64,000 bases of DNA from Methanogenium sp. S4BF. GTDB taxonomy: Archaea; Halobacteriota; Methanomicrobia; Methanomicrobiales; Methanomicrobiaceae. Shown in pieces: positions 1 to 64,000 of the stretch. Position 1 is the first letter of the stretch. Each line of letters begins with the position of its first letter. The translations under genes were made by a program, and so were the position numbers. A model generated the notes under the pieces. That model made no database searches and was not told where the DNA came from. It saw only the letters and a program-made list of their open reading frames with translations. The stretch spans positions 2,229,940-2,293,939 of the forward strand of contig NZ_CP091277.1 in assembly GCF_029633965.1 (NCBI RefSeq). Direction: 5' to 3'.

Positions 1-1149
1 GACATTCCGGCACTTGCGGCCATTATGGAGAAGTACAGTCTTCAGTGGCGCGATATTGGTGAAGTAATCGAAGAGAGGCGCTACATTGTCACCTTTGAAG
101 GGAATGTCGTCTGTGATCTGCCGATTGATCTGCTTGTGGAAGGGGCGCCCGGTGAGGCATGGGCTTCTCTTTCCTATTCGCGCGAACGTCCCTATCAGGC
201 TCCGGAAGGGGATATCAAAGAGCTCTGTCTTGCGGTGCTCTCCCATCCTGATGTGGCCCGAAAGGACTGGATCTCCCGCCAGTATGACCACGATGTGCAG
301 CTTCGGACCGTCTCGATTGCAGGCGGGGCCGGCCTTCTCCGGCTGGGGGATGCTGCCCTGTCCCTCTCCTGCGGCTGCTCCCCGCGGCAGATTGAACTCA
401 AACCGTATGAAGGCACAGCAAACACTGTCTATGAAAATGCCGCCAACCTTGCCTGTGTAGGCAGTATGCCTCTCTGTGTGGTAAACTGCCTGAACTTCGC
501 AAGCCCGGTACACCCGGATATCTACTGGCAGCTGGGTGAGGCAGTCCGCGGCATGGGGGACATGGCAACGGCCGTCGGTGCTCCGGTGGTGGGCGGCAAT
601 GTCTCGCTCTACAATGAGAGTGATGAGTTTGGAACACGTATTCTTCCCACTCCGTCTATCGGGATGGCAGGGAAGGGGCCGGTGCTCCGGTACACCCTTC
701 CTGCAGAGGGGGCCACGCTTGCCATCGCCGGCAGTTCTGTCTCTGCGCTCGGAGGCTCCGTGCTGGATGCAGTGACCGGATGCGGTGGTCCGGCTCCGGA
801 TAAGGCTGACCCCTCCATTCTGGAAAAGATCCGTTCCTTCGTACAAAACGGTGGTTTTGCTGCTGATATCTCTGCAGGTGGGTTAATCGCGGCCCTGGCG
901 GAGTGTACACCTGCTGCCGCTGTCACCCTTGCAGGCGAGGCAATACCTGCTCTCTTTGACGAATCACCGGGTCGGTTCCTGATAGCATACACGGATAAAT
1001 CGATTGCAGAGGGGCTTGACGCAGTTGAAATTGGCACCGTCGGCGGCGATGAACTTATCATATCTGTAAGTGGAAATATTATTAGGTTCACTCCTCAGGA
1101 GACTGAAGCAGCACTGGGAGCCCTGACATCAGTGATGTATGCTGAGTAA
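1..1149 (+). CDS. purL: Phosphoribosylformylglycinamidine synthase subunit PurL, C-terminal part (5' end outside window)
   Basis: The reading frame is open from base 1, so the gene begins upstream of the window; about 382 C-terminal residues are present. PurL converts formylglycinamide ribonucleotide to the amidine with ATP and ammonia from PurQ, in cytoplasmic purine synthesis. The visible part has typical PurL blocks: YDHDVQLRTV, a GDAALS stretch, ENAANLACVG, NCLNFASP and VVGGNVSLYNE, followed by the second AIRS-type C-terminal half with a DISAGGLIAALAE glycine-rich loop. The end is complete (TAA). The neighbour downstream is a signalling protein with its own promoter, so no operon partner can be seen here. 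Confidence 0.95.
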   Translation, partial: DIPALAAIMEKYSLQWRDIGEVIEERRYIVTFEGNVVCDLPIDLLVEGAPGEAWASLSYSRERPYQAPEGDIKELCLAVLSHPDVARKDWISRQYDHDVQLRTVSIAGGAGLLRLGDAALSLSCGCSPRQIELKPYEGTANTVYENAANLACVGSMPLCVVNCLNFASPVHPDIYWQLGEAVRGMGDMATAVGAPVVGGNVSLYNESDEFGTRILPTPSIGMAGKGPVLRYTLPAEGATLAIAGSSVSALGGSVLDAVTGCGGPAPDKADPSILEKIRSFVQNGGFAADISAGGLIAALAECTPAAAVTLAGEAIPALFDESPGRFLIAYTDKSIAEGLDAVEIGTVGGDELIISVSGNIIRFTPQETEAALGALTSVMYAE

Positions 1150-1169
1150 GTAGGGGCAGAATCCCACAC

Positions 1170-1180
1170 AATATTTATCC
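1170..1180 (+). promoter_or_regulatory. TATA box of the receiver-PAS-GAF gene
   Basis: AATATTTATCC lies about 30 bases before the ATG at 1205, in the short gap after purL. A G-rich SD-like run (GGGGGG) lies between it and the start. Confidence 0.5.
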
Positions 1181-1204
1181 GTAACAACGGGGGGAAACCG
1201 GAAT

Positions 1205-2512
1205 ATGATGACAATTCTTCTCGCAGATGATGAGCCCAGTCTTCTTGAACTGGGCAAGGTCTTTCTCGAGCGTACAGGCGATCTGAAGGTGATCACCGCA
1301 CTGGGTGCAGAGGAAGCTATGGAGATCCTCAGGACCACAAAGATCGATGGTATTATTTCAGACTATCAGATGCCGGGAATGGACGGTATTGCGTTTCTGC
1401 AGAAGGTGCGTATCCGGTATCCTGATATGCCCTTTATGATGTATACCGGCAAAGGGCAGGAGGATGTAGTGATCTCAGCCCTGAGAAACGGGTGTGATTA
1501 TTATCTGCCCAAAGGCGAGGATCCGAAGGCTGAGTTTGCCGAACTGGCCCTGCAGGTCAGGCGGATGGTGAAGAACAAAAACCTTGAACGGGATCTCAAT
1601 GAGAGTGAGGAGCGTTACCGGCTTATCATCGAGAACTTCACCGGCATCATCCTCCAGCGCCGTGCGGATAACCGCGTTATTTATGCAAACGGTGCGGTGG
1701 AGAGTATCACCGGATATCCGGCTGAGATGCTCATGTCCGGTGACTTTGGATGGGATACAATCGTCCATCCGGATGATCTGTCGATTCTCTCCCGCACAAT
1801 AGAGGATGCACGGGCCGATCCCTCGGTTGTCAGCGTGAGTGAATATCGTATCATAACCCGGGAAGGGGATGTCCGGTGGGTGCAGGAGTCATGCAATTAT
1901 GTCCGTAAAAAGAGCGGTAAGATTGCCTCGGTGCACGGCACTCTCTATGATATCACCGATCGGAAACAGATGGAGGAGCAACTCATCGCCCAGCGTGATC
2001 TGGGTCTCTCCCTTGCAGCTGCCCGTTCCCTGGACGAAGCGGTATCTCTCTGCCTGGATACCGCATCACGGGTGGCAGAGATGGGATTTGGGGCACTCTA
2101 TCTGGAGGATGCACATACGGAGAGTTTTACCCTGTCGTGCGCCACCGGGTTTTCGGATGCATTCCTCTCCTCGATGGAGGTGATAGGAAAAGATACTCCT
2201 CTGGCCCGTCAGGTGTTAGCTGGTGACTATATCTATGGGCACTTTTCTGATCTTCCTGATATGCTCGGTTTTACGCCCGGAAAGGAGCGGATACAGGTCA
2301 TTCTGATCATTCCGATCATCTATAACAATGCCTCTGTCGGTTTCATTCTGCTGGGTTCGAATTATACTGAAATTATTCCGGATTCAAGTCTGATGTCCCT
2401 GGAAGTCATCGCCTATCAGGTAGGCAATGCTATCGCCCGTATATGGGTAGAAGAGATGCTTGCAAAAGCAGAGGTCGGATCGGGATTTTTCCCGTCAACA
2501 TCTGCTGAATAA
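1205..2512 (+). CDS. Response-regulator receiver protein with PAS and GAF domains, no output or kinase domain
   Basis: The 435-residue cytoplasmic protein has an N-terminal receiver domain (about 1-118) with acidic pair D8/D9, phosphoacceptor D53, T81 and K103, a PAS domain (about 135-250, with the PAC-like WVQESCNYV region) and a GAF domain (about 260-425). It ends without an H-box or HATPase domain, although receiver-PAS-GAF proteins of methanogens often continue into a histidine kinase. It probably receives phosphate from a separate kinase and senses a ligand through PAS/GAF. No cognate kinase is adjacent; the nearest kinase in the window is at 13909-15348. Signal and target are unknown. 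Confidence 0.85.
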   Translation: MMTILLADDEPSLLELGKVFLERTGDLKVITALGAEEAMEILRTTKIDGIISDYQMPGMDGIAFLQKVRIRYPDMPFMMYTGKGQEDVVISALRNGCDYYLPKGEDPKAEFAELALQVRRMVKNKNLERDLNESEERYRLIIENFTGIILQRRADNRVIYANGAVESITGYPAEMLMSGDFGWDTIVHPDDLSILSRTIEDARADPSVVSVSEYRIITREGDVRWVQESCNYVRKKSGKIASVHGTLYDITDRKQMEEQLIAQRDLGLSLAAARSLDEAVSLCLDTASRVAEMGFGALYLEDAHTESFTLSCATGFSDAFLSSMEVIGKDTPLARQVLAGDYIYGHFSDLPDMLGFTPGKERIQVILIIPIIYNNASVGFILLGSNYTEIIPDSSLMSLEVIAYQVGNAIARIWVEEMLAKAEVGSGFFPSTSAE

Positions 2513-2528
2513 CCGGGTGGGCATGACG

Positions 2529-2559
2529 CCGGAGAGGCGAATCCGGTCACTTTTTTTTT
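2529..2559 (+). terminator. Hairpin followed by T9 tract after the receiver-PAS-GAF gene
   Basis: CCGGA (2529-2533) can pair with TCCGG (2542-2546) across an 8-base loop, followed by TCAC and nine T residues (2551-2559). It lies 17 bases after the stop codon in the gap between convergent genes. Confidence 0.55.
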
Positions 2560-2723
2560 AGCGGTGCATGGAACGAATGGTTCAGGCACTGTGTTCTATT
2601 GGAATCACGAAAGGACCTTTTGAGAAAAAACTCTCATGATGGTTGCCCGATTCGAAATGTCAACAGGATCCGGTGATAAATACTGATACCGTCAGAGAAA
2701 AAAAGCGGTGGGTAGTAAAAAAA

Positions 2724-3752
<1,029 letters not shown>

Positions 3753-3791
3753 TCATAACTATTATAGCATAGGATAAAAAACCTAACATCA

Positions 3792-3804
3792 GGAATATAA
3801 TATC
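3792..3804 (+). promoter_or_regulatory. TATA-like element for mptA in the ilvC-mptA divergent region
   Basis: GGAATATAATATC lies 46-58 bases before the mptA ATG. The minus-strand TATA-like sequence for ilvC is at about 3757-3766, so two divergent promoters fit in this 127-base gap. Confidence 0.45.
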
Positions 3805-3849
3805 TGCAGAATTCGTACCTGAAATCTGCTTTTTTCATTCGAGGTTAAC

Positions 3850-4785
3850 ATGGAACTGCCTGATACACAATCAACCCAACCTGAAGTCAGAATAAACCTT
3901 ACCCGGGTCGGTGTCAAAAATGTCAAGAAACTTGTTGAAGTTGCCCGTCCGGGAAAGCGCCCGGTAATTTTCATATCAACATTCAATGTATATGTGGATC
4001 TCCCCAGCAGCCTGAAGGGTGCGAATCTCTCCAGAAACTTTGAGGTGATTGATGAGGTGCTTCAGCAGGCCATTGAGGGTGAAGTAAACGGTATTGAAGA
4101 AGTATGCAATGCTGTTGCCCGCAAACTCCTTGACCACCATGAGTATGCAGACCGTACAGAAGTCAAGATGAAGAGTCTCTACATGGTGAAGCGTGAAACG
4201 CCGGTCTCCAAGACGGAGTGCCACGAGGTCGTTGAGGTGCATGCCAGTGCGGTTGCTGACAGAAACAATGGTACACCCATCGTCCGGAAGATGATCGGTG
4301 CGGAAGTAACCGGTATCACTGCCTGCCCCTGTGCCCAGAATATCATGAAGGAGCTTGCCTCGGCAAAACTGCGCAACCTTGAGATCACTGAGGATAAAAT
4401 TCAGGAATTCCTGAACGAGATCCCGATGGCCACTCATAACCAGCGTGGGAAAGGATTCCTTTTGATTGAGACTGATGATGACCAGCGTGTTGAACTTGAT
4501 ACCATTATCACCATCCTGAAAGACTCCATGAGCGCCCGGATCTTTGAACTCCTGAAACGCGGTGATGAGAGTCATGTGGTCTTCTCGGCACACAGCAATG
4601 CCCGGTTTGTGGAAGACTGTGTCCGTGAAATGGCCAAACATGTGGTTGCCAAATTCTCGTATCTGCCGGGTGATTCTGTCATCACGATTAAGCAGACAAA
4701 TGAGGAAAGTATCCATCAGCATGATGCCTATGCGGAGCGCAAGGCAACCATTGCAGAGCTTAAAGCTGAAATCAGGGCGAATTAA
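3850..4785 (+). CDS. mptA: GTP cyclohydrolase MptA (type IV, Fe2+-dependent)
   Basis: This 311-residue enzyme converts GTP to 7,8-dihydroneopterin 2',3'-cyclic phosphate, the first step of tetrahydromethanopterin synthesis in methanogens. Family blocks include ISTFNVYVDLP near residue 40, the TGITACPCAQ region near residue 158 with cysteines and a downstream conserved MATHNQRGKG, and SHVVFSAHSNARFVEDC near 240. Length matches the archaeal family. The SD GAGGT lies 5 bases before the ATG. It is monocistronic as far as the window shows. The same GTP-derived chemistry is used in preQ0 synthesis, whose later steps (queDEC) are encoded at 44.6-46.3 kb. Confidence 0.95.
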   Translation: MELPDTQSTQPEVRINLTRVGVKNVKKLVEVARPGKRPVIFISTFNVYVDLPSSLKGANLSRNFEVIDEVLQQAIEGEVNGIEEVCNAVARKLLDHHEYADRTEVKMKSLYMVKRETPVSKTECHEVVEVHASAVADRNNGTPIVRKMIGAEVTGITACPCAQNIMKELASAKLRNLEITEDKIQEFLNEIPMATHNQRGKGFLLIETDDDQRVELDTIITILKDSMSARIFELLKRGDESHVVFSAHSNARFVEDCVREMAKHVVAKFSYLPGDSVITIKQTNEESIHQHDAYAERKATIAELKAEIRAN

Positions 4786-4916
4786 TTCGTCCATTCTCAT
4801 TTTTTACCTGAAATTGTGCTTTTTTCGGAAATGATGTCCTGAATAGCAGAGAATTCTTTCCGAAAAGAGTAATTGATCAACATAACCTTTTTGACCGGAT
4901 GCGTGATAGTAACGAA

Positions 4917-4930
4917 ACTTATTTTTAACT
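4917..4930 (+). promoter_or_regulatory. Candidate TATA element of the frh operon
   Basis: ACTTATTTTTAACT is the best TATA-like sequence in the 273-base gap before frhA. It would place transcription start near 4950 and give a leader of about 110 bases. The assignment rests on AT content only. Confidence 0.35.
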
Positions 4931-4946
4931 GCTTATTCACATATCT

Positions 4947-5014
4947 CATACGTACTTCTTAGCGGGTACGTGTGTTGCTACACATCGTACGTGATTTTAT
5001 GCATACGCGTGTGT
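4947..5014 (+). promoter_or_regulatory. Overlapping inverted repeats in the frhA leader
   Basis: CATACGTAC (4947-4955), GTACGTGTG (4966-4974) and ACACATCGTAC (4980-4990) are mutually complementary. The middle element can pair with the first (9 bp with one G-U, 10-base loop) or with the third (10 bp with one bulged T, loop TGCT). A fourth related element, CATACGCGTGTG, is at 5002-5013. The cluster lies just downstream of the presumed frh transcription start. It could be alternative RNA stems or repeated protein-binding half-sites. Confidence 0.55.
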
Positions 5015-5058
5015 TTGGATAGCCAGAAGAACAGAATTTAATAATTAGGCGATAATTT

Positions 5059-6429
5059 ATGTCGAAAGTTGTAGAGATTTCCCCAACCACAAGACATGAG
5101 GGCCACACCAAGCTTACCATGCAGGTTGACGACAATGGTGTCGTTACCCGTGGTGACTGGCTCAGTCTTACACCAGTACGGGGTATTGAGAAACTCGCCA
5201 TCGGAAAGAGCATGCACCAGGCACCGAAGATTTCTTCCCGTGTCTGTGGTATCTGTCCGATTGCCCACACCATTGCCGGTATTGAAGCAATGGAGGCCTC
5301 AATCGGCTGTTTCATTCCGGACGATGCATACCTTCTGAGGGTCATCCTTCAGTGTGCAAACCGTCTGCACAGCCATGCACTGCATAACATCCTGTCACTG
5401 CCTGACATGTACATCCCGGGAACGGACACCCATATCAACCCGTTCACTCCCGAAGAGCCTGTCCGCAGTGTGGCACTCAGACTCCAGAAGATCCGTGAAG
5501 TCGGTCAGACTGTCGGAGAGATCGTCGGTGGAGAACCCATTCACCCGTCCAACCCCCGTATCGGTGGTATGTACAAGAACATCTCCCCACGTGCAAGAAC
5601 AAAGATCTATGACCTTGCAAAAGAGGCAATGCCCCTTGTCCGTGACCAGATGGAGTTCATGATCACCGTCTTCAAGGACTGGGATGCACGCCCCATGGCA
5701 TCAGTTGCCGGCGGCAAGGAAGTCGAGAAGACCGAGAAGTTCGGTTTCCACGACCAGGGCTACATGGCAGTAGACCCCCTCTATGGTTCCTCATCACTTG
5801 ATGTCGATCCAAAGTGGTTCCCTGAGCGTTGGACAGAGGTCCGCCCGTGGGACTGGTACCAGGGAGAACTCGAAGTATCCCTCGAAGACCCTGACTACCC
5901 AATCGGCGGCACCACTGCAGTCGGCACCAAGGTCTGGCCTGCAATGGAGGCATGCACCGGTGTACCACTCTACGACGGAGCCCCCGTTGAAGTCGGTCCC
6001 CGTGCACGTCTTGCAATGTTCAGGAACTATGACCGCAAGGGCGCAATGGGCCTCCAGATTGCACGGCAGATGGAATATATGGACTGTCTGTACAGCATGA
6101 TGGATGCAGTTGAAGCACTCGACACCAATGGAAAGGTTGTGGCAGACGAGATCCCACAGGGTGACGGTTCACTCGGCTGGGCAGCAAATGAGGCACCACG
6201 TGGCGCTGACGTTCACCTTGCAAAGGTTCTGAACGGCAAAGTACAGTGGTACTCGCTCCTTGTCCCGACCACCTGGAACTTCCCGACTGTCAGCCGGGCA
6301 CTCGAGGGTGCACCGTGGCAGCTCACTGAAGTCATCATGCGTGCCTACGACCCATGTGTGTCCTGTGCAACCCACATGATGGTGGTCGACGACTCGAAGA
6401 AGGTAGTGGCCCAGAAACTGTTCCAGTGA
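5059..6429 (+). CDS. frhA: Coenzyme F420-reducing [NiFe] hydrogenase, alpha (large) subunit
   Basis: This 456-residue subunit holds the NiFe centre that splits H2; electrons pass through FrhG to FrhB, which reduces F420. The nickel ligands are C63/C66 in RVCGICP and C433/C436 in DPCVSCATH. The C-terminal ligand position is an ordinary cysteine codon, so this is not a selenoenzyme. H439 marks the expected processing site; the 17 residues after it should be removed by FrhD, encoded next. It is the first gene of frhADGB, whose genes are close or overlapping. Confidence 0.98.
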   Translation: MSKVVEISPTTRHEGHTKLTMQVDDNGVVTRGDWLSLTPVRGIEKLAIGKSMHQAPKISSRVCGICPIAHTIAGIEAMEASIGCFIPDDAYLLRVILQCANRLHSHALHNILSLPDMYIPGTDTHINPFTPEEPVRSVALRLQKIREVGQTVGEIVGGEPIHPSNPRIGGMYKNISPRARTKIYDLAKEAMPLVRDQMEFMITVFKDWDARPMASVAGGKEVEKTEKFGFHDQGYMAVDPLYGSSSLDVDPKWFPERWTEVRPWDWYQGELEVSLEDPDYPIGGTTAVGTKVWPAMEACTGVPLYDGAPVEVGPRARLAMFRNYDRKGAMGLQIARQMEYMDCLYSMMDAVEALDTNGKVVADEIPQGDGSLGWAANEAPRGADVHLAKVLNGKVQWYSLLVPTTWNFPTVSRALEGAPWQLTEVIMRAYDPCVSCATHMMVVDDSKKVVAQKLFQ

Positions 6430-6438
6430 GATCGTCAG

Positions 6439-7002
6439 ATGCTAGACTGGTACGCAAGACAGATGATTGTGGGTGTCGGCAATCCGCTCTATACAGATGA
6501 CGGATTCGGACCCGCAGTGATCTCAGAACTCAAGAAGCTGTCCCTGCCGGATGGTCTGAAAGTCCTGGATGCGGGCCTTGCAGGGCCGCATTTCCTGTTC
6601 ACGCTGATCTCGGAGGCTGAGCAGCCGGTCGAGAAGATGGTCATCGTTGACATCCTCGATTTCGGTGGCAGCCCTGGTCAGATCACAAAAGTGTCCCCGG
6701 ACTTCCTTGCCAGTGATACGACGGGCAGATATCTTGACCCGCACTCATGGGGCGGTTTTAAGGACCCGCTGACTGAGCTCTCCAAACGGACTGAAGTGAT
6801 AATCCTTGGGTGCCAGCCTGAGAGCATCGCGATATCCGATATCGATAATGAATCTGAGGATGTCGAATACTGGCTCACTGAACAGGTTCAAATGGCCATT
6901 CCGAAAGCAGTGCAGATGGCACTTGCTGAAGTAGGAGTGGAATATGGGACTACTATCACGTCTGAAGGAAATCTTCACGGGGAACAAGCCGGAAGAACCT
7001 GA
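6439..7002 (+). CDS. frhD: Hydrogenase maturation protease for FrhA
   Basis: This 187-residue HycI/HoxM-type endopeptidase trims the C-terminus of FrhA after nickel insertion. The signature GVGNPLYTDDGFGP is at residues 12-25, with D20/D21 in the position of the nickel-sensing acidic residue. VLDAG and the later DPHSWGG histidine fit the other metal-binding sites. It starts 10 bases after frhA. Its last 19 codons overlap the upstream start proposed for frhG (6944), so the tail from about residue 169 is coded in two frames. Confidence 0.93.
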   Translation: MLDWYARQMIVGVGNPLYTDDGFGPAVISELKKLSLPDGLKVLDAGLAGPHFLFTLISEAEQPVEKMVIVDILDFGGSPGQITKVSPDFLASDTTGRYLDPHSWGGFKDPLTELSKRTEVIILGCQPESIAISDIDNESEDVEYWLTEQVQMAIPKAVQMALAEVGVEYGTTITSEGNLHGEQAGRT

Positions 7003-7930
7003 GGCGGCGCCCGGACCAACCACGGTTCCCGAACCTGCAAAGGCTCCTGAACCGGTGACTGTTCCGGATGCACGACCTGAAGCAAAACCAGCTGTGAAAC
7101 CCGGCGACGTGAAGGTTGAAAAAAAGCCTGAAATAGAAGAAACGGAGGAAAAGCCTGTGGCTGAAAAAATTACGATTGGACACGTGCACATGTCCGGATG
7201 TACCGGATGTCTCGTGTCTCTCGCAGACAACTACGAAGGTCTGTTTACGTTGCTTGACAACTATGCAGATCTCAACTACTGTCTGACTCTCGCCGATGTG
7301 CGTGACATTCCGAAGATGGATGTCGCACTTGTCGAGGGTTCAGTCTGTTTAAACGACCACCACTCTGTGGAGGATATCAAGAAAGCACGTGAGAACGCAA
7401 CGGTTGTTGTTGCACTCGGTGGCTGTGCGGCATATGGCAACATCACACGGTTCTGCCGTGGTGGCCAGTGGAACCAGCCCCAGCATGAGTCATACGTGCC
7501 CATTGGTGACCTGATTAACGTTGACGTCTACCTTCCCGGATGCCCGCCATCAAAGGAAGCAATCAGGAATGTCGCTGTTATGGCATACCTGCTCCTGAGA
7601 GGAAGCGACGAACAGAAGGAACTGGCAGCAGCATACCTGAAGCCTCTCATGGACCTCGCACAGCGTGGTGTAGAGGCCTGTGGATGCGACCTGATGGTCG
7701 ATGTCATCAACCAGAGCCTCTGTATGGGATGCGGCACCTGTGTCGCAGCCTGTCCGGTTCGTGCAATCACAATGGAATACGGCAAACCGAATATTGAGCG
7801 CGATATGTGCATCAAATGTGGTGTGTGCTACGCACAGTGTCCACGCAGCTTCTTCAACTTTGATGTGATGAACCAGTTTGAGGCAATCGGCGAAGCAATT
7901 AATGCTGCTATGGGCAAGGGAGATGAGTAA
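6944..7930 (+). CDS. frhG: Coenzyme F420-reducing hydrogenase, gamma (small) subunit
   Basis: This electron-transfer small subunit links the FrhA active site to FrhB. The proximal-cluster motif SGCTGC is at residues 85-89 (numbering from 6944) and the PGCPPS motif near 190. Two ferredoxin-type clusters follow, [12 protein letters not shown] and [12 protein letters not shown]. Two starts are possible. ATG 6944 (328 residues, SD GGAG 6934-6937) adds a leader, [11 protein letters not shown] followed by about 50 Pro/Glu/Lys/Ala-rich residues, and overlaps frhD by 59 bases. GTG 7157 (257 residues) has a perfect GGAGG (7144-7148) 8 bases upstream and is closer to the conserved core. The longer form is listed; the shorter may be the main product. 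Confidence 0.95.
7144..7159 (+). promoter_or_regulatory. Internal ribosome binding site and GTG start within frhG
   Basis: GGAGG at 7144-7148 is followed after 8 bases by an in-frame GTG (7157-7159). Translation from here gives VAEKITIGH, where the conserved FrhG core begins. Confidence 0.55.
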
Positions 7931-7931
7931 A

Positions 7932-8795
7932 ATGGTTCTCGGAAACTACAAGAACTGTGTATCAGCACGTGCAGCTGACCCGGCAATTCTTACCGCATCC
8001 CAGGACGGCGGAATTGTCACCCAGCTCTTTGCATTTGCACTTGAAGAGGGCATCATTGATGGTGCAATCGTTGCAGGACAGGGCGATGAACCATTCAAGC
8101 CAGAGCCCGTCGTTGCTACCACTGTTGCAGAACTGATGGAAGCACGCGGTACCCGCTACACCATCTGCCCCAACGTCTCTATGATCAAAGAGGCAACCCG
8201 TTCATACGGTCTTGACAAGGTCGGAATCGTCGGCACACCGTGCCAGATTCAGGCTGTCAGGAAGGCCCAGCTCTATCCAATGGGCATGCGGTCTGTCCCT
8301 GACAAGATTGCACTTGCAATCGGTATCTTCTGTATGGAGAACTTCCCCTACCAGGGTCTTGAGACCATGGTGGAAGACCTCTGTAATGTGAAGATGGAGA
8401 ACGCTGTCAAGATGGACATCGGCAAGGGTAAATTCTCTGTCTACACCGAGCGCGGTGCAGTCTCACAGATTCCGCTCAAGCTCACCCACAAGTTCGAACA
8501 GGGTGGCTGCCATGTCTGTCTGGACTACGTTGCAAACCTCGCTGACGTCTCAACCGGATCTGTCGGAAGCCCCGACGGCTGGTCGACCGTCTTTACCCGC
8601 ACAAAAGCTGGTGAGACCATCTGGGGTAAGGCCATCGAAGCAGGATACTTCGAGACCAAGCCAATTGCAGATGTCAAGCCGGGCCTGGACCTTGTGACCA
8701 AACTCGCTACCGAGAAGATCACAAAGAACCAGAAGACCCTTGAAGGGCGTGCAACCTTTGGCGTTGACAAAGGCCTGCGCAACCCATACATCTAA
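7932..8795 (+). CDS. frhB: Coenzyme F420-reducing hydrogenase, beta subunit
   Basis: This 287-residue iron-sulfur flavoprotein binds FAD and transfers electrons to coenzyme F420. It begins [13 protein letters not shown], as FrhB proteins do, and contains [10 protein letters not shown], a [12 protein letters not shown] motif, [12 protein letters not shown] and a C-terminal GGCHVCLDY cysteine pair typical of the FrhB/FdhB family. The start at 7932 has GGGAG 9 bases upstream; an in-frame ATG at 7923 overlapping the frhG stop is less likely. It is the last gene of frhADGB; a T7 tract follows at 8803-8809. Confidence 0.96.
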
Positions 8796-8802
8796 ACTTA
8801 TC

Positions 8803-8809
8803 TTTTTTT
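8803..8809 (+). terminator. T7 tract after frhB
   Basis: Seven T residues begin 8 bases after the frhB stop, consistent with an archaeal oligo-T terminator. The rest of 8810-9015 shows nothing else I can name. Confidence 0.45.
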
Positions 8810-9015
8810 GCGTCCTATTCTGGTTTGAAAAGCGAGATATTCAGTCCGGACTTCGGAAGCCGGTCTGTGGGGATGTATATATTGCCTGGATGAAAAAGAA
8901 GAAAAGGTGATTCTGTCTCTCTGATAATTTTGAACGGATGGAAAGGTTCGTACAGGTTATCCTGATGGTTTGGCTGCGCTGAATCATTGGGTTAATTGAC
9001 GTGCCCGGGATTATT

Positions 9016-9426
9016 TCAGGTAGTCCGGGCTATGTATCCGCGTATACTTCCCTGAATTTGCCCGCCGAAAAACCTGCCAATTACCGGCTGAATCATGTAG
9101 GGAAGCCCGATAAAAACTACATACTGTGATCCGGCAGTCCCTGCAAAGGCTTCCGGGGGTGCAAGTGATGCGTATGCAAGTATTATGACTTCCGGGATAA
9201 TCCCTGCACATATTCCGATGGTAAGTCCTACTCTGCCATACCGGCGGGCCCGTTTCCACGTTTTGTTCCGGTAATCAAAGGTACTCCGCAACTTCCGATA
9301 ACCGATCCCACAGTGGCGGTCATCATTGGAAAGATCCACGAAAACGGCTGACTGTCATTGACTGCCAGTGCAACCATACTGAGGTTGAGATCATATGCCG
9401 GAGGATGCCTGCCATTCCTTCTGCAT
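9016..9426 (-). pseudogene. Frameshifted remnant of a small membrane protein gene
   Basis: Two overlapping minus-strand frames each encode plausible hydrophobic protein. Upstream is NLSMVALAVND then WIFPMMTATVGSVIGSCG (about 9280-9390). In the next frame is RVGLTIGICAGIIPEVIILAY through RFFGGQIQGSIRGYIA (9016 to about 9280). Joined by one frame change near 9270-9285 they give about 120 residues with three hydrophobic segments. I do not recognise the family. A sequencing error would give the same picture. The upstream start is unclear; ATGs near 9440-9450 lie in a third frame, which suggests a second lesion. Confidence 0.4.
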
Positions 9427-9678
9427 TCATAGCAACTGCCTCGACGGTCATATCCCCCAGGAGAGTTCTGATATACCTGTTGTTTTTTTCTGCAAATACG
9501 AATGGCTTTTTTCCATATCTGCATTTTGAGCAGTTTATTAAATCTCATCTTCACGGTGGATGAGAGATCCAGACCTGGCAGGGTTTTCTTTTCCGTTTTC
9601 CATTGTGTCAGATGCCCTGTGGCAGCAGGAACAAAAGATATTATCATTGGAGTGATTATATTAAATTTGGAGAAATAT

Positions 9679-10731
9679 ATGTTCTGTCCGAACTGCGGTG
9701 CAAATGTCCCGGGTGGGTTTGATATCTGTCCGGAATGTGGTACTGATATCTCAGCGAGACGAAGCCACGGGGGTGGGGGGAATGAGCCGTTCATCGTGGC
9801 AGAGGATGAAGGTGAAATGCACGCACCAGCCGGTCCGTCCCTATCGGTGTCGGGGGATGCAGAGAATACGAATCGGGATGCGATCATTGAGGCAGAAGAA
9901 GATGAAATACCGGAATTTGATGAACTGCCAGTGGAAGATAACCTGCAAAAGAAAGTGATGGACCGTTTTCCCACCCTGTCTTCCACTGATTCGGCAGGCA
10001 GGAATATCTCGGAGGGTGTCTCAGGGTCTGACAGAAGGACGGGGAGTCCGGGAGGGGATGGAGGTGGTGATGCTGGCCTTTCTCCGGATGCTAAATATTC
10101 TGAAAATGGCAGGGGACAGGCTCCACGGTACAGTACATCCTCAGATAGTGATATTCCTCTCTCAGGACCGTCAACGGATCTGCCGGGTACCAAAACATCT
10201 GATGGCGCAGGACAGAAACCCCGTTCTGCTGAATCCTATCCCTGGGCAGAAAAACCTTCAAAGTCTCGGAAACGTCCTTTAGTTGCCGGGCTGGCTGTGA
10301 TTATTCTCGTGGTGCTGGCCCTTTCCCTCCTTGTATACGGCCTGCCGGGACAGGGGTCCGCAAACGGAGGGCTGCCGGTTCCGACACCCCTGCCGACTCC
10401 CCTTTCAGACGAAACTCCTGTGCCTGTTACTGAGACTGCGCCCCCATGGACTCCTTCAGACAATCTGGTTCTCTCGGTATCTGCATATGGTGGGGGGTAT
10501 AAGGTTGAGATCGATGGTGGCATCAAAGCAAATGAGGTGGCAAAGATTGCGTTGACCGTTGAAGACAGTGGTGGTCTTCATACCATGGAATGGGTCTATC
10601 CTTCACGCCGGGAATCATTCTTCATGGCAAGAGATGCGTATAATGGCACGGCGTCAGCAACCGAACATGTAACTGCCACTGCGACGTTTACCGATGGAAA
10701 AAAAGAGGTGGTATTCTCCGGTGATCTCTGA
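9679..10731 (+). CDS. Zinc-ribbon membrane-anchored protein with acidic linker
   Basis: This 350-residue protein of unknown function starts with a zinc ribbon (MFCPNCGANVP, then CPECG). About 150 low-complexity, acidic and Ser/Pro/Gly-rich residues follow, then one transmembrane segment (LAVIILVVLALSLLVYGL, about residue 208), a Pro/Thr-rich stretch and a C-terminal beta-rich domain of about 95 residues outside the membrane. The ATG at 9679 has GGAG 6 bases upstream and begins directly with the ribbon; the frame is open for 59 codons before it but without any recognisable sequence. The topology resembles archaeal proteins with a cytoplasmic ribbon and an exported sensor-like domain. Its neighbours give no clue to its job. 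Confidence 0.8.
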   Translation: MFCPNCGANVPGGFDICPECGTDISARRSHGGGGNEPFIVAEDEGEMHAPAGPSLSVSGDAENTNRDAIIEAEEDEIPEFDELPVEDNLQKKVMDRFPTLSSTDSAGRNISEGVSGSDRRTGSPGGDGGGDAGLSPDAKYSENGRGQAPRYSTSSDSDIPLSGPSTDLPGTKTSDGAGQKPRSAESYPWAEKPSKSRKRPLVAGLAVIILVVLALSLLVYGLPGQGSANGGLPVPTPLPTPLSDETPVPVTETAPPWTPSDNLVLSVSAYGGGYKVEIDGGIKANEVAKIALTVEDSGGLHTMEWVYPSRRESFFMARDAYNGTASATEHVTATATFTDGKKEVVFSGDL

Positions 10732-10750
10732 GGAGTAACCAGGATAAAAT

Positions 10751-11233
10751 TTATTTCCAGATTTCAACCGGGTCCATCTGGGCATTGATGACCATTTCAA
10801 AGGATAATTTGTCCAGCCATCCTGCACGTCTGAACATATCCATAAAGCAGATGCCCACTACCCTTGCATCGTATCCTGCAATCGTCTCCTGCACCATTTC
10901 AGCTGTTACCGGTTCATTCGGCATCGCAAGGCCTCCCATGATCACAACGACCTTTGGATCAAAGGACTCCGGTGCGTGGGAGGTAACCTGCATGCCTACA
11001 TGAGGAACCGGTTTGAGAACTTTTGCTGACGACTCGTCCAGTCTGGGCACAAAGACATACTCAAATGGGAGGTCACGGATGGCATAGGTGAGAAGTTCAA
11101 CAAATGGTGTGCATGTTCCGGGGCAGCCGTAAAACACTACCTGGTCTGTGTCCATAATACCGGATTCTACCATATATTTCTTAAATGGACGAAGGATTCC
11201 TGCAATTCCTGATCCTGATTCCTGTAATTCCAT
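10751..11233 (-). CDS. DUF2124 family protein
   Basis: This 160-residue soluble protein belongs, by memory of the family, to DUF2124, found almost only in methanogens and of unknown function. Conserved parts are GIAGILRPFK near the N-terminus, VFYGCPGTCTPFVELL, a VVVIMGGLAMP strand-loop and VGICFMDMFRRAGW. The start MELQESGSG at 11233 has an AGAGG SD 6 bases upstream. In-frame ATGs further upstream (11275 and beyond) lack one and would run into the divergent archaellin-like gene. It is convergent with the zinc-ribbon gene, with only 20 bases between stops. Confidence 0.8.
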   Translation of the reverse strand: MELQESGSGIAGILRPFKKYMVESGIMDTDQVVFYGCPGTCTPFVELLTYAIRDLPFEYVFVPRLDESSAKVLKPVPHVGMQVTSHAPESFDPKVVVIMGGLAMPNEPVTAEMVQETIAGYDARVVGICFMDMFRRAGWLDKLSFEMVINAQMDPVEIWK

Positions 11234-11357
11234 GCTTTCCTCTTGCGTGCGGACGAGAAAAACCTTGCTTCTCATTTCAGGGTGGCGGTTATGCAATATG
11301 CTATACGGAGGCAATACCCACTCTCTGGTAGATACGGGTGAGAGAGGGATTCTGCTG

Positions 11358-11972
11358 GTGAAAGGCGAAAAACAGGCAGGGATGCAGGGGGGCAGGGATA
11401 ATGATGCCGGGCTTACCGGGCTTGAGGGTGCCATAATCCTGATTGCGTTTGTAATGGTGGCCTCAGCCTTTTCCTTCACGATACTGGGTACCGGATTTTT
11501 TGCAACGGATAGGGCGAAGGAAGTCGTCTATACCGGCGTAGACCAGTCAGCTTCATCGCTCATGCTCATTGGTGATGTATATGGCTACCGTGCATCCGGC
11601 CGTGATGGTGTGGACATGCTGCGGTTCACGGTCAAGACGTCTGCCGGAGGAGGGAGGGCCGTAGATCTCAGCGGCAGTACGGTGACCTATGTGACATCTG
11701 ATCGCATTCTTTCCCTCCAGCCAAACAGCACGCTGATCTCAGGCATGCCGCCTCTGCCTGGCAGATGGACGATATATGATGTATCTCCCTTTGGGGATGG
11801 ATCAATCATTCAGTTTAATGAACAGGTGACGATCATGATCCGTGTGCCTGAATCGGATGCAGCATCCCCCGGAGAACGAATCAGTGTCACCTTGATTCCC
11901 CCTTCCGGTACAGCCGTCACCGTCATCCGAACAGTCCCCGGAAAGGTGAGCGACGTTACCATTCTCGTATAA
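11358..11972 (+). CDS. Archaellin (archaeal flagellin)-like protein
   Basis: The 204-residue protein has a class III (prepilin-type) signal: a short charged leader, then GLTGLEGAIILIAFVMVASA with the expected peptidase cut after TG. An archaellin-like body follows, with YTGVDQ-type helix, beta segments and a C-terminal ERISVTLIPPSG then RTVPGKVSDV, as in Methanomicrobiales FlaB. The GTG start at 11358 follows a GAGAGGG sequence; the ATG at 11382 is an alternative. No fla accessory genes are in the window, so this is an orphan filament or pilin-like subunit. Confidence 0.8.
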   Translation: MKGEKQAGMQGGRDNDAGLTGLEGAIILIAFVMVASAFSFTILGTGFFATDRAKEVVYTGVDQSASSLMLIGDVYGYRASGRDGVDMLRFTVKTSAGGGRAVDLSGSTVTYVTSDRILSLQPNSTLISGMPPLPGRWTIYDVSPFGDGSIIQFNEQVTIMIRVPESDAASPGERISVTLIPPSGTAVTVIRTVPGKVSDVTILV

Positions 11973-12004
11973 CGCTCAATTTTCCGGACGGTTCTATACT
12001 GTCG

Positions 12005-12202
12005 TTATTCCCATTGTTTTCCGAATATCGGTTCTTCGTCGAACCGGCTGATCCGTTTAGCGTCTGCGGAGTATGTAACATCAACACGGTTTCGGATTGC
12101 TTGTTCAAGATGTTCTGTCGCGCTCCAGACGGCCTCACGTCTGGACCCGGCCCCCCGAACCCGCATCTGGACGCTCAGTGTGATCATCCATCCGTCTTTC
12201 AT
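12005..12202 (-). CDS. Possible small protein, 65 residues, unknown
   Basis: The frame beginning MKDGWMITLSVQMRV has an AGGA SD 7 bases before the ATG at 12202. Its pattern of a beta strand followed by an amphipathic helix (AVWSATEHLEQAIRNRVDV) looks protein-like. I do not recognise a family. It is convergent with the archaellin-like gene. Evidence is only composition, SD and predicted secondary structure. Confidence 0.45.
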   Translation of the reverse strand: MKDGWMITLSVQMRVRGAGSRREAVWSATEHLEQAIRNRVDVTYSADAKRISRFDEEPIFGKQWE

Positions 12203-12774
12203 ATGTCTGTCCTGCTTGTAGCATCCAATAGCCGGTTCGGGCAATAAAGATATGGCAGGTCAGACCTGAATTTTTCGTCTTTCCGCTGACTAAATCCTTT
12301 TCACTATGAAAAAATGCCTGATTTTTTGTATTCAGTCATATTGGGACTGAAATAGGCCTTCTGTTTGTTATTTTTCGAAAATATCCGTGATGAATATCAA
12401 AAAATCAGGGGATATGACTACAGAAGAGAACAAGGCATACCGGTATGTCTGGCAGAGGTTTGTCCATCCTTTCTCTATGCTGAAATGGTGGATGTCGAAG
12501 AGACGGAAGGGACATTGTTGGCAGGAAAATCCGGTTCGCCTTTCCTGCAATGCAGGTACGGACGTGTTCATACGGACATCCGTGTCTGTGTAATTACTAC
12601 AGAGTGCAGGGATATACGCTGGTTGCCATGTTGAATCATCACTTCGTAAAAATTCGTTCCGGCCCATCTGGCGTACATTATTTTTCTCAGATAATGGTCC
12701 CGCTCATCCTGATTCCGGACATTTACTCCGATAGCGTTTTACCCGTCTGCGCACCCGAATCACGGTTACGGTTG
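12203..12774. other. Gap of about 570 bases without a convincing gene
   Basis: Short frames exist on both strands, the best being 12387-12593 (+) with a stretch KAYRYVWQRFVHPFSMLKWW, but none has a good start signal or a recognisable family. The region may hold gene debris. Its right end contains the AI-2E gene promoter. Confidence 0.4.
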
Positions 12775-12785
12775 CTTTATATCGG
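12775..12785 (+). promoter_or_regulatory. TATA box of a probably leaderless transcript
   Basis: CTTTATATCGG is centred 27 bases before the ATG at 12807, and no SD precedes that ATG. This geometry fits leaderless transcription. Confidence 0.6.
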
Positions 12786-12806
12786 AGTATATGGTATAGT
12801 TCCGCG

Positions 12807-13841
12807 ATGTATCCCCACGGAAAGAAACGAGACTGGTTTATCATTGGCATATCGTTGTTTCTGGTTCTCCTGATCACGATGATGTTTCGCGAGCTTATAA
12901 ATCCGGTTCTCATTGCAGGAGCACTTGCAGCGGTTCTCATACCTTTTCATAACGGTTTGAAGAAACACATCCGCCCGTCCCTTTCATCCATTCTCATCAC
13001 AACTGCTGTGGTGATATTTATTGTTGTCATGCTGATGGTCTCTTTCGTTGTCATCGTTGCAAACGGTGAGTATATTCAGGAAGTCGTTAACAGTATCTTT
13101 GCCTGGCTTTCTTTAGGGGGAGGAATTTTTGGCATGGATCTCAATCCGGTTGTCTTTGACATTCAGTCCATTGTCAATGGCATCATTGCAGCAGTGACAG
13201 GTTCAATCGGTGAAATACTCGGTGCAACTGCCTATTACTCGATTATTTTCATGATTCTGTTCCTCACCCTGTATCTTTTTATTCTGTACGGGGAACAGAT
13301 GTTTTATGAAATATGGGCTCTCGTGCCAACGGAATCAAAGCCGAAACTTTCCATTCTCAATGTGCTGGTATCAGATTCACTTTACTCCCTCATTATCGTC
13401 CATGTGGGAATTGCCCTGATCGTCTTTGTTGTTGCCCTGCCCTTCTTTACGATCCTCGGGTATGGGCATGTGCTCTTCTGGTCAATAATCTGTGCGATAT
13501 TTGCATTAATCCCTGTATTCGGGCCGGTAATTATCATTGCATTTCTTGCCGTCTATGCCATCTCTCTGGGGGATTATTTCGGACTGGCGCTGATACTGCT
13601 GATTGGATGGCCTCTTCTGTGTGCCATTCCTGACTGGTATCTGCGTCCTGTCCTGATGGGAAAACGTTCCAAGCTCAATGCTGTCCTGATATTCATTGCC
13701 CTTTTTGGTGGCATTGCTGTCATGGGAGTGCTGGGTTTTCTCTACGGGCCGCTTGCGCTTGCCATTCTGACCGGTGTCTACCGTATATATACGACGGAGT
13801 TTGGAGGGGGTCACAGTCCGGTTCAGGATAAATTGTCCTGA
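12807..13841 (+). CDS. AI-2E family (PerM/UPF0118) membrane transport protein
   Basis: This 344-residue integral membrane protein has about eight hydrophobic segments: a pair at the N-terminus (GISLFLVLLITMM, then NPVLIAGALAAVLIPF), a third at about 65-85, a soluble stretch around 90-135, and a C-terminal block with the family signatures PVFGPVIIIAF and DWYLRPVLMGKRSKLNAVL. Members export small solutes or ions; the autoinducer-2 role applies only to some bacterial members, so the substrate here is open. The gene has its own TATA and is followed by a separate kinase gene. Confidence 0.9.
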   Translation: MYPHGKKRDWFIIGISLFLVLLITMMFRELINPVLIAGALAAVLIPFHNGLKKHIRPSLSSILITTAVVIFIVVMLMVSFVVIVANGEYIQEVVNSIFAWLSLGGGIFGMDLNPVVFDIQSIVNGIIAAVTGSIGEILGATAYYSIIFMILFLTLYLFILYGEQMFYEIWALVPTESKPKLSILNVLVSDSLYSLIIVHVGIALIVFVVALPFFTILGYGHVLFWSIICAIFALIPVFGPVIIIAFLAVYAISLGDYFGLALILLIGWPLLCAIPDWYLRPVLMGKRSKLNAVLIFIALFGGIAVMGVLGFLYGPLALAILTGVYRIYTTEFGGGHSPVQDKLS

Positions 13842-13870
13842 ACACATCGAATCTGTATGGATGGAAAGGG

Positions 13871-13880
13871 CTATTTATAG
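13871..13880 (+). promoter_or_regulatory. TATA box of the histidine kinase gene
   Basis: CTATTTATAG lies about 33 bases before ATG 13909 and downstream of the earlier in-frame ATG 13861. This supports the 13909 start. Confidence 0.55.
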
Positions 13881-13908
13881 TGGCCCCTATTTTTTTCATC
13901 AGGAATAT

Positions 13909-15348
13909 ATGATTGATGCATTTCTCCCTCTTCTCCCTGATGCCCTTCCGGAAGCAGTGGTTCTGGTGGACCGTGATCTGAACCTGCTCTATGGCAATGC
14001 CGAAGCGCTCAGGCAGGCAGGGTGCACGAAAGGAGAATTTTGCAAAAAGCGTTGTTATTACGTCTGGGGGGAGGGGGGGCCATGCATCGTCTGTCCGGTG
14101 CGAACGGCGTTTGATACCGAAAAACCGGTGAAAGAGGAGATCACGGTGCCGTCCGGCAGGGTCCACCGAATACATGCGGTGCCGATTCAGGAGGCAGACG
14201 GGTCAGTGCCATATGTCCTTATGACCTGTTTTGAAATATCTGATCCAAACAGTGCCATCCGTCTCAACACAGAGGCGCAGGAACGTCTTTCTCTTGCACT
14301 TTCAGCCGGCAGAATCGGAACATTTGAGGCAGATATAACCGGCCGGAAAATCATAGTGGATGACCGGTTTGCCCGCATCATCGGCACGACCCCGGAGGCC
14401 CTCGGTACAGACCCGCGTATGGTATTTGATTGTCGGGTATATCCCCGTGACCGCAAGCGGATGGGTGAGATACTTGCCGGTATCGTGTCCGGTGAACAGG
14501 AGCACACCCGAACGGAATGCCGTTTCTGGCATGAGGACAAACGGTGGATATGGGTCCGGTTTCTGATGCAGGTCACCAAACGGGATGAAAACGGCCACCC
14601 CATGCACCTTGCAGGGGTGATGCATGATATATCTGATATCTGCCGGGCCAAACAGTCCATGAAGAAAGCCGTGCAGAAGACCAATCTCCTCTCCTCTATT
14701 GCCCGGCATGATCTCATGAACCAGATGCGGGTGATCAAACTCACCCGTGCACGGCTGCAGGAGGAGCACCCCGAAATCGCAGCTGAAATTCAGGCATACC
14801 AGAAAACATGCACCCGCGCAACAGAGATCATCGAGTCACTTGTGGCATTCACGGCGGCGTACCGGGATATGGGGGTACATGAACCCCGGTGGCATCCACT
14901 CGAGGACCTGATATCACGGGTCTATGCAGAGAACGAACAGTTTCATTCGTTCAGTCTTGAAATCAAACGTCCTCTTCCCCGGATCTATTCAGACCGACTC
15001 ATTGAGCGGGTTTTTTTCAGTCTTTTTGAGAATATCATCATCCACAGCGGGGGAGCTGATCGGGTCACGATCTCGTTTCAGGACAACGGGGATGAAGGGT
15101 CTCTTTTTATTGCTGACAACGGAAAAGGCATCCCCTCCGCGATGAAAAAAAAGATATTTGAACGTGGCATCGGGGAAGACACCGGGTACGGACTCTTTCT
15201 GGGCCGTGAGATTCTTGAAGTGGCCGGTGTGATGATTGAGGAATGCGGGACGGAAGGGGAGGGGGCCGTTTTCCGCTGCTTCGGCCCTCCTGATACCTAC
15301 CGTTCTTTACCGAAACCTAATCATGCCAGCGTGAATCGCCTGCTGTAG
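13909..15348 (+). CDS. PAS-domain sensor histidine kinase, soluble
   Basis: The 479-residue kinase has an N-terminal PAS-like domain (about 1-105) with several cysteines, including CKKRCYYVW and CIVCPVR, that could bind a metal, haem or cluster. A second PAS/PAC domain (about 125-255) follows, then the H-box SSIARHDLMNQMRVI near residue 265 and an HATPase_c domain with the N box (LFENIIIHSGG) and G boxes (DNGKGIP, GYGLFLG). No membrane segment is seen, so it senses a cytoplasmic signal. ATG 13909 has AGGA 4 bases upstream and a TATA box at the right distance. The conserved cysteines suggest redox or metal sensing (inference). Confidence 0.88.
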   Translation: MIDAFLPLLPDALPEAVVLVDRDLNLLYGNAEALRQAGCTKGEFCKKRCYYVWGEGGPCIVCPVRTAFDTEKPVKEEITVPSGRVHRIHAVPIQEADGSVPYVLMTCFEISDPNSAIRLNTEAQERLSLALSAGRIGTFEADITGRKIIVDDRFARIIGTTPEALGTDPRMVFDCRVYPRDRKRMGEILAGIVSGEQEHTRTECRFWHEDKRWIWVRFLMQVTKRDENGHPMHLAGVMHDISDICRAKQSMKKAVQKTNLLSSIARHDLMNQMRVIKLTRARLQEEHPEIAAEIQAYQKTCTRATEIIESLVAFTAAYRDMGVHEPRWHPLEDLISRVYAENEQFHSFSLEIKRPLPRIYSDRLIERVFFSLFENIIIHSGGADRVTISFQDNGDEGSLFIADNGKGIPSAMKKKIFERGIGEDTGYGLFLGREILEVAGVMIEECGTEGEGAVFRCFGPPDTYRSLPKPNHASVNRLL

Positions 15349-15709
15349 TGATGTCTTTTTTCCAGATTGGGACGTATTTTTTTATTTCTTCGATGATGTA
15401 CCGGCATCCGGCAAATCCCTCTTCGCGGTGCCCTGCGCCTGCGATGATAACGAGGATGGTCTCCCCTGTCGGTAAGATGCCGTCCCGGTGAATGATATCA
15501 ACTGAGAAAAGCCCATATTTTTCCGTCGCTTCTGCTGCGATTGTGGTGAGATCAGCGAGTGCTATTGTTCTGTCAGCCTCAAATTCAATTGCTTCAATGC
15601 CGTCGTCACGTACGGTGCCGACAAAGACTACCTGTGCACCCATTCTGCTGTCACGTGACTGCTGTATGAGCGCTCCTATGTCAATATCTTCTTTCTGTAT
15701 GGAAATCAT
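15317..15709 (-). CDS. moaE: Molybdopterin synthase catalytic subunit
   Basis: This 130-residue MoaE transfers sulfur from the MoaD thiocarboxylate to precursor Z to form molybdopterin, needed for tungsten/molybdenum enzymes such as formylmethanofuran dehydrogenase. Family blocks are GAQVVFVGTVRD, a short acidic loop, HRDGILPTGETI and KKYVPIWKKD with the catalytic lysines. The start MISIQKED has AGGAGG 9 bases upstream. It lies 5 bases after the moaD stop; its 3' end overlaps the convergent kinase gene by 32 bases. Confidence 0.93.
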   Translation of the reverse strand: MISIQKEDIDIGALIQQSRDSRMGAQVVFVGTVRDDGIEAIEFEADRTIALADLTTIAAEATEKYGLFSVDIIHRDGILPTGETILVIIAGAGHREEGFAGCRYIIEEIKKYVPIWKKDITTAGDSRWHD

Positions 15710-15714
15710 GGAAT

Positions 15715-15990
15715 TCATCCTCCTGAAACCGGTGGATAGACCACCAGTGCATCGCCATCTGCAAGAGCCGTCTCTTCTGCCTCTTTGACAGAGAGCCGTC
15801 TGCCGTTTAGGATAACGGTAATATGCGGATGGAGTGTGCTGTCTCCTGCAAAGAGGGTTTCCCTGCACCCTTTCGATTCACAAAGGGCAGACAGGATGGT
15901 TTTGGCTGTGGCATCATCTGTTGTTTCAATTGTTTGCTCTTCCCCGAAAATCTCACGGAAGCGGGCAAAACTGCGTATCGTAATTTTCAT
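15715..15990 (-). CDS. moaD: MoaD-type sulfur carrier, molybdopterin synthase small subunit
   Basis: This 91-residue ubiquitin-fold protein ends in VSGG; the terminal Gly-Gly is adenylated and thiocarboxylated. It has the MoaD/ThiS pattern: KITIRSFARFREIFG at the N-terminus, HITVILNGRRL in the middle and DGDALVVYPPVSGG at the end. It is directly upstream of moaE in a two-gene operon. Confidence 0.93.
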   Translation of the reverse strand: MKITIRSFARFREIFGEEQTIETTDDATAKTILSALCESKGCRETLFAGDSTLHPHITVILNGRRLSVKEAEETALADGDALVVYPPVSGG

Positions 15991-16114
15991 CGTATTCTCC
16001 TGTGTGTGACTGTTTTTCAGTTAGCAGCACTGTCTGATCCGTACTTCTTCTCTTTAGAACCATTTCTGATTCGTATTTTGACTGCCCGCGGAATCGGGTG
16101 GACGTTTTTTTTAT

Positions 16115-16462
16115 TTATATAAAGCAGTCCTCACTGCTGCGATAGGCATTCAGCATTTCACGCCGGGCAGTCTTGCCGAGATGCTCTGTCACCTGTTCCA
16201 GGAAGACCGCAAAGTAATCGGGAGAAAGGCAGCAGAGGCTCTCTTCACCACTGATAATAAGTGCGGCAAGATGTTCGAGCTCATCTGGTGTCAGGCGCGA
16301 GAGCCGTTGCCTGAAATCATCTGCATCCGTCGCATAATGATTTGCAACAGGCGGAAGAACAGAGCGATACGTTACTCCTGACTCTGAACAGAGCAGATCG
16401 CCGCATTCGGGTGCACATTTCTTCAGAATCTCCTGATCTCTCTGTGATAGTTCGCGTGCCAT
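16115..16462 (-). CDS. Uncharacterised 115-residue helical protein with cysteine-rich N-terminus
   Basis: The start MARELSQRDQEILKKC has a strong AGGAGG 7 bases before ATG 16462. Near the N-terminus is a cysteine group (CAPECGDLLCSESG) and later LCCLSPDYF; the rest is predicted helical. I do not recognise a characterised family. The gene follows the GNAT gene by 25 bases on the same strand, so the two are probably cotranscribed. The T-rich sequence downstream (16109-16115 read on the minus strand as A/T runs) overlaps the moaD promoter region. Confidence 0.7.
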   Translation of the reverse strand: MARELSQRDQEILKKCAPECGDLLCSESGVTYRSVLPPVANHYATDADDFRQRLSRLTPDELEHLAALIISGEESLCCLSPDYFAVFLEQVTEHLGKTARREMLNAYRSSEDCFI

Positions 16463-16487
16463 ATGTTGTCCTCCTGCTCCCGCCCTG

Positions 16488-17033
16488 TTATGATTGGTTC
16501 TCCACCGTCTGCGAGAATGCCTCGGGGTAATGCACCACGCCATGTACGTCACGCAGGACATTTGTCTCGAGGGCGAGAACCATGAAGTATCCTTCAGGCA
16601 CCTCCCATGGGGGCTCAATTTCATGGTATTTTGCTGATTCAAACCGGAATCTGCGGTAATATCCCGGTTCGCCAAGCACTACGATGATCTTCACTCCCTT
16701 CTTATACGAGCGGTGAATGCCCTCTTCAATGAGCGCGGTGCCGATTCCCCGGTTCCGGAACTGCGAGAGGACTGCCACCGGAGCAAGAGCCAGGGCGGGC
16801 GTCTCATCGCTGTCTGCTGCACGGATTACCACCGGTGAAAAGAGCACATAGCCGAGGATGGCCCCGTTCTCAACACAGACAAGGGAGAGTTCAGGATCAA
16901 AGGGCCCGGAATTACGTATAGCAGCTACCAGTTCTGCCTCATCTTTCCGGCTGAATGCATCAGTGAGTACTGCAGCAATTCCTGCAGCATCATCCGGTGC
17001 TTCTGATCTGATGGTCCATGCCATGGTAATCAT
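16488..17033 (-). CDS. GNAT family N-acetyltransferase
   Basis: This 181-residue cytoplasmic acetyltransferase resembles the YhbS type. Motif A is VAVLSQFRNRGIGTALIEEG (acetyl-CoA pyrophosphate loop, residues about 87-106). Before it are the GYVLFSP strand and after it VVLGEPGYYRRFRFE, where family members have the cofactor-side tyrosines. Substrate unknown. The start may be MITMAW (17033) or MAWTIR (17024). It is upstream of the 115-residue gene. Confidence 0.88.
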   Translation of the reverse strand: MITMAWTIRSEAPDDAAGIAAVLTDAFSRKDEAELVAAIRNSGPFDPELSLVCVENGAILGYVLFSPVVIRAADSDETPALALAPVAVLSQFRNRGIGTALIEEGIHRSYKKGVKIIVVLGEPGYYRRFRFESAKYHEIEPPWEVPEGYFMVLALETNVLRDVHGVVHYPEAFSQTVENQS

Positions 17034-17177
17034 AGGTTTGGCGCTTCCCGCTAAAAAACCTGCATGTTGTCTCCCGTGGCGGTTGATCGATCAAATACCT
17101 CTGCAAACTGCTTCTGCTTCAGGCAGGGGAGAAATGCATGCCCACAGATGATTATCCTCCGGTGAAAAAAAGAAAGA

Positions 17178-17738
17178 TTATTTCTGGGTCATAAGACCGG
17201 TAATCACAACAACGATACCCCATGCAATCAGGAAGATGCCCAGAACATAGATGACGGTGGCTGTTGCCATCAGCGGGTACATCAACACGTAGAATGCAAG
17301 GATGATCGCGATGACACCTGCTATGACGAGGAGCACCTTGTACCAGATACTGTCTTTCCCGGTAAATGCCTGGAAGATATTGGTAAACCCGGTCAGGAAT
17401 GCCCAGAAGGCAATCAGGTAGGTGATGGTGAACCAGGCACTGAGGAGATTGCTGAATACCATCAGACCAAGGATGATGGCAAGGATACCCAGAATTATGA
17501 GGGCGACCGAGCGTCCTGCGCCGCCTTCATGCGGTTGAATTGCCTGCACAATGGTCATAATGCCCCAGACGACCACTATCGCACCGATGAAGTAGCCTAA
17601 AAAGAGCGTCACATATCCCGGCATGATGACACAGAATATGCCAAATATGAATGCAATAATTCCCAGAAGTACGAACGTCCACCAGGAGGGGGTGAACCCC
17701 ATTGAATCTGCTGTCTCGTTCTCAATAATCTCAGTCAT
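17178..17738 (-). CDS. HdeD/DUF308 family membrane protein
   Basis: The 186-residue protein has six transmembrane segments in three hairpins (about 20-60, 78-118 and 132-182), each with the repeated pattern of GIxxxxxG-rich helices characteristic of DUF308/HdeD. The short N-terminal tail is acidic. GGAG lies 8 bases before the ATG. The bacterial homologue is linked to acid stress; a role here is unknown. The gene is monocistronic. Confidence 0.88.
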   Translation of the reverse strand: MTEIIENETADSMGFTPSWWTFVLLGIIAFIFGIFCVIMPGYVTLFLGYFIGAIVVVWGIMTIVQAIQPHEGGAGRSVALIILGILAIILGLMVFSNLLSAWFTITYLIAFWAFLTGFTNIFQAFTGKDSIWYKVLLVIAGVIAIILAFYVLMYPLMATATVIYVLGIFLIAWGIVVVITGLMTQK

Positions 17739-18094
17739 TGAAATATCTCCAACGCTATGATTTGTGGATCCGGTATATAAACCATCCGAAAAAATGAATG
17801 CTTCTGGACCGGATAGCGATTCCCGGAGCTGAATAAATGGCTATTCGATTCATTCCATCCTGTCACGAAGTGCCTGCCGGGATAATCTGAACGATGTGAG
17901 ACCCGGGTGTGTGTCCTGTAAAGCATAAGGGTGGGGTCCTGGCCGGTATATTACCGTACAGCTATCTGATGTATGGAAAGGAGAGTTCCCGGAGACGCTG
18001 TGATCCGGCGCCACGTTATAAAAAATATTATCATAGCAACTCGTATTACAATAAGTAACTCTTTTATTAAACCGGAATGTACTCATAACTACTA
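17739..18094. other. Intergenic region between divergent genes, with the importer promoter
   Basis: The 356-base gap holds the upstream sequences of the HdeD-like gene and of the ABC importer operon. The distal two thirds show no convincing gene. Confidence 0.5.
18016..18057 (+). promoter_or_regulatory. TATA box and possible operator of the importer operon
   Basis: TTATAAAAAATATTA (18016-18030) is a strong TATA candidate. Just downstream, near the expected transcription start, are GTATTAC (18043-18049) and a partly repeated AACTC. The position would suit a repressor such as a metal-responsive DtxR-type protein. The operator call is inference. Confidence 0.4.
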
Positions 18095-18661
18095 ATGAAA
18101 TTCAGGGGCATCATTTCAGTCATTATTGTTCTTCTGTTTGTCACCTGCTCCGTTCCCGCTGGTGCTGCGGGTGACGCAGAGTCCGGCATTCTGTTCAGTC
18201 TGGAACCGGTTGCCGGTGTGCAGGACGAATTCCTCCTCTCCTGTGCAGGAGCAGATAACGGGCCTGCAGGCATCTTCGCAACCTTTCCCGGTCCGTTTGC
18301 CATCGTCAGCACCACACTTCCGGAGAGCCAGTACCGGGCGAATGGCACCGGTCTTGCCTGTGCCCTTATTGATGAGGATGCCTGCCAGGTGCAGTTTCGG
18401 TGCGCAGATCTTCAGCCGGGTACCCTTCGTATCTCGTGGGAGGAATTCACCGGCGGCCTTTCCGGTGAGGCGATAATCTCGGTATCCGATGCAGGCGGGG
18501 TGTCGGTTCTCACCGGCGGGAATTCCGGCATTGAGGATACCGGGAATCAGCCTTCATCACCGGTGCAGCAGAGCCCCTTTGCCTGCATCGCATTCACCGC
18601 GTTCCTGTCACTTGCCGCTGCCGGTGTATATGCCGGCAGGAACAGGAGGGATGTAATATGA
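18095..18661 (+). CDS. Secreted, membrane-anchored beta protein; possibly cohesin-like
   Basis: This 188-residue protein has a signal peptide (1-24, ending AGA), a beta-rich domain (about 28-140), a Ser/Gln/Pro linker and a C-terminal transmembrane helix (CIAFTAFLSLAAAGVYAG) followed by basic NRRD, so the domain sits outside the cell. The end of the domain (GTLRISWEEFTGGLSGEAII) looks like the last strands of cohesin or related carbohydrate-module folds. That assignment is by eye and weak. It overlaps the binding-protein gene by 4 bases (ATGA), so the two are translationally coupled. No obvious SD precedes the ATG. Confidence 0.75.
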   Translation: MKFRGIISVIIVLLFVTCSVPAGAAGDAESGILFSLEPVAGVQDEFLLSCAGADNGPAGIFATFPGPFAIVSTTLPESQYRANGTGLACALIDEDACQVQFRCADLQPGTLRISWEEFTGGLSGEAIISVSDAGGVSVLTGGNSGIEDTGNQPSSPVQQSPFACIAFTAFLSLAAAGVYAGRNRRDVI

Positions 18662-19917
18662 ATGCAGCCGGAAGATATCCGTATATGTGGCTTGGGCTTC
18701 TCATTCTGTGTATGGCTGCGGCATCTCCGGTATCTGCTGCAGATTCCGGTGCCCTGCCGCTGGATGTGAACGGAGACGCCCAAATCAGCACAGAGGAGAT
18801 GACCGTTTCCGTCCTTGCATATATGGAGCAGACATATGCAGGTGCGGGTGCTGATGCCGGTCAGTACAGCGACCTTATCGACGGTGCCTATGTCTATACA
18901 TACTGGAATAAAACTGCCAAAACGATCCCTGACTCCTCCGGGCAGTCTGTTATCCTGACACGGCCGATACACCGTGCCGTTGTGATGAACGGAGAGGCTG
19001 CAGAGACGATGCGTTCGCTTGGCTTTGACAGTGCCAATGTTGTCGGTGTCGGAAAATATATTCTGGACGATCCGGTATTTTTCCCTGAATATGCCGGGCT
19101 GCCGAATGTCGGCAGTGTCTGGTCGCCGGATTACGAACAGATAATCTCTCTCTCCCCTGACGTTGTATTCATCTATGCGGACTTCATGGACAGCAAAGGG
19201 GACGAGATACAGGAGACAATCCAGTCGATGAACCCTGCGGTGCATGTGCTGCGTTATGACCTCTTCAGCCCTGACACCTATGCAGGCGAGGTGGAGCTTC
19301 TTGCTGCAGCCATTGACCGGGAAGAGGAAGGGGCTCGCTTTGCCTCATTCTACACCCGGCAGATGGATACGGTCACCGGCAGGGTTGCTGCTATCCCTGA
19401 AGATGAGCGGGTGCGGGTGTACTTTGAAGGCGCTGATGATTTCAAGAGCTGTGCGGAAGGCTCCGGGTATCATGATAAGATCCTCATTGCAGGTGGGCGG
19501 AATATCTTCGGGAACGCCACACCTTCGTACCCGGTGGTCAATCCGGAGTCCGTGCTCTTTGGCAACCCTGGTGTCGTCGTCAAACTGCAGGGTACCGGTA
19601 AGCTTGACTTCGGCGGATATGGGGATGATGATACGTCAAAGACCATTGGGGTATATGAAAGCCTCATCACACGGCCCGGCTGGAATACCATTGCTGCGGT
19701 TAAAGAGGGGCGTGTTCACATCATTGACACCGATATCTTCGGGGGACCGAAACATTTCATCGGTATCCTCTACCTTGCCACCTGGTTCTACCCGGATCTC
19801 TTTGCAGATGTGAATCCTGAGGAGATTCACCAGGAGTATCTCACCACCTATCAGCACAGCACATACGATGTCCATTCGCAGGGCGTCTTTGTCTACCCGG
19901 TGACCCCAATAGTTTAG
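18658..19917 (+). CDS. ABC transporter substrate-binding protein (Fe3+/cobalamin type) with N-terminal EF-hand or dockerin-like motif
   Basis: This 419-residue exported binding protein has a signal peptide (1-27). A calcium-loop sequence, D36-x-N38-x-D40-x-Q42-I-x-x-x-E47, like half a dockerin, comes next. From about residue 95 there is a TroA/BtuF-type periplasmic-binding fold (PIHRAVVMNGEAAETMRSLG, IISLSPDVVFIYAD, LIAGGRNIF, WNTIAAVKEGRVHIID). It delivers a chelate, probably iron, cobalamin or another metal complex, to the permease encoded next. No lipobox was seen, so another anchor is needed; the coupled upstream protein is a candidate. Confidence 0.9.
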   Translation: MNAAGRYPYMWLGLLILCMAAASPVSAADSGALPLDVNGDAQISTEEMTVSVLAYMEQTYAGAGADAGQYSDLIDGAYVYTYWNKTAKTIPDSSGQSVILTRPIHRAVVMNGEAAETMRSLGFDSANVVGVGKYILDDPVFFPEYAGLPNVGSVWSPDYEQIISLSPDVVFIYADFMDSKGDEIQETIQSMNPAVHVLRYDLFSPDTYAGEVELLAAAIDREEEGARFASFYTRQMDTVTGRVAAIPEDERVRVYFEGADDFKSCAEGSGYHDKILIAGGRNIFGNATPSYPVVNPESVLFGNPGVVVKLQGTGKLDFGGYGDDDTSKTIGVYESLITRPGWNTIAAVKEGRVHIIDTDIFGGPKHFIGILYLATWFYPDLFADVNPEEIHQEYLTTYQHSTYDVHSQGVFVYPVTPIV

Positions 19918-19926
19918 GACGGATGG

Positions 19927-21024
19927 ATGGCATTAACAATCGAAGACTTCGGCAGGGAATATTCCCGTGTCAAAACGAAACGAATCTCCTTTTTTCTGCT
20001 GGCTGCTGCATTGCTCATTCTGCTCGCAATGGTTGGCATCACTCTCGGGTCAGGCGACCTCTCGTTCATGGACTCCTATGGTGCCTTCTGGGATGGCTTC
20101 CTCGCAAGAATGTCAGCCTTATTTGGCACCACCACGGAGTCAGTCCCTGATACCCCTATCCAGGAGATTATTATCTGGGACATCCGGCTTCACCGGGTTC
20201 TCTTTGCGCTCGTCGCCGGATTCGGGCTGGCCATTGCCGGGACTATCATGCAGGGCATCCTGAGAAATCCCCTGGCAAGCCCCTTCACCCTGGGCATCTC
20301 GTCTGCTGCCTCATGCGGTGCCTCGGTTGCGATCATTCTCTTTGCGGGTGTCACGCTGGTGAGCGGAAACGTACTGGTTGTCATCATGGCATTTCTCTTT
20401 GCGATGACCGCCTCTTTTATTATCTATGGTATGGCACGGCACAAAGGCCTGAACTCATCGTCTCTTATTCTTGCAGGTATCGCCATCATGTACCTCTTCT
20501 CCGCCATCACCTCGCTTATCCAGTATTTCGGCTCGTCTGATCAGGCAGCAGCGGTGGTCTACTGGATGTTTGGCTCGCTGGAAGGGACCACGTGGCCGAA
20601 ACTGTTGATAGTCACCGCAGTGATTGCAATCCTGACCCCCTACACCGTCATGCGGGCATGGGACCTGAATGCGCTCGCCGAGGGTGATGAGATTGCAAAG
20701 AGCATCGGGGTTCCGGTTGAGCGGACGATGACTGTTTTCATGATGATCGCTTCGATTATCACCGCGGTGATAATTGCGTTCACCGGGACGATCGGGTTTA
20801 TCGGGCTTGTTGCCCCGCATATCACCCGCATGGCAATCGGCAATGACCATCGCTGGCTGGTGCCGGCTTCAGGCCTTGTCGGAGCTGCGATTCTCCTTGG
20901 CGCCGACAACCTCTGCCGGACCCTGATATATCCGTCTGTGATTCCGGTGGGGATTATGACGGCATTTCTGGGAGTGCCGTTCTTCCTGTATTTATTCATG
21001 AAACGGGGTGATACCGGATGGTAG
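19927..21024 (+). CDS. FecCD-family ABC transporter permease
   Basis: The 365-residue membrane protein has about ten transmembrane helices. Family marks are IRLHRVLFALVAGFGLAIAG near residue 96, GILRNPLASPFTLGIS (the conserved NPLA-P loop) and, near residue 290, FIGLVAPHITRMAIG, the cytoplasmic loop that contacts the ATPase. It transports iron chelates, cobalamin or haem in characterised relatives. It overlaps the ATPase gene by 7 bases. Confidence 0.95.
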   Translation: MALTIEDFGREYSRVKTKRISFFLLAAALLILLAMVGITLGSGDLSFMDSYGAFWDGFLARMSALFGTTTESVPDTPIQEIIIWDIRLHRVLFALVAGFGLAIAGTIMQGILRNPLASPFTLGISSAASCGASVAIILFAGVTLVSGNVLVVIMAFLFAMTASFIIYGMARHKGLNSSSLILAGIAIMYLFSAITSLIQYFGSSDQAAAVVYWMFGSLEGTTWPKLLIVTAVIAILTPYTVMRAWDLNALAEGDEIAKSIGVPVERTMTVFMMIASIITAVIIAFTGTIGFIGLVAPHITRMAIGNDHRWLVPASGLVGAAILLGADNLCRTLIYPSVIPVGIMTAFLGVPFFLYLFMKRGDTGW

Positions 21025-21806
21025 CGATATCTGTCAGCGATCTCTCCTATACATACCGGAAGAAGCCGGTATTCTCCGATATCTCCTTTGAGGCGGTGGA
21101 AGGTGAAGTGCTGGGACTGGTCGGCCCGAATGGCTCAGGGAAGACCACGATGATCAAATGCATCGACGGCATCCTGCATCCGCAGGGCGAGGTCCGGGTC
21201 TTTGGTGATCCTGTCTCATCGCTGCACCGGATGGAGATCGCCCGGAGGATTGCCTATGTGCCCCAGTCATTTCCCGAAGGTCTCTCATCGGCTGTCTTTG
21301 AAACGATTCTGATGGGCAGGCGCCCGTATCTCAACTGGCAGACTGGTCCGGAGGATGAGGAGAAGGTCTATCATGCGATGAAGATGCTGGGTGTGGAGGA
21401 TTTTGCCTTCCGGAAGATAAAAGAACTCTCCGGCGGTGAACGGCAGCGTGTAATGATTGCACGCGCCATTGTGCAGGAGACTCCGGTCATCCTGATGGAT
21501 GAACCCACCAGCAGTCTCGATGTCAGGCACCAGATGGAGGTGATGGAGGTGGCGCGAAATCTTGCGGTAGAGAAGAATATCACGGTGATCATGTCCCTGC
21601 ATGACCTCAACCTTGCCTCACGCTACTGCGACCGGATTGTCATGTTCAGGGAGGGGGCCCGGTACGGGTTCGGGACTCCCGGCGAGGTGCTCACGGAAGA
21701 TGTTATCGAACAGGTGTATGGCATTGAGGCACGCATCTATCGAGACGGAGACTCTCCCTATATCATTCCCGTCCGTCCGGCTTCAGGCGCCCGCACGGAA
21801 GAGTGA
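21018..21806 (+). CDS. ABC transporter ATP-binding protein (FecE/BtuD type)
   Basis: The 262-residue ATPase of the importer has Walker A GPNGSGKTT (about 35-43), a Q-loop at YVPQSF, signature LSGGERQRV (near 138), Walker B VILMDEPTSSLD and the switch histidine in MSLHDLN. The C-terminus matches the FepC/FecE family (GFGTPGEVLTEDVIEQVYG). It is the last gene of the four-gene operon. Confidence 0.95.
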   Translation: MVAISVSDLSYTYRKKPVFSDISFEAVEGEVLGLVGPNGSGKTTMIKCIDGILHPQGEVRVFGDPVSSLHRMEIARRIAYVPQSFPEGLSSAVFETILMGRRPYLNWQTGPEDEEKVYHAMKMLGVEDFAFRKIKELSGGERQRVMIARAIVQETPVILMDEPTSSLDVRHQMEVMEVARNLAVEKNITVIMSLHDLNLASRYCDRIVMFREGARYGFGTPGEVLTEDVIEQVYGIEARIYRDGDSPYIIPVRPASGARTEE

Positions 21807-22250
21807 CGGGCTGTCGTTTCTGAGGTGGCGGTAAGAGAGCGTGATCCTCCTTTTGCCCCTCTGTTTGTCTGTCCGGGGGGCTCATGTTCAATCCCTTGAT
21901 TGAGGTCCCTGATGGTGCACACCTGGTGTACGGTATCCACATGTTTCTGCGCGTAATCTCTGCGTCAGGTCCCTTTTTTGTCTCATTTTTTCTGAGCAGA
22001 TCCGCTCCCTTCCGCACAACATGGTGGAGTGTTTGCGGAAAAGGGGTATTCGATTACAAAATCTGCCGGGTAACATAGCCGGGTAACATAAGATGGGAGT
22101 CCATCCCCTCGCATCCTGCGATAACGATGCACAACAAACGGGCTTCCGCCGGGGCATAAAGAACCCCTTACAATCATGGCTTCACGGCGTGACCCTGCCC
22201 CGGGATCAAACAAAATGAAACAAAAAGGTGAGGAGAAAAAAGATAACTGC
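21807..22250. other. Intergenic region between convergent operons
   Basis: The 444 bases hold two T-rich stretches (about 21971-21990) suited to ending the importer transcript, and A-rich runs at 22218-22244 that read as oligo-T for the minus-strand surface gene. A 13-base direct repeat, GCCGGGTAACATA, is at 22065-22077 and 22078-22090. No convincing gene. Confidence 0.5.
22065..22090. repeat. Tandem direct repeat, 2 x 13 bp
   Basis: GCCGGGTAACATA occurs twice without a gap in the intergenic region. Confidence 0.8.
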
Positions 22251-25154
22251 CTATACCAGTGCAAACCACCGGTCCCTGAGACCCACATTATACTGGGCAA
22301 TGTACATCGCGTCACCGATGTCTATCGCATTGTTCCAGTTAACGTCGGTCCGTTCAAATGCATCCGTGTTCTTCGCCGGTGATGGTGTTATCCCGACGAC
22401 CTCTTTGAGCACACGCAGGGTATCTGCCTGATTTACTCCGCCGTCACTATTCGCGTCACCGAGAAGGAGTGAAGTGATCCGGATACAGTCCTGCTTTGTG
22501 GTGAAAGCTTCTCCCCCGTTAATCGTCAGATTGACCGTATAGGTGCCGGACGTGGCATAGACATGACTGGGATTCTGTGTGGTTTCGTCGATGGTTCCGT
22601 CATTGTCGAAATCCCATGCCCATGATGTTGCACCCAGAGACTGATCTGTGAACTGCACGGTGAGCGGCGGGATGCCGCACATGGGTGTTGCGGTGAAGTC
22701 AGCAATAATCACATCCCTGTATTCAACCACGAGGATGGTGCCCATGGCATACATGTTGTCTCCCTTTCCCTCTATTGCGAGACTTCTCATCGCCGCCTCG
22801 TTGTCCCCGTCTGTGAGCGCTGTTGTCACGTCATAGAGCGAGAAGCCTATTTGCGGGTCTCTCTGGTAGTCCGCCCAGAACCCTTCATACTCCTGATTAT
22901 TGAAGATGAATACACTCTTATTGGCATCCGCCCCACTGGCAAGGATGGCGATGGCCGTTGCATCTGCGATATTGGTTGTATCAACCCCCGTGAATGGTGC
23001 GTATGCCGTCGCTTCGGTATCACTCACCGAGTATGATGCATATGAGTAGAGCATGTCAAACTCTTCATTTATCCAGATCGCTTTCGTGCTGGTTTCCGGA
23101 TCTTCGTAGACAACGAGAAGATATGCCCCATAGAGGCCATAGGTGTTGTCCGCTTCGGGTGTGATGGTCATGCTGTTGCCCGCGGCATCAAACAGATCTG
23201 TTACATTGTATGCATACAGCCCGTAGGGATTACTGTATGACCCGAACCCTTTTACGTCCTGGTATGCCGCTTCCGGGTATACGATGTTGCCGTTGAATGA
23301 CATTGTGAACGCCGGGTCGGTTCCCATCTTGTTGTACGTCCATCCCTGACAGAGGCGGGCATTTACGACGGTCGCTCCCTCCGGAATCGGGAGGTCTTGC
23401 GGGGACCAGCTGTATGTCTGTTCGGTCCATGAGGCACCGTTATATGCGGTGTTCCCTGCCGACCATGTCAGGTCATACTGGCCGGTGAAAGAAGCTATGT
23501 TCTCGATATCAGCACCATCGGTCCATCGCTTGCCTTTGTATCCGTTGTTGTACACGGTTGCGGTCACGGTGAGATTGTTGTTCGTCTCATCGTTTTCTTC
23601 GACCACGTTGTCTGTATCGGCGTTCACGGTGATGGTGATGGTGTCACCGCCGGTATGGAGGACGGTGTCTGTCACTGTGACGGTTGTGGAGGTGTTTGCT
23701 GCAAGACCGGCAACGTCTGCGGTGTATGGAGTGCCTGCGACGTCAATCGTCACGGTGAATGCACCTGCATCGGTCAGGCCTTTGTTTATCACCGTGGCCG
23801 TGAGGGTGTTCGGCTCCTGTGCAAAGAGATCATTGCCTGCGCCGCTGTTGGGTGTGACATCGGTCACGTTTAAATCAACATCTGCATATTCAACCACGAG
23901 GATGGTGCCCATGGCATACATGTTGTCTCCCTTCCCCTCTATTGCGAGACTTCTCATCGCCGCCTCGTTGTCCCCGTCTGTGAGCGCTGTTGTCACGTCA
24001 TAGAGCGAGAAGCCTATTTGCGGGTCTCTCTGGTAGTCCGCCCAGAACCCTTCATACTCCTGATTATTGAAGATGAATACACTCTTATTGGCATCCGCCC
24101 CACTGGCAAGGATGGCGATGGCCGTTGCATCTGCGATATTGGTTGTATCAACCCCCGTGAATGGTGCATATGCCGTCGCTTCGGTATCACTCACCGAGTA
24201 TGATGCATATGAGTAGAGCATGTCAAACTCTTCATTTATCCAGATCGCTTTCGTGCTGGTTTCCGGATCTTCATAGACAACGAGAAGATATGCCCCATAG
24301 AGGCCATAGGTGTTGTCCGCTTCGGGTGTGATGGTCATGCTGTTGCCCGCGGCATCAAACAGATCTGTTACATTGTATGCATACAGCCCGTAGGGATTAC
24401 TGTATGACCCGAACCCTTTTACGTCCTGGTATGCCGCTTCCGGGTATACGATGTTGCCGTTGAATGACATTGTGAACGCCGGGTCGGTTCCCATCTTGTT
24501 GTACGTCCATCCCTGACAGAGGCGGGCATTTACGACTGTCGCTCCCTCCGGAATCGGGAGGTCTTGCGGGGACCAGCTGTATGTCTGTTCGGTCCATGAG
24601 GCACCGTTATATGCGGTGTTCCCTGCCGACCATGTCAGGTCATACTGGCCGGTGAAAGAAGCTATGTTCTCGATATCAGCACCATCGGTCCATCGCTTGC
24701 CTTTGTATCCGTTGTTGTACACGGTTGCGGTCACGGTGAGATTGTTGTTCGTCTCATCGTTTTCTTCGACCACGTTGTCTGTATCGGCGGTCACGGTGAT
24801 GGTGATGGTGTCACCGCCGGTATGGAGGACGGTGTCTGTCACTGTGACGGTTGTGGAGGTGTTTGCTGCAAGACCGGCAACGTCTGCGGTGTATGGAGTG
24901 CCTGCGACGTCAATCGTCACGGTGAATGCACCTGCATCGGTCAGGCCTTTGTTTATCACCGTGGCCGTGAGGGTGTTCGGCTCCTGTGCAAAGAGATCAT
25001 TGCCTGCGCCGCTGTTGGGTGCGACATCGGTCACGTTTAGATCAACATCTGCTGCACTAGCACCCACGGGCACAATCGCTAACATAAGAATTAATCCCAG
25101 GAACAGAAAGAGTCCGGGAGATTTGTCATGAATAATTGTTCGTTCCGTTTTCAT
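22251..25154 (-). CDS. Large secreted surface protein: two near-identical CARDB/DUF3344-type units, PKD domain, C-terminal dockerin
   Basis: The 967-residue protein has a signal peptide (about 1-34, ending GASA). Two tandem units of 389 residues follow, each a CARDB-like domain (DVDLNVTD... to TNNNLTVTATV) and a DUF3344-like domain (YNNGYKGKRWTDGADIENIA ... WINEEFDMLYSY). Next come a PKD domain (ADFTATPMCGIPPLTVQF, SHVYATSGTYTVNL) and a type I dockerin-like pair (GDANSDGGVNQAD, then TDVNWNNAIDIGD). It is exported and probably held at the surface by protein-protein contacts, since it ends without a membrane helix. The start MKTERT has an AGGTGA SD. The paired units come from a recent duplication of 1,167 bp. 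Confidence 0.88.
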   Translation of the reverse strand: MKTERTIIHDKSPGLFLFLGLILMLAIVPVGASAADVDLNVTDVAPNSGAGNDLFAQEPNTLTATVINKGLTDAGAFTVTIDVAGTPYTADVAGLAANTSTTVTVTDTVLHTGGDTITITVTADTDNVVEENDETNNNLTVTATVYNNGYKGKRWTDGADIENIASFTGQYDLTWSAGNTAYNGASWTEQTYSWSPQDLPIPEGATVVNARLCQGWTYNKMGTDPAFTMSFNGNIVYPEAAYQDVKGFGSYSNPYGLYAYNVTDLFDAAGNSMTITPEADNTYGLYGAYLLVVYEDPETSTKAIWINEEFDMLYSYASYSVSDTEATAYAPFTGVDTTNIADATAIAILASGADANKSVFIFNNQEYEGFWADYQRDPQIGFSLYDVTTALTDGDNEAAMRSLAIEGKGDNMYAMGTILVVEYADVDLNVTDVTPNSGAGNDLFAQEPNTLTATVINKGLTDAGAFTVTIDVAGTPYTADVAGLAANTSTTVTVTDTVLHTGGDTITITVNADTDNVVEENDETNNNLTVTATVYNNGYKGKRWTDGADIENIASFTGQYDLTWSAGNTAYNGASWTEQTYSWSPQDLPIPEGATVVNARLCQGWTYNKMGTDPAFTMSFNGNIVYPEAAYQDVKGFGSYSNPYGLYAYNVTDLFDAAGNSMTITPEADNTYGLYGAYLLVVYEDPETSTKAIWINEEFDMLYSYASYSVSDTEATAYAPFTGVDTTNIADATAIAILASGADANKSVFIFNNQEYEGFWADYQRDPQIGFSLYDVTTALTDGDNEAAMRSLAIEGKGDNMYAMGTILVVEYRDVIIADFTATPMCGIPPLTVQFTDQSLGATSWAWDFDNDGTIDETTQNPSHVYATSGTYTVNLTINGGEAFTTKQDCIRITSLLLGDANSDGGVNQADTLRVLKEVVGITPSPAKNTDAFERTDVNWNNAIDIGDAMYIAQYNVGLRDRWFALV
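22720..23886 (-). repeat. Tandem duplication, copy encoding the second unit (1,167 bp)
   Basis: This matches 23887-25053 with an exact offset of 1,167 bases. By eye I found about seven mismatches, two of which change the protein (T/A in DVxPN, N/T in TVxADTD). The length is 389 codons, so the frame is kept. Confidence 0.95.
23887..25053 (-). repeat. Tandem duplication, copy encoding the first unit (1,167 bp)
   Basis: It directly abuts the other copy at 23886/23887, with no spacer. See the other copy for differences. Confidence 0.95.
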
Positions 25155-25472
25155 ACGATCACCTGTTTTATATTTGTGGTGCCCCATGGGCGGATTCTTA
25201 CATTTCAGAATATTTTCTCAATTCAACCGGATTTCATCCAGTACCCATACCACAAACAATTCACACGTTTATTTTGAATAATCACACTATTTAAAATAAC
25301 TAGTATTATTTGTAATTGTTGATATTGATTTTAGGTTTGGCGTTCCTGACCCTATTTTCAGGAGGCCGGGAGGGCCGGTATTCCACTACATTATATGATA
25401 CTTTTGAAGGCCTGGACGCTATGGAACAGTCTTTCCGAAACATTCCGGGGGAAAAAAGGAGATATTTCTAAG
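25155..25472. other. AT-rich promoter region of the duplicated surface gene
   Basis: The 318-base gap separates two minus-strand surface genes and is much richer in AT than its surroundings. TTTTAAATAG (about 25287-25297, minus strand) is the best TATA candidate and would leave a leader of about 110 bases. No gene is seen. Confidence 0.5.
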
Positions 25473-28400
25473 TTATTCCGAAGAAGCAATGGTCGCCCGG
25501 TATTCTGCTGTCTCATAAGGAGAGACAACGGCATTTTCGATGGTGACTGTCCCTTCAGCGGAGACCAGTCGCACAGGAACATTGCCAATGTCCATATAGT
25601 AGAATACAGCCGGGGTTTTCTTCCCTGAATATTTATTATTGAGGTATATCTTCGCCCCTTCAGGTTCGCTTGAAATGTTCAGGCTTCCGAAGGGATAGGG
25701 TTCAAGGAGGAACTGGAGTTCGGTATCTATCGGGTGGTTTCCGGGAACAAGGCGGATAACCTCTTCATCCGGAATGTGGCCGGGTAATGAGATCGAGATG
25801 GTGTGCAGCCCTGCTGATAGGTTGGTAATGGTGTATGGGGTGTGCAGTCCGGTGGTGTATCCATCCACCATGATTTCAGCCCCCAACGGTTCGGATAAAA
25901 CCAGGACGGAACCAAAGGTTACCTCTCCGGGGATTATACGTACTTTCTCCCCATCCCGCCACAGCTGTCCCTCATATGAGATGTATGACCCGTTATCAAA
26001 GACAGTGATGTATGGCTGCGTACCGCTTACATCAACCTTTTTTGGAAATGAATACCGGGGACATCTGCCGTTCACGGTAAAATACGCATCCCTGTATGCA
26101 TCGGAGCAGAGTTCGACTGTGCGTGTGACGATATACGCCTGGTCAAATGAGACATCTGTGATCACTCCCGGAGAAATCCAGATGCTCTTTATATCACATG
26201 GATACTCCATCAGGTCGTTGCGAACCTTGATCGTATGGCGTCCCTCTTTAAGCCCCCCAATGACTTCCGGGGTGGTCAGACCGGTGTTTCGTCCGTCCAG
26301 ATATATCTGTGCACCATCCGGGTGGGACGTCACATAGACTCCCCCTATTCCGTCATCATATCCATTGGACAGATACCCGTCAAATTTTAGTTTCCTGAGG
26401 CCGTTTGTTTCAGACGGGAGATCAAACCGTATTTCACTCTCATCGGTGATGGTCAGTTCCTTTTCTGATTCCAAAAATCCTTCCCGTGAAACAGAGAGTG
26501 AATGGCTGCCACCCCGAACACCCGTGAGGATGCACGGCGTTGTCTTTCCGGTATAGATACCGTCAAGCATGACGAGTGCCTGCGGTGGGTTTGAGAGGAC
26601 TGCAACGTCATATGTCCCGTTTCGGTAGTCGATGTAGGTCTCCTCGGGTGCCTGGTATTCGGGAGATGGTGCTTCCGGCAGTATACCGGATGCCGTATCC
26701 GGGATCCGGTACTCTTCTTCCGGCGCATCAGCAGTTGTGCTGAAGGGAATGAGCATCTCCGGAATTTCGATGGAGCAGAGGGTGGCATAGAGGTGACTTT
26801 TACCGCTGGATAATGCGGTTTCCTTTCCTGCTCCGGCATAAGCCTCCTCATTGCTGCAGACCGCTGTATAGGTTCCCAGACGGGAAATTCCTGTTGTCGC
26901 CGCGTTCACTCCCCGGTTCATGCGCGCGGCATCTGTCCACGTTCCGGAATCTGTTTCAAAGCGGCTGAGTGCGACAGCACCGCCGGGTTTGCAGACCCCG
27001 CCTGAGATTTCAAGAATGAGCGGGATGTCTGCTGTTGCCCCCTCCGGGCTGATGGTGTAGGTCCACTCCCTGTTTCCTCCGGGAAGGGTGCTTCTCTGCT
27101 GAATGGCGACTGTGCTGACCATGGCCCCTCCGGGATCGAGAAGCCGGGTTCCCTCACGCACATAGAGCGTGCATTGTCCGTCTTTGGTCTTCAGTTCTGC
27201 CGCATGCAGCCGGTCCCCTGATGAAGAGAGGGTGAATGTCTCTTTCCCTGTCCCGGTCACCCCGGAGGCTGCGGGATTTGTGGCGCTGTCCGGTTGGGTT
27301 ACCACCGACAGATTTCCCGCCTCTCCAGTGTGGGTGATGACGAGGAGGGCGTTGCGGTTTTCAAGATAGTCTCCGGCCGCACCCATCAGTGCACTCTGAA
27401 CCTGAGCAGCATTTCCTGTTTCGCGGAGGAAGGAGGCCACAGATTCAGTCCATGTGCTGATGCCCGATGATCCGCCCGTCAGGACATTTTCGTATTCCCA
27501 GTCATTGAATACAACCCGGTGAGCATCGTCTCCCTTTCCGGTGGCAGCTGTGCTGATTACTATCAGATCGGCTGATTTGATTCCTGCCATACTGATATTG
27601 CCGGGGAAGGGGATCATGGTCGTTGCCTCATCAGGGGTGATGCCTGCTGCCTCGTCCGCGATGATGGCATCACACCCTTCGCTAAGCCATACTGTTTTTT
27701 CGGGGGCGGTTTTGTTCTCGCACAGTACCACGAGTAATCCCCCATAGAGGGCACAGACCTCTCCGGAAATGCCCTCATTGGTGACGGAGAGTTCATACTC
27801 CCCCTGTCCCTTCTCCCGGATGGCATCCGTTACATTGTAGCAGATAGTTGAGAGGACATAGTCAAATGATCCCTCGCCTTTTCTGTCTGTATAGGTTTTA
27901 TCCGGGATGATTCCTCCACTGTCCAGTCTTGTTCCCAAAGGCACCTCCGTTCCGGTTTTCCCCTCCGTATTGTGTCCCCAGGTTGTATACAGGTAAAGGC
28001 GTGCCAGTAACGGGTCAGTGCCTTTTGGAATGGGGGCATTCCATGTGAACCGTGAGGTGGTGCCCGGTTCTGTGAGGCCGGTATAGGTGCCGAAGGGCAT
28101 GGTAACGATATCACCCCTGAATGTGGTGACGATGCGTGGTGTGAGTTCCTTTCCGGTGTATCCGGTGTTCCCGCTGTCATCGTCTGCATCTCCCGAATCC
28201 GTCTCAGGGATGAGGACAAAGGTGACTTCAGAGGTATCACCTTCGGTAACACTGACCGTCTGAACTCCATCCCGGTAGCCTGCAAGGCGCAGTGAGATGG
28301 TATGTTCGCCGATGATGACATCATCCAGGAATGTATCCGTTGTCAGACCGGTTTCCCTGCCGTCAATGAATACTGCCGCCCCGGTGGGGTCTGATGTGAC

Positions 28401-29618
28401 TGAGAGGCTGCCTGTCAGTGGCCGGAGGTCAAAATGAACTGTTGTATCCTCATCGGCTGAGACATCAATCCATTGCTCCTCTCCTTCCTCATAGTGTTCA
28501 TGCTCCACGCTCACTGCATATGATCCGACCGGCATATCGGGGATGGTGCAATTGGTGGTATATTCCGTCTCCTCCCCATCGATCACCAGAGCTGCACCGG
28601 CGGGTGCGGATGTCACGGTGAGCGTTCCGGTCTCCTGTTCCGGATACCTGACTGAGAGGGCTGCAAGAAAGATCTTGTAAAAACTGCCGGTTCTGTCGCA
28701 TGAGAGTGTGGCATCCTCCCACGGTGTGATGATGCCCGTCACATCCCATGCATTATATCCGGAATAACTTCCCCGGCCTGATGTGATGAGGTCTGTAGGT
28801 TCATCCTCGTTCAGGGTGTAGGTGGCATCTTCGCTGGCGAGATGGACAACCTGCAGACGTGCACCGGCCCATTCGTCCTCCTGAGGGAGTTCTCCGGTCG
28901 GAAAGGTGGTGCGGATGATATAGTCCTCTCCCAGCTTTTCTTCCGACTGGTAGGAATCCGTGTCCTGACCGTCCATGACCCAGTATCTGACTGTATCACC
29001 GTCTCCGTCATCATATGCAACTACCAGGGTGATGACCTTGATCCGGCCGTCAAACTGTGGGTCGGAGGGTGCCGTGCTTACCCGTGCCCGCACTTCTTCT
29101 CCGGTGATTCTGTTGGTCACATCGTACCACATCTGGTAGTCGCTCGTGACCCGGATGCAGTGGTCGTTCACTGAAACAGGCCCGGTCCCGTATTCTCCGG
29201 CAGGTGGATTGTAGTCTTTTCCCGGAAAGGTGTAGGGAACGTTGAGGGACTCCATACCCATCTGTGAATAGCCACTCCCCCCGTCGAATTCAACGGTGGC
29301 TGTGCCTGCATAATTACTCTCCATATTTCCGCAGTAGACGGAGACATACAGGCGTGCCCAGCGGATGGCAGTGTATTCAGGGAGGCGGTAGCGCTGTTCC
29401 AGCGTCAGCGGTGACGAACCGCTCATACCATAGAAGGAATCCATCCATATCCCACCTGAGACAGTTCCTTCCTTTGCGTCATCGAGGGGCATTCCCCCGA
29501 CATAATTGTCTGCCATGGCGGGTGGCACCAGAAAAATCAGGAGGAGAATGGCGATTGCGAGTATGGCTCCTGCCCGGGGCGTTATTCTATCAGATTCTGA
29601 AACTGGGTATTTTTTCAT
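25473..29618 (-). CDS. Giant surface protein with DUF3344-type domains and six PEGA repeats
   Basis: The 1,381-residue exported protein has a charged N-terminus and a signal helix (ILAIAILLLIFLVPPAMA). An N-terminal DUF3344 domain (about 38-335) contains AIRWARLYVSVYCG and RYWVMDGQD. Two PEGA domains (GTLTVTSAPAGAALVIDG, GSLSVTSDPTGAAVFIDG), a second DUF3344-like region (RIVTTFRGDI to VWLSEGCDAII), a beta/linker region and four more PEGA domains follow, one of them GGVYVTSHPDGAQIYLDG. PEGA modules are common in surface-layer-associated proteins. No membrane helix or sorting motif is seen at the C-terminus. The start MKKYPVSES has a GGTGG SD. Its own AT-rich upstream region separates it from the ABC genes. 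Confidence 0.88.
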   Translation of the reverse strand: MKKYPVSESDRITPRAGAILAIAILLLIFLVPPAMADNYVGGMPLDDAKEGTVSGGIWMDSFYGMSGSSPLTLEQRYRLPEYTAIRWARLYVSVYCGNMESNYAGTATVEFDGGSGYSQMGMESLNVPYTFPGKDYNPPAGEYGTGPVSVNDHCIRVTSDYQMWYDVTNRITGEEVRARVSTAPSDPQFDGRIKVITLVVAYDDGDGDTVRYWVMDGQDTDSYQSEEKLGEDYIIRTTFPTGELPQEDEWAGARLQVVHLASEDATYTLNEDEPTDLITSGRGSYSGYNAWDVTGIITPWEDATLSCDRTGSFYKIFLAALSVRYPEQETGTLTVTSAPAGAALVIDGEETEYTTNCTIPDMPVGSYAVSVEHEHYEEGEEQWIDVSADEDTTVHFDLRPLTGSLSVTSDPTGAAVFIDGRETGLTTDTFLDDVIIGEHTISLRLAGYRDGVQTVSVTEGDTSEVTFVLIPETDSGDADDDSGNTGYTGKELTPRIVTTFRGDIVTMPFGTYTGLTEPGTTSRFTWNAPIPKGTDPLLARLYLYTTWGHNTEGKTGTEVPLGTRLDSGGIIPDKTYTDRKGEGSFDYVLSTICYNVTDAIREKGQGEYELSVTNEGISGEVCALYGGLLVVLCENKTAPEKTVWLSEGCDAIIADEAAGITPDEATTMIPFPGNISMAGIKSADLIVISTAATGKGDDAHRVVFNDWEYENVLTGGSSGISTWTESVASFLRETGNAAQVQSALMGAAGDYLENRNALLVITHTGEAGNLSVVTQPDSATNPAASGVTGTGKETFTLSSSGDRLHAAELKTKDGQCTLYVREGTRLLDPGGAMVSTVAIQQRSTLPGGNREWTYTISPEGATADIPLILEISGGVCKPGGAVALSRFETDSGTWTDAARMNRGVNAATTGISRLGTYTAVCSNEEAYAGAGKETALSSGKSHLYATLCSIEIPEMLIPFSTTADAPEEEYRIPDTASGILPEAPSPEYQAPEETYIDYRNGTYDVAVLSNPPQALVMLDGIYTGKTTPCILTGVRGGSHSLSVSREGFLESEKELTITDESEIRFDLPSETNGLRKLKFDGYLSNGYDDGIGGVYVTSHPDGAQIYLDGRNTGLTTPEVIGGLKEGRHTIKVRNDLMEYPCDIKSIWISPGVITDVSFDQAYIVTRTVELCSDAYRDAYFTVNGRCPRYSFPKKVDVSGTQPYITVFDNGSYISYEGQLWRDGEKVRIIPGEVTFGSVLVLSEPLGAEIMVDGYTTGLHTPYTITNLSAGLHTISISLPGHIPDEEVIRLVPGNHPIDTELQFLLEPYPFGSLNISSEPEGAKIYLNNKYSGKKTPAVFYYMDIGNVPVRLVSAEGTVTIENAVVSPYETAEYRATIASSE

Positions 29619-29712
29619 GGCACCACCGGTATTGTTCCTAGGGTATTGCATGTAGTAATACAAAAAAGTGTATTTCTTTTATTCTGTATGATATTGGATG
29701 GGATTTTGTATG

Positions 29713-30930
29713 TCACATCCCGCGCCTGATGGCGTCCACCGGGTTGAGGCGGGCAGCCTTCAGAGCCGGGTAAATGCCTGCCAGAAGGGAGAGGATAACT
29801 GCGATACCGAGCCCAAGAGCGAGTAGTGCCGGTGTCACAAGGGTTATGTCAGCACCGGCAAACCCCGCGAAACCGGGACCCAGCTGTTCGAGAATGAATG
29901 ACTTCCCGAGGGTGTTGATACCCGCCGAGAGGAGAATGCCCAGAATGTCCCCTGCAATTCCCCCGAGAATGCCGATATAGAGGCATTCGAGGAGGATGAG
30001 TGCGAGCACATGCCGGTGTGATGCCCCGAGGGCCATCGTGATGCCGATCTCCCGGGTGCGTTCATAGACCGAAACGACCATGGTATTGATGATCATCAAA
30101 GCACCGACAACAAGAGAGATGCCGGTGAAAAACGAGAGGATGATGATGACGGCGTCCATCAGCCGGTTGACCGCCTCAATCTCCTCAAAGGGGCCCTGTG
30201 CCTGCAGGCCGAGTGCCCGGACATCTGCTGCGACGGAGAAGACATTCTCCGGTGCGTCCACCCGCAGGTAGATGACATCATAGGCACCGTATCCCTCACG
30301 CCATTCTTCCAGGCGTGCAGTATCCGTTACAAGCAGAGTGTCAAACATATCGCCGCGGGGGCGGAGAGTGCCTGCGACCCGGAAGGCCACTTCAGTATCC
30401 ACCGGTGCACCGGATGCGTCATACTCGCGGATACGAATGGACAGGTCGTCACCCGCCCGGATGCCTTCGTATTTGCGCAGCGATTCTGCGATTTCATTTC
30501 CCAATACCGCGTCATCTCCATTCCCGGAATAACCGGTGCCTTTGCTGAATTCCGGTGAGAATACCGCGGAAAAATCCTCCCAAACAATTCCTGAGGCCCC
30601 CACATAGGTCTGATGCGGCGTTGCGAGGTCCGCGGTGATGACCGGTGCCGTCCCTGCTACATGGATAATGCCCCGGAGGGCGGCAGCCTTTGCGGCGGTG
30701 AGCGGGATGATGGTTCCGTCCCGCACGTCTCCGGTTACCTGGATGAGGGTGAGATCTGACTGTTCGCTGATCATCTCAATGGAATGTGCCCGGATCCCTT
30801 CGCCGAGTGAGACGATCGCCACCACAGCGGCGACACCGACCGCGATGCCGAGGATGGTGAGGAGGAGGCGCGTGCGCCTCCGCAGGACCTGTCGGCCGGC
30901 GACGCGGGCAAAGTCCAGTCTCTGGCCCAT
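29713..30930 (-). CDS. MacB/FtsX-type ABC transporter permease
   Basis: The 405-residue protein has the MacB topology: one N-terminal helix (LLLTILGIAVGVAAVVAIVS), a large external domain (about 45-275) and three C-terminal helices with the FtsX signature ALGASHRHVLALILLECLYIG, ending in KAARLNPVDAIR. These transporters act on substrates outside the membrane, moving lipoproteins or peptides or transmitting mechanical force. It overlaps the ATPase gene by one base (TGATG arrangement) and is last in a four-gene operon with two surface proteins. Confidence 0.94.
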   Translation of the reverse strand: MGQRLDFARVAGRQVLRRRTRLLLTILGIAVGVAAVVAIVSLGEGIRAHSIEMISEQSDLTLIQVTGDVRDGTIIPLTAAKAAALRGIIHVAGTAPVITADLATPHQTYVGASGIVWEDFSAVFSPEFSKGTGYSGNGDDAVLGNEIAESLRKYEGIRAGDDLSIRIREYDASGAPVDTEVAFRVAGTLRPRGDMFDTLLVTDTARLEEWREGYGAYDVIYLRVDAPENVFSVAADVRALGLQAQGPFEEIEAVNRLMDAVIIILSFFTGISLVVGALMIINTMVVSVYERTREIGITMALGASHRHVLALILLECLYIGILGGIAGDILGILLSAGINTLGKSFILEQLGPGFAGFAGADITLVTPALLALGLGIAVILSLLAGIYPALKAARLNPVDAIRRGM

Positions 30931-31595
30931 CAGACCACCTCCCCGTCGTGAAGGGTGATCATCCGGTCCGCCCGTGAGCCAAGGTCGGCGTCATGGGTGA
31001 CAATCAGAAACGTGGTTCCCTCTTCCCGGTTTATTTCCCGGATGAGACTCAGAATGTCGTCACTGGTCCGTGAATCGAGGTTGCCGGTGGGTTCGTCTGC
31101 GAGAACGACAGCGGGGGCATTGATCAGTGCCCGTGCGATTGCGACACGCTGCTGCTCCCCGCCGGAGAGTTCTCCGGGATAGTGATCCCCCCGCCGCTCA
31201 AGCCCGACACGGGCGAGGAGTGCAGATGCCCGCTCCTGCCGTTCCTTTTCCGGGCGGTAGGAGAAGAGCAGGGGATACTCGACATTCTCCCGGGCACTCA
31301 GGTGTGGAATCAGGTTAAACTGCTGGAATACAAATCCAATCTCATTGCGCCTCAGGCTGACGAGCCGGGCCGTATCTGCATAATCCACCGGCATGCCCCG
31401 GATGCGCACTTCACCGGATGTCGGGGCATCAAGGCAGCCCAGAATATTCATGAGCGTGCTCTTTCCACTCCCGCTCTTTCCGACCACTGCTGTGCATTCT
31501 CCTCTTTTGATCTGTATGGAAACGCCCTTCAGTGCCTGCACGGAGTCGCTGTAGGTCCGGACAAGCCGGACGGTTTCAAGTATTGTCTCTCCCAT
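30930..31595 (-). CDS. MacB/LolD-type ABC transporter ATP-binding protein
   Basis: The 221-residue ATPase partner of the permease has Walker [11 protein letters not shown]-loop [11 protein letters not shown], signature [15 protein letters not shown], Walker [13 protein letters not shown] and switch histidine VTHD. The start MGETI has AGGAGG 7 bases upstream and overlaps the stop of the upstream surface gene (TGATG), so translation is coupled. An in-frame start 8 codons earlier is less likely. Confidence 0.95.
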
Positions 31596-32575
31596 CAGTC
31601 CGCCTCCTTCTCGATCCACAAAATTCCGTTGGTAAGGAGCAGATAATCTCCATTGTCCCGCACGGTGACAGTATTGTCCCTGCTCCTCAGGTAGGGTGAT
31701 ATGTCACGCAGATCCTCCCCTACCTGGTGCACCTCATCTGAAGAGAATCCGTCCGTCCACTCCCACCCGTTATATCCGGGGAAGAGCATGGTCAGAATCC
31801 TCTCAAAAAAGAGCGGAAGGCTGTTTTCTGCCGGTCGGTTTACCATGATCACATTCTTCTCAGGGGTGTTCGCACTTGTATATCCGGCCGATGGTGCCAC
31901 GAGGTGGAGGGTGGCGCGGCTGACTTCTTCAGTGACGGTTTCGCCGGGGAAGATGATGGTGCCGGTGGCCATCTCAGGGGTGACTCCATAACTGCTGAAG
32001 AGCATGTCACATCCTTCATTCACCCAGATTGAACCTGCTGTGCCCGTTTCAGCCTCATAGACCGAAAGAATGCCTGCTCCCTGGATGACGAGTGTGGCGT
32101 TTTCCGGGTGGGTGTTCGTGACTGTGAGTGTGACGGCATTCTCCCCTCCGGTAAGCCCGGAGATGGTGAAGGCGTCCATCCCCGAGAAGAAGTCATTTCT
32201 GCTGACAAATCCCTTTGTGTCGGTATAGCGGGAGAACGGATCGGCAGACAGGGAGGCATTCTCCAGTGCGGGGATGATGCAGGGGTATGCTGCCTTCTGC
32301 CCGTCCTTGCTCCATGCCCAGTAGATGAAAAGACGGCTATAGAGGGGTGCTGCATCATCCGGAAGGGTTACCGGCATCTTTGCTGTCCAGCTGTCACCCG
32401 GGGCGAGTGTGCCGCTGTAGGCACTGTTTCCCGTAGTATAGCAGTATCCGCCCGTGATATCTGAAGAGAAGACATTTTTCAGCGGGTTGTCGCCTGCATA
32501 GGTTGCAGAGACGGGGATGCCTGAAAAAAGAATCAGGAAGAGGATCGCTGCCATGCTCCTCTTACGGGAAGGCAA
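31595..32575 (-). CDS. Secreted DUF3344-type surface protein
   Basis: This 326-residue exported protein has a basic N-region (PSRKRS), a signal helix (MAAILFLILFSGIPVSA) and one DUF3344-like domain with LYSRLFIYWAWS, the shared IWVNEGCDMLFSS motif near residue 200, and PGYNGWEW. The TTG at 32575 is the preferred start. It has GGAGGGG about 5 bases upstream and supplies the basic residues the signal needs; ATG 32554 lacks these. It overlaps the previous gene by 14 bases and the ATPase gene by one base. The coupling to a MacB-type transporter suggests that the transporter acts on this protein or on something it binds. Confidence 0.85.
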   Translation of the reverse strand: MPSRKRSMAAILFLILFSGIPVSATYAGDNPLKNVFSSDITGGYCYTTGNSAYSGTLAPGDSWTAKMPVTLPDDAAPLYSRLFIYWAWSKDGQKAAYPCIIPALENASLSADPFSRYTDTKGFVSRNDFFSGMDAFTISGLTGGENAVTLTVTNTHPENATLVIQGAGILSVYEAETGTAGSIWVNEGCDMLFSSYGVTPEMATGTIIFPGETVTEEVSRATLHLVAPSAGYTSANTPEKNVIMVNRPAENSLPLFFERILTMLFPGYNGWEWTDGFSSDEVHQVGEDLRDISPYLRSRDNTVTVRDNGDYLLLTNGILWIEKEAD

Positions 32576-34382
32576 GCGACCCCTCCTGCCGGTTGTCGGA
32601 ATATGAGGACTCTTTTACGGTTCTCTCCTCATTGACCGTGACGGTGACCTGGTGGGTGCCGGGCGTGGTAAAGAGTGGAATGTAGGTGGTCACGGTGCCG
32701 TATGCAGGGACTGTCTCATCCAGAATCCGTACAGCTGCTTTCTCTCCGTCGAGGAATACGGTTACCATGCACTCCTGCACATCACTGCCTCCGCTGTTGG
32801 TTATTGTGACCGGCAGCCGGTATTCGGCAAATTCTCCTGCTGAGGCAGGGGTGGTGAGAAGACATCCGGCCGGCAGCATAAGGAGGGATACGATACAGAT
32901 GGCCGGAAGAATGCTGTTTCTCGTTTTTCCCCGGAGTATAAGGCCTCCTGCGGCAGCTATACCCAGCAGTGCGGGGAAGAGGGGGGCAGGGGAGGTGGTC
33001 GCCTCAGGCACACCACCGGCGGCATCCGCACGGACCGGTACGCCTGCCCGTACTGAGAGGTCAGGGAGCGTTCCGATGGTGAGTGATTTTACCGGTGAGG
33101 TGACTGTCGAACTGCCGCTATCTGCAATGGCTGATAGCTGATACGACCCTGACGTGGCCATCCAGGATATGGATGCCTCACCGGTTCCGTCCTCTCCTAT
33201 GGATACATCCGCATCACCGATCGGGGCACCGTCGAGCAGGAAGGTGACATGCACCGGTTCGGAGGTATATGTGCCATAATTCCGAATACTGACCCGTGCT
33301 TCTGCCTCTTCCCCGTCATAGGCGTTCTCTGCCACCGGTTCGTCGGCAACATAGGCCGGACCTCCGGACGCACCATCTCTTTCTGCTGTCAGGATGGCGC
33401 AGACCGGATGGATATAATCCTCCGCCTCGATGACCGCACCGGTTGTCTCCATGATGCCGTCACCCGTGAGGTCACGTCCACGTTCAAATACCACGGTGTC
33501 TGTGGCGGCAAATTCTGCGGTGACATCAAAGATCTCACAGTCTACATAGCGAGAGAGTGTTCCTGCACCGCCGCCGGCGTCAAAGGACTGTTCGTTGCTG
33601 AGGTCCCGCATGGACGGATAGCGGGCGTCTGTTGGTCCTGCAATGCCCAGGTCAGCCCCGTTGAAGGTGATATAATCGGGCTGGCCTTCGTTGGATGCGA
33701 GCGTAAGGGTGGTGAGGGTGGCTCTGGTGACTCCATCTGTACGGGCGTGCGTGAACGTGCAGGATGCACTGTCCTTTCGTGTCGGGTTTGTGCCTGCCCA
33801 CCCCTCGCCGTGCAGGTTCTCATTTCCTTCGGCGACCCAGTACTGTGTGACATGTCCGTCTCCTCCGGGGACTGCCGCGACTATCATTATTGCATATATT
33901 CTCCCGTCAAGGGAGTTCCCTTCCTCTCCTCTGCTTGTAGTGACAAGGACGGTATTTTTTCCCTCACGCAGGGCGTCGCCTGCATCTGAGGCGATGAGGT
34001 AGGTCCCATGGCTTGATGAATAGATGTTTTCCTGCACATCATCCTCGCCATAGAGGGTGTATCTTGTTTTTTTAATATTGTTAACCGAGATCTCTGTCCA
34101 GCCCGAGTACTGTTCTGTCCCGCCCCATACCGCCGTATATATTCGTGCCCAGGCAGGATCGGACGGCAGGGTGAAGGTAACATCAACGGGCGGTTCAGAG
34201 AGTCCATATGTGCCGAACGTCAGAAGATCCCCTTCGATCTCTCCCTGTGCGGCCACTTCGAGTGGAATTCCTTCAAATGTATAGAGTGCCGATACCGCAG
34301 GGCAGATGCATACAAGACATCCGGCGGCCAGAAGAACAGACAATATCCGGCAAAGGTGCATACGTATAGTTGAAATTTTCAT
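32562..34382 (-). CDS. Surface protein fusion: DUF3344 domain, CARDB domain, internal membrane segments, second CARDB domain
   Basis: The 606-residue protein has a signal peptide (ILSVLLAAGCLVCICPAVSA). A DUF3344 domain follows (IPLEVAAQGEIEGDLLTFG; PAWARIYTAVWGG; TQYWVAEGN), then a CARDB-like domain (AEARVSIRNYGTYTSEP). A Pro/Ser/Thr stretch leads to a C-terminal-type membrane anchor (PLFPALLGIAAAGGLILRGK). Instead of ending, the frame continues at about 32915 into a second signal-like helix with a lipobox-like LLMLPAGC, then another CARDB domain (VTITNSGGSDVQECMVTVFL). It looks like two former genes joined in frame. It is first in the operon with the next surface gene and the ABC genes. ATG 34382 is chosen; ATG 34361 is possible. 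Confidence 0.85.
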   Translation of the reverse strand: MKISTIRMHLCRILSVLLAAGCLVCICPAVSALYTFEGIPLEVAAQGEIEGDLLTFGTYGLSEPPVDVTFTLPSDPAWARIYTAVWGGTEQYSGWTEISVNNIKKTRYTLYGEDDVQENIYSSSHGTYLIASDAGDALREGKNTVLVTTSRGEEGNSLDGRIYAIMIVAAVPGGDGHVTQYWVAEGNENLHGEGWAGTNPTRKDSASCTFTHARTDGVTRATLTTLTLASNEGQPDYITFNGADLGIAGPTDARYPSMRDLSNEQSFDAGGGAGTLSRYVDCEIFDVTAEFAATDTVVFERGRDLTGDGIMETTGAVIEAEDYIHPVCAILTAERDGASGGPAYVADEPVAENAYDGEEAEARVSIRNYGTYTSEPVHVTFLLDGAPIGDADVSIGEDGTGEASISWMATSGSYQLSAIADSGSSTVTSPVKSLTIGTLPDLSVRAGVPVRADAAGGVPEATTSPAPLFPALLGIAAAGGLILRGKTRNSILPAICIVSLLMLPAGCLLTTPASAGEFAEYRLPVTITNSGGSDVQECMVTVFLDGEKAAVRILDETVPAYGTVTTYIPLFTTPGTHQVTVTVNEERTVKESSYSDNRQEGSLAFP

Positions 34383-34569
34383 CAATATTAGAATTATTAT
34401 GCCGATTTCTCTTATCTCATGGTGCCGGACAGCCATCCGCCTTCACTTCTGAAACCTGATCCCGGGATAAACATGAATATAACGGCTTTTTTACCTGATT
34501 TATGCCGTGAATCGTTTATACTGATTGCGTATTCTGCCGTTCCGCCCGGTTTGGAAATCCTCTCCCGGA

Positions 34570-35682
34570 TTACGATCCTGTCGTGATGCCTGAAAATGTA
34601 TCCAGTGTCATCTGCCCGGCCTCTCTTCGTTCAAGGCCGGAGACGGAGACGCCAATCAGGCGAACCGGGGTCGTGGTGAGAAACGGAAGCATCAGTGACT
34701 GTGCCGTCCGTAGAATAAGGTCAACGCGGTCGGTAGCATGGCCAAACGACATGGCCTTAGTCCGGGTAACAAATCCCCGGTAGCGTATCTTCACGGTGAT
34801 CGTCCGGCACCGCCCACCGTCCTGCCGAAGGCGCCTGCAGACCTCTCCGGTGAGGGTGGAAAGGGTCCGGCAGAGCAACTCCCTGTCTCTCACATCCTCA
34901 GGGAAGGTGCATTCCTTCCCGATGGATTTCCGTTCTCCCCTGTCGGTTACCGGGGTGTCATCAGTACCGTTTGCCCGCGCATGCATCACCATCCCCCACT
35001 TCCCGAGAACAGTCCTGAGATGGTGCGGATCCGCTTCTGCGAGGTTACCAGCCGTGGTGATGGAGAGGGACGCAAGCCGTTCTTCAGCCTTTTTTCCGAT
35101 GCCTGGAATTTTTCTGACCGGGAGAGGCGCAAGAAATGCGGCGGCTTCATCCGGTTGGACGATGGTCATCCCATCCGGTTTCCGGTAATCGGATGCAATC
35201 TTTGCAATGGTCTTATTCGGCCCGATGCCCACAGAGCAGGTGATCCCCTGGCGGTATCTGACCAGATCCTTAATCTCCTTTCCGATGGCTGCTGCAGCGG
35301 CATATGAACCACACGATGAGATGTCACAGTATGCCTCATCCACACTCACCTGGGCAAAAGCATCGGCAAATGGCTTAATCGCCTGCATAATGTCTGCTGA
35401 CACCTCGCAGTACAATGCATGACTGACCGGCAGGTAGACTGCTTCCGGACAGCGCACATATGCCTCGCTGATGGGCATTGCACTCCGGATGCCATACTCC
35501 CGTGCCTCATAGGAACAGGTACAGACCACACCCCGTCCTCTTCCTCCTTTCGGGTCAGCACCAACGACCACCGGCCGACCGGCAAGGGCAGGATTTTTCC
35601 GGACTTCAACAGACGCAAAGAAACTATCCATATCCACATGAAGGATGATTCGTTCTGTCTGTACCCCGTGCATATCCCGCAT
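34570..35682 (-). CDS. dinB: DNA polymerase IV (Y family, DinB/Dbh)
   Basis: This 370-residue translesion polymerase has the catalytic residues in ILHVDMDSFFASVE (D, residues about 16-18) and VSVDEAYCDIS (D/E near 113). Then come the helix-hairpin-helix thumb PGIGKKAEERLASL and the little-finger domain. The C-terminal QMTLDTF resembles a PCNA-binding (PIP) box. Length is normal. GAGG precedes the start region. It is divergent from the PARIS-like pair; no other repair gene is adjacent. Confidence 0.95.
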   Translation of the reverse strand: MRDMHGVQTERIILHVDMDSFFASVEVRKNPALAGRPVVVGADPKGGRGRGVVCTCSYEAREYGIRSAMPISEAYVRCPEAVYLPVSHALYCEVSADIMQAIKPFADAFAQVSVDEAYCDISSCGSYAAAAAIGKEIKDLVRYRQGITCSVGIGPNKTIAKIASDYRKPDGMTIVQPDEAAAFLAPLPVRKIPGIGKKAEERLASLSITTAGNLAEADPHHLRTVLGKWGMVMHARANGTDDTPVTDRGERKSIGKECTFPEDVRDRELLCRTLSTLTGEVCRRLRQDGGRCRTITVKIRYRGFVTRTKAMSFGHATDRVDLILRTAQSLMLPFLTTTPVRLIGVSVSGLERREAGQMTLDTFSGITTGS

Positions 35683-35952
35683 GTCCTCTCTTCCCGCTGG
35701 TTACCCGTGATAACCTGTTTCATAAACGAGGTATTTGAAGTATGGCTGTGTAGTGTGAAACTAAGGAACCGACTTGCTGTCCAAACCGTATGGCTTTCCT
35801 CGAAACTGACAGTATCACCAGGGGTATCTGCGGTGATGCTGGTAGTTTGAACACTGTGTTTCAGGGAGGAAGACAGATGTTTCTTCTTGTGGTATCCTGT
35901 CCGGGTTACTGTGCACAACCTAATATCTCCTCAGGTAGAATATCCGGTATCT
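35683..35952. other. Divergent promoter region of dinB and the PARIS-like pair
   Basis: The 270 bases have no gene. The frame of the ATPase is open upstream to a TTG at 35887, but that stretch shows no family similarity. Confidence 0.4.
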
Positions 35953-37680
35953 ATGTCACTCAAGACACTCCTCGTTACTCCTGCAGGGAGGGAGAAGGTC
36001 TGGGATGTTCCCGGCAGAAATCCGCCGGATGCGGTACGGGCGGCAGATGCCTTTACGGGGCGGTTTGCCCGCCGGTGTGCCCAGTATGCCCGGATCCATT
36101 ATCCGAAGGACTGGGTGATTCTCTCGCCAAACTTTGGATATCTCCTGCCGGATGATGAGGTTCGCAACTATCGCAATGATGAATTCGGGGAATACAGCCT
36201 TGAATTTGATACGATCCGTGAAAATGCTGATTATGACGGTCTTCTAGGGTATGACTCGGTCATTTTCCTTGGAAACCGTGAGGATTATGGGGGGTACATT
36301 GATATTGTCAGGCAGACCTTTACCGGCAGCTGGGTGGAGGTGCCTCTTGAGCATGCCGCATCGGGCGGTGAGATGCTTGGTCATCTCGTCGACTCCCTCA
36401 CACGGGGGACTCCGCTGCGCAGCAACATCATTCATCTCTCCCGGATACGGGTGGAGGGTCTCTTTGGGGAACTGACCCACGACATCTCCCTCTTCCCGGA
36501 AGATTCTCTCTCCATCATCACTGCCCCGAACGGATATGGGAAGACGACCATCCTCCGGATACTCCGGGCGGTCTTTGTGGGAAATGTCGACGAACTCCGG
36601 ATACTTCCCTTCGGATCCGCTGAACTGGAGTTTATCCGGGATGACTACACCGTGTCGGATGTCCGCGATACGCTTTTGATTGAAAAGCAGCAGAGTTCGC
36701 AGTTTCCGCTGAGAATTGATATCTCGTTTACCTATACCCGCGGCGCTGACGGAAAGAAGCGGCAGTACGTTCTCAGAGACGGAGAGTATGACAGTGACGT
36801 GGTATCCACAGAGCTTGCAGGAATCATTCCCCCGGTGCCGGTGAAGTATATCTCTGCCCAGCGCCTCTGGCATGACCGGAATCGCCGGAAAGGTGTTACC
36901 GGGGATCTGCTGGCCTGCTATGACCGTAATCATGAGGGGGCATACGAACTCACTATCCTCGCATATGCAGATGATGTAATCAGGCGTATTCAGGCACTCC
37001 TCGCCGATTATGCCTCAATCGCACAGGAACTGGATGCCACCTATCCTGCACGGTATCTGCAGGCGCTCGGAGATGGCGGCCTTGCCCCGTCGGCAGCAGA
37101 GATAGAATCCGACCTGATCCAGCTTCAGATAGAACGGGAATCGTTTGAAACTCTTGGATTTCTGCCATATACCCGGCTCGATGAAGGGGATGTGATGATC
37201 ACACCCGGAAAAATCGGGGACGACCCCGGTGTCCGGACTGCAATTTATCTGTATATCGCAGACTCACGGGAGAAATATCAGATATTTGGGGGGCTGAAGC
37301 AGAAGATTGATCTTCTGGAGGAGATTATCAACGCGCTCTTTTTAAATATCGACCTCACGGTTGACATCGAAAGCGGCTTCCTCCTGAAGTTTATGGGACG
37401 TGACCCCGTACCGCCTGAGGCGCTCTCTTCCGGTGAACAGAATCAGCTGGTTATGTATTATGACCTTATTTTCAAGACTGATCCCGGCACACTGGTTCTC
37501 ATCGATGAACCGGAAATCTCCCTGCATGTGGTCTGGCAGCGGCAGTTTTTGGATACCATTCTGGGTATCATCGCCATCACGGGTTCAGATTTTATTCTCG
37601 CAACCCACTCGCCGCAGCTGATTCACACACACTGGGACAAGACCATTGACCTATCAGGGAATTATCCGGATGAAAGGTAA
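35953..37680 (+). CDS. PARIS AriA-like ATPase with N-terminal DUF6884-like domain
   Basis: The 575-residue cytoplasmic protein has two parts. Residues 1 to about 155 resemble DUF6884/YaaA-like domains: LLVTPAGREKVWD, DAFTGRFARRCAQYA, DWVILSPNFGYLLPDDEV and DSVIFLGNREDYGGYIDIV. From about 159 it is an SMC/OLD-type AAA ATPase: Walker A APNGYGKTT (191-199), a long helical insert, signature LSSGEQ (491-496), Walker B LVLIDEPEISLH (514-525) and switch H in ATHSP (near 552). In PARIS, AriA assembles, senses an anti-restriction trigger and releases AriB. The next gene encodes a DUF4435 protein, as expected for AriB, and overlaps it. ATG 35953 is chosen by homology; its SD is weak. Confidence 0.85.
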   Translation: MSLKTLLVTPAGREKVWDVPGRNPPDAVRAADAFTGRFARRCAQYARIHYPKDWVILSPNFGYLLPDDEVRNYRNDEFGEYSLEFDTIRENADYDGLLGYDSVIFLGNREDYGGYIDIVRQTFTGSWVEVPLEHAASGGEMLGHLVDSLTRGTPLRSNIIHLSRIRVEGLFGELTHDISLFPEDSLSIITAPNGYGKTTILRILRAVFVGNVDELRILPFGSAELEFIRDDYTVSDVRDTLLIEKQQSSQFPLRIDISFTYTRGADGKKRQYVLRDGEYDSDVVSTELAGIIPPVPVKYISAQRLWHDRNRRKGVTGDLLACYDRNHEGAYELTILAYADDVIRRIQALLADYASIAQELDATYPARYLQALGDGGLAPSAAEIESDLIQLQIERESFETLGFLPYTRLDEGDVMITPGKIGDDPGVRTAIYLYIADSREKYQIFGGLKQKIDLLEEIINALFLNIDLTVDIESGFLLKFMGRDPVPPEALSSGEQNQLVMYYDLIFKTDPGTLVLIDEPEISLHVVWQRQFLDTILGIIAITGSDFILATHSPQLIHTHWDKTIDLSGNYPDER

Positions 37681-38695
37681 AAACCGCAGGTTCGCCGGGT
37701 ATCGTCTGGAAGAGATCTGGGCCGATCCCGATGAAATCCGGGGCATGATTGAGACGATGGAGATGACCTATCCCGGGATGGGGGGGAAAGTCTTTGTGAT
37801 CACGGAAGGCCCCTATGATCTGGAGGTGTATGACCGCTGTTTTAACAGTGAAACCTGTATCCTGCGGATTGCAAACTCAAAGGAGAATGTCTGTGAGATA
37901 GTGGAGGGCATCTGTGCACGGAAGGCTGCATCCACTGCAGACAGATCTGAGGAAGGTACGCAACGGGATGAATGCCGCATCATCGGTATCATCGACAGTG
38001 ATTATTCCCTCTTTGACAGTTCATGCAAAGAGCGCAAGAACATCTTCCGTACGGATACCCACGACCTGGAGACGATGCTCGTTGCATCCGGTGCCCTTGA
38101 GAATGTCATCGATTACATTGAGAAGAATGCATTGCCGCAGACATTCTCCCAGAAGGCATACGGGTCACTACGGCAGGGAAATCTGCGGGCGTCACTCACA
38201 CGGGCAGGCCGGTACCTGGGTATGGCGGTCTTCGTGAACAATCAGGGTGGTTTCAATATCACCTTTAAGCACATCAACTGCAAGAAGCGGGACATATTCT
38301 CGCGATTTGTCAAAGCTGAGGCGCTTGAATGTGATATTGAAGCGCTGAAAGAGGTGATTCTTGAGAAAAATCCCGGACGGGGAGAGGATTTCATGGATGC
38401 GTTTGAGCGGGTGATCAGGGAATCCGGCGGATACTACTTTGAATATCCGTGGCATATCTGCCGGGGGCATGACCTCATCTGCATTCTGGTTCGTGATCTC
38501 AACCTGCGGTATTCCCTGCGTGACGGTGAGCAGATTGGGGGCCGGGATCTCGAACGTCTTCTGCGGCGCCATTATCATGCAGTGTATTTTGCTGAGACCG
38601 ACCTCTGCAAACAGATTCGTGACTGGGAAATTGAGATGTTTGGCAGCGGCGTGTCGCGGATCTTCTCCTCTCAGATATATCGGGTTCTGCTGTGA
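37670..38695 (+). CDS. DUF4435 (TOPRIM-like) protein, PARIS AriB-like effector
   Basis: The 341-residue protein has a TOPRIM-type core: VFVITEGPYDLEVYD (E46, D50), then IGIIDSDYS (D109, D111) and the DUF4435 marker TDTHDLETML (129-138). The C-terminal half is helical with a conserved HxCRGHDL-like stretch (WHICRGHDLICIL). AriB of PARIS is a DUF4435 nuclease that cleaves host tRNA when released by AriA. All the acidic residues expected for a metal-dependent nuclease are present, so it is probably active. It overlaps the ATPase gene by 11 bases; ATG 37670 is chosen over an upstream TTG. The tRNA target is unknown. Confidence 0.85.
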   Translation: MKGKNRRFAGYRLEEIWADPDEIRGMIETMEMTYPGMGGKVFVITEGPYDLEVYDRCFNSETCILRIANSKENVCEIVEGICARKAASTADRSEEGTQRDECRIIGIIDSDYSLFDSSCKERKNIFRTDTHDLETMLVASGALENVIDYIEKNALPQTFSQKAYGSLRQGNLRASLTRAGRYLGMAVFVNNQGGFNITFKHINCKKRDIFSRFVKAEALECDIEALKEVILEKNPGRGEDFMDAFERVIRESGGYYFEYPWHICRGHDLICILVRDLNLRYSLRDGEQIGGRDLERLLRRHYHAVYFAETDLCKQIRDWEIEMFGSGVSRIFSSQIYRVLL

Positions 38696-38974
38696 CGTGA
38701 ATATTTTTGGACATTCATTGCTGATCTGAATCGGTATTTCATATTTTCCCGTGCTGAAGAATCGTTTCGCAGGAGAGAGGGTACACTGATGAATCTTCTG
38801 AGCATCGGGGCTCTGTATGATGCCTTCTGCAGTCTCTCTCTCTCCAATTTTCAATACTCTGGATCAGGTCAATTTACAGGATTGCAGGCAGATTCTGTCT
38901 TTGGTGAGCATGAAACCCGGTTCACTGCAATTCAAAGCGCCAAATGGAGATCGCTTTTTTTCAAAAAATGAGTA

Positions 38975-39595
38975 TTACTGAATATTTGAGTAGTTGTCCT
39001 CAACTTCGTCTGTTGCGGTGTGGCGCAGGTCCATGAGTTCGAGGATGACCGCATCAGAGAAGATCATTGCTGCCGTCTCAAACAGCGATCCGGTGGGCGC
39101 CTTCGGGTTGTAGGCTGCACCTGACCGGTGCTCACCGGTTATCTGCCGTATGGCAAAGTCGGAGGGAAGCCCTTCGTCGTCATACGGCCGGCTGTTGAGA
39201 ACCACCGTCATGTCGGCTGTTGTTGCCATGGAAGATTCAGTCCGTGATGTGATCAATGCGAGTGTGCCGCCGACCGCCTTGGCGGTCTTACAGATGTCGG
39301 TGATGGAATGGGTTTCACCGGACCCGGAGAAGGCAACGAGCAGGTCACCCCTCTGCATTGCAGGGGTGATTGTCTCGCCGACGACATAGCTCTCCATCCC
39401 GAGATGCATCAGCCGCATCGCAAAGGCCTTGGCAATGAGCCCGGACCGCCCTGCACCGGCCACATAGATCCGGGGGGCAGTGAGGAGCGCCTGCATAAAC
39501 TGCTGTCCTTCCCTGTCAGATACCGTATCTGCGATAGAACCTGCTGCAGAAGTGATCATTCGCATCAATTCCTGAATTTTATAGTTAGTCCCCAT
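38975..39595 (-). CDS. hxlB: 6-phospho-3-hexuloisomerase (SIS domain)
   Basis: This 206-residue SIS-domain enzyme interconverts hexulose 6-phosphate and fructose 6-phosphate; in archaea it works with hexulose-phosphate synthase to make ribose phosphate. Marks are YVAGAGRSGLIAKAFAMRLMHLG, VAFSGSGET (phosphosugar-binding serines) and FETAAMIFSDAVI. No hxlA is in the window. A TATA-like TCATATAGCA centred 27 bases before the ATG and the lack of an SD suggest a leaderless transcript. Confidence 0.92.
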   Translation of the reverse strand: MGTNYKIQELMRMITSAAGSIADTVSDREGQQFMQALLTAPRIYVAGAGRSGLIAKAFAMRLMHLGMESYVVGETITPAMQRGDLLVAFSGSGETHSITDICKTAKAVGGTLALITSRTESSMATTADMTVVLNSRPYDDEGLPSDFAIRQITGEHRSGAAYNPKAPTGSLFETAAMIFSDAVILELMDLRHTATDEVEDNYSNIQ

Positions 39596-39616
39596 GTCTG
39601 CCGTACAGATGTTGGC

Positions 39617-39628
39617 TATGCTATATGA
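39617..39628 (-). promoter_or_regulatory. TATA box of hxlB (probably leaderless)
   Basis: On the minus strand this reads TATCATATAGCA, centred 27 bases before the ATG at 39595. No SD is seen. Confidence 0.5.
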
Positions 39629-39668
39629 TAATGTTCTTTACGATATGTCCCTGTCAGGAAAAGGGATG

Positions 39669-40850
39669 TTATCTGCCGCCGCAGTGCCGGTATGCCCGCG
39701 CCAGCCTGTTCATTCCCTCTGTGATCTCCTCCTCTGCTGCAGTGGAGAAGTTCAGGCGGAAGGTGTCATGGCCGCCGCCTTCCGCATAAAATGGTACACC
39801 GGGAAGGACTGCCACACACTCCTTCAGGCATGCATCGAAGAGGGCCATTGAGTCTTTCCCCTCAGGCATGGTGGCAAGCATGAACATACCTCCTTCCGGT
39901 GTGGTATGAGAGACGTCCGGCAGGAGGTCATCTAAGAGATTGCACATCTGCCTGCAGTTTGTTTCATATACCCCGCGCACCCGTCTCAGATGACCTTCAT
40001 AGTCATGGGTGGTGAGATACCGGTGCATTACTGCCTGTGAGAGTGCATTCGGGTGAAGGTCTGCTGCCTGCCGGACGGCATCGAACTTTTCAATGACCGG
40101 GCCCGGTGCATATATCCAGCCGATGCGCATACCGGGCGATACGGTCTTCGAAAATGATCCGCTCATCACCCCGCATTCCGGCGCAAAGGCCTTTACCGGC
40201 ATGCGGGGCCTGCCGTCAAATGCAAGTTCGCCGAAAGCATCGTCTTCATAGAAGATGGTCTCAGTCTCCCGGCAGCACTCCGCACACTCCCTCCGAACGG
40301 CATCGCTGTATGCGGTACCGGACGGGTTCTGGAAGTTTGGGATGCCATAGAAGAAGGCAGGTTTTTCTTCCCGGCACAGGGTCCGGAAGGCGTTCATATC
40401 GGGTCCCTCTTCTGTCACCGGGATGGTTTTTATCCGGGGCTGGTAGTAGCTGAAGGCTTCAATCGCGCCGAGATAGCCGGGCCGCTCCATTCCGACCACG
40501 GTGCAGGGGTCCACGAGTATCTTTGCGGTCAGATCCAGACACTGCTGGGAGCCGTTTGTGATGCGTATCTCATCTGCAGTGGCCGATAACCCAAGGCGGG
40601 ACCGGTAGCGTGCTGCGATATATTCCCGCAGGGGCAGATAGCCGTCGGTCGTCGTATACTGGAGGGCTCTCTCTCCTTCGTCGGCAAAGACGGCCGCTGC
40701 GGCATCGCGGATACCTGCCACGTCGATGAGGGATGTCATCGGGAGGCCGCCTGCAAAGGAGATGATTTCCGGGTCGCGTGATACGGCAAAGAGCCGGTCA
40801 AGGAATGATTCCGGAGCGGCGTCAAGCCTGCGTGCAAAATGGTAGTTCAT
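39669..40850 (-). CDS. PLP-dependent aminotransferase, class I/II (LysN/2-aminoadipate type)
   Basis: This 393-residue fold-type I enzyme has EIISFAGGLP near the N-terminus, ITNGSQQCLDL (cofactor phosphate region), FFYGIPNFQNPSG, the PLP lysine in GSFSKTVSPGMRIGW and C-terminal FRLNFS with the carboxylate-binding arginine. It resembles archaeal MocR-like/2-aminoadipate or multi-substrate aminotransferases; the exact amino acid cannot be told from sequence. It is a single gene, with GAGG 5-6 bases before ATG. Confidence 0.9.
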   Translation of the reverse strand: MNYHFARRLDAAPESFLDRLFAVSRDPEIISFAGGLPMTSLIDVAGIRDAAAAVFADEGERALQYTTTDGYLPLREYIAARYRSRLGLSATADEIRITNGSQQCLDLTAKILVDPCTVVGMERPGYLGAIEAFSYYQPRIKTIPVTEEGPDMNAFRTLCREEKPAFFYGIPNFQNPSGTAYSDAVRRECAECCRETETIFYEDDAFGELAFDGRPRMPVKAFAPECGVMSGSFSKTVSPGMRIGWIYAPGPVIEKFDAVRQAADLHPNALSQAVMHRYLTTHDYEGHLRRVRGVYETNCRQMCNLLDDLLPDVSHTTPEGGMFMLATMPEGKDSMALFDACLKECVAVLPGVPFYAEGGGHDTFRLNFSTAAEEEITEGMNRLARAYRHCGGR

Positions 40851-40962
40851 GGATGCCTCTGTTTGTATATAGGATCTGGATGGGAGATACTAAAACCAAT
40901 CCGATGGCGGTAGCAAGCCAAAACCGGTCTGTTATTTCCGGGATGGTATCAGAAAAAAAAGA

Positions 40963-43158
40963 TTATGCGAGGTAGTCAGCAGGTTCAGGAATCTGTTCTT
41001 TAAGGCCTTTGCGCTTCCTGATCTCCTTCACAACTTCCTTGAGCATGCCACCTGGCACAGTCTCGAATCCGGCGAATTCTGTAGACCACATTGCACGCCC
41101 TTCAGTTGCTGACCTGACGTCACCTGCGAACCCAAAGAGTTCTGCGACCGGTGCCTTTCCGACGACCGTGATGGTGTCTCCCTCGGACTGCATATCAAAT
41201 ACCTGGCCACGGCGTCCCTGGATCTGGGCAGTTGCTGCACCCATGTGGTCCTGTGGAACGGTGATCTGGAGAATCTGCATAGGCTCGAGGAGTGAAATGT
41301 CAGCCATCAGAAGACCGCCTTTCACTGCACCACGGACAGCAGGAATGACCTGTGCCGGGCCACGGTGGATAGCATCTTCGTGAAGCTTTACATCCATGAG
41401 ACGGATCTTCACATTCTGGACCTGCTCATCAGCAAGAGGGCCGCCTGCGAGTGCTTCACGCCATGCATCAAGGACAAGCTCCATGGTCTCGTTCAGATAC
41501 TGGATACCCTTGGTCATGTCGAAGAACATGTTGGTGCCTTCGATAGCAACCAGGCTCTTTGCCTCGTCCTTGTCAAATCCTGCCTCGACCAGTGCGTCAC
41601 GGCGTTCCAGTGCCGGGAGATCCATTGAGATCTTTCCGTCTTTGATCAGCTGGACGACATTGTCAGGAACAGGCTCGAACTCAAGGTAGAACCGGTTGTG
41701 GCGGTTGGGTGACTTTCCTTCGACCGGGCCTGTTTTACCGGTGATTGTCTCACGGTATACCACAATCGGCGGGGTGGTCACGATCTCAACACCCTTATCA
41801 CGGTGGATACGGTGGGTGATGATCTCAAGGTGCAGCTCTCCCATACCGGAGATCAGGTGCTCTCCGGTCTCCTCGTTGATGTTCACGAGAACGGTCGGGT
41901 CTTCCTTTCCTACCTGGCGAAGCACGGTAACGAGCTTCGGGAGATCCTTCATATTCTTTGCTTCAACAGCAACGGTCATGACAGGTTCTGAGTAGTGCTT
42001 GAGGGACTCGAATGTCTGCATCTCCATCAGGGTTGAGACAGTCGAACCGACAATAGCGTCTTTGAGGCCGGTGACAGCGGCGATATTTCCGGCATTCAGT
42101 GACTCAACCTCAATACGCTCTGCACCCATGAAGATACCAACCTGGGTGAGGCGGTTGACGCGTTTTGCAGTACCCATGACATACATCTCGTTGCCACGCC
42201 TGAGAGTGCCGGAGAAGAGACGCCCGGTGGCGACCTCGCCTGCATGCGGGTCAAAGGAGATGTCTGTTACCATCAGGCATGCAGGACCCTCGGGGTCACA
42301 GTTGAGCATTGCCTTGCCTTCTGTGGTATTCGGGTCTCCGTGCTGCCAGATGATGGGAACACGGCGCTTCTGGGCATCAAGGGGATCCGGAAGATGGTTA
42401 ACCACCATATCAAGGACGACCTGACAGAGGGGGCTTGACTTAGCGAGTGTCTTCATGTCTCCTGCCTTACAGCAGTCGTACACGTCTTTGAATGAGACAC
42501 CGCTCTTCTTCATGAACGGGATGGAGATTGCCCAGTTGTAGAGTGCGGATCCGAATGCGACAGTACCTTCTGCTGCATCGAGTTTCCAGCCATTCTTGTA
42601 GGCCTCTTCGTTCATGCCTTTGATGAGCTTGTTCACCTTGTCAATGACTTTTCCAAGGCGGATCTGCATCTCCATCTCGTCGACCTGAAGTTCGTTTATA
42701 AGGCGGTCTACTTTGTTGACAAAGAGAACCGGTCTGACTCCTTCCTTCAGGGCCTGGCGCAGGACAGTCTCTGTCTGGGGCATTGTGCCCTCAACTGCGT
42801 CCACAAGGACGACAGCACCGTCAACCGCACGCATTGCACGGGTAACGTCACCGCCGAAGTCCACGTGGCCCGGAGTGTCGATCATGTTGATGAGGTACTC
42901 TGTTCCACCATACTCGTGGACCATCGAGACGTTTGAGGAATCGATAGTGATGCCACGTGCCTGTTCCTCCTCATCGGAGTCCATCCAGCATGCCTTTCCG
43001 GCAATTTCTTCGCTGATCATCCCGGCCCCGGCAAGGAGATTGTCGGAGAGGGTGGTTTTCCCGTGGTCAATGTGTGCGACAATACCGATGTTGCGGATGT
43101 GCTCCGGCTGGCTCATCAGTGTTGTGACCCGCTCGACCATTTTTCGCCTTCGCGTCAT
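40963..43158 (-). CDS. fusA: Elongation factor 2 (archaeal EF-G/eEF2)
   Basis: This 731-residue GTPase translocates tRNAs on the ribosome. G1 is AHIDHGKT (28-35), G2 lies around RGITI, G3 is DTPGHVDF and G4 is NKVD. The domain IV tip [15 protein letters not shown] contains the histidine converted to diphthamide. The start [11 protein letters not shown] matches the usual archaeal N-terminus. It follows rps7 by 26 bases in the rps12-rps7-fusA operon. Confidence 0.98.
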
Positions 43159-43184
43159 AGTGATTCTCTAAAAGAGTATTGGGT

Positions 43185-43832
43185 TTATCGTGCAGACTTT
43201 GCCACACGTTCGCGTTCTTCTTTCTTTCCAACAGAGTAGCACCGGACATCACCGCTTGCTGCTGCAATGAGTTCGTCTGCAAGGACGTTTGCTGCCGGCT
43301 TCTTCTTCTTGTGGGATGCCTGGCGGACGCCGCGTGCAATAAACATCAGTGCTGTGTCAACACGGCGCTGGGGAGCGGTATCAACTGACTTTGGTACATT
43401 GATGCCACCGTACTTCAGACGGACAGTCTCCTCACGGGGTCCTGCATTTGAAATGGCGTCAATGAGAACTTCCACCGGGTTCTTCTTTGTCTTCTGGTTG
43501 ATGATATCAAATGCATCCTTGACAATGCGGGTGGTAAGTTCTTTCTTGCCGGTATTGTTCTCTGTCTGCATGAGCTTGTTAATCAGGCGTTCGACAATGA
43601 GCATGTTGCTCTTTGCAAACTGGGTGCCTGCAAGCTTTCCACAGGAGTGTGGTACAATCATCGACTGGGTGCTGATGTAGCGGACCAGACCCGGGTCTTT
43701 GATCTCGATTTCCGAGAGATCCCACTTGTTAAAGAGCAGGTGTCCGGGGACAATTGCTTTTGCCTTAACCGGGACTTCCACAGCTGCTTCTTCGACAGCA
43801 ACATCTGTCTGAATATCTTCTTCTGTCATCAT
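43185..43832 (-). CDS. rps7: Ribosomal protein S7 (uS7)
   Basis: This 30S head protein of about 215 residues has an acidic archaeal N-terminal extension rich in Val/Glu, then the uS7 core: [30 protein letters not shown] and [20 protein letters not shown]. The first ATGs lie 3-6 bases beyond the rps12 stop, with AGGTGA as SD, so translation is coupled to rps12. Confidence 0.97.
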
Positions 43833-43834
43833 GA

Positions 43835-44263
43835 TCACCTGCGCGGCTTCTCCTTCTTGCCAAGGACCATTTCATGGAGACAGACATTGTTCACTTCAGT
43901 GACCTGATATCTGACACCGGGGATATCTCCCTTGGAACGGCCGAGACGACCGCCGATGCCCTCGATGGTGACTTCATCGTGTTCATCAATGAAGTTGATG
44001 GCACCGTCGCCGACTGCAAATGCAGTGACCTGGCGGCCGTTTTTGATCAGCTGGACACGGACACATTTCCGGATAGCTGAGTTCGGCTGTTTTGCTTCCA
44101 CTCCGACCTTCTCAAGAACAATGCCCCTGCCCTGTGGTGCACCTTCGAGTGGGTCTGACTTCACGTCGAGACCTAGCTGGCGGCGTGCATAGTTGGTGTC
44201 CCGCCACCTGTTCTCTTTGGCAACGCGCTTACATTTACGCGCTGCAAATTTTCCATTTCCCAT
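43835..44263 (-). CDS. rps12: Ribosomal protein S12 (uS12)
   Basis: This 142-residue decoding-centre protein begins [10 protein letters not shown] and contains the conserved [19 protein letters not shown] segment and [18 protein letters not shown] lies 6 bases before ATG 44263. It is first in the operon with rps7 and fusA. The usual archaeal upstream genes (RNA polymerase, rpl30e, nusA) are absent here; the upstream neighbour is queD on the other strand. Confidence 0.97.
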
Positions 44264-44601
44264 TTGATTACCTCGTTTTTCAGTGTGATCATCAGGCAAG
44301 CCTGATAGCTCACGCTTGATTTCGAAATTGATATCCTATTGTGACTGAGATGGGTAGAATCAATCCTTGCCCGGATTCCCTGGATTTTTTGATTCAGGGG
44401 GAAATTCGGCCGATTTCCCAACCATCTCCGCCGCTGTCACCTGACATACCAGATTTCTGCCTATGTATTTACACTGGTTGACTAATAAAAGGTGTCGTGC
44501 GATAATGTGTCATGGTGCCCCATCGGTGCGCGCCTGATGCCCCGTGCGCAGGGTGATGTGCGGCAGGCTGCCCTGTGCGCCTGCGCCGCTACGACAGCCA
44601 T
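44264..44601. other. Divergent rps12-queD region with two inverted repeats
   Basis: No gene is seen. An inverted repeat is at 44375-44406 (ATTCCCTG against CAGGGGGAAAT around a T6 loop). A GC-rich structured segment is at about 44541-44580, with CAGGG/CCCTG and GGCA/TGCC pairings. The first lies in the rps12 upstream region; the second is close to the queD promoter. Confidence 0.45.
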
Positions 44602-44610
44602 CATATAGTA
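44602..44610 (+). promoter_or_regulatory. TATA box of the queDEC operon
   Basis: CATATAGTA is centred 30 bases before the queD ATG at 44636. No SD precedes that ATG, which suggests a leaderless or very short-leader transcript. Confidence 0.55.
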
Positions 44611-44635
44611 TCCTCACCCATGATTTTTCATAGCT

Positions 44636-45049
44636 ATGAGTATGACAATATACAAGGAAGCCTATTTTGAGGCAAGCCATCGCCTTCTCAACTATACCGG
44701 CAAGTGTTATCGCCTGCACGGGCACCAGTGGCGTGTTGAGGTATGGATTACCGGGGAGGTCGATTCTGAAACACAGATCCTCGTGGACTATAACTGTATC
44801 AAACAGGTGGTTAACCGGTTTGATCACCAGGTCATCCTCAACCGCAAAGACCCGATGGTTGAGTGTCTCTCTGCCTTCCAGGAGGTCGTTACAACAGAGG
44901 GTGACCCGACATCTGAGAATCTTGCACGTATTATTGCAGGGTTGTTAGACGAATCCTGCACTGCAGAGGGCATTCCTGCCTCCGTGACAAAGATCCGTGT
45001 CTGGGAGTCTACGTCCTGCTATGCCCAGCTCACCTTTGATGTTATATGA
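44636..45049 (+). CDS. queD: 6-carboxytetrahydropterin synthase QueD (6-pyruvoyltetrahydropterin synthase family)
   Basis: This 137-residue enzyme converts dihydroneopterin triphosphate to 6-carboxytetrahydropterin, an intermediate of preQ0, which archaea insert into tRNA and convert to archaeosine. Zinc ligands H15, H28 and H30 and the catalytic C24 are present (FEASHRLLNY, CYRLHGH). C-terminal RVWES provides the pterin-anchoring glutamate. It overlaps queE by 4 bases (ATGA). Confidence 0.95.
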   Translation: MSMTIYKEAYFEASHRLLNYTGKCYRLHGHQWRVEVWITGEVDSETQILVDYNCIKQVVNRFDHQVILNRKDPMVECLSAFQEVVTTEGDPTSENLARIIAGLLDESCTAEGIPASVTKIRVWESTSCYAQLTFDVI

Positions 45050-45654
45050 ACATTATTGAGATATTCTCTTCCATATCTGGTGAAGGTCTCCGGCAGGGTC
45101 TTCCGGCCACCTTCATCCGCTGTGCCGGCTGCAACCTCAGCTGCGCGTGGTGCGATACACCTGAGTCGCATGGTGGCGGCACCGGAATGAGCGTCGACGA
45201 AATCGTATCTGCAGTGTCTGCAGGCATGCCCCGCTATGTCATCGTTACCGGGGGGGAGCCACTGCTCCAGGAGGATGAACTGAAGTACCTGCTTGCGGCT
45301 CTCCGGGATGCCGGCTACCGGATCGAGATCGAGACGAACGGCACGCTCTGCTTCACGGGTGTGCAGGAATATGCCACGATAAGCATGGACATCAAGTGCC
45401 CCTCTTCCGGTGAAGAGTCAGACCCCGCCCTGCTCGCCGACCTCCGGCCGGAAGATTCCGTGAAGTTTGTCGTAATGGACCGCACCGACTGTCTGTATGC
45501 ACAGGAGATAATCGAGTCCCATGATATTGCAGGTACGGTATTCATCTCCCCTGTCTGGGGTGGGAATTACCGGGAAATTGCTGATTTTATCCTTGAAGAG
45601 GGCATTGCAGCACGCTTTCAGCTCCAGCTGCACAAATCCATCGGGGTGAAGTGA
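45046..45654 (+). CDS. queE: 7-carboxy-7-deazaguanine synthase QueE (radical SAM)
   Basis: This 202-residue radical SAM enzyme contracts the pterin ring to 7-carboxy-7-deazaguanine. The cluster motif is C29-x3-C33-x2-C36 (CNLSCAWCD), preceded by SGEG and followed by the TGGEP motif at VIVTGGEPLL. Length is normal for the compact archaeal type. It sits between queD (overlap) and queC (one-base gap). Confidence 0.95.
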   Translation: MNIIEIFSSISGEGLRQGLPATFIRCAGCNLSCAWCDTPESHGGGTGMSVDEIVSAVSAGMPRYVIVTGGEPLLQEDELKYLLAALRDAGYRIEIETNGTLCFTGVQEYATISMDIKCPSSGEESDPALLADLRPEDSVKFVVMDRTDCLYAQEIIESHDIAGTVFISPVWGGNYREIADFILEEGIAARFQLQLHKSIGVK

Positions 45655-45655
45655 A

Positions 45656-46327
45656 ATGAAAGCGGTCTGCCTTCTATCCGGTGGGATGGACTCCTCCACC
45701 CTTGCCTATGTGGCGCGGGATATGGGTTACAGCATCATTGCCCTGCACCTCCGCTACGGTCAGCCGACCGAGGATGCAGAGTTTGCGTGCGCCCAAAAGA
45801 TCGCCGCATCTCTGGATGCCGAGGAATTTTTCACCGTGAATCTGGACTATCTCCGTCGTATCGGTGGCTCCAGTCTGACAGATGATGCACTGACGATACG
45901 GGATCATACAGGAGCTGAGGCAGGCATCCCCAATACCTATGTGCCGTTCCGGAATGCGAATCTGATTGCAATCGCGACCTCCCTTGCAGAGGCCCGAGGG
46001 GCGGAGGCGGTCTTTATCGGTGTGCAGGCATCGGATTACGCCGGCTACCCGGACTGCCGCCCGCAGTTCATTGCGGCTTTTCAGCAGGTGATTGATACCG
46101 GAACTGCTGATGACACTCACATCAGGCTGATGGCGCCGTTTGTGAATATGTCAAAAACCGAAATCCTGAAGCAGGGTTTTGCCCTCCGGGTGCCGTATGA
46201 GGATACCTGGTCGTGCTACCGGTCCGGTGCACCCGCCTGCGGCACATGTGATTCCTGCCATTACCGTTTAGCGGCCTTTCGGGAGGCAGGGAGGGAAGAC
46301 CCGATTCCCTATGAGGTGCGGGAATGA
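45656..46327 (+). CDS. queC: 7-cyano-7-deazaguanine (preQ0) synthase QueC
   Basis: This 223-residue PP-loop ATPase turns 7-carboxy-7-deazaguanine into preQ0 with ATP and ammonia. The PP-loop SGGMDSST is at residues 8-15, and zinc-binding C187, C195, C198 and C201 are in CYRSGAPACGTCDSC. It overlaps the Nudix gene by 4 bases, so that enzyme is cotranscribed. Confidence 0.96.
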   Translation: MKAVCLLSGGMDSSTLAYVARDMGYSIIALHLRYGQPTEDAEFACAQKIAASLDAEEFFTVNLDYLRRIGGSSLTDDALTIRDHTGAEAGIPNTYVPFRNANLIAIATSLAEARGAEAVFIGVQASDYAGYPDCRPQFIAAFQQVIDTGTADDTHIRLMAPFVNMSKTEILKQGFALRVPYEDTWSCYRSGAPACGTCDSCHYRLAAFREAGREDPIPYEVRE

Positions 46328-46836
46328 CTGGCCCTGCTGTTGCGGGAAAAAAGAAGATCACCCTTGATACGGTGACCGTGACCCTGCCGTCCGGTGTTGT
46401 GAAGGAACGCCGGGTCGTCCGCCCGGGGCATGCGGTTGCGATGCTGCCCATCGAAGGGGACTGCTGTTACCTCGAACGGCAGTACCGCTTTGCTGTCGGT
46501 GAGTGGATATATGAGGTTCCCGCAGGTACGATGGATCCCGGTGAGACCCCGGAAGAGACTGCATACCGTGAACTCATTGAGGAGACCGGCATGGCGGCAG
46601 ATACCCTCATCCCCCGTGGTAAAATTTACCCGGCTCCGGGATACACAGATGAGGTTATCTATCTCTTTGAGGCACATGACCTCTCTTTGTCTGACGCATA
46701 CGGGATGGACGAGGATGAACAGATTGAGGTGGTGAAACTCTCCCTGTGCGAGATGGAGGAGATGATCCGTGACGGGCGTATCATTGATGCAAAGACCATC
46801 TGCCTCGCCTATCATTATTTTCGGGGGCAGAGCTGA
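46324..46836 (+). CDS. Nudix hydrolase, ADP-ribose pyrophosphatase-like
   Basis: This 170-residue protein has a complete Nudix box, GTMDPGETPEETAYRELIEE followed by TGM, with all catalytic glutamates. The N-terminal strand-rich part (VVKERRVVRPGHAVAMLPI) and E/P-rich loops resemble NudF-type ADP-sugar pyrophosphatases. The overlap with queC suggests cotranscription, but a link to preQ0 synthesis is not established. Confidence 0.92.
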   Translation: MTGPAVAGKKKITLDTVTVTLPSGVVKERRVVRPGHAVAMLPIEGDCCYLERQYRFAVGEWIYEVPAGTMDPGETPEETAYRELIEETGMAADTLIPRGKIYPAPGYTDEVIYLFEAHDLSLSDAYGMDEDEQIEVVKLSLCEMEEMIRDGRIIDAKTICLAYHYFRGQS

Positions 46837-46839
46837 GCT

Positions 46840-47718
46840 ATGAAACGGATTGTGCTGTTTCTTGTTCTCTCTATGGCAGCCGCGGTGCTGGCGGCGGGTT
46901 GCACCACCCCCGGTGCGGAGGTGGCAGCACCTGTCTATTCCCTCGATGAAACGGGCGCTCTGGTCATCACCGGTATCACACCGGTCTATACGGAAATGGC
47001 CGGTGGTTTCTCCGGAATCAACGGAAGTGTGGCGCTCTCTGACCTGATCTTCTCAGAAAACGATGGGAATGTCCATGCCTTCCTTGCCGCTCCCTCCCAT
47101 CCGGTGGCGGGGGTTGTGCTGGTTCCCGGTGCGGGTGTGGCAGCGGCGGCACATGAGGGGCGCGCGGTCTCCTATGCGGAGTCCGGGATTGCGACTCTTG
47201 TGCTTGACGTGCGGGGCAACGGCGGAGAGACTGCCGGACATACTGAAGGTCTGAACGGGGATCTCCGTCGGTTTACCTCAGGCACCACTCCCCAGTGGTA
47301 TCTGACCATCGGAGATATTATCACCGCGAGGATGATGCTTTCTGAACGGTATGGCACCCCGGTGTATATCGTCGGATCATCAAACGGCGGAATGACCGGT
47401 GCGGTTGCAGCGGCCCTTGATGCCGGTGATGCCGGATATTTTGGGGTTTCAACCTCCGCCATCACGGTTGCGGATGGTGCCTCACCGGATGTGCTGGCCT
47501 TTGTCCGGTCCGTTGACCCCGCTGCATATGTAGGTGCGATATCTCCGGAACCGGTGTGGATCTTCCACTCCTCTTCAGATGAGGTTATTCCCTTCCAGAA
47601 CGGCCTTTCCCTCTTCAATGCAGCGCAGGAACCAAAGAATTTTGAAGTGTTCAATGGCACCCATGGTATCAACGCTAAGGTTGATAACATGATCATCGGT
47701 GCTATACTCACCTTTTAA
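46840..47718 (+). CDS. Lipoprotein alpha/beta hydrolase
   Basis: The 292-residue protein has a lipobox signal (VLSMAAAVLAAGC, cysteine about 21), so it is exported and likely lipid-anchored. The hydrolase fold follows: VAGVVLVPGAGV (oxyanion strand), LVLDVRGNGGE, nucleophile elbow GSSNGG (Ser near residue 182), acid in HSSSDEVIP and histidine in NGTHGIN. Substrate unknown; probably an esterase or peptidase of the dienelactone hydrolase group. It starts 4 bases after the Nudix stop. Confidence 0.88.
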   Translation: MKRIVLFLVLSMAAAVLAAGCTTPGAEVAAPVYSLDETGALVITGITPVYTEMAGGFSGINGSVALSDLIFSENDGNVHAFLAAPSHPVAGVVLVPGAGVAAAAHEGRAVSYAESGIATLVLDVRGNGGETAGHTEGLNGDLRRFTSGTTPQWYLTIGDIITARMMLSERYGTPVYIVGSSNGGMTGAVAAALDAGDAGYFGVSTSAITVADGASPDVLAFVRSVDPAAYVGAISPEPVWIFHSSSDEVIPFQNGLSLFNAAQEPKNFEVFNGTHGINAKVDNMIIGAILTF

Positions 47719-47731
47719 TGCTCCTGAGAGA

Positions 47732-47761
47732 GAATTATATTAGCAATTTGCCACCCGGAGG
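47732..47761 (+). promoter_or_regulatory. TATA box and SD of the aRF1 operon
   Basis: GAATTATATTAGC (47732-47744) is a TATA candidate about 35 bases before the ATG at 47773. GGAGG at 47757-47761 is the SD, with a slightly long spacing of 11 bases. Confidence 0.5.
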
Positions 47762-47772
47762 CAAACCCAAGC

Positions 47773-49044
47773 ATGGCAGAAGAAGTGGAGATGGACAGCG
47801 CCCGAAAGCGCTATGAGTTTAAAAAGACCCTTGAACGGCTGAAGCAGAAAGAGGGCAGCGGAACGGAACTGATTACCATATACATCCCTCCCGACAAGCA
47901 GATCTATGATGTCACTGCCCAGCTGAGGGACGAATTCGGGCAGTGTTCCAATATTAAGAGCAAACAGACACGGACAAATGTGCAGAGTGCCATCTCCTCG
48001 ATTCTCTCACGCCTGAAGTATTACAATAAACCGCCGGAAAACGGCCTTGCCATCTTCTGCGGGGCAATCAAAATAGGCGGTGACCGTACCGATATGGACT
48101 GCACCATCATCGAACCTCCTGATGTCGTGCCGCTTTATATGTACCGGTGCTCATCGCGCTTCGAACTTGAGCCGATGGAGCAGATGCTCGTGGAGAAGGA
48201 AGTCTACGGGCTTCTGGTCATCGACCGCCGTGAATCATATCTCGGATTTCTGCGCGGAAACCGCATTGAGCCTGCCTCCGGTGTGACATCCACAGTCCCC
48301 GGCAAACAACGAAAAGGTGGACAGTCAGCAATGCGTTTCCAGCGTCTGCGCCTCATTGCCATCAATGAATATTATAAGAAGGTCGCTGACCGGGCAACCG
48401 ATGTCTTCATGGCAGAACCGGACTTCTATAACCGGTTCAAAGGCGTTCTCATCGGTGGTCCCACGCCCACTAAAGAGGAGTTTGCAGACGGTGGCTATCT
48501 GCATCACGAACTCCAGAAACGGCTTATCGGTCTCTTTGATGTGTCGTACACCAATGAGTCCGGTCTGAGCGAACTGGTGGATAATGCACAGGAAGCGCTC
48601 CGCGGCGTAGAGGTGATGAAGGAGAAGTCTGTTATGGACCGGTTCTTAAAGGAACTGATCAAAGATGACAGTGCCTCCGCATACGGAGAGGAGTCTGTAC
48701 GCAAGAACCTCGAAATTGGTGCGGTTGATACGCTTCTTCTTTCAGAGAACCTTCGCAAAGAACGGCTTCGTGTCCGGTGCCAGAACTGTGATTTTGTTAA
48801 GGAAGAGACCGTGCAGGTAGAGCCAGGCAAGTCTGCAATTGATATTGACCTGGGCAGCTGCCCGAGCTGCACTGCACCGCTTTACCTGGAAGAAGAGACT
48901 GATATCATCGATGAGCTGACGGCACTTGCCGACGCAAGCTCGACCAGAGTGATGATCATATCCAATGATTTTGAAGAAGGATCGATTCTTTATAACGCCT
49001 TTGGCGGGATTGCGGCTATACTGCGATACAGGACAGGATACTGA
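47773..49044 (+). CDS. prf1: Peptide chain release factor aRF1
   Basis: This 423-residue factor recognises all three stop codons and triggers peptide release. NIKS (60-63) and the YxCxxxF-like YRCSSRF (124-130) form the stop-codon reading part. GGQ (182-184) is the peptidyl-transferase motif. A C-terminal zinc-binding minidomain has CQNC and CPSC. Length is typical. Its TGA overlaps the argS ATG (TGATG), coupling the two genes. Confidence 0.97.
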   Translation: MAEEVEMDSARKRYEFKKTLERLKQKEGSGTELITIYIPPDKQIYDVTAQLRDEFGQCSNIKSKQTRTNVQSAISSILSRLKYYNKPPENGLAIFCGAIKIGGDRTDMDCTIIEPPDVVPLYMYRCSSRFELEPMEQMLVEKEVYGLLVIDRRESYLGFLRGNRIEPASGVTSTVPGKQRKGGQSAMRFQRLRLIAINEYYKKVADRATDVFMAEPDFYNRFKGVLIGGPTPTKEEFADGGYLHHELQKRLIGLFDVSYTNESGLSELVDNAQEALRGVEVMKEKSVMDRFLKELIKDDSASAYGEESVRKNLEIGAVDTLLLSENLRKERLRVRCQNCDFVKEETVQVEPGKSAIDIDLGSCPSCTAPLYLEEETDIIDELTALADASSTRVMIISNDFEEGSILYNAFGGIAAILRYRTGY

Positions 49045-50708
49045 TGTACCAGGATGCATACCGGGCTGTTGAAACAGCCCTGAAAGACGCAACAGGAGCA
49101 GAGGATGTGCTCCTCGGTGACGGCGGTGACCATGCCGACCTTGCGTCAACCATCGCCTTTGCGCTTGCAAAGACGCAGAGGAAGAACCCTGCGGTGATTG
49201 CAGGAGAGATTACGACAGCAATTGAGGGGGGGCTTGCTGAGGCAGGCATCACCGTCTCCACCACCGGTCCTTACATCAACTTTGTCTTTGGACCCGGATA
49301 TGTGGCAGGCGTTGTGGAGGCAGCCTCCCAGCCGGGCTACGGACGTCTGGCTGATGTGCCGGGGAGGGTCTGTATTGAACATACCTCGGCAAACCCCAAC
49401 GGGCCGCTGCATGTGGGGCATATCCGCAACTCGGTTATCGGTGATACGCTGGCGCGGGTGTTCCGAAAGGCAGGGTATGACATTGATGTGCAGTACTACC
49501 TGAACGACATGGGACGTCAGATTGCAATTGTCTCGTGGGGATTCGATTTCCTTGATATCCCGCAGAATGAAGGCGAAAAAGACGATCATTATGTCGCCCG
49601 CGTTTATGTGGCGGCAAATCGTGCACTTGAGGCCGATTCGTCCATAAAAGAGGAGATTGACCGGCGTATGGGCCTCATTGAACAGGGAGATCCCGAGATC
49701 GTGGAGAAGTTCCGCCGTGCCGTGTCCCTCTGTGCAGAGGGGATAAAGGTCACGCTCAAACGGCTCAATACCCCCCATGATCGGTTTGTCTGGGAGTCCG
49801 GATTTGTTCAGGACGGCTCGATGGTCGCAATTCTCGACCGTGTTGAGGCGCTTCCCGAGGCATCACACGACGACATTCTCGCCGTGGATCTCACGGCATG
49901 CGGGTTTGAGAAGCAGTATGTGCTGCGCCGTTCCGACGGAACGAGCGTGTATGCCGCCCGTGACCTTGCCTACCATGCATGGAAGGGCGAACACTTTGAC
50001 CGGCTCATCGATGTGCTGGGGGCTGACCATAAGCTGATCGGTGCCCAGCTGCAGGCAACGATGAAACTCCTTGGTGAGAAGGCACCGGAGATTGTCTTCT
50101 TTGAATTTGTGAGCCTTCCGGAAGGCTCCATGAGCACCCGTGCAGGCAAGTTCATCTCTGCAGACGAACTCATTGATGAGGTGACAAAGAAGGCGTTTGA
50201 TGAGGTGACAATCCGCCGGCCGGAACTCACCGAAGAGGAGCGCCGGGCCATTGCGGCATCCGTTGCCATCGGTGCGGTTCGCTATGATATCGTCCGTGTC
50301 TCGCAGGAGAAGAGCACGGTCTTTGACTGGCGGCAGGCACTTGACTTTGAACGCCAGAGTGCTCCGTATATCCAGTATTCCCATGCACGGGCCTGTTCTA
50401 TCCTTGAGAAGGCGGGAGACTTTACCCCGGTGTATGAACTCTCCACCGAATCGGAGATGGCGCTTGCCAAGCACATCGGCCTCTTCCCGGTGGTGCTGCA
50501 GACCGTGGTGGAGGAGCTCCGTCCTCACCACCTGGCGATATATGCCCGTGACCTCGCCGACCTCTTCAATGCGTTCTACCACACTGACCCGGTCCTCAAG
50601 GCGGAGGCAGGGGTGCGGGATGCCCGGCTCACCCTCGTCAGGGCGGCACAGAATACCCTGAGCGAAGTGCTCGAAACCCTCGGTATCGATGCAGTCAGAA
50701 GCATGTAA
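49044..50708 (+). CDS. argS: Arginyl-tRNA synthetase
   Basis: This 554-residue class I synthetase has the HIGH motif as HVGH (123-126), a KMSKS equivalent in SMSTRAGK near 365, the N-terminal Add-1 domain that binds the tRNA D-loop, and the anticodon-binding DALR domain (HHLAIYARDLADLFNAFYH). It is coupled to prf1 at its start and overlaps taw1 by 20 bases at its end. Confidence 0.97.
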   Translation: MYQDAYRAVETALKDATGAEDVLLGDGGDHADLASTIAFALAKTQRKNPAVIAGEITTAIEGGLAEAGITVSTTGPYINFVFGPGYVAGVVEAASQPGYGRLADVPGRVCIEHTSANPNGPLHVGHIRNSVIGDTLARVFRKAGYDIDVQYYLNDMGRQIAIVSWGFDFLDIPQNEGEKDDHYVARVYVAANRALEADSSIKEEIDRRMGLIEQGDPEIVEKFRRAVSLCAEGIKVTLKRLNTPHDRFVWESGFVQDGSMVAILDRVEALPEASHDDILAVDLTACGFEKQYVLRRSDGTSVYAARDLAYHAWKGEHFDRLIDVLGADHKLIGAQLQATMKLLGEKAPEIVFFEFVSLPEGSMSTRAGKFISADELIDEVTKKAFDEVTIRRPELTEEERRAIAASVAIGAVRYDIVRVSQEKSTVFDWRQALDFERQSAPYIQYSHARACSILEKAGDFTPVYELSTESEMALAKHIGLFPVVLQTVVEELRPHHLAIYARDLADLFNAFYHTDPVLKAEAGVRDARLTLVRAAQNTLSEVLETLGIDAVRSM

Positions 50709-51585
50709 GGCCCTGTTGCGACAGGGCTACCAGTTTTTTTCTCCCCGTTCTTCTGCGGCTCTCAAGCCGTGCATGTGGAATAAACGGACGCTCCTCGGCG
50801 GGGATATGTGTTACAAGGCACAGTTCTACGGCATTGCGAGCCACCGCTGTGTCCAGATGACTCCGACCCTGAAGTGCAACCAGCGCTGTCTCTTCTGCTG
50901 GCGATCGATGGAGCATGAAGTGATCGAAGAGGAGGAGTGCCCCCCGGAGGTCATCATGGACCGCCTGCACTTCTTCCAGAAAAAGGCCCTTGCCGGATAT
51001 AATCCGGTCGCAAACAGTGCGGTTGAACCGAAACTCTGGGAAGAGGCGCTTGCACCTGACATGGCCGCAGTTTCCCTCTCCGGCGAACCCACTCTCTACT
51101 CCCAGCTTCCCCGGCTCTTCACGCTCCTGAATGATGCCGGGTTTACCACATTTCTGGTGACAAACGGGACGCGCCCTGAGATGATTCAGCGGTGCAGTCC
51201 GTACCAGACGTATGTTTCACTGGACGGCCCGGACGAGGAGACCTACCGGCGTGTCTGCCGCCCTATGGAGGACTCCTGGGAACGGGTGTTAGAGAGCCTC
51301 TCCCTTCTGGGGAGCAGGCGGTCTGCGATACGCATTACGGTCGTCAAAGGGCTCAATGACATCAGCCCGGAGGGGTATGCCCGTCTGATTCAGGATGCAG
51401 GCCCTCTCTATGTAGAAGTGAAGGGATACATGTATCTGGGCTACTCACGCAACCGTCTTACCCGTGCGCATATGCCGTCCCATGAGTATGTGGCAGCGTT
51501 TGCAAACGAAATTACGAAATACTGTGATTACGAAGTCTACGATGACAGCCCGGTATCACGGGTGGTCTGTCTCACACGGCGGTAA
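50689..51585 (+). CDS. taw1: tRNA-4-demethylwyosine synthase Taw1 (TYW1, radical SAM)
   Basis: This 298-residue enzyme makes imidazo-fused 4-demethylwyosine at G37 of tRNA(Phe) from N1-methylguanosine and pyruvate. The radical SAM cluster motif is C63-x3-C67-x2-C70. Three further cysteines, C28, C41 and C54, form the second cluster of the archaeal enzyme. This supports the start at 50689 inside argS, since later starts would lose C28. SLSGEPTLY is the GGEP-like motif. As usual in archaea, the flavodoxin domain of eukaryotic TYW1 is absent. Confidence 0.95.
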
Positions 51586-51587
51586 AA

Positions 51588-53171
51588 ATGAAATTTAATC
51601 CAGATGAATACCGGGAATTAGCACGTACTGACTTTGAACACGCCTGGAATAAAGGACCGGAGATCATAGATCCGGTCGGGGCAGCCAACAAATATCCGCG
51701 GTACAGATACAAATCCGCCCGCCGCCATCCCATTGCAGAGACTACGTCACGCCTGCGTGAGGCATATCTCTCTATTGGGTTTGATGAGGCGAGGGTGCCG
51801 CTTTTTATCGATGAGAAGGATGTCTACCGCCAGTTCGGGCCTGAGGCATCCGCGGTTCTTGACCGCGTTTTCTATCTCGGCGGGCTGCCGCGCCCGAACG
51901 TGGGTATCGGCAAAGAACGGATCTCACAGATCGAGCGCATTCTTGGCAAAAAACTGGGTGAAGAGGGAGAAGAACGCCTCCGTGAGACCCTGCATGCATA
52001 CAAGAAGGCAGAGGTGGACGGTGACGAACTCACCTATGAACTGGCAAAAGTACTCGGCTGTGACGACGCCCTTGTCGTGCGCATGATGGACGAGGTATTC
52101 CCTGAATTTCGTGCACTGGCACCGGAATCCTCGCGGACCACCCTGCGCTCGCACATGACCTCAGGCTGGTTCCTCTCCTTAGGGGCGATGTGGGACCGTC
52201 TGCCCCATCCTATCCGCCAGTTCTCCATCGACCGCTGTTTCCGGCGGGAGCAGGAGGAGGGACCCACCCGCCTGATGACCTATCACTCCGCCTCCTGTAT
52301 TGTTGCCGGTGAGCATGTGACCGTGGAGGACGGCAAAGCGGTCGCAGCGGCCCTTCTGAAGGCATTCGGGTTCGAGGACTTTGAGTTCCGGCCGGATGAG
52401 AAGCGGTCCAAATATTATATTCCTGACACCCAGACCGAAGTGTATGCACGCCACCCGGTGCATGGCTGGGTGGAAGTCGCCACCTTTGGCATGTACTCTC
52501 CTTCCGCCCTCGCTGAATACGGCGTCGGTGTCCCGGTGATGAACCTTGGTCTTGGGGTGGAGCGTCTCGCGATGATTGAGTACCAGGCAGATGACGTCCG
52601 CCAGCTCACTCACCCGCAGTTCTTCCCGCCGGTCTTCACCGATGCAGAACTTGCCGCAGGCATCGGCCTGCGGGAGGCGCCGCAGACAAGAGAGGGAATC
52701 CTCATGGCAGAGGCAATTCTGAAGACTGCCACGGCTCACGCTCAGGAGGAGAGCCCCTGTTCCTTTGAGGCATGGGACGGAGAGTGCTGCGGCACACGTA
52801 TCCGTGTCTTTGTCGAGGAAGAGGAGGAGAACTCACGTCTCTGCGGCCCAGCGGTATTCAATGAAATCTATGTCGAAGACGGCAAGATTCTCGGGGTGCC
52901 GGACACGAGCAAGTTTGCCAAGGTGAGAGAGAATGGTGCTGCCGCAGGCATCTCATACCTTGAAGCAGTTGCAAACCTCGCTGCCGCACGCATCGAGGAG
53001 GCGGCCTGTTCCGGTGAGGGCACCCATGTGCAGGTAAAGATGGCAAAGATCCCGTCTGATGTAAATCTCAAAATTGAGAACTATGTGATGCGGACAATCA
53101 CCGACAATAACAAGAAGACTGATGTCCGCGGACCGGTGTTTGTCGCAGTCCGGAGTGTCCTGGACGGATAA
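51588..53171 (+). CDS. sepS: O-phosphoserine-tRNA(Cys) ligase SepRS
   Basis: This 527-residue class II synthetase charges tRNA(Cys) with phosphoserine, which SepCysS then converts to cysteine: the indirect pathway of methanogens. Family marks are the start [18 protein letters not shown], motif 2 [17 protein letters not shown], and motif 3-like [13 protein letters not shown]. Length matches the family. It starts 2 bases after taw1 in the prf1-argS-taw1-sepS run. No sepCysS gene is in the window. Confidence 0.97.
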
Positions 53172-53240
53172 CAGGGAATATCTCAAACCTTTCTTTTTGC
53201 GTTTATTTAAATCCGTCAGGAGCATCATGCACAGCGAAGA

Positions 53241-54134
53241 CTATCCGGAAAGGGTGTCCCGGACCGGAATCACGAGGGACGAATGGTCAAGCGGATAGCG
53301 GAAGACCTTCTCTTCTCTGAGCGGGTCGCGGAGTACAATGCTTTCACCCCTGCGTTCTGCGGTGACAATGTATGAATGGTAATAGAGCCGCTCCACTTCA
53401 GGCAGCATAGCAATGCCTGCCACTTCTGCAGGGGTGATATTTGTGTACTTGCGGTACAGGATTTCTGCACCGCTGCCGTGGAGGATGTCAAACGGGCGGA
53501 CGACAAAGGAACCGTCTGTCTCTTCAATGGTAATAAAGCGGCCGGGATTTATGGTGGGAATCGCCTTCCCGTCAGTCTCCGCGTTTGCATATACGGCAAG
53601 TCCTGCGTATATGAGAATAATTGCGAGAAATACGACCATATATCCCTGACAGACTCCGTTTCCTGCCCTTCTGGTCAGGATAAGACAGAGCAGGGCGAGG
53701 CTTGCTATCAGGATGGGGAGGGACGGCCCGGGAAAGATGCCGAGCGTGAACTTTTCTGTTGAAAACGGCCATAGGAGGGGAATGCCGGGATAGGCGAGAT
53801 AGTCAAGGAGAATGTGCAGCATCGCACCGGTGAGAATGGCGAAGCCTGCCATGAGGGTAACTTTCTCCGGAAAATACTGCCCGAACCATGAAATGGTGGA
53901 GAGGAGGTACAGGGCGATGAACGCCGCAAGGGAGAGGAGTGCTGCACCCGCAATGCTGTGGGTGATTCCGCCATGGGTGAAGATATACCGGGACGGTTCA
54001 TCATCCGAAACAAAAAAGAATATCGCATCAATATCCGGGATCACCGCACCTATCACGGCAAAAGGGACAAGGATGGCGTTGCCTGCGAGTAATAGCGGGA
54101 TTGCGATGGCAAAGGCATGGGTGAATGAGTCCAC
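53241..54134 (-). CDS. YdjM/DUF457-type membrane-bound metal-dependent hydrolase
   Basis: The 297-residue protein has about five membrane helices in its first 190 residues and conserved acidic/histidine motifs of the family: MDSFTHAF at the start, GAVIPDIDAIFFF, THGGITHSIAGAA and HILLDYLAYPG, which could bind metal. A C-terminal soluble domain of about 110 residues lies outside or inside the membrane. Bacterial relatives are linked to LexA control; the function here is unknown. It stands alone. Confidence 0.85.
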   Translation of the reverse strand: MDSFTHAFAIAIPLLLAGNAILVPFAVIGAVIPDIDAIFFFVSDDEPSRYIFTHGGITHSIAGAALLSLAAFIALYLLSTISWFGQYFPEKVTLMAGFAILTGAMLHILLDYLAYPGIPLLWPFSTEKFTLGIFPGPSLPILIASLALLCLILTRRAGNGVCQGYMVVFLAIILIYAGLAVYANAETDGKAIPTINPGRFITIEETDGSFVVRPFDILHGSGAEILYRKYTNITPAEVAGIAMLPEVERLYYHSYIVTAERRGESIVLRDPLREEKVFRYPLDHSSLVIPVRDTLSG

Positions 54135-54300
54135 AGTTCATTTTCTGCTATTCTGATACTAAACCATATCCGATGCGACGGGCAGTGCAGGCGATGCACT
54201 GGTGGAATGACTCCTGCACCTCTGCTGTCCGGATGCGGATGCATCAGGGGCACAGAGTCGGACATCCCGGTGATGAATCGTCACATTTCTTATCATACAG

Positions 54301-54316
54301 GATATAATAAAAATTG
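54301..54316 (+). promoter_or_regulatory. TATA box of the TMEM175-like gene
   Basis: GATATAATAAAAATTG lies 30-45 bases before the ATG at 54346. A GGGACC sequence lies between them. Confidence 0.5.
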
Positions 54317-54345
54317 ACACAGAAGAATGAAAGGGACCTAAAATA

Positions 54346-54990
54346 ATGAAGAAACCGGATATCAGCAAATTAACCGACCTTCTCGAAAAAAACAGGATTG
54401 AAGCCCTTACCGATGGGGTGTATGCGATTGTTCTCACACTCTCCGTCCTGATGATAGGAACCGGACTCTATTCGGGGTCGGTTGCAAGCAGCACATTTTA
54501 CTCCTCCGTTAATGAGGCAATCCCCCAGATCTTCAACTATGCGGTTTCGTTTCTTCTGCTCTCCATCTTCTGGATTGTACACCACCGGCAGATGAACAAA
54601 ATTTCTCATGTCGATAGCATCTATATCTGGCTGAACCTGGTGAGCCTCTTTTTTATCACGCTTGTTCCGTTCACGACAAACCTGAACGATGACTTTTCCG
54701 AATATCCCCTGGCAGTTGCCATCTATGCGGGAAATATCATGCTCATCAGCCTTTCATACACTCTCAGCTGGGCTTATGCGACTCGGGGCCGGCGGCTTCT
54801 GTCTGCCGGGGTGCCGGACTCGGCTATCACCGACGGGATTCGCCGTGGCCTGCTGACATCTGCTGTCTCTCTTATCGTCATTGGTGCAGCATATTTCATC
54901 GCATCAGAGTGGGCGACAATATTCTATCTTCTCATCATCATCATTGGGTTCATCGTTAAAAAACCAGGCCAGAATGCGGCCTCCAAATAA
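54346..54990 (+). CDS. TMEM175/DUF1211 family membrane protein, potential potassium channel
   Basis: The 214-residue protein has six membrane segments and the family signature at the first helix, RIEALTDGVYAIVLTL (residues about 18-33; the usual form is R-x3-FSDG-x-FAI). Prokaryotic TMEM175 proteins form tetrameric leak K+ channels. Here the conserved phenylalanines of the signature are replaced (LTDGVY for FSDGVF), which may affect the pore. The second helix-loop, SFLLLSIFWIVHHRQ, fits the family. Confidence 0.87.
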   Translation: MKKPDISKLTDLLEKNRIEALTDGVYAIVLTLSVLMIGTGLYSGSVASSTFYSSVNEAIPQIFNYAVSFLLLSIFWIVHHRQMNKISHVDSIYIWLNLVSLFFITLVPFTTNLNDDFSEYPLAVAIYAGNIMLISLSYTLSWAYATRGRRLLSAGVPDSAITDGIRRGLLTSAVSLIVIGAAYFIASEWATIFYLLIIIIGFIVKKPGQNAASK

Positions 54991-55136
54991 TCACATTTTT
55001 AAGATCAGAGTAATTTCAGCGAAATCGCCCCTCCATGACTGACAGGATGGAGGATGGTGTGAAGGGGGAGAATGAGAGTGTTTTTGGGTGTGTTTTGAGA
55101 TATCGAAACGGTGTTATTGCGATAGCAACAGGAATA

Positions 55137-58100
55137 TCAGAGCTCGATTAGCCGTGCATCAGGCCGTGCGTCCCGCAGCATCCGTGCCGTATCCGGGTGG
55201 CAGGTGAAAAATATCACCTGGTTTCTCTCTGAAAGTTCTGCAATCGCCTCACAGCTCCGCTGTCGTCTCTCCGGGTCAAAGTTTACGAGAATATCATCAA
55301 AGACTGCAGGGAGTGATTCGTCATGACGTCCGTATTCCGTGATATAGCCGAATCTCAGGGATAGATACAGCTGTTCTGCCGTCCCGCGGGAGAGAAGTGT
55401 GGCGGGGATGCGCCTGCCATCCCGATCTTCAACAAAGATCCGGTCGGTAGCCAGCTGCCGGATGACACGGACATATCGTCCCCCTGTGACTGCTCTGAAA
55501 TATCGTTCTGCTTCCCTGAATACAGCCGGCTGCCGCTCTTTCTCGTATTTTTCGATACCTTTTCGGAGCATAATCCGGGCGATCACCAGTTTTGCCCACT
55601 GCTTTGCCGCATCATTCAGGTCACCTGTCAGGGCTGCGCCCTTGATGCGATGGAGCATCGCTTCATCAGTACTCTCCAGATCACGGAGACGGAGGATAAC
55701 ACCGCCATGTGTTTGCTGTAACCTGCTGACTTCGCCTTCGATATCTTCTGTATGAGAAGATAACTCCGCGTTTAGATCTTTCAGTGCAAGGACGTCAGTC
55801 TGCCTGAGCTGCTCGATAAATGCATCATACGCTCCGGGATTCCCTGCTGCGCTTCTGAGACGGTGTTCGGCCTCTTTCCGTCTTCTCATGCACGCGGTAT
55901 ACTGCTCTTTTGCTTCGGCATGGCACAAAAATTCGTCCCGTGTTGCTGCATGACCGCTTGCGAGAAGATCGTTTCGTTCCGCTTTTTTGATTGCGATGGT
56001 CTCCTCGGCCTGCCCTGCTTCACGGCGTATTCGTTCACTCTCCTGCATGTGTTTTTCACGGGCGCTGCGGTGCGCCTCCTCTGCATATAATGCATCGGCA
56101 AGAGCCTGCACATCTGCAGCAGAGGATTTGGCGGGAGGGATGCCGCATGCATGGATGACATCTGCTACTTCTGTGTCAAACATATCTATTGAGCAAATCC
56201 TTTCATTTCTTTTCAGGACAAGTGCCTGCATTTCGTTATATTTCTCATTGGCACGTTCGGCCTGGGTGAATATTTTTTCGACAGAATATGCAGAGAGTGA
56301 CTGATCAAGACCTGCTCCATCGAGCCATCGGTGCCATTCGCCAAAAAAACGCCCTTCCTCTTCCTCTACTTCAGCAAATTGTTTTTTAATTCCGTATATT
56401 TTGTTTTCCAGCCCGCTGATGGTCCGGTGCCGGCGTGCAATCTCATCTCTGGCTGCGGTATCTTTTTCAAACGCCTTACGGAGATCGAGGAGCTCGATGC
56501 GTCTCTCTGATACCGCCTGAACGGATGGAATCATCGGAAGGCCGCACTCCTCTGCCCGCCTGCGGACCGTGGTTTCAAGAGCAGCAATCTCTTCTCTTTT
56601 ACTCTGGATGATCCGATCCATTCCTGCCCTGTCTGGATCATCTGTGGTTATTTCCGGTTCCCTCTGTGATGCGGCACCGGCAGTCTTCAGGTATACCAGT
56701 GCGGCAATGCCAGGTGCTGCGCAGAAGAGTGCGCCTAGCAGCAGAGATTCTGTGAAATACCCGATGGCAAGTCCGGCGACTGCCGCGCCTGCCATTAAAA
56801 ATCCGGGCCACAATGGCAGATTCGCCCTCGCGAGTGCGGCCTTTTCCCTGAAATTCTCAGCCCGTTTTGCTTCCTCCTCCAGCAGAGACGAGAGATCTCT
56901 CTTCTTTTGATCAAGGGCCGGGACTGCAATTGCCAGTTCAACCAGGGCATGCTCCTGTGCCTGCAGTTTCTCTTCTGAAAGCGAGGACACAGAGGCTTTC
57001 AGGTCGCATGAATACCGCTCGGTGGCCTCGTTTTCAGAACGAATGGATAATTCATACTGCTGCAGCGTTGTCCTGAGCTTTGTTTTCTGTTCCGAAATGG
57101 CTACCTGTCGTTTTTGGTAGTGAAGCACGCGATGCTGTGCCGGGATGGATATATCAAATCTGAGAAGTGTTTCCGCCGTCCAGCGGGGGTCGATTGACAT
57201 CAGGAGTGTATTAAATGCCTTCTGTGCTGCTGCATATTCAGCATTTATCTCAGGGAGGGAGGCACGGTCTGCCTCACAAAGAGGGAGTCTCTTCTCCAGT
57301 GTCCGGATATCTTCCTTTCTGCAGAATATCTCTTCATCAAGGGTGATTTTTCCGGCCTCAGTCTCCTCTTCTTCAAGACGTATCGTACGTTCTCTGAGGT
57401 GTTCTTCAGCCCGCTTGATTTCCGCATCCACCATGTCCAGCTGATGGACGCCATTGTCCGGGAATGACTCCGGCACCATTAATGATGCGAGTATCTCCTC
57501 TGTCTCAGAAAATGCGACCCATTCGTCCCATACCTGAATGATGTTCTCATTTCGGCGTATGTCCCTTTCCACCTTTCGCTTCTCTGCGGTAAGACGTTCG
57601 ATCTCTGCCTCAACCTCCCGTTCCTCGGCGCTGAGGGAATCGTATTCATCCTGTGTCGCAGAAATGGTGCTGAGTGTGGTTTCCGTTTCTGACAGTTCGC
57701 GGAGAATTTCAGCGATGCGGGGTTTTCGTGTGCCTTTTTTGTAATACCCTTCAATGCGCATATCAAGCTGTTTCTGCACGTCAGGGACCGGTATCTTCGT
57801 CACACCGGCACCGGCACTCATGAGGCGGTTTTGTACGGCATCATCGGAGAGCGTATCAAAGGATTCCAGTTCGCCCAGTCCGAATGCAAAGACGTTCTCA
57901 AAGAATGCCTGATCGGCCCCCCCTGCGATGACAGCGATGGCATTGCCGGCCGGACCACCCTCTGCATCCAGAATCTGCAGGCCCGCTCCTTTTTTCTCAT
58001 ACCTGCTCACCTCATATTCGCTGCCGGAATCTGTTGTTACTCCGATCCGTCCTCCCTGCTCACCACCGTTGAGTGGTTCATAGTGGTTTACTCCCTTTCG

Positions 58101-58262
58101 TCGGGACGGAAACCCAAAGAGAACACGGCGGATGAATGCGAGCAGGGTGGATTTTCCTGATTCATTGTCACCGAGAATGATGGTGAGGTGGGGGGATATC
58201 TCCCGGAGTGACCGGTTTTTGAAGATGCCGAATCCGTCAATGTAGATGTCACGGATTTTCAT
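55137..58262 (-). CDS. YhaN-like SMC/Rad50-type ATPase
   Basis: The 1,041-residue protein has Walker A GDNESGKST (31-39) in an N-terminal half ATPase domain (IRDIYIDGFGIFKN start). Long coiled coils are interrupted by a double hydrophobic segment (FLMAGAAVAGLAIGY, LLGALFCAAPGIAALVYL), and a C-terminal half domain has signature-like LLSRGTAEQLYLSLR and Walker B PAVFDDILVNFD. The hydrophobic pair takes the place of the CxxC zinc hook of true Rad50, which is characteristic of YhaN. With the next gene it forms a probable DNA-end-processing complex tied to the membrane. Its ATG overlaps the YhaO stop by 4 bases. Confidence 0.9.
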   Translation of the reverse strand: MKIRDIYIDGFGIFKNRSLREISPHLTIILGDNESGKSTLLAFIRRVLFGFPSRRKGVNHYEPLNGGEQGGRIGVTTDSGSEYEVSRYEKKGAGLQILDAEGGPAGNAIAVIAGGADQAFFENVFAFGLGELESFDTLSDDAVQNRLMSAGAGVTKIPVPDVQKQLDMRIEGYYKKGTRKPRIAEILRELSETETTLSTISATQDEYDSLSAEEREVEAEIERLTAEKRKVERDIRRNENIIQVWDEWVAFSETEEILASLMVPESFPDNGVHQLDMVDAEIKRAEEHLRERTIRLEEEETEAGKITLDEEIFCRKEDIRTLEKRLPLCEADRASLPEINAEYAAAQKAFNTLLMSIDPRWTAETLLRFDISIPAQHRVLHYQKRQVAISEQKTKLRTTLQQYELSIRSENEATERYSCDLKASVSSLSEEKLQAQEHALVELAIAVPALDQKKRDLSSLLEEEAKRAENFREKAALARANLPLWPGFLMAGAAVAGLAIGYFTESLLLGALFCAAPGIAALVYLKTAGAASQREPEITTDDPDRAGMDRIIQSKREEIAALETTVRRRAEECGLPMIPSVQAVSERRIELLDLRKAFEKDTAARDEIARRHRTISGLENKIYGIKKQFAEVEEEEGRFFGEWHRWLDGAGLDQSLSAYSVEKIFTQAERANEKYNEMQALVLKRNERICSIDMFDTEVADVIHACGIPPAKSSAADVQALADALYAEEAHRSAREKHMQESERIRREAGQAEETIAIKKAERNDLLASGHAATRDEFLCHAEAKEQYTACMRRRKEAEHRLRSAAGNPGAYDAFIEQLRQTDVLALKDLNAELSSHTEDIEGEVSRLQQTHGGVILRLRDLESTDEAMLHRIKGAALTGDLNDAAKQWAKLVIARIMLRKGIEKYEKERQPAVFREAERYFRAVTGGRYVRVIRQLATDRIFVEDRDGRRIPATLLSRGTAEQLYLSLRFGYITEYGRHDESLPAVFDDILVNFDPERRQRSCEAIAELSERNQVIFFTCHPDTARMLRDARPDARLIEL

Positions 58263-59563
58263 TCTGAATCATCCCCGACAAACTGGTCCAGAAGGTAGGT
58301 CTCTGCTTCCCGTACGAGGGTGACGATTTCATCATCCGTGAGCATTTCAAGGTGCCGCTTAACCCTGGGGTTTTCGTACAGTTCAGATAGTTCTCCCCGT
58401 ATGGTGTCTGTTGTATCTTCCTGCATCAGGCAGTCGGAGATCTGGATGATGTCCCCGACGATATCTGTCCGGCATGCAACGCTCTCCCGGTCAACCGGAT
58501 GCTCTGTCCTGTCGATGATCTTTTCTGTCAGGACAAAATCAGGGGCAGGGCATTCCCCCTCTCTCACCGCGTCAAGAATCTCCTCTGTCGCTCCGTTTCG
58601 CGCAAGGACAGCATGAACCGGACCTCTTCCGGTGAGCGTGAAACGGCAGATTGTCCCCTTTCCGCCTGCGTTCGCCCGTATGTCAGCAATGGCACCTTCC
58701 ATTGCGGTGATGAGGGCATTGGTATCCTCCATACCCTCAATGGAAATCTCATGCTCTTCCCACCGTATACGGCATGTCTCAATGAAATCATAAACTACAG
58801 TCCCGCTCTCTTTCATCGTGACAATATAACATCCCCGTGGTCCGCATTCTCCGAAATCACGCCCCTGGGGATTGCCGGAATAAATGATGGCGGGATTATT
58901 CTCCCGGAGCACAACAGGGGTGTGAATGTGTCCCAGTGCCCAGTAATCATATCCCGATTGAAGAAGATCCTCAACAGAACAGGGAGCATACGGCACGTGC
59001 CCGCCTCCTGCCCCCGCTGTACAGTGCAGAAGCCCGATGGTCACCGGCCAGTCACGCCCTTTGGACGGAAACCGGGACGCAAGATTTTCAGAGACTGCCT
59101 TCCGGGCAAAACTCATCCCGACAATTGCCGCCATCCGGTCATCATCTGCCGGATAATATGCTACTTCCGGCGCGTCTCCCGGCATGACATGCACCCCTTC
59201 CGGCCAGCTGATATGGGCCGACCACCCGTCCAGCGGGTCATGATTGCCAAAGGCAATGTACGTCCTGATGCCCGCATCCGAAAGGCGCTGGAGCTGTTTT
59301 CTGACGATAAGCTGCCCATAAATCCGGCGCTCTTCACTGTCGTAGATGTCACCTGATATAAGGAGAAAGTTCACCTGTTCTCTTATCGCGAGGGAGACGA
59401 TCTCTTCAAATGCCCGGTATGTTGCATATGCAAGGATATCTCCGAATTCAGGGCTGAATTTTGATATTCCGGTAAAGGGTGTCCCAAGGTGAAGGTCTGC
59501 TGCGTGGATAAACCGTATATCGGTGCGGTTGGATGGGGGAGTCTGTTCCAGCGGTGCGGGCAT
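58259..59563 (-). CDS. YhaO-like DNA exonuclease (Mre11/SbcD family phosphoesterase)
   Basis: This 434-residue calcineurin-fold nuclease has the metal motifs HAADLHLG, SGDIYD, FGNHDPLDG, LLHC and GHIHTP in the right order. A C-terminal capping region of about 130 residues follows (EEHEISIEG onward, including QEDTTDTIRG). It is the first gene of a two-gene operon with the YhaN-like ATPase. No SD precedes the ATG, so a leaderless start is possible. This is not the canonical archaeal mre11-rad50-herA-nurA set. Confidence 0.92.
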   Translation of the reverse strand: MPAPLEQTPPSNRTDIRFIHAADLHLGTPFTGISKFSPEFGDILAYATYRAFEEIVSLAIREQVNFLLISGDIYDSEERRIYGQLIVRKQLQRLSDAGIRTYIAFGNHDPLDGWSAHISWPEGVHVMPGDAPEVAYYPADDDRMAAIVGMSFARKAVSENLASRFPSKGRDWPVTIGLLHCTAGAGGGHVPYAPCSVEDLLQSGYDYWALGHIHTPVVLRENNPAIIYSGNPQGRDFGECGPRGCYIVTMKESGTVVYDFIETCRIRWEEHEISIEGMEDTNALITAMEGAIADIRANAGGKGTICRFTLTGRGPVHAVLARNGATEEILDAVREGECPAPDFVLTEKIIDRTEHPVDRESVACRTDIVGDIIQISDCLMQEDTTDTIRGELSELYENPRVKRHLEMLTDDEIVTLVREAETYLLDQFVGDDSE

Positions 59564-59748
59564 CTGAAAGAAATATCTGATTCAGAAGAGATAACCCTGA
59601 TTGTCTCATTTGCTCTCTTATTTACTAAAAGCGGGTGCTCATTCGGTTACATAGGTATTTCGGATGATGTGCTGCTGCTATGTCCCGGAGAATAGGGCTA
59701 TCATCGTCTGTAACGATATGTATTCACCGATAATACCGAGAGATTCCC

Positions 59749-61041
59749 GTGAGAAATTCCGCACCCACTGTACCGGACCCGGTATCACCGGACACAAAAA
59801 CCCGCATTCTGTTTGTGATCTCACTGTCCGTTTTTATCTCGCTCGTGGGTATCGGCATGGTTGTGCCGATTCTCTCGGTATATGCCGATACTCTTGGTGC
59901 ATCCTCCTTCTGGATTGGTGTGGTGTTTGCGGCATTTTCATTCTCACGTACAGTATGTATGCCGCTTTTCGGGAGGCTGTCTGATCGGTATGAAAAGAAG
60001 CAGATCATGGCGGCCGGTCTCTTCTTTTATGCGGTTATCTCGCTCGGGTATATCATCGCACCCACGGTTGCGCTTCTGACCGTCGTCCGGTTTGTGCATG
60101 GCATCGCATCAGCGATGATCGCACCGGTTGCAATGGCGTATCTGGGTGGAATCGCAGGGGAAGGGGAGGAGGCACGGATCATGTCGCGGTTTCAGGCATC
60201 CATGCTCTTTGGGTTTGGTGCCGGCCCCCTGATGGGTGGCGTTATCTATGATCTCTTCGGCTTCTCTGCGGCCTTCTATGCACTGATGGCCTTTTCCGCT
60301 CTTGCATGCCTGATTGTAGTGCTTTTTCTCCCTGAAGAACGGACTCTGATGCCGTCAGCAGCATCTGCGGTCGGAAATTTGAAAAAAACAGAGTCTGAGC
60401 TTTACTCCGGGATTCCAAAAGGGGGGGTTGGGTTGGATGGGTGGCGGGCACTGTGCAGCTTTTTGGGGAATCCTCTCTATGGCGGCACCATGGTTATCTC
60501 GTTTGTCTGTGAATTCGGCATGATCGCCATCCTTGTTTTTATCCCCTTATTTGTCCCGCTCCTTGGCATCTCTCCTGCGGGTGCCGGAATTATCATCTCC
60601 CTGAATGTCTTTGCGGCGGGCACCCTCCAGATGGCATTCGGCCGAATCGGTGACAGAAAAAATCGGTGGCTGCTTATCATTCCCGGAGCCCTGATATTTG
60701 CGGTGACCCTCGTTCTCTTCCCTGCATGCACAACGCTCACCGGTTTTCTGCTGGTGTCATTTGTGAATGCCACCGGTGCTCTCTTCTTCTTCCCTGCAGT
60801 GAGTGCCACCATGGTGGAGGCCGGCCGCGTGTATGGCATGGGAACAACAATGGGGATTTATAATTCCGTCCGGGGGGCAAGCGGAATTATCGCCCCTCTG
60901 GCAGGAGGTCTTGTTGCCGATGTATTCGGGCTGGAGGCCGTATTCCTTCTGGTGGGAGTATTCATCGCAGGCGGTGCATGCATATTCTTCCTTCTGGCAG
61001 CCCCTTCAGCGTACCGGCACCGGAGATTGAAACCAGAGTAA
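59749..61041 (+). CDS. Major facilitator superfamily transporter
   Basis: The 430-residue protein has 12 predicted helices and the MFS motif GRLSDRYEKKQIMAAG between helices 2 and 3, repeated in weaker form as GRIGDRKNRW in the second half. It most resembles drug or sugar efflux proteins of the DHA1 type; the substrate cannot be told. A GTG start at 59749 is used. It is divergent from the yhaO-yhaN pair, sharing a 185-base promoter region. Confidence 0.88.
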   Translation: MRNSAPTVPDPVSPDTKTRILFVISLSVFISLVGIGMVVPILSVYADTLGASSFWIGVVFAAFSFSRTVCMPLFGRLSDRYEKKQIMAAGLFFYAVISLGYIIAPTVALLTVVRFVHGIASAMIAPVAMAYLGGIAGEGEEARIMSRFQASMLFGFGAGPLMGGVIYDLFGFSAAFYALMAFSALACLIVVLFLPEERTLMPSAASAVGNLKKTESELYSGIPKGGVGLDGWRALCSFLGNPLYGGTMVISFVCEFGMIAILVFIPLFVPLLGISPAGAGIIISLNVFAAGTLQMAFGRIGDRKNRWLLIIPGALIFAVTLVLFPACTTLTGFLLVSFVNATGALFFFPAVSATMVEAGRVYGMGTTMGIYNSVRGASGIIAPLAGGLVADVFGLEAVFLLVGVFIAGGACIFFLLAAPSAYRHRRLKPE

Positions 61042-61181
61042 ACCTGGACATATAAAATCGTGACTTATAAAAACGGGACGGCAATCATTCCTGTGGTGTG
61101 TATGCCCTGGGCAGGGCTTTCTGGCACAGAAACTGTCTTTAAAATACTGTTCTTTTGCTGTTATTTTATCGTTATTTATCG

Positions 61182-61370
61182 TTATTTCTGTGCGGCACGT
61201 TCCTCTGATGCTGCAACGAGCACCGGTGCAATCGTCTTTGAATAGATGCTCCGTTTTGCGAGTTTTGTCAGTCGCCGCGAGTAATGGATATGTGCAATCT
61301 GGATGCCCAACAGCAGGCCAAAACAGAGCGATACCACTCCGAGAAGCACTGCACTTATTACTTCAACCAT
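61182..61370 (-). CDS. Small single-pass membrane protein, 62 residues
   Basis: One N-terminal helix (AVLLGVVSLCFGLLLGIQIA) is followed by a basic cytoplasmic helix (SRRLTKLAKRSIYSK). GGAGG lies 10 bases before ATG 61370. It is 17 bases downstream of a second small membrane protein of the same layout, which supports a two-gene unit. No known family. Confidence 0.65.
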   Translation of the reverse strand: MVEVISAVLLGVVSLCFGLLLGIQIAHIHYSRRLTKLAKRSIYSKTIAPVLVAASEERAAQK

Positions 61371-61387
61371 CTCTTTTTTTCCTCCGT

Positions 61388-61564
61388 TTAGCTCTGCCGT
61401 TCCAGCTCATCAATGAGCGGTTCTATTGAATCAGCGTCCCTGCATTCATCTGCCACGGTAAGAAACCGTTTCTGAAAGTGGCGGGTAAAACCATAATATC
61501 CCCCGGCCCAGCCGATTGCAATACATACAATGGCTATTCCCAGATATGCCCATATATCCTCCAT
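61388..61564 (-). CDS. Small single-pass membrane protein, 58 residues
   Basis: The start MEDIWAYLG leads into one helix (IAIVCIAIGWAGGYYGF) and an acidic C-terminal tail (DECRDADSIEPLIDELE). The frame is open upstream to 61726, but that part overlaps the divergent DUF2070 gene and looks non-coding. It is probably cotranscribed with the next small gene. No known family. Confidence 0.6.
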   Translation of the reverse strand: MEDIWAYLGIAIVCIAIGWAGGYYGFTRHFQKRFLTVADECRDADSIEPLIDELERQS

Positions 61565-61683
61565 GGATATGCAGATTTTACCGTTCCCGACGCTTAATGG
61601 TATCCATGTTTTTCTGAATTGTTCCGGGTGATTTCTGATTCGAAACCTATTTGACGGTATAACGGCTACGTTCGCGTACGTAT

Positions 61684-63438
61684 ATGGCTGCTGATTCATC
61701 TTCCCAGCTTGAGGGGCTCTCTGCACTGATCATGCAGGCTCCCTCATGGCGCCGGTCTGTTCTTATCACCCTGCTTCTTGGCGGTGCCATCGAGGTGATG
61801 CTCATTCTCGCAGGCATCAGGCATTCAGAACTGGTTGCCTATACCGGGATCCTGTTATTTACCATTCCTGCTCTGTTTGCTGCCTTCACGACCGGACATC
61901 TGGTGCGAAGAAGCGGGAACGATATCACTCTGGACTGGTCAGCCCTCATTGCGCTGGGCAGCTGTATTGTGACCATGCTCATCACCTTCTCCCCCGTCCT
62001 GCTCCTTGCAACGGATCTTGTCCTCCTCTTTTTTGCCGCCTCACTGGGGATCGCCTTTTTCCTCCGGATCCTCCTGTTAGGGGCGATTGTTGACCATCAT
62101 CTCCGGCATATCCTGATGCCTGCCCTGACGCAGACGGGGTTGGCATCTCTCTTTGGCTGGCTGATTTATGGTGACGCATTTGCGTTGTTTGTCATCCCGC
62201 TGCATCTCTTCTTTGGCCTTGCTGCCTGGGCGTTTATCTGGATTCTGGAACGGCCGATGAAACAGGCACTCGGTCTCTCGCCGCTCGGATTTGCGAATGC
62301 GTTTATGGCCCATATGATCTATGGTTCAACGGCTCTCGAGGATTTCTTTCGCCAGATGGGAGATCCGGTAACGGCCATCTTCGGGACGCTTTTCTTCCGG
62401 CGGGAAGGGAGGGATGCGATGACGGTCACCGCCCCCAATTTCCATCCGGGGCCGCTGGGAGAGATCGGCGGTTCGGCCCTGCCACGGCTCCTTACTGAGA
62501 GTCTGGATGGCCGGGCACTGGTATTCCATGGGATGGCGACGCATGATTTTAATCCGGTCTCTGCATCTGAGGTGGAGACGATTGCAGCGTCCATCCGGGA
62601 TGCACAGAAAAGAGGTTCTGACTGGCATGCGACTGCCACCCATGCACGACGGTATCAGGCAGGATCCGTCTCTGTCCTGGCGCAGGCATTTGGCGATACC
62701 ATCTTCATAGCCGCAACGCGGTCCCCGGATATCACCGACGATGTGGAATACGCCGTCGGTCTTGCCATCATTGAAGAGGGAAAGCGCTGGTTCCGCCACG
62801 TCGTCCTCGCAGATGCCCATAACAGTTTTATCGACCTGCCCCCGCCGGTCCTCCTCGGAAGCCGCATTGCAGAGGACTACCGGGAAGCAGCTGCCCTTGC
62901 CTGTAAGTCGCTTGCAGGTGAGCCGCAGTATCCCTATTCCATTGGGTTTTCCCGGCTGGATGTGCCCTTTTCCCATGAAGAGGGGTTCGGGGATCTTGGT
63001 GTGATGGCGATGGTGACGGTGGTGGAAGAGAAAGAAACCATCTGGCTTGTCTTTGATGGCAACAACCTCCACGTAGGCATCCGTGAGGAACTCCGGGATC
63101 TCCTCCTGCTGGAGTGTGCGGAATGTGAAATAAGCACCAGTGACACCCATGTGGTCAATATGGCATCCGGCAAAAATCCAGTCGGGTGGAAGGTGCCTCT
63201 CCCCCTCTTTTTGCCTTTTGTCCGTGAAGCGGTGGACAGTGCACGTGAGGATGCCGCCCCCGCTGAAAGTGCAGGCGGGACCGCACACTGTGCAGATGTA
63301 GTGGTATTCGGGTCGCAGCGTATCACCCAGCTTGCGGGCATCGTCACCGGGAGTGTCGGGATTGTCTGGCCGGTGGCCCTGATTATCACCCTGTTTGCGT
63401 TCCTCTCAACCGGTGTGGTATTTTTTATACTGAGCTAA
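61684..63438 (+). CDS. DUF2070 family membrane protein
   Basis: The 584-residue archaeal protein has about seven membrane helices in residues 25-195, a large soluble domain (about 210-550) and one C-terminal helix pair (GIVTGSVGIVWPVALIITLF). The soluble part has the DUF2070 marks TAPNFHPGPLGEIGGSALP, VFHGMATHDFNP and LADAHNSF, with histidines and aspartates that could bind metal, as in a hydrolase (inference). Function unknown. No SD; the gene may be leaderless. Confidence 0.9.
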   Translation: MAADSSSQLEGLSALIMQAPSWRRSVLITLLLGGAIEVMLILAGIRHSELVAYTGILLFTIPALFAAFTTGHLVRRSGNDITLDWSALIALGSCIVTMLITFSPVLLLATDLVLLFFAASLGIAFFLRILLLGAIVDHHLRHILMPALTQTGLASLFGWLIYGDAFALFVIPLHLFFGLAAWAFIWILERPMKQALGLSPLGFANAFMAHMIYGSTALEDFFRQMGDPVTAIFGTLFFRREGRDAMTVTAPNFHPGPLGEIGGSALPRLLTESLDGRALVFHGMATHDFNPVSASEVETIAASIRDAQKRGSDWHATATHARRYQAGSVSVLAQAFGDTIFIAATRSPDITDDVEYAVGLAIIEEGKRWFRHVVLADAHNSFIDLPPPVLLGSRIAEDYREAAALACKSLAGEPQYPYSIGFSRLDVPFSHEEGFGDLGVMAMVTVVEEKETIWLVFDGNNLHVGIREELRDLLLLECAECEISTSDTHVVNMASGKNPVGWKVPLPLFLPFVREAVDSAREDAAPAESAGGTAHCADVVVFGSQRITQLAGIVTGSVGIVWPVALIITLFAFLSTGVVFFILS

Positions 63439-63657
63439 AAAGCACAGGTGATACGATGACAGATATCAGAAACAATCAGGAACACGTTTTTTTCATCTAT
63501 TCGGGGGGTGTGTATCGGCCTTTTGATTGCAGGAGTTCGCTCTCAGGCGTCATGCCTGTGGTAATTTCTGATGCGGGCTAATTTGTGGAAAGTGCCGGAA
63601 TTGGGAAATAAACCCTGAAAACGGAAGAAATAATATTCGAAAAATGTTTGATGAGAG

Positions 63658-64000
63658 TTACTCGTAACTGCGGTCATGGTCGCCATCAGGTTTCTCCGGC
63701 AGGGTGATGGAATCTGCCATATCAATCTCCACTCCGCCAAATATACCGGCAGCAAGGTTGTAGATGACTGCAATGATGGCGCCTGTGATAAACCCGATGA
63801 TGGCATAAACTACTGTCAGTATAAGGATTGCAACGATAGCCCACACAAGCGTCATTTCTCCGACCGGCAATGAATAGAACGGCGCTGCAGCGACTCCAAA
63901 GAGGGCGATCAACACTGCCAGTACGGCTGCGATAAACCCAATCACAAGGGATACTGCAGCAAAGATCTTTGCTAGAGAAAAAACCTGAATACTTCTGATT
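63658..64000 (-). CDS. Small hydrophobic membrane protein, 5' end outside window
   Basis: The frame is open to the window edge, giving at least 113 residues: RSIQVFSLAKIFAAVSLVIGF, a second and third hydrophobic segment (VWAIVAILILTVVYAIIGF, IIAVIYNLAAGIFG) and a soluble acidic tail. The layout (SLAK-I-F-A at the N-terminus, then GGVEID) is seen in small archaeal DUF3566-like membrane proteins, but I cannot confirm a family. An in-frame GTG at 63945 is an internal alternative. Confidence 0.7.
   Translation of the reverse strand, partial: IRSIQVFSLAKIFAAVSLVIGFIAAVLAVLIALFGVAAAPFYSLPVGEMTLVWAIVAILILTVVYAIIGFITGAIIAVIYNLAAGIFGGVEIDMADSITLPEKPDGDHDRSYE

Follow-up and report, generated by a model that had tools for sequence, protein, structure and literature searches.

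Proposed two-protein anchoring of archaeal ABC-importer binding proteins by a portable N-terminal module and a membrane-anchored beta-domain protein

The importer locus and its gene pair

The window, i.e. the whole stretch of 64,000 nucleotides that was analysed, is part of the complete 2.5-Mb genome of Methanogenium sp. S4BF. Four genes running in the same direction make up the importer locus; they code for a small secreted membrane-anchored protein, a substrate-binding protein (SBP), a FecCD-type permease and an ABC ATPase. The following features were assigned.

18095..18661, + strand: small upstream gene (188 aa), the proposed tether; open reading frame, homologues directly upstream of module-bearing SBPs
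18176..18529, + strand: beta domain of the upstream protein, residues 28-145; AF2 model (pLDDT mostly 83-97), strands within 32-141, homologue alignment
18578..18652, + strand: C-terminal membrane helix of the upstream protein, residues 162-186; predicted model and homologues
18658..18661, + strand: ATGA stop/start overlap, translational coupling; sequence, with overlap or close spacing kept in relatives
18658..19917, + strand: SBP gene (419 aa) of the PF01497 type, signal peptide without lipobox; open reading frame and Pfam
18751..18933, + strand: N-terminal docking-type module of the SBP, about residues 32-92; alignment and AF2 model (pLDDT 92, pTM 0.74)
18763..18798, + strand: EF-hand calcium loop DVNGDAQISTEE, SBP residues 36-47; direct reading
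18985..19731, + strand: Peripla_BP_2 (PF01497) substrate-binding domain; Pfam E 8.8e-20
19927..21024, + strand: FecCD/BtuC-type permease of the same importer; PF01032 E 1.1e-86
21018..21806, + strand: ABC ATPase of the same importer; PF00005 E 1.8e-32

The small gene and the SBP gene are joined by the ATGA overlap, which reads TAATATGAATG and bears out the translational coupling claimed in a preliminary description of this DNA. In the relatives' loci examined the SBP start likewise overlaps or closely trails the stop codon of the small gene. With 71.5 bits against a gathering score of 27.5 the SBP belongs to PF01497, and by its family a corrinoid, heme or an iron chelate are the candidate substrates of the importer. 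Rfam elements, the cobalamin riboswitch included, gave no match between positions 12000 and 26000. The convergent neighbour (22251-25187) codes for a 978-aa secreted DUF3344/CARDB protein that contains two almost identical halves, a PKD domain and, at the C-terminus, a Dockerin_1 domain; the latter scored under the cut-off in the Pfam scan of the locus and over it in the genome search.

Behind its signal peptide the upstream protein forms a 10-stranded beta domain (residues 32-141), and its C-terminal region forms a helix (residues 162-186). It had been read as a secreted beta domain anchored in the membrane at its C-terminus, and the AF2 model agrees. A C-terminal hydrophobic segment was found in 101 of the 103 proteins of the upstream family and a PGF-like motif in 39; the near-invariant positions of the family alignment are solely P, G and one W. 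DUF11 (PF01345) was tried as a family for the beta domain and rejected (Pfam 2/30 at E 0.015 or worse; hhalign 0.2%). Some loci (L137, L138, L142 and L044) carry a long form of the upstream protein with 375-459 aa, whose extra C-terminal region, by reading only, resembles a PGF-pre-PGF surface protein; for the first three of these proteins Pfam returned no significant name. A 556-aa protein with three tandem small-gene beta domains and without the C-terminal hydrophobic segment (L145:544-2211) appears scaffold-like, and no module-bearing SBP was found in its locus.

The SBP had been described as lacking a lipobox and as carrying a perfect calcium loop after the signal peptide, and both readings hold. 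The signal peptide ends in an AxA-type site and is followed by neither a lipobox nor a Cys, but directly by the loop DVNGDAQISTEE with the ligands D36, N38, D40, Q42, S44 and E47. The loop comprises 12 residues with ligands at positions 1, 3, 5, 7, 9 and 12 and precedes a helix starting at module position 14, as in an EF-hand. Such a pattern arose in 0.1% of the SBP shuffles, and the loop is retained in 26 of 30 SBP homologues. A scan with the SBP picked out Methanogenium and Methanospirillum relatives. In-frame TGA codons apparent in SBP matches were merely terminal stops.

A portable module paired with the small gene

Alignment of distant SBPs revealed that the conserved N-terminal element exceeds the calcium loop. 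It consists of the loop, a helix, a variable linker and a second helix that terminates in L-x-D-A-A-x-x-Y. In the AF2 model of the 61-residue module (scores as listed above) the helices occupy module positions 14-29 and 36-51.

The same module is found N-terminally on binding proteins of about 590 residues belonging to PF00496, a Pfam family distinct from PF01497, and these are likewise preceded by a member of the small-gene family. In L142:1916-3118 the module is inserted mid-domain in a PF01497 SBP, which is followed by a second SBP with the module at its N-terminus. Since it occurs on SBPs of both families and also inside the SBP of L142, the module is portable. G020/L018 encodes an in-frame fusion of the beta domain with module and SBP, from which the anchor helix and the second signal peptide are gone.

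The calcium loop is a less constant part of the module. A strict loop occurs in 61 of the 115 module proteins. In many pairs it has degenerated or disappeared, and L049, L055, L106 and L133 are examples of its absence; it is dispensable. Because the loop is strict in only this fraction and absent in some pairs, calcium is unlikely to be an essential glue, which weakens the calcium-dependent contact put forward in the preliminary description. Homologues that combine a lipobox and a missing EF-hand with a retained small gene had been named there as evidence against the idea. SBPs without the EF-hand and with the small gene do exist (L049, L055, L056), but a lipobox is absent from them.

The preliminary description had also suggested searching other Methanomicrobiales for the gene pair, which proved to be widespread. 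With a single sequence as query, 44 of 100 relatives showed small-gene homologues, and a profile search detected them in 88 of 232 genomes of the class (Methanomicrobiales). The family is also present in several other families of the phylum, amounting to 142 of 393 genomes sampled overall. The module profile, which was built from loci adjoining small genes so that very different modules elsewhere would escape it, matched 120 places in 81 of the 232 class genomes. For 111 of these 120 modules a small gene lies on the same strand within 0.8 kb upstream, with about 0.03 expected by chance. All 81 module genomes of the class possess the small gene, and 149 genomes gave no strong match to either partner.

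At the level of the phylum the small gene is present in 102 of 106 module genomes. For 27 modules of the phylum no partner had been listed; 20 of these regions were fetched and the partner was found directly upstream in ten. In the other ten, a contig end is close by in three (L251, L260, L270), and seven showed no partner within the stretch fetched. Outside the class, module-bearing SBPs with no upstream gene within the fetched DNA were seen in L253, L256, L264, L265 and L267. In the stretch fetched for L256 (G459:C67:24000-32600) at least four module-bearing SBP genes run in the same direction within about 8 kb, and a small gene is missing there. In some operons up to three module-bearing SBPs follow one small gene (L268).

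Distances between beta domains correlate better with those between modules (partial r 0.47) than with those between SBP bodies (partial r 0.30; 71 pairs); the difference is modest, the statistics ignore phylogeny and the correlation is supportive only.

The proposed anchor and its alternatives

A lipobox-like match was found by rule in only 3 of 114 distinct module-bearing proteins, compared with about 15 of the 21 module-less PF01497 SBPs of the order, 14 of them by rule and one (L214) by eye. The remaining module-less SBPs mostly carry an uncleaved N-terminal membrane helix. The difference in lipobox content has a Fisher p of about 1e-12, the lipobox being assigned here by rule and not by a trained predictor.

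We consider it probable that the two proteins together anchor the binding protein of an ABC importer. Tethering of the SBP by the coupled gene, as already proposed in the preliminary description, is well supported indirectly by the near-obligate pairing, the portability over two SBP folds, the lipobox complementarity and the natural fusion; the cohesin–dockerin type that had been attached to it did not stand. The SBP would be secreted, freed from its signal peptide and itself anchored neither by a lipid nor by a transmembrane segment. Its N-terminal module, comprising EF loop and two-helix hairpin, would be the plug that docks onto the beta sandwich of the upstream protein, and the latter, being membrane-anchored, would act as the tether keeping the SBP beside the FecCD permease. 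The calcium loop may serve as a losable stabiliser of the module rather than as a binding switch. The computational data show the module, the anchor helix, the near-obligate pairing, the portability and the complementarity of the anchors; from them we infer the physical contact, its place on the module and the mainly stabilising role of calcium. The fusion in G020 has no visible anchor, so anchoring would not be essential in that species, or else the contig is faulty.

We considered three alternatives. First, the upstream protein could be mainly a co-receptor, whose CBM-like sandwich captures the substrate or a surface glycan and hands the ligand to the SBP, anchoring being secondary. Foldseek indeed placed the beta domain nearest to CBM2-type sandwiches (1e5b, TMt 0.58), a weak likeness to carbohydrate-binding modules without a strong match, and the upstream gene lies in an operon with the importer. 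However, one upstream family serves both PF01497 and PF00496 importers, the substrates of which should differ, and the upstream-family alignment revealed no conserved aromatic ligand face. A co-receptor seems rather unlikely.

Second, the two proteins might not touch each other at all. The SBP would then be free under the S-layer, the module would do no more than cap and stabilise its N-terminus, and the operon would simply carry the upstream surface protein along. Binding of the pair is deduced indirectly, both proteins are secreted, and many archaeal surface proteins are stabilised by calcium loops. Yet the co-occurrence is near-perfect, module and upstream gene are shared across unrelated SBPs, and the natural fusion and the lipobox complementarity likewise speak for a contact. 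We regard this explanation as unlikely.

The third alternative, a true but highly diverged cohesin–dockerin pair, is highly improbable on the evidence given in the following section.

Comparison with cohesin–dockerin pairs and other anchored binding proteins

The last strands of the upstream protein had been said to recall cohesin. This was an impression that none of the comparisons upheld. The Pfam Cohesin model (PF00963) matched 0 of 30 beta-domain homologues at E up to 1, although 21 of 60 related genomes do contain cohesins that the model detects. Aligned by hhalign with cohesins of the same clade, the beta domain reached a probability of 0.1% (E 0.59), and 97 upstream sequences gave no match either. 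In the comparison of the predicted structure with cohesin folds, which had been suggested as a check, one cohesin (6kgf_A) is among the weak fold matches with TMt 0.35 and an rmsd of 10.9, and the beta sandwich overlaps better with the CBM2-type sandwiches.

The dockerin-like nature claimed for the SBP module fared no better. Dockerin_1 (PF00404) was found in 0 of 30 SBPs, although the model does detect dockerins in 30 of 60 genomes, including the neighbouring DUF3344 protein. The duplicated loop–helix repeat is not present in the module, which has a single calcium loop and, as its second half, a helix without a loop. Foldseek placed the module near nothing, the best dockerin having E 2.5 and TM 0.35; five sub-threshold dockerin entries were among its 47 matches, and the profile–profile comparison with dockerins of the clade gave a probability of 7.9%. 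The loop–helix unit of the module resembles half a dockerin, and this common unit is the reason why dockerins appear among the weak matches.

An EF loop followed by a helix and these faint resemblances are what a diverged cohesin–dockerin pair could invoke. Against it stand the two Pfam results, obtained with models that do match in the same genome group, the profile–profile and fold comparisons, the single loop, and the 17 of 34 sampled module genomes that contain no detectable cohesin; on these grounds the assignment of the pair to the cohesin–dockerin families is rejected.

The pair would nevertheless work like cohesin and dockerin without being a member of that group. Non-cellulosomal archaeal cohesin–dockerin pairs have been reported (Peer 2009, as cited in PMC9012536). 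In common with them, a small portable helical module with a calcium loop sits on the cargo, and the proposed receptor is a beta sandwich at the cell surface. Where those pairs have duplicated loops, the present module has one dispensable loop and a two-helix hairpin, and its proposed receptor is a beta domain that Pfam, profile and fold comparisons do not identify as cohesin and that is encoded in the same operon rather than on scaffoldins. ANME archaea possess dockerin-bearing SBPs of the NikA/OppA and TroA types (PMC9012536, Chadwick 2022), which likewise have docking modules on ABC-importer binding proteins. These are set apart by their annotation as true dockerins with unspecified partners, unlike the non-Dockerin_1 module with its dedicated upstream partner found here.

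SBPs of the TIGR04281 type with a PGF-CTERM anchor share the SBP superfamily and surface anchoring, and the SBP of the window matches TIGR04281 below the cut-off; they combine the C-terminal anchor signal and the SBP in one protein, while in the present case the two are split over two genes. The lipobox-containing PF01497 SBPs of the same order have the same domain and importer type, but are lipid-anchored themselves and lack the module.

To our knowledge, the anchors described for archaeal SBPs all belong to the SBP itself and are of the lipid, N-terminal or C-terminal kind. The open literature searched contained no account of the pair. The chances are about even that we are dealing with a hitherto undescribed archaeal pair of a portable single-EF-loop/hairpin module and a dedicated membrane-anchored beta-sandwich receptor, an analogue and not a derivative of cohesin–dockerin, which replaces lipid anchoring of importer SBPs across much of the phylum.

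Both partners and the likely boundary of their contact are defined here, which makes the proposal directly testable. If true, the pair would also be a small and genetically simple protein pair for archaeal surface display. If confirmed, a split anchor whose docking module can be swapped would be a separate solution for holding SBPs at their importer, and it would explain many of the anchorless SBPs in methanogens and their relatives.
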